Notes under the pieces: model-generated
Database searches by the model: none
Told to the model about the DNA's origin: nothing
Seen by the model: the letters and a program-made list of their open reading frames with translations, nothing else
Program-made: the position numbers and the translations under genes
Shown: in pieces, positions 1 through 11,518 of the stretch
How positions within the stretch are numbered: position 1 is the first letter of the stretch
How the letters are laid out: each line of letters opens with the position of its first letter
Assembly: GCA_947569225.1 (NCBI GenBank)
Contig: CANORX010000017.1
Span: 1 to 11,518 of the forward strand
Length of the DNA: 11,518 nucleotides
Source: an uncultured Clostridia bacterium
Lineage (GTDB): Bacteria > Bacillota_I > Bacilli_A > RF39 > UBA660
Direction: 5' to 3'

Positions 1-45
1 ATGCCATTGATATAAATCCATTTTTTTTCACATTAGTCACATATT

Positions 46-74
46 ATTATAAGATGATTATATCATAATAAAAA
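46..74 (-). promoter_or_regulatory. Possible sigma-A promoter reading out of the left edge
   Basis: On the minus strand TTTTTA (69-74), a 17-base spacer and a perfect TATAAT (46-51) point toward the left edge. The -35 box is poor and overlaps the T-tract of the preceding terminator, so this is tentative. It would serve a minus-strand gene lying mostly outside the window. Confidence 0.3.
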
Positions 75-95
75 ACTTTTAGATAGTCTAAAAGT
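70..95 (-). terminator. Rho-independent terminator of the TPR-like gene
   Basis: A perfect 9-bp inverted repeat (ACTTTTAGA / TCTAAAAGT, 75-83 and 87-95) with a 3-base loop is followed on the minus strand by a run of T. It lies 12 bases after the stop codon of the 108-1100 gene. The stem is AT-rich but perfect. The plus-strand side is also T-rich, so it may work in both directions. Confidence 0.75.
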
Positions 96-107
96 CTTAT
101 TTTTATT

Positions 108-1100
108 TTAAGATAGTTTTAGTATGTTTTCATATTTTGTACTTACTATACTAGTTAGATTCATTTCATTCATTTTGTTTAAGATTTTAACAATACTTTT
201 TATTAGATAATAATTTTTTTCGTTTACTGCTTTGTTTACAAGGTTATCAATTTCACTAAGGTTTATGTCTATTTGTTCTTCGTTTTCTATGTTTGTAAGT
301 ATGTTTATTATAGTACTATATAAGTCTAGTTTTAGTAAATCTAATAATATACTCAGATATTCTATTTTGTGTTTATTTAAAAGATATCCTCTTATTAATG
401 TTTCTGCGGCTATATTATCTTGGTCTTTCAAGCATGTTTTTATTTTGGATAAAGTGTATGTTTTTTCTTCTGCTTGTTTCATTAGTTCAAGTAATAATGT
501 CAATGTGAAGTTATGCTTCCAATCATGGTCGGTTTTATAAAATTCTTTTAGTAAAGTAGCTGCTAAATTAAATTTATAATCTATTGCGGCTATTTTTACT
601 TCATATAATTTGTCTTCTTGACTGTTACTTGTGTCTATTCTATATTTGTATATATATTTTTCTACTATCTTTTGATAGTTTTCTGGTAATTCAATTATAC
701 AGCTTACTAAATATAGATAGAAGTATATGGTGTTTCCTCTTTTTTTTAATTTTTCATTAAAAAAGTTTAAGTATTCGTCCATATTTTTAAGTTTTACATT
801 GGCTAAGAATATTTGTAAGTCTAATTTTTGACTTTCATATCCTAGTTTTTTACATAGGTTATAGCATTTTAAAGCTTTATTATATTCTTTAGATACTATT
901 AAGCTTTTTCCATAATTAAATAGTTGTTCTAAGTAAGCGCGTTTTAAAATGTAGGCATATCCAAATTTTGATATTACCCCTTCTTTTAAAAAGTTTGATA
1001 TTTGTGATCCATTAAAATTTTTGATGATGATTTCTTCTGTTACTACTTCGTTATCTATGAATACACTAAAAAGACTTTTTAATTCTGTTTGTTTTATCAT
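108..1100 (-). CDS. TPR-like helical repeat protein, unknown function
   Basis: The 330-residue product has no signal peptide or membrane segment and should be cytoplasmic. I do not recognise a specific family. Residues about 1-55 look like a small winged-helix-like unit. From about residue 58 the protein is continuous paired helices; the stretch around 60-95 (LFNYGKSL, then EYNKALKCYNLCKKLGY) has the small/aromatic spacing of a tetratricopeptide repeat. This suggests a protein-binding scaffold, but no enzymatic motif is visible. The start is supported by a strong Shine-Dalgarno (AAGGGGAG, six to seven bases before ATG) and a promoter just upstream. It is monocistronic, with a promoter at 1133-1161 and a terminator at 70-95. 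The TPR assignment rests on pattern only; other alpha-solenoid types are possible. Confidence 0.75.
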   Translation of the reverse strand: MIKQTELKSLFSVFIDNEVVTEEIIIKNFNGSQISNFLKEGVISKFGYAYILKRAYLEQLFNYGKSLIVSKEYNKALKCYNLCKKLGYESQKLDLQIFLANVKLKNMDEYLNFFNEKLKKRGNTIYFYLYLVSCIIELPENYQKIVEKYIYKYRIDTSNSQEDKLYEVKIAAIDYKFNLAATLLKEFYKTDHDWKHNFTLTLLLELMKQAEEKTYTLSKIKTCLKDQDNIAAETLIRGYLLNKHKIEYLSILLDLLKLDLYSTIINILTNIENEEQIDINLSEIDNLVNKAVNEKNYYLIKSIVKILNKMNEMNLTSIVSTKYENILKLS

Positions 1101-1132
1101 ATTTTTCTCCCCTTTAATTTTTTACGTACTAT

Positions 1133-1161
1133 ATTTTATACTATATTTAGTTAAAAGTAAA
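1133..1161 (-). promoter_or_regulatory. Sigma-A promoter of the TPR-like gene
   Basis: TTTACT (1156-1161), a 17-base spacer and TAAAAT (1133-1138) on the minus strand, followed after about 20 bases by the GGGGAG ribosome-binding site (around 1107-1112). It lies downstream of the terminator at 1193-1222, so the TPR-like gene is insulated from the operon upstream. Confidence 0.6.
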
Positions 1162-1192
1162 GAGGAAATTGTTTTTTGTTAAAGTTTTCACT

Positions 1193-1222
1193 AAAAAAAA
1201 TATTAGGCTAGTAACCTAATAT
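1193..1222 (-). terminator. Rho-independent terminator of the lon/spoVID/ysxE unit
   Basis: An 8-bp stem (1200-1207 with 1215-1222, core TATTAGG / CCTAATA) with a 7-base loop is followed on the minus strand by an uninterrupted run of T (complement of A at 1193-1199). It lies more than 200 bases past the end of the ysxE-like gene. RNA of that unit therefore crosses the whole plus-strand gene at 1257-1451 in antisense before ending here. On the plus strand the same hairpin would lie just upstream of that small gene. Confidence 0.8.
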
Positions 1223-1256
1223 GTAGTTATTCATATATTATTTATAGGTGATGGTT

Positions 1257-1451
1257 ATGAATAAATTAAATGAGATAAAGGATATGTATAAAAATAATAG
1301 AAGGTTATTTAATATTATTTTGCTCATAGTAAATGTTGTACTTATTTTTTGGCAGGCTATATTTTCTTTGATTTTACCAACAAGAGCAAATATTTTAATT
1401 CTTTTACTTCTTATAGGTTCTCTTGTTTATCAATTAGTTAAAAACCCCTGA
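1257..1451 (+). CDS. Small two-helix membrane protein, unknown
   Basis: The product is 64 residues: a basic amphipathic N-terminus (about 1-17, including KNNRR), then two hydrophobic segments at about 18-38 and 44-59 separated by a short LPTRAN turn. It should be an integral membrane hairpin protein. No family is recognised. In-frame GTG (1248) and ATG (1251) codons exist, but the Shine-Dalgarno AGGTGA (1246-1251) is correctly spaced only for ATG at 1257, so I use that start. It is the only plus-strand gene here and the only one ending in TGA. Its last 18 bases overlap the end of the ysxE-like gene tail to tail, and the whole gene lies inside the 3' untranslated RNA of the opposing operon. 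I find no convincing plus-strand promoter. Confidence 0.7.
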   Translation: MNKLNEIKDMYKNNRRLFNIILLIVNVVLIFWQAIFSLILPTRANILILLLLIGSLVYQLVKNP

Positions 1452-2285
1452 TTTAATTAGTTCGTTTGTTCTGTATGTGTAGTCTAACATTTCACTTACT
1501 TCTTTGACTTTATCATATTCTTTAGTATTTTCTTCAATTTTTTTGGGCATGCTTATCATTATGTAAAATAGTTTTATTTCTTCTTCTGTAAGTTTGAATG
1601 TTTCGTTATATGTTTTAAGTAATTCTGTGAAGTTTAGTTTTTTGTAATCACTTTTATAGAATTTATATATATCAAGTATAGGTGTATCAACCAAATAGTT
1701 ATCCCAACTTATTATTATATTATCTCCCCTGATAAAGTTTTCATTTTTTAAGTTGTTATGGACAATAGTTACTCTTTCTTTTGTTTTTTCACTTACTAGT
1801 TTATACCAAGCGTTTAGTTCTTTTTCAATGTATATAAGATTAGAGTTAATTATGGAGAAGTTTCTTGCTAGTAGATAGGAACTTGGTGACATGTATACTT
1901 CTCCATCTATTTTTTTTATTATGTTATTATAGTAATCTTTAAGATAGTCTACGTTATCTATTAATGTGTTGTATATTTCTTTGTATTTTTTTTTGCTTAC
2001 GTTTTTATAAAATGTTGTTTTGTAATGGAGGTCTGCTACTGTTTTTATGAATGTAGTGTCATTTAGGTCGTCTTCGTAAAATGGTAAGGTATCTTCGTAA
2101 TACCTATATTTTATTTCGTCTTTGGTTTCTTCTATTATTTTTGGATAGTTATTGAAGTCTCTAGTGTTTAGATAATCAAACAAACTGTTTAAATTCTTTC
2201 TTTTTGTTTTTACTACTATTTTTTCTTCGTCATTTTCATATATTTTGGCTTTTCCCCTGATAATAATTTTATTTATCTTCTTCAT
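1434..2285 (-). CDS. ysxE: YsxE-like / CotS-family spore coat kinase-fold protein
   Basis: The 283-residue protein resembles the aminoglycoside/choline-kinase fold family that includes the spore coat proteins CotS and YsxE. Visible landmarks are ADLHYKTTFYK (84-94), the LH..T element of the family; a Brenner-type loop HNNLKNEN (176-183); and a metal-loop-like ISWDNYLVDTPILDIYKF (192-209). The catalytic Asp of the usual H.D....N loop is Asn178 here, so it may be a pseudokinase, as many coat-associated members appear to be. It directly follows the spoVID-like gene and overlaps it by 17 bases, matching the spoVID-ysxE order of Bacillus. I see no good Shine-Dalgarno before the ATG, which suggests translational coupling. 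The likely role is assembly of the spore coat on the forespore surface. The assignment relies on motifs plus neighbourhood. Confidence 0.7.
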   Translation of the reverse strand: MKKINKIIIRGKAKIYENDEEKIVVKTKRKNLNSLFDYLNTRDFNNYPKIIEETKDEIKYRYYEDTLPFYEDDLNDTTFIKTVADLHYKTTFYKNVSKKKYKEIYNTLIDNVDYLKDYYNNIIKKIDGEVYMSPSSYLLARNFSIINSNLIYIEKELNAWYKLVSEKTKERVTIVHNNLKNENFIRGDNIIISWDNYLVDTPILDIYKFYKSDYKKLNFTELLKTYNETFKLTEEEIKLFYIMISMPKKIEENTKEYDKVKEVSEMLDYTYRTNELIKSGVFN

Positions 2286-3015
2286 TTAAATTATTTATAA
2301 ATGGTATTACTATTTTGTCTCCGATGTTTATGTTTTCTAGGTTGTTGTATTCGTTAAGTGTATCTAAAGTAACATTATATTTTATTGCTATGCTTTCTAT
2401 TGTGTCTTCTTCTCTCATTATGTAAACTTTGTATTTATAAAATGATTCATCTTTTGTCATTCCACTTATTATACTGTTTATGCTAGCTTCTGCTTCTTTT
2501 TTGTCTATGATGTTTATTGTTTCTTCTTTTATTTCTTCTTTTTCTTCTTCTATCATAAGTTCATTATGGAAGGCAGTATCTTCTGTTTCAGGTATGTTTT
2601 CTAGTATTTCTTCAACTGACTCCATTATTTCCTCCTCACTTTCTTTTTCTGTAGGTTCTTCTAGTGTTTCTTCTACATTTAGAAATTCTTCTACTTCTAT
2701 TTCATGGTAGTCTAGGTTTAAAGCCATTTTTAAATGTAATATGTCTTTTTCGACTTCATAGTTAAAGTCTTTTATTGTTAGGTTTATTGAACTTTTGTCT
2801 ATTAGACTTGAAAGCGCGATTGAAAATGGGATTGTGAACATGAAGTCTTCTCTTTCTATTGATGATTTTGTTATTTTGTATTCTCCACTTATGTCAAAGT
2901 ATCCTTCTATGACATCGTCTAGTATTTTGTAATCATGGGTTAGTGATATGTCTGTTATTTCTGATATCATAGTTTTCATGATGCAATCCTTTTTAAATTC
3001 TATTAATTGATTCAT
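2269..3015 (-). CDS. spoVID: SpoVID-like spore coat morphogenetic protein with LysM
   Basis: The 248-residue protein is built like SpoVID. The N-terminal beta-rich domain is at about 15-105; DDVIEGYFDISGEYK (33-47), a TIPFSIAL strand (61-68) and INLTIKDFNYEV (77-88) match the SpoVID/SPOCS pattern as I recall it from Bacillus. A strongly acidic linker is at about 106-170. A single C-terminal LysM is at about 194-240 (YIMREEDTIESIAIKYNV ... INIGDKIVIPF). In Bacillus SpoVID anchors the coat around the forespore together with SpoIVA and SafA, and its LysM reads peptidoglycan precursors. This version is less than half the length of the Bacillus protein, mainly in the linker. The ATG is set by AAAGGAGTG (3023-3031). 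That site sits inside a hairpin and behind a sigma-E-like promoter. The next gene is ysxE-like. Confidence 0.8.
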   Translation of the reverse strand: MNQLIEFKKDCIMKTMISEITDISLTHDYKILDDVIEGYFDISGEYKITKSSIEREDFMFTIPFSIALSSLIDKSSINLTIKDFNYEVEKDILHLKMALNLDYHEIEVEEFLNVEETLEEPTEKESEEEIMESVEEILENIPETEDTAFHNELMIEEEKEEIKEETINIIDKKEAEASINSIISGMTKDESFYKYKVYIMREEDTIESIAIKYNVTLDTLNEYNNLENINIGDKIVIPFINNLNEEDK

Positions 3016-3021
3016 ATTAAA

Positions 3022-3057
3022 ACACTCCTTTCATGCTTAATTGTATGAAAAGAGTGT
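3022..3057 (-). promoter_or_regulatory. Hairpin masking the spoVID ribosome-binding site
   Basis: A 13-bp inverted repeat with one G-T wobble (3022-3034 with 3045-3057) has a 10-base loop. The downstream arm on the minus strand contains the entire AAAGGAGTG Shine-Dalgarno of the spoVID-like gene, and TTTT follows it. In RNA read through from lon this could act as a weak intrinsic terminator and as a translation block. It starts six bases after the stop codon of the 85-codon gene. Confidence 0.7.
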
Positions 3058-3068
3058 GTTTGTTATGC
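3040..3068 (-). promoter_or_regulatory. Sigma-E-like sporulation promoter of spoVID-ysxE
   Basis: On the minus strand GCATAAC (3062-3068), a 14-base spacer and CATACAAT (3040-3047) match the mother-cell sigma-E pattern (-35 near GMATATT, about 14 bases, -10 CATACA.T). The -10 box is complete and five of seven -35 bases agree. RNA would start near 3033, inside the hairpin of the previous entry. Transcription of a SpoVID-like gene by sigma-E agrees with its known timing in Bacillus. Confidence 0.6.
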
Positions 3069-3320
3069 GACTTTTTTTAATGTGTGCGTGTTTTCTTTAC
3101 TTATGTTTATGTAGTTGTTATTTTTTAGTTCTTCTAATAGTTTGTCTTTTAATTGTCCTAATTCTTCTAATTTAATTTGTGTTTTGAATTCGTCATTTAG
3201 TATAGCATATGTTCTTACATGTGGATGAATGTCTGAGCCTTGATAGATTTCATATGCTAATGTTTGTATTTCTCCTTCGTAAAGCATTTCAATTAGTTTT
3301 GTTTGTTTACCTTTTACCAT
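3063..3320 (-). CDS. Unknown 85-residue protein coupled to lon
   Basis: The small, soluble, charged product has no signal or membrane segment. Residues about 5-50 look like a mixed alpha/beta unit (KLIEMLYEGEIQTLAYEIYQ, then HVRTYAILNDEF). A lysine/glutamate-rich helix follows at about 51-68. I do not recognise a family. The ATG overlaps the end of lon by 14 bases and is preceded by GGGGAGAT at good spacing, so it is probably translated with lon from the same RNA. The tight coupling suggests a link to Lon, such as an adaptor or co-regulated partner, but nothing in the sequence shows this directly. The Bacillus neighbour of lon, the GTPase ysxC, is absent at this position. Confidence 0.7.
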   Translation of the reverse strand: MVKGKQTKLIEMLYEGEIQTLAYEIYQGSDIHPHVRTYAILNDEFKTQIKLEELGQLKDKLLEELKNNNYINISKENTHTLKKVA

Positions 3321-5646
3321 TTTTTACATCTCCCCATATGTCTTGATAGATTTCTTTGTAATTGCTCACCTGTATAAATTGTACTTTGTTTTGTATGTCT
3401 TTGTCAAGTTTAAATATGTCTCTTTTGTTATATTTTGATACATATATTTTGTTTATTCCTTCTCTTATTGCCGCTAGGGATTTTTCTCTTAGGCCACCTA
3501 TTGGTAATATATCACCTAATAGAGTTATTTCTCCTGTCATTGATATGTTACTTGGTATTCCTTTGTTTAGTAAGTGGCTTAGTATTGTAGTCGTAATTAT
3601 TATTCCTGCTGAAGGGCCGTCTTTGGGTATAGCTCCTTCTCTAAAGTTAATGTGGAATGTTTTGTTTAAGTTTTCTTTTTTTATTTTAAAGTATGTTTGA
3701 TTAGCTTTTATGTAACTAAGGGCTATTTTTATACTTTCTTCTATTACTTCTCCTAAGGAGCCTGAGGTGATGAATTCTTCTTTTCCTTCATAACTTGTTA
3801 CTTCTATTTCTAATATTTCTCCACCATATGGAGTGTATGCTAAACCTTTTGCGTAGCCTTTTTGTTTACTAAATGTTTTTATGTCTTTTGGATATTTTTC
3901 ATATCCTAAGTATTCTATTATGTTTTCTTCATCTATTATTATTTCTTCTATTTTTTTGTTTTCTTTTTTGTGTTTTAAGATTATTTTTCTTATTATTTTA
4001 TTTATTAGTCTGTCTAGGTCTCTTACTCCACTTTCTTTGGTGTATGAGTCTATTATTTTGTTTAGTGCACCACTTGTGAATGTTATGTTTGCATCTTCTA
4101 ATCCGTTTTTGTTTTTTGCGTTTGGGATAAGATATTCTAAGGCAATTATGGCTTTTTCATAGGGAAGATATGATTCTACTTCTATTATTTCTAGTCTGTC
4201 TAATAATACATAAGGTATTAGGTTTTTGTCGTTTGCTGTTATTATCCATGTTACATTACTTAAGTCTACGTTTTCTTCTATGTATGCGTCTACAAATTCT
4301 TTGTTTGATTTTATGTCTAATAAGTCTAGTAGTGCATCTCTTGGGTCTCCTTTGTAGTCAGTTCCTAGTTTGTCTATTTCGTCTAATAGTATTAATGGGT
4401 TTTTACTTTTTGCTTTTATTAGGGCTTTTATTATTTTTCCTGGTTCGCTTCCAACATATGTTTTTCTGTGTCCTAGTAATTCTGCTGGGTCATTTATTCC
4501 GCCTAAGCTTATTTTTACGAAGTCTTTGTTTAGTGAGGCAGCTATGCTTTCTGCCATAGATGTTTTTCCTACTCCAGGAGGTCCTACTAAGCATATTATA
4601 GGACTGTTTATGTTTTTTCCACTGTCCATTACACTTATGTATTCTAGTATTCTTGTTTTTACTTCTTCTAATCCATAGTGTGTTTTGTTTAAATTTTCTT
4701 CTACTTCTTTTAAGTCTGTTGTTGTTTGTTTTAATATGCCCCATGGTATTGATATTAGATAGTCTATGTATGACATTATTACACCTATTTCTGGACTGCT
4801 TTCTGGTGTTAGTTCGTATCTTTTTAGTTCGTATTCTATTCTTTTTGTTATGCGAGGTGGTATTTTTCTTCCTTGTATTTGATTTGTTATTTTTTCTATG
4901 TATTCTGTTTTGTTATCTTTTTCTCCTAGTTCTTCTTTAATGGCTTTTATTTTTTCTTTTAGTATCATTTCTTTTTGCATTTCATCTATGTTTCTTTTTA
5001 GTGTTAGTTCTATTTTGCTTTCTATTTCTAGTATGGCAAGTTCTATATTGATTTCAGTTATTAGTTTTTTTGCTCTAGATTTTCTGTTTAAGTCTAACAT
5101 AAATGATTGCTTTTTTTCATTAGATAGAGGTATAAAGTTTGCTATGTAATCTGTTATTTTGTCTAAGTCTGTTATGTTTTTTATTTTACTTAATATAGCA
5201 TTTGATATATACGGGTTTATGCTTATGTATTTTTCTAATTCTTCTATTAGTTTTCTTAGTAGTGCTGTTTCTTCTATTTCGTTATATTCTTCTTTTGCAG
5301 CATCTATTATTATGCTTTGTAATACGTCTTTTTCGTTAGAGTAATTTATGTAGTTTAATACTTTTACACGTTTGATACCTGTTAGTATTATTCTTGTTTT
5401 TCCATTTGGAAGTTCTATGTTGCTTGTTACTTTTGCAACTACTCCTACTTTTGGTAAGTCTGTTGTGTCTGGGCTTTCTTCTAAGCCATTTATTGGTGTT
5501 ACTATTAGTACTTCACTATTATGATATAGTTTAGATATGTCTAATACTTTTTTTGTTATATCGTTATTTAATTCTATTCTAGCGTCTTCGTGAGGTAACA
5601 ATACGAGACCTTTAAGTAAAATTACTGGTAAGTTGTTATTTGTCAA
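3307..5646 (-). CDS. lon: ATP-dependent Lon protease (LonA type)
   Basis: Lon degrades misfolded and regulatory proteins in the cytoplasm using ATP. The 779 residues have the normal LonA layout and length. The N-terminal LAN substrate domain is at about 5-190 (starting PVILLKGLVLLPHE). A coiled helical region is at about 190-300. The AAA+ module follows, with Walker A GPPGVGKT (355-362), Walker B LILLDEID (418-425), sensor-1 ITAND (469-473) and an arginine-finger-type LLDR (481-484). The C-terminal protease has the catalytic pair Ser679 in KDGPSAG and Lys722 in GGLREKSLAA. No key residue is missing. The start codon is TTG (5644-5646), chosen because a near-ideal GGAGGTGA lies at correct spacing and the LAN domain begins at once. 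A sigma-A promoter precedes it. I see no CIRCE element or CtsR heptamer repeat, so the usual Bacillota heat-shock control is not evident. Confidence 0.97.
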   Translation of the reverse strand: MTNNNLPVILLKGLVLLPHEDARIELNNDITKKVLDISKLYHNSEVLIVTPINGLEESPDTTDLPKVGVVAKVTSNIELPNGKTRIILTGIKRVKVLNYINYSNEKDVLQSIIIDAAKEEYNEIEETALLRKLIEELEKYISINPYISNAILSKIKNITDLDKITDYIANFIPLSNEKKQSFMLDLNRKSRAKKLITEINIELAILEIESKIELTLKRNIDEMQKEMILKEKIKAIKEELGEKDNKTEYIEKITNQIQGRKIPPRITKRIEYELKRYELTPESSPEIGVIMSYIDYLISIPWGILKQTTTDLKEVEENLNKTHYGLEEVKTRILEYISVMDSGKNINSPIICLVGPPGVGKTSMAESIAASLNKDFVKISLGGINDPAELLGHRKTYVGSEPGKIIKALIKAKSKNPLILLDEIDKLGTDYKGDPRDALLDLLDIKSNKEFVDAYIEENVDLSNVTWIITANDKNLIPYVLLDRLEIIEVESYLPYEKAIIALEYLIPNAKNKNGLEDANITFTSGALNKIIDSYTKESGVRDLDRLINKIIRKIILKHKKENKKIEEIIIDEENIIEYLGYEKYPKDIKTFSKQKGYAKGLAYTPYGGEILEIEVTSYEGKEEFITSGSLGEVIEESIKIALSYIKANQTYFKIKKENLNKTFHINFREGAIPKDGPSAGIIITTTILSHLLNKGIPSNISMTGEITLLGDILPIGGLREKSLAAIREGINKIYVSKYNKRDIFKLDKDIQNKVQFIQVSNYKEIYQDIWGDVKNGKR

Positions 5647-5670
5647 TTTGTCACCTCCAATTGGCTTTTT

Positions 5671-5699
5671 ATTATAAGTATTTTATTCTCTCTTGTCCA
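5671..5699 (-). promoter_or_regulatory. Sigma-A promoter of lon
   Basis: TGGACA (5694-5699), a 17-base spacer and a perfect TATAAT (5671-5676) on the minus strand. The transcript would have a short leader, with the GGAGGTGA site beginning about ten bases after the start point. This is one of the best-matched promoters in the window. Confidence 0.75.
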
Positions 5700-5781
5700 C
5701 CTATTTTTGTGTTTTTTTTAATATATTTTTTAGTTGGACTTTTTATGATATTAAACAAAAATTTTGATTGTTAAATAATGG

Positions 5782-5824
5782 AAAAAGTCAAGTATAAAAT
5801 GTGTTATTTATCTCTTGACTTTTT
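5782..5824 (-). terminator. Terminator downstream of holA
   Basis: A perfect 11-bp inverted repeat (AAAAAGTCAAG at 5782-5792, CTTGACTTTTT at 5814-5824) with a 21-base loop lies 19 bases after the holA stop codon. The T-tract on the minus strand is part of the stem; the plus-strand side is also followed by T-rich sequence. It separates holA from the lon promoter. Confidence 0.65.
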
Positions 5825-5843
5825 GTTTTTTTTGTTTATTGTT

Positions 5844-6776
5844 TTATAATTCTAGGAAAAATGTTTCTAGTGAATTTGTTTTGTCAATTATTCCTGTTTT
5901 TATTTTTATGTCTATTTCACTTAGTTTGTATAGAAGTTCTAGTATTTTTTCTTTTTTGATGTTTCTGCTATTTTCTAATGATAGTTCTACTCTGTAGTGA
6001 TGTTCTTTTAAAGAGGCAGCTATTTTGTATTTATCCATACCTGTTTCATTAAGTACACGCGCTTGATACATGAGTCTAAATTGATTTGCTAGAAGTATTA
6101 ATATGACTGTGGGTTCTTCTTTTTCTTCAATTAGTTTTTTATATAAGGTGAAGGCTTCTTTTTTGTTTCTTTTTACTACGCTGTCAACTAGTTTGAATAT
6201 GTTGTTTTCTTCATATTTTGTTATGACTTTTTTTACGTCTTCTATGGTGATAATTTTGGTGTCATATTTATATATTTCTAGTTTTTCTAATTCACTGTTT
6301 ATGACTTTTGTGTTGTTTTTTAGCCTGTTTATGATTTCGTTTGTAGCGTTTTTGTCTATTTTGTATTCTTTGTTTTCAAAGTAGTTGTTTATGTAATTGT
6401 TTATGTTTTTTTCATCGGGTAATTTGAATTCTTTTATTGTAGCTTTTTCTTTTAGTGCTTTTACTAGTTTTTTTCTTTCATCTAGTTTGTCAGTGATTAT
6501 TTTAAAGATTAGTATTGCATTTTCGTTTGGTTTTTTTATGTAATTTTCAAAGCTAGTGTTTTCTAATGTGCTTTTACTAGTTAAGAAGTCTGATTCATTA
6601 ACTACAATTACTTTTTTGTTTCCAAACAGGTCAAAGTATCCTGCTTCTTCTATGACGTCTTCTATTTTACATTCGTTATAGTTGTATGTTATTTTGTCTT
6701 CTATTTTTTCTTTTTTTAGTATGTTTTCTATGTAGTTATTTATTTCTGTTTCGTTTTCTCCAAATAGTATATACAT
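5844..6776 (-). CDS. holA: DNA polymerase III subunit delta (clamp-loader wrench)
   Basis: HolA/YqeN opens the beta sliding clamp as part of the clamp loader in DNA replication. The 310 residues match the family's usual length. The N-terminal domain opens with MYILFGENET and carries EEAGYFDLFGNKKVIVV (about 44-60), the delta counterpart of the AAA+ core. The helical collar is at the C-terminus, with the diagnostic stretch NIFKLVDSVV ... EEPTVILILLANQFRLMYQAR (about 193-240). No Walker A is present, as expected, because delta does not bind ATP. The ATG is set by AGGTGAT four bases upstream. Its usual Bacillota neighbours comEC and rpsT are not adjacent; membrane and surface genes lie upstream and lon downstream. 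Promoters lie at 6821-6829 and 6898-6926 and a terminator at 5782-5824, so it is probably transcribed alone. Confidence 0.92.
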   Translation of the reverse strand: MYILFGENETEINNYIENILKKEKIEDKITYNYNECKIEDVIEEAGYFDLFGNKKVIVVNESDFLTSKSTLENTSFENYIKKPNENAILIFKIITDKLDERKKLVKALKEKATIKEFKLPDEKNINNYINNYFENKEYKIDKNATNEIINRLKNNTKVINSELEKLEIYKYDTKIITIEDVKKVITKYEENNIFKLVDSVVKRNKKEAFTLYKKLIEEKEEPTVILILLANQFRLMYQARVLNETGMDKYKIAASLKEHHYRVELSLENSRNIKKEKILELLYKLSEIDIKIKTGIIDKTNSLETFFLEL

Positions 6777-6820
6777 TTTATCACCTGTTATTCACTTCAT
6801 TTATTTCTTTTCTATTTTTA

Positions 6821-6829
6821 ATTGTAACA
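6821..6829 (-). promoter_or_regulatory. Extended -10 promoter proximal to holA
   Basis: TGTTACAAT on the minus strand is an extended -10 (TG, one base, TACAAT). No good -35 box is present at the right spacing. The transcript would carry a leader of about 40 bases before the holA ATG. Confidence 0.45.
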
Positions 6830-6897
6830 AATTTTTGACAAAAAGTCTTTATATTTTATTGTTAATATTTATTCTTATTGGTAATGGTAATAAAAGT

Positions 6898-6926
6898 ATA
6901 ATAGTATATTTTGATAATTATGACAA
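6898..6926 (-). promoter_or_regulatory. Distal sigma-A promoter of holA
   Basis: TTGTCA (6921-6926), a 17-base spacer and TATTAT (6898-6903) on the minus strand. It begins about 20 bases after the stop codon of the surface-protein gene, so holA may have two tandem promoters. Confidence 0.55.
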
Positions 6927-6946
6927 AAATCTATTTTTATTTCAAT

Positions 6947-7621
6947 TTATTTTTTATTTTGCATAAGTGTTGCGCCTATTAAAACAATAATAACTACTAC
7001 CATTACTATGATAATTAAGTTTATGTTTTTAGGGTTATTTACTGCTTCTTGTATGATAGAAGCGGTTAGAAAATATTTAGAGCAATGACTTATTTCAAAT
7101 TCGACATATCCGTTTTTTACAGGTATTTGACTATCTATGTATTCTATTTGAGTTTTGTCTTCGTTTAAGTAATATAAGTATAACATTTCTCCGTTTTTAT
7201 ATTTTTCTTCTACATTTATTTTTACTTTAGCTTTTGTAGGTAGTTTACCATGATGTTCGAATGAGACTATTAGACTATCTTTATTATTTACAATTTCGTT
7301 AAATTTGTTATCTTCTAAATTTGTAAGTAAGTCTAGTTTTAGATTCAAGTCAATTTCCATGTTATTTTTTAGCGCTTTATTAAGTTCTTCGTTTTTTTGA
7401 AATGTCCAACTATATGATAGTTTTTTTGCATTGTCTATTACTTCATATATGATTTCGTTTTCGGTTTCTGATTTAGTTATATTCATAAGTGTGTCACTTG
7501 CTAAATAGTTATTTTGTTTTTTTGTACTTTCATGAGTGTTTTTAAATATTATATATGTAATTAATAAACTGATGATAATTATTAGTATAGATATTACTAC
7601 TAAACTATAGTTTTTTTTCAT
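6947..7621 (-). CDS. Membrane-anchored surface protein with two terminal helices
   Basis: The 224-residue product has a lysine-led hydrophobic segment at about 6-26 (uncleaved anchor or signal), a polar domain at about 28-198 and a C-terminal membrane helix at about 201-219 followed by QNKK. This predicts a protein tethered at both ends with its middle part outside the cell. Near its end the outer domain has MLYLYYLNEDKTQIEYI and a terminal HCSKYFL element (about 179-185). In Gram-positive surface proteins similar patterns close beta-sandwich modules of unknown role. No enzyme motif is visible. It starts 16 bases after the CPBP-like gene and is almost certainly co-transcribed with it. Both genes share the identical 15 bases AATAATTAGAGGTGA as ribosome-binding context. 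The specific function is unknown. Confidence 0.75.
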   Translation of the reverse strand: MKKNYSLVVISILIIIISLLITYIIFKNTHESTKKQNNYLASDTLMNITKSETENEIIYEVIDNAKKLSYSWTFQKNEELNKALKNNMEIDLNLKLDLLTNLEDNKFNEIVNNKDSLIVSFEHHGKLPTKAKVKINVEEKYKNGEMLYLYYLNEDKTQIEYIDSQIPVKNGYVEFEISHCSKYFLTASIIQEAVNNPKNINLIIIVMVVVIIVLIGATLMQNKK

Positions 7622-7637
7622 AAGTCACCTCTAATTA

Positions 7638-8297
7638 TTATAACATAACTCCTAGTAGCGAAAATAAATTATAAAATAGATAAACTAAGCATGGGGTTAC
7701 AATGTTATCAGTCTTAATGTAAGACACATTTAATATTATACCCGCGAAGGCAAAAGGTATTATTGTACATAAGTCATTTATTGAACTAACTGTGTATCCT
7801 ACTTGGAATATTCCATATATTATTCCTGAAAATATTATAAAGAAATATTTGTTTTGTAATATGTCTTTAAATACTTTTCTAAATACTATTTGTTCAGTGA
7901 TTAGTGTGATTATAAATACATATACAATCATTATTATAAAGTTTTCTTTTATCATCGCGTCTATTATGCTAGAGTTTGTATATACAAAATCAGGATTTAT
8001 TATTCTAATAACTGCGGATACAGCGAAAAATGTTACAATTAATAAAGCAAAATACATTAGTGATTTGCCTAATATCGATAAAAAATTAGTCTTGAGTGCT
8101 TTTATATCTCTTATAAAGTCTTCTTTATACATAAGAATAAAGTATAAAAGTAATAAAAACATAAGTGCTAATCTTATTATTAATTCATTTGTGCTACTTT
8201 TTGTAATGCTTGGTAAAAAAATATCAATCACATATGGGACTAATATATATAGTAAAAAAACTCCTATTCCTTTTATTAATTTGTTATAACTTTTCAT
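7638..8297 (-). CDS. CPBP-family intramembrane protein, catalytic residues degenerate
   Basis: The 219-residue protein has about six to seven hydrophobic helices and the layout of CPBP (CAAX/Abi) intramembrane proteases. Motif 1, normally EE...R, is EQIVFR (Glu135, Gln136, Arg140). Motif 2, normally F...H, is YGIFQ with Gln165 in place of His. Motif 3, normally H...N, is YLFYN with Tyr206 for His and Asn210 kept. Both metal-binding histidines are therefore lost, and it is probably not an active protease. Relatives act in prenyl-protein processing, bacteriocin immunity or signalling; an inactive one could be a chaperone or immunity partner (inference). I start at ATG 8295-8297 because GAGGTGA precedes it at ideal spacing. 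An upstream in-frame TTG (8319-8321) would add eight residues, but GGGGG sits too close to it. It is first in a two-gene unit with the surface protein, after an 11-codon leader ORF. Confidence 0.75.
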   Translation of the reverse strand: MKSYNKLIKGIGVFLLYILVPYVIDIFLPSITKSSTNELIIRLALMFLLLLYFILMYKEDFIRDIKALKTNFLSILGKSLMYFALLIVTFFAVSAVIRIINPDFVYTNSSIIDAMIKENFIIMIVYVFIITLITEQIVFRKVFKDILQNKYFFIIFSGIIYGIFQVGYTVSSINDLCTIIPFAFAGIILNVSYIKTDNIVTPCLVYLFYNLFSLLGVML

Positions 8298-8330
8298 TTT
8301 TTCACCTCTAATTATTTTCAAAACCCCCTT

Positions 8331-8354
8331 ATGGTTATTCTAAATTATAACCAT
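8331..8354 (-). promoter_or_regulatory. Hairpin between leader ORF and CPBP-like gene
   Basis: A perfect 8-bp inverted repeat (ATGGTTAT at 8331-8338, ATAACCAT at 8347-8354) with an 8-base loop. Its first arm on the minus strand covers the last codons and the stop of the 11-codon ORF. A ribosome finishing that ORF would therefore melt the hairpin. A GGGGG-TTTT stretch follows, which is not a classical terminator tail. Confidence 0.5.
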
Positions 8355-8380
8355 GGAAAATATTTTCTGAACCAACTCAT
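8345..8380 (-). CDS. 11-codon leader ORF MSWFRKYFPWL
   Basis: ATG at 8378-8380 is preceded by AAAGGTGGTGA at ideal spacing, which is as good a ribosome-binding site as any in the window. Ten further codons then end in TAA. The peptide has five aromatic residues (two Trp, two Phe, one Tyr), two adjacent basic residues and no acidic ones. It lies 47 bases before the CPBP-like ATG and downstream of a likely promoter, and its end overlaps a hairpin. It could be a regulatory leader peptide or a small membrane-active or signalling peptide. Translation is inferred only from the ribosome-binding site. Confidence 0.5.
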   Translation of the reverse strand: MSWFRKYFPWL

Positions 8381-8416
8381 TTTTTCACCACCTTTTATTC
8401 CCTAATTTATGTTTTG

Positions 8417-8425
8417 ATTATATCA
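8417..8425 (-). promoter_or_regulatory. Extended -10 promoter of the leader/CPBP/surface-protein unit
   Basis: TGATATAAT on the minus strand is a perfect extended -10 box, although the -35 region is weak. It begins 36 bases after the stop codon of the RnfC-like gene and about 37 bases before the ATG of the 11-codon ORF. Confidence 0.55.
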
Positions 8426-8461
8426 GTTAATTTTAGTAAAAGATATAGTTATTTTTAAACT

Positions 8462-9292
8462 TTACATTATGTTAACTGTTCTAATTGTTTCATCTAATAA
8501 GAAGTTTCCGTTTTCTATTTGTAATTCTCCATTTATTAATATTTTTGTGCTCATTAAGTTTAGGTATTCTAATATATCTTTTAGGTTTGAGTTTCTTTTT
8601 GTTTTTATTATATTAAGTGTGTTATTTGATATTATTGTTACATATATGTAATCTCGTTTGTTTCTGTTTTTTAGTAAGTCATATACGTCTATTACATCAT
8701 AGATTGTTATTGTTTTTTCGTTTTCGTGAGTTATTCCTTTAAATTCAACTTCTATGTTTGGATATGTTCCTAGATAGCTAAATATTGTTTGATAACTTAT
8801 GATGTCTCTTTTATCTAGTCTTATGCTTACTGTTATATCGTTATATGTGTTATCAATTATGTTAAGTGTTTCTAATATTTCTTTTATATTATCTTTTAAT
8901 AGGTATTCATCTTTGATGTCATATTTGTCGTCATATATTATTTCTAATACTAAGTATTTTGTTTCTCCCACTAAGTATCTTGTTTTTTCTATTATGTAAC
9001 TTTCTTCTAAATCGTATATGTCTTTGTTAGATATTATTTTGCTATGTGTTTTATCAATAAAATCATTTTCTATTATTAGTACATTTTTGGGTCCATTAAA
9101 ACTATATATACTGCTAAGTCCATATGCTTTTCCAGATACAGGTGAATATTGTTTTTTTCCAAAGTATTCTCCTATTTCATCGTTTTTATAAATCATGTTA
9201 TTATTTCTTAAGTTTAGTTTGTTTTTATCTTCATATGGTATGTATATATAATCATTTGTTAAAAAAATGTTTAATTCTTGACTACTTTTCAT
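8462..9292 (-). CDS. RnfC-like protein without redox motifs
   Basis: The 276-residue product follows the N-terminal and middle parts of RnfC. A barrel-sandwich/lipoyl-like unit comes first: YKNDEIGEYFGKKQYSPVSGKAYGL at about 35-59 in two halves, then VLIIEND (71-77). A segment follows that lines up with the RnfC ECEPY region but reads YDDKYD. A later IYDVIDVYDLL and SNLKDILEYL resemble the RnfC/SLBB pattern. The FMN/NADH glycine-rich loop is missing, there is not one cysteine, and the C-terminal ferredoxin domain is absent. It cannot carry the iron-sulfur clusters of RnfC and no other rnf gene is nearby, so the function is unknown. I start at ATG 9290-9292, which has AAGTGA upstream; an earlier in-frame ATG at 9317-9319 has no ribosome-binding site and overlaps a possible -10 box. 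It follows uvrC by 58 bases and may be co-transcribed with it. Confidence 0.65.
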   Translation of the reverse strand: MKSSQELNIFLTNDYIYIPYEDKNKLNLRNNNMIYKNDEIGEYFGKKQYSPVSGKAYGLSSIYSFNGPKNVLIIENDFIDKTHSKIISNKDIYDLEESYIIEKTRYLVGETKYLVLEIIYDDKYDIKDEYLLKDNIKEILETLNIIDNTYNDITVSIRLDKRDIISYQTIFSYLGTYPNIEVEFKGITHENEKTITIYDVIDVYDLLKNRNKRDYIYVTIISNNTLNIIKTKRNSNLKDILEYLNLMSTKILINGELQIENGNFLLDETIRTVNIM

Positions 9293-9307
9293 ATTCTTCA
9301 CTTCTTT

Positions 9308-9336
9308 ATTATATAACATTATGTTTTATTTTTAAA
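9308..9336 (-). promoter_or_regulatory. Possible promoter of the RnfC-like gene
   Basis: TTTAAA (9331-9336), a 17-base spacer and TATAAT (9308-9313) on the minus strand. The start point would fall almost on the AAGTGA site, giving a very short leader, so read-through from uvrC is an equal alternative. Confidence 0.3.
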
Positions 9337-9350
9337 TAGTTTATTATTAT

Positions 9351-11117
9351 TTATTTTTCTGATTTAAAGTTTTCTAAGTAAGTTTTTAGATTTTTTGCGA
9401 CATTTAGAGGTACTATGTTTGTTAGTTCTTCTATGCTAGCTTCATTCATTTTCTTTAGACTTCCAAATTTTTTTAGTAGTTCTTTTTTTCTAGTGTTTCC
9501 TATTCCTTCTATTTCGTCTAAGACACTTGATAAACTTCCTTTGCTTCTTATTTGTCTATGATAGTTTATTGTAAATCTATGTACTTCATCACTTATTCTG
9601 GTTAGTAGATAAAATACACTACTACGTTTGTTTATTTTGTATGATATGAGTGTGTCCCCATCTATTAATTCGCTTAGAGAGTGTTTGTCATCTTTCATAA
9701 GTCCGCAGACTTTTATGTTTAGGTTTAGGTCTGATAGTACACTGCGGCAAGCATTTATTTGGTTAATTCCTCCATCTACTAATATGAGATCTGGTATTCT
9801 TGTTTTATTTATTAGTACACTTTGATATCTTCTATATATTACTTCTTTCATTGATCCAACGTCATCGTTTTGATCTTTACTTATTTTGAATTTTCTATAG
9901 TCTTTTTTTGATGGGCTTCCATCTATAAATGTTACCATTCCACTTACTGTAAACGTACCAAATAAATTACTGTTGTCGAATGACTCTATGACGCTTAGGT
10001 TGTCCATTTTAAGTATATTACTTAGTTCTTTACAAGCATCGTAGTTTTTTTCGTTGTTTCGATATTCCAATTCTATGTTATTTTCTAAGTTTATTTTAGC
10101 GTTTGTTCCTGCAAGGTCAAATAAATGTCTTTTTTTACCTTTTTGTGTTGTTATTATTTTTGTTTCTATTACACTGTTTAGTAGGTCTATGTCTAGTATT
10201 TCAGGTACTATTACTTCTTTTGGTACTAAGTTTTTTTTGCTATAGAAGTTGACTATATAGTATTCTAGGGTTTCTTTTATGTCGTCTATTAATGGGAATA
10301 TATTTTTTTTGTTTCCTACAAGTTTTCCATTTCTTAGAAAAAATACTGCAATGCTTATGTATCCATTTTCATAGTAGTAGTTAAATATGTCTCTGTTAAT
10401 TCCATCATTTAGTTCTACTTTTTGTTTTTCAAATACTACTTTTATGTAGTCGAGTTCGTTTTTGAGTTCAAGTGCGATTTCGTAGTTTAGGTTCTCAGAG
10501 TTTATTTTTATTTTGTCAGTTATTTTGTTAATTAGTATGTCATCGTGCCCATTTAGTATTGATATTATTTCGTTTCGTAGGTAGGTGGTGTCTAAGTCTT
10601 TTTTTATGCAGTAACCTAAGCACTCACCTATGTGATAGTATAGACATTCTTTTTTAGGTGTTTTGTCACATTTTTTTAATGGGTATAGTCTGTTTATTAA
10701 GTTTACTAATCTTCTTGCTGCTTGTACATTTGGATAAGGACCGAAAAGCATTTTATTTTTTTTGTTTATGTTTATTTCTCTTTTTACGACTAAACTAGGA
10801 TGTTTTTCATTTTTAAATTCTATGTATGGATAGCTTTTGTCGTCTTTTAATAGTATGTTATATTTTGGGTCATATTTTTTTATTAGGTTTATTTCTAATA
10901 TGAATGCTTCTAGTTCGCTTCCTGTGATTATGTAGTCAAAGTCTATTATTTCGCTCACTAGTTTTTTTGTTTTGCCTGTTACTCGACCGTTAAAGTAACT
11001 TTTTAGTCTGTTTTTTAGTATCTTCGCTTTTCCTACATATATGACTATACCTTGGTTATTTTTCATTAGATAGCAACCAGGTAGTTTTGGTACTAGTGCT
11101 AGTTTTTCTTTTATCAT
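9351..11117 (-). CDS. uvrC: Excinuclease ABC subunit C
   Basis: UvrC makes the two incisions around bulky DNA lesions in nucleotide excision repair, after UvrA and UvrB have marked them. All parts are visible in 588 residues, a normal length. The GIY-YIG nuclease is at about 10-95 (PGCYLMKN, then IVIYVGKAKILKNRL). Four cysteines at 150, 158, 166 and 170 are placed as in the UvrC iron-sulfur cluster. The UVR/UvrB-binding helix pair is at about 195-230. The RNase H-like endonuclease has Asp381 in ESFDNSNLFG, Asp448 in LVDGG and His513 in DEVHRF. A helix-hairpin-helix is at about 533-555 (LDEIEGIGNTRKKELLKKFG). The ATG is set by AAAGGTGAT five bases upstream, and a promoter with an extended -10 precedes it. 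It appears intact. Confidence 0.97.
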   Translation of the reverse strand: MIKEKLALVPKLPGCYLMKNNQGIVIYVGKAKILKNRLKSYFNGRVTGKTKKLVSEIIDFDYIITGSELEAFILEINLIKKYDPKYNILLKDDKSYPYIEFKNEKHPSLVVKREININKKNKMLFGPYPNVQAARRLVNLINRLYPLKKCDKTPKKECLYYHIGECLGYCIKKDLDTTYLRNEIISILNGHDDILINKITDKIKINSENLNYEIALELKNELDYIKVVFEKQKVELNDGINRDIFNYYYENGYISIAVFFLRNGKLVGNKKNIFPLIDDIKETLEYYIVNFYSKKNLVPKEVIVPEILDIDLLNSVIETKIITTQKGKKRHLFDLAGTNAKINLENNIELEYRNNEKNYDACKELSNILKMDNLSVIESFDNSNLFGTFTVSGMVTFIDGSPSKKDYRKFKISKDQNDDVGSMKEVIYRRYQSVLINKTRIPDLILVDGGINQINACRSVLSDLNLNIKVCGLMKDDKHSLSELIDGDTLISYKINKRSSVFYLLTRISDEVHRFTINYHRQIRSKGSLSSVLDEIEGIGNTRKKELLKKFGSLKKMNEASIEELTNIVPLNVAKNLKTYLENFKSEK

Positions 11118-11155
11118 TATAAATCACCTTTTATTACTATGTTTTTTCATTATTT

Positions 11156-11185
11156 ATTGTATCATATTTTATTCATTATAAACAA
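11156..11185 (-). promoter_or_regulatory. Sigma-A promoter of uvrC
   Basis: TTGTTT (11180-11185), an 18-base spacer and TACAAT (11156-11161) with an upstream TG (extended -10) on the minus strand. It lies just after the terminator of the preceding gene and about 39 bases before the uvrC ATG. I see no LexA-type operator. Confidence 0.6.
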
Positions 11186-11190
11186 TATAA

Positions 11191-11208
11191 AACACCTATT
11201 AAGGTGTT
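11191..11208 (-). terminator. Terminator of the lectin-like C-terminus gene
   Basis: A perfect 7-bp inverted repeat (AACACCT / AGGTGTT) with a 4-base loop is followed on the minus strand by TTATATT. It begins about 30 bases after the stop codon of the edge gene. The stem is short and the T-tract imperfect. Confidence 0.6.
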
Positions 11209-11238
11209 AAATGTTTTTTATTAAAATTATAAAATGAA

Positions 11239-11518
11239 TTATAGATTTCTTAACTTTTCTAGTTTTCTTCTCATTCTTTCTCTTCTGTCTTCTTCAGTTG
11301 AATCTATTATTAATCCAGAGTTTTGATGTGATATCAGATTATCAGATTTCAGAGAAATTACTGGACGCACGGCATTCCCACCGTAGACGTTGCCGTAGTA
11401 CAACTGGCCAGGAAAACTAGAACCATTCACACCGAACACGTACGCGCTAGTCCCGCTGAAGCGATACGGACTCATTGTCCAATATCCATATGTTCTATTT
11501 GTTTTTAATACTTCTAAT
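11239..11518 (-). CDS. 3' end of a C-type-lectin/FGE-like protein, candidate DGR target
   Basis: Only the last 92 codons are in the window. The frame stays open through the right edge (reading ...RTYGYWTMSPYRF...), so the gene starts beyond 11518 and the ATG at 11473-11475 is internal. YWTMSPY, followed by a G/S/Y-rich stretch and GGNAVRPVISLKSD, is the closing signature of FGE/C-type-lectin-like and DUF6273-like domains of surface proteins. From memory, in AT-rich gut Bacilli such C-termini often follow a prepilin-type N-terminus; the N-terminus here is not visible. After the domain comes a highly charged tail of about 34 residues (TEEDRRERMRRKLEKLRNL). Codons in the domain are rich in C and G at the third position, and the tail returns to AT-rich usage. 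The role is probably binding or display at the cell surface. Confidence 0.7.
   Translation of the reverse strand, partial: LEVLKTNRTYGYWTMSPYRFSGTSAYVFGVNGSSFPGQLYYGNVYGGNAVRPVISLKSDNLISHQNSGLIIDSTEEDRRERMRRKLEKLRNL
11361..11470 (-). other. GC-rich, A-depleted island: candidate DGR variable region
   Basis: I count 62 G+C in these 110 bases (56%). On the coding strand A occurs only 17 times against 35 G, 31 T and 27 C, while surrounding genes are dominated by A and T. Many codons are of the NNC or NNG type (CGC, TTC, AGC, TAC, GGC, GTC, GCC). The island covers the part of the lectin-like domain between the conserved WTMSP and RPVISL motifs. Adenine-directed mutagenesis from a template repeat rich in AAC-type codons gives this signature. 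No template repeat, accessory gene or reverse transcriptase lies in the window. A recombined foreign cassette is the alternative. Confidence 0.5.

Follow-up and report, generated by a model that had tools for sequence, protein, structure and literature searches.

A variable region in an uncultured RF39 bacterium, very probably served by a diversity-generating retroelement with many dispersed template cassettes

In the usual description of diversity-generating retroelements (DGRs), a single template lies beside the reverse transcriptase (RT). According to the relevant part of PMC12875486, the canonical form, that of Bordetella phage BPP-1, consists of an RT, the Avd protein, one template repeat (TR) and one variable region (VR). 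In the sections of PMC6642488 devoted to more complex systems, 79.9% of the DGRs with several VRs possess one TR, a Stenotrophomonas DGR combines two TRs with six VRs, and an atypical DGR has 6 TRs and 91 pairs. A term search of the portions of the DGR literature consulted (PMC6642488, PMC8144416, PMC4891356, PMC10907252, PMC11792537 and PMC12875486) did not reveal any report of template cassettes occurring by the tens in dispersed arrays. Here, we report that positions 11363-11475 of the window, that is the whole stretch of 11,518 nucleotides analysed, are very probably the VR of one of several DGR targets, which would be served by an Avd-RT module and many dispersed template cassettes.

The initial annotation had pointed to a GC-rich island at the end of the window and this island is real. 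Positions 11361-11470 have 56.4% G+C against 26.5% for the whole window, and their coding strand (n = 110) contains 17 A, 27 C, 35 G and 31 T. When the window was scanned by segments of 110 bp, those of at least 50% G+C started exclusively at 11341-11386, and the maximum for segments starting at 1-11100 was 42.7%. The island was said to lie between the WTMSP and RPVISL motifs, and it is indeed flanked by WTMSP and VRPVISLK in a minus-strand frame which runs open into the contig end at 11518 (Table 1). The variable domain displays a C-type-lectin-like fold and the target protein may be located at the cell surface or at a pilus tip, as already proposed.

Table 1. Features of the target gene and of its variable region in the window.
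Feature	Position	Strand	Remarks
3' end of the target gene	11239..11517	-	open frame, 92 aa visible, N-terminal part beyond the contig end
DGR variable region (VR), ATGAGTCC ... GTGCGTCC, 113 bp	11363..11475	-	borders common to same-genome copies
5' constant edge ATGAGTCC (M-S-P)	11468..11475	-	n = 22 aligned copies
3' constant edge GTGCGTCCAGTAATTTCTCT, candidate initiation-of-mutagenic-homing site (IMH)	11351..11370	-	genes and cassettes of the own genome

Near-copies of the block, which the initial annotation had called for, were found: in the own genome (G000; 1.1 Mb, 193 contigs, 83% complete), 21 matches including the window copy were obtained. None of the assembled cassettes is a clean fit to the window VR, and the best identity is about 74%. 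The borders of the block were refined from these copies, with ATGAGTCC at 11475 and the end of CGTCC at 11363. Among the 22 aligned copies, the 5' edge is exact in 17, carries a one-base change in 3 and is absent from 2. The 3' edge is common to the genes and cassettes of the genome, with substitutions and small indels, and in one near-identical gene/cassette pair the ungapped identity stops just past CGTCCAG; this edge may function as IMH. Compared with its paralogue on contig C121, the window gene differs in 26 of 105 columns inside the VR and in 5 of 175 outside. A degraded third copy of the 3' end of the gene, with a VR-like remnant, is present on another contig (L020:1143-1340, G000:C15). 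An ordinary divergence of paralogues, or the horizontal acquisition of a GC-rich segment subject to diversifying selection, could account for the GC island, but hardly for the 5' edge or its one-base variant in 20 of 22 copies, for the unrelated flanks in the one pair examined, or for the adenine-specific pattern obtained with controls (see below), and we give this explanation almost no credit.

The own genome contains 16 silent cassettes, each of which associates a VR-like block with a conserved and covarying hairpin. The unit measures about 300-370 bp and consists of the block, between ATGAGTCC and CGTCC, followed by a spacer. Six cassettes lie on contig C83, downstream of a target gene that is open at the contig end, and an array of six others on contig C129. 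DNA matches to the cassettes were obtained in all eight genus-mates, with 1 to at least 45 cassettes per genome. The spacer motif gave 117 matches in the genus stretches (the one at L050:3221 is probably spurious) and the block could be extracted for 108 of them; the length of 105 of these blocks falls in one frame class, and the cassettes of the arrays examined lie outside long open frames. Third codon positions are C or T in 72-83% of cases in VRs and cassettes, the two gene bodies compared giving 40% and 46%. The leader motif GGATAATATT, with at most one mismatch, is present within 60 nt upstream of 67 of the 108 cassettes (2 after shuffling) and of none of the five G003 cassettes. Matches to the target-protein domain amount to 8 to 40 per genome, a match not always being a separate gene. 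Two open reading frames near cassettes deserve mention. The first, small and desulfoferrodoxin-like as named by eye, is found within a cassette array in two species (L013:3552-3920 and L045:7841-8227), so that the array position appears syntenic. The second is a prepilin-like ORF (GFTLIELLAVI; L017:724-1254, G000:C132) upstream of a silent cassette, and could be a truncated target.

In 38 aligned spacers, a shared hairpin of 9 pairs was identified, in which 97.0% of the cells are paired, whereas slid structures reach at most 62%. Changes on both sides of a pair were counted in 58 cells versus a shuffled mean of 19.4, and the count of pair types showed no excess over shuffles in the same 38 spacers. 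A covariance model was built from these spacers, to which six of the nine genus genomes contributed (all except G002, G004 and G008). With 45 candidates scored per genome, the cassettes recovered number 16 for the window's genome, 29 for G001, 6 for G003 and at least 45 for G006, and the non-contributing G002, G004 and G008 have 1, 3 and 1. The total for the genus is at least 109 hairpin cassettes; all nine genus genomes are matched by the model, against 1 of 108 other genomes. At three loci of other genera, outside the model (L189, L188 and L185), the hairpin immediately follows, on the 3' side, an A-rich block located upstream of an RT, with E values from 4.6e-5 to 0.008; weaker matches in other genera include two within coding-like DNA. 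By comparison of sequences, these cassettes possess the structured spacer RNA 3' of the TR that characterizes DGRs.

The direction of the changes was analyzed by taking, for each of 75 gene VRs from five genomes, the same-genome cassette of highest identity as template. Fifteen pairs were at least 80% identical (one in G000, three in G001, eight in G003, three in G005 and none in G007). In these pairs, 211 of 473 template A are changed (45%) versus 45 of 1150 other bases (4%), and 82% of the mismatches (211/256) are at A; in the reverse comparison, with the gene as template, the value is only 6%. Lowering the identity to 70% (37 pairs) leaves 63% of the mismatches at A, and the two G007 pairs found at this level change A in both directions. 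Two G003 genes are particularly informative when the first 8 columns are left out of the VR core: between L131-2141 and cassette L054-8545 there are 15 mismatches at A and none elsewhere, with one 3-base indel, and between L075+845 and cassette L054-8194 there are 16 at A and again none elsewhere, whereas each gene shows 3 to 13 non-A mismatches with the other five cassettes. Since the two cassettes each fit a different gene, this comparison of sequences indicates that at least two templates are at work in the same genome.

The same tendency is detected in the own genome. Between the C121 VR and cassette L014+3180, 13 of 29 A are changed versus 6 of 76 other bases (p = 4.5e-5), and the sum over seven VRs is 78/167 A versus 127/523 others (p = 6e-8), three of the seven showing no lean to A. 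For the window VR, the values are 10/21 A versus 17/84 others (p = 0.013) with L013-2703, tied nearest by identity, and 15/30 versus 13/75 with L017, which gives the clearest A-pattern (p = 0.001, uncorrected for the cassettes tried). Four related proteins of 813-814 aa (P0027, P0030, P0033 and P0034) have a nearly identical VR sequence; the domain therefore also occurs without visible variation. The argument from base composition made at the outset has to be modified. The cassettes of the genome are about as G+C-rich as the gene VRs (0.46 and 0.48, respectively), so high G+C by itself is no footprint of A loss; the part that stands is the A shortage, and the relevant sign is this shortage relative to the Asn-rich template cassettes, which contain, for example, an A fraction of 0.28-0.31 in five G003 cassettes.

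One G001 gene VR is identical at 133 of 134 positions to a silent cassette which is not Asn-rich, both flanks being unrelated; 1 of 30 A is changed in this pair, far below the 45% of the fifteen pairs above. In addition, cassettes whose spacers are 93-99% identical can have strongly different blocks (47 of 117 columns in one example), and among 42 similar cassette pairs, two are A-biased (10/11 and 7/7 differences at A) and 40 are not. Gene conversion from silent cassettes, as in pilS of Neisseria, proceeds without an RT. If homologous recombination alone carried array blocks into the expressed genes, as in vls of Borrelia, then the silent blocks that keep their frame, an identity limited to the block, the different blocks beside near-identical spacers and the 40 unbiased pairs would all be expected, but not the concentration of cassette-to-gene mismatches at template adenines, nor the DGR RT carried by the genus, nor the same hairpin 3' of A-rich blocks beside an RT in other genera. 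Gene conversion in place of an RT is thus improbable, and it may operate alongside the RT route.

A DGR-type RT is recognized by an IGxxxSQ-like motif 4 together with YxDD. Six of the eight genus-mates encode an orthologous DGR RT of 373-375 aa with GLPIGNMTSQ and YMDD, whose closest solved structure by profile (E = 2.1e-29) is 8ub7, which we take to be the BPP-1 DGR complex. In the two genomes examined for gene order, G001 and G003, an Avd-like protein, the RT and a MutS domain I-like protein follow one another; by hmmscan, the neighbours of the G001 RT were bAvd and MutS_I. The G001 Avd-like protein gave E values of 2.4e-6 with bAvd and 6e-8 with the NCBIfam model DivGenRetAVD, matches that span nearly the whole profile yet stay below the curated cut-offs, and inspection by eye shows a similar ORF next to the RT of G003 and of L184. 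With these proteins, the templates and the adenine-specific template-to-VR changes of the genus, and with the template-like cassettes of the own genome and the lean to adenine of their mismatches with the gene VRs, the DGR reading given to the island by the initial annotation is upheld.

Neither RT nor Avd was found in the own assembly (83% complete), the searches having no positive control within this genome. The truA gene, which flanks the RT in G001, had no match there either, and for the ABC gene adjoining the G001 RT the assembly gave matches of 23-25% identity and nothing closer. As these RT-flanking genes are also missing, the own RT locus is probably unassembled, suggesting an assembly gap. 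The window VR could also be the relic of a formerly active DGR whose RT was since lost by the species, and the failure to find RT and Avd, the absence of an assembled cassette more than about 74% identical to the window VR and the degraded copy on contig C15 would agree with such a loss. Given the missing truA and ABC genes, the match of the hairpin model to 16 cassettes of this genome and the frame kept by the extracted blocks, we regard a dead system as unlikely. A separate DGR on contig C2 of the assembly (L024, 9279-12435) has its own repeat pair, with 26 of 27 mismatches at A; its RT was set aside as the enzyme of the window VR because of this pair and of the phage-like contig, which may be a contaminant of the bin or a phage present in the community. 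Three related ORFs with ankyrin-like repeats by eye, the first cut by the contig end, lie beside a retron-like RT on contig C53 (L021, 2-3420).

An RT-profile scan of species genomes gave 138 relatives, and the 80 best loci were analysed further. Of these 80, 46 contain a repeat pair in which at least 80% of the mismatches fall at A, and with C, G or T in the place of A the numbers were 0, 2 and 2. In 44 of these 46 loci a single pair was detected, in L184 and L250 two pairs. In L184 (RT 67% identical), three tandem template-like cassettes lie between the VR gene and Avd-RT, and may resemble an early stage of the arrays. Among the pairs listed, none that is A-specific belongs to the RT loci of the genus (L178-L183), and the covariance model gave no hairpin cassette in these loci, two of which are short contigs.

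We therefore retain the DGR with dispersed templates for this genus of gut Bacilli. An Avd and RT module, probably encoded in the unassembled part of the genome, would reverse-transcribe template RNA, making errors at adenines, and the resulting cDNA would replace the VR in the last strands of the C-type-lectin-like domain. The templates would be the many silent cassettes, in tandem arrays at several loci, in place of the usual one TR beside the RT. The cassettes should then be transcribed and the system currently active, and the VR of the window itself would still be diversifying. The 133/134 identity and the near-identical spacers with different blocks suggest that the library may itself be rewritten and read back for reuse, by retrohoming or recombination. 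More tentatively, and with somewhat less confidence than doubt, the cassettes could be targets too: diversified A-poor blocks would be stored as templates of low mutability and later written back to lectin-like genes. If true, one RT-driven system would give the bacterium fresh mutation plus recall of earlier variants. With a dispersed library that serves several to about 40 target-domain matches in a genome of about 0.7-1.5 Mb, direct tests would become possible of how templates are chosen, how they evolve and whether past variants are stored, and the approximately 110 cassettes with a covarying hairpin form a natural set for the study of template recognition by Avd-RT.

By its structure and mutation pattern, the system appears to be a DGR, the template library being its unusual part. 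With the canonical DGR, as presented in the part of PMC12875486 cited above, it shares an RT with an IGNxxSQ-type motif and YMDD, an Avd-like protein, A-specific TR-to-VR changes, a structured spacer 3' of the TR and a lectin-like target. It differs by the large number of templates, arrayed at a distance from the RT, by its many targets and by the hairpin present within each cassette and not found in the genus RT loci. More than one TR and several targets are also features of the multi-TR/multi-VR DGRs covered by the sections of PMC6642488 consulted, whereas here up to at least 45 hairpin cassettes per genome are encountered, tandem and dispersed, many of them A-poor. What goes beyond multi-template DGRs is the 133/134 identity of a VR with a cassette and the near-identical spacers followed by different blocks. 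As in the antigenic variation by vls of Borrelia, in so far as the descriptions consulted go, silent arrays feed expressed genes, but unlike vls the arrays described here are RT-linked and adenine-specific and carry an RNA hairpin in their cassettes.
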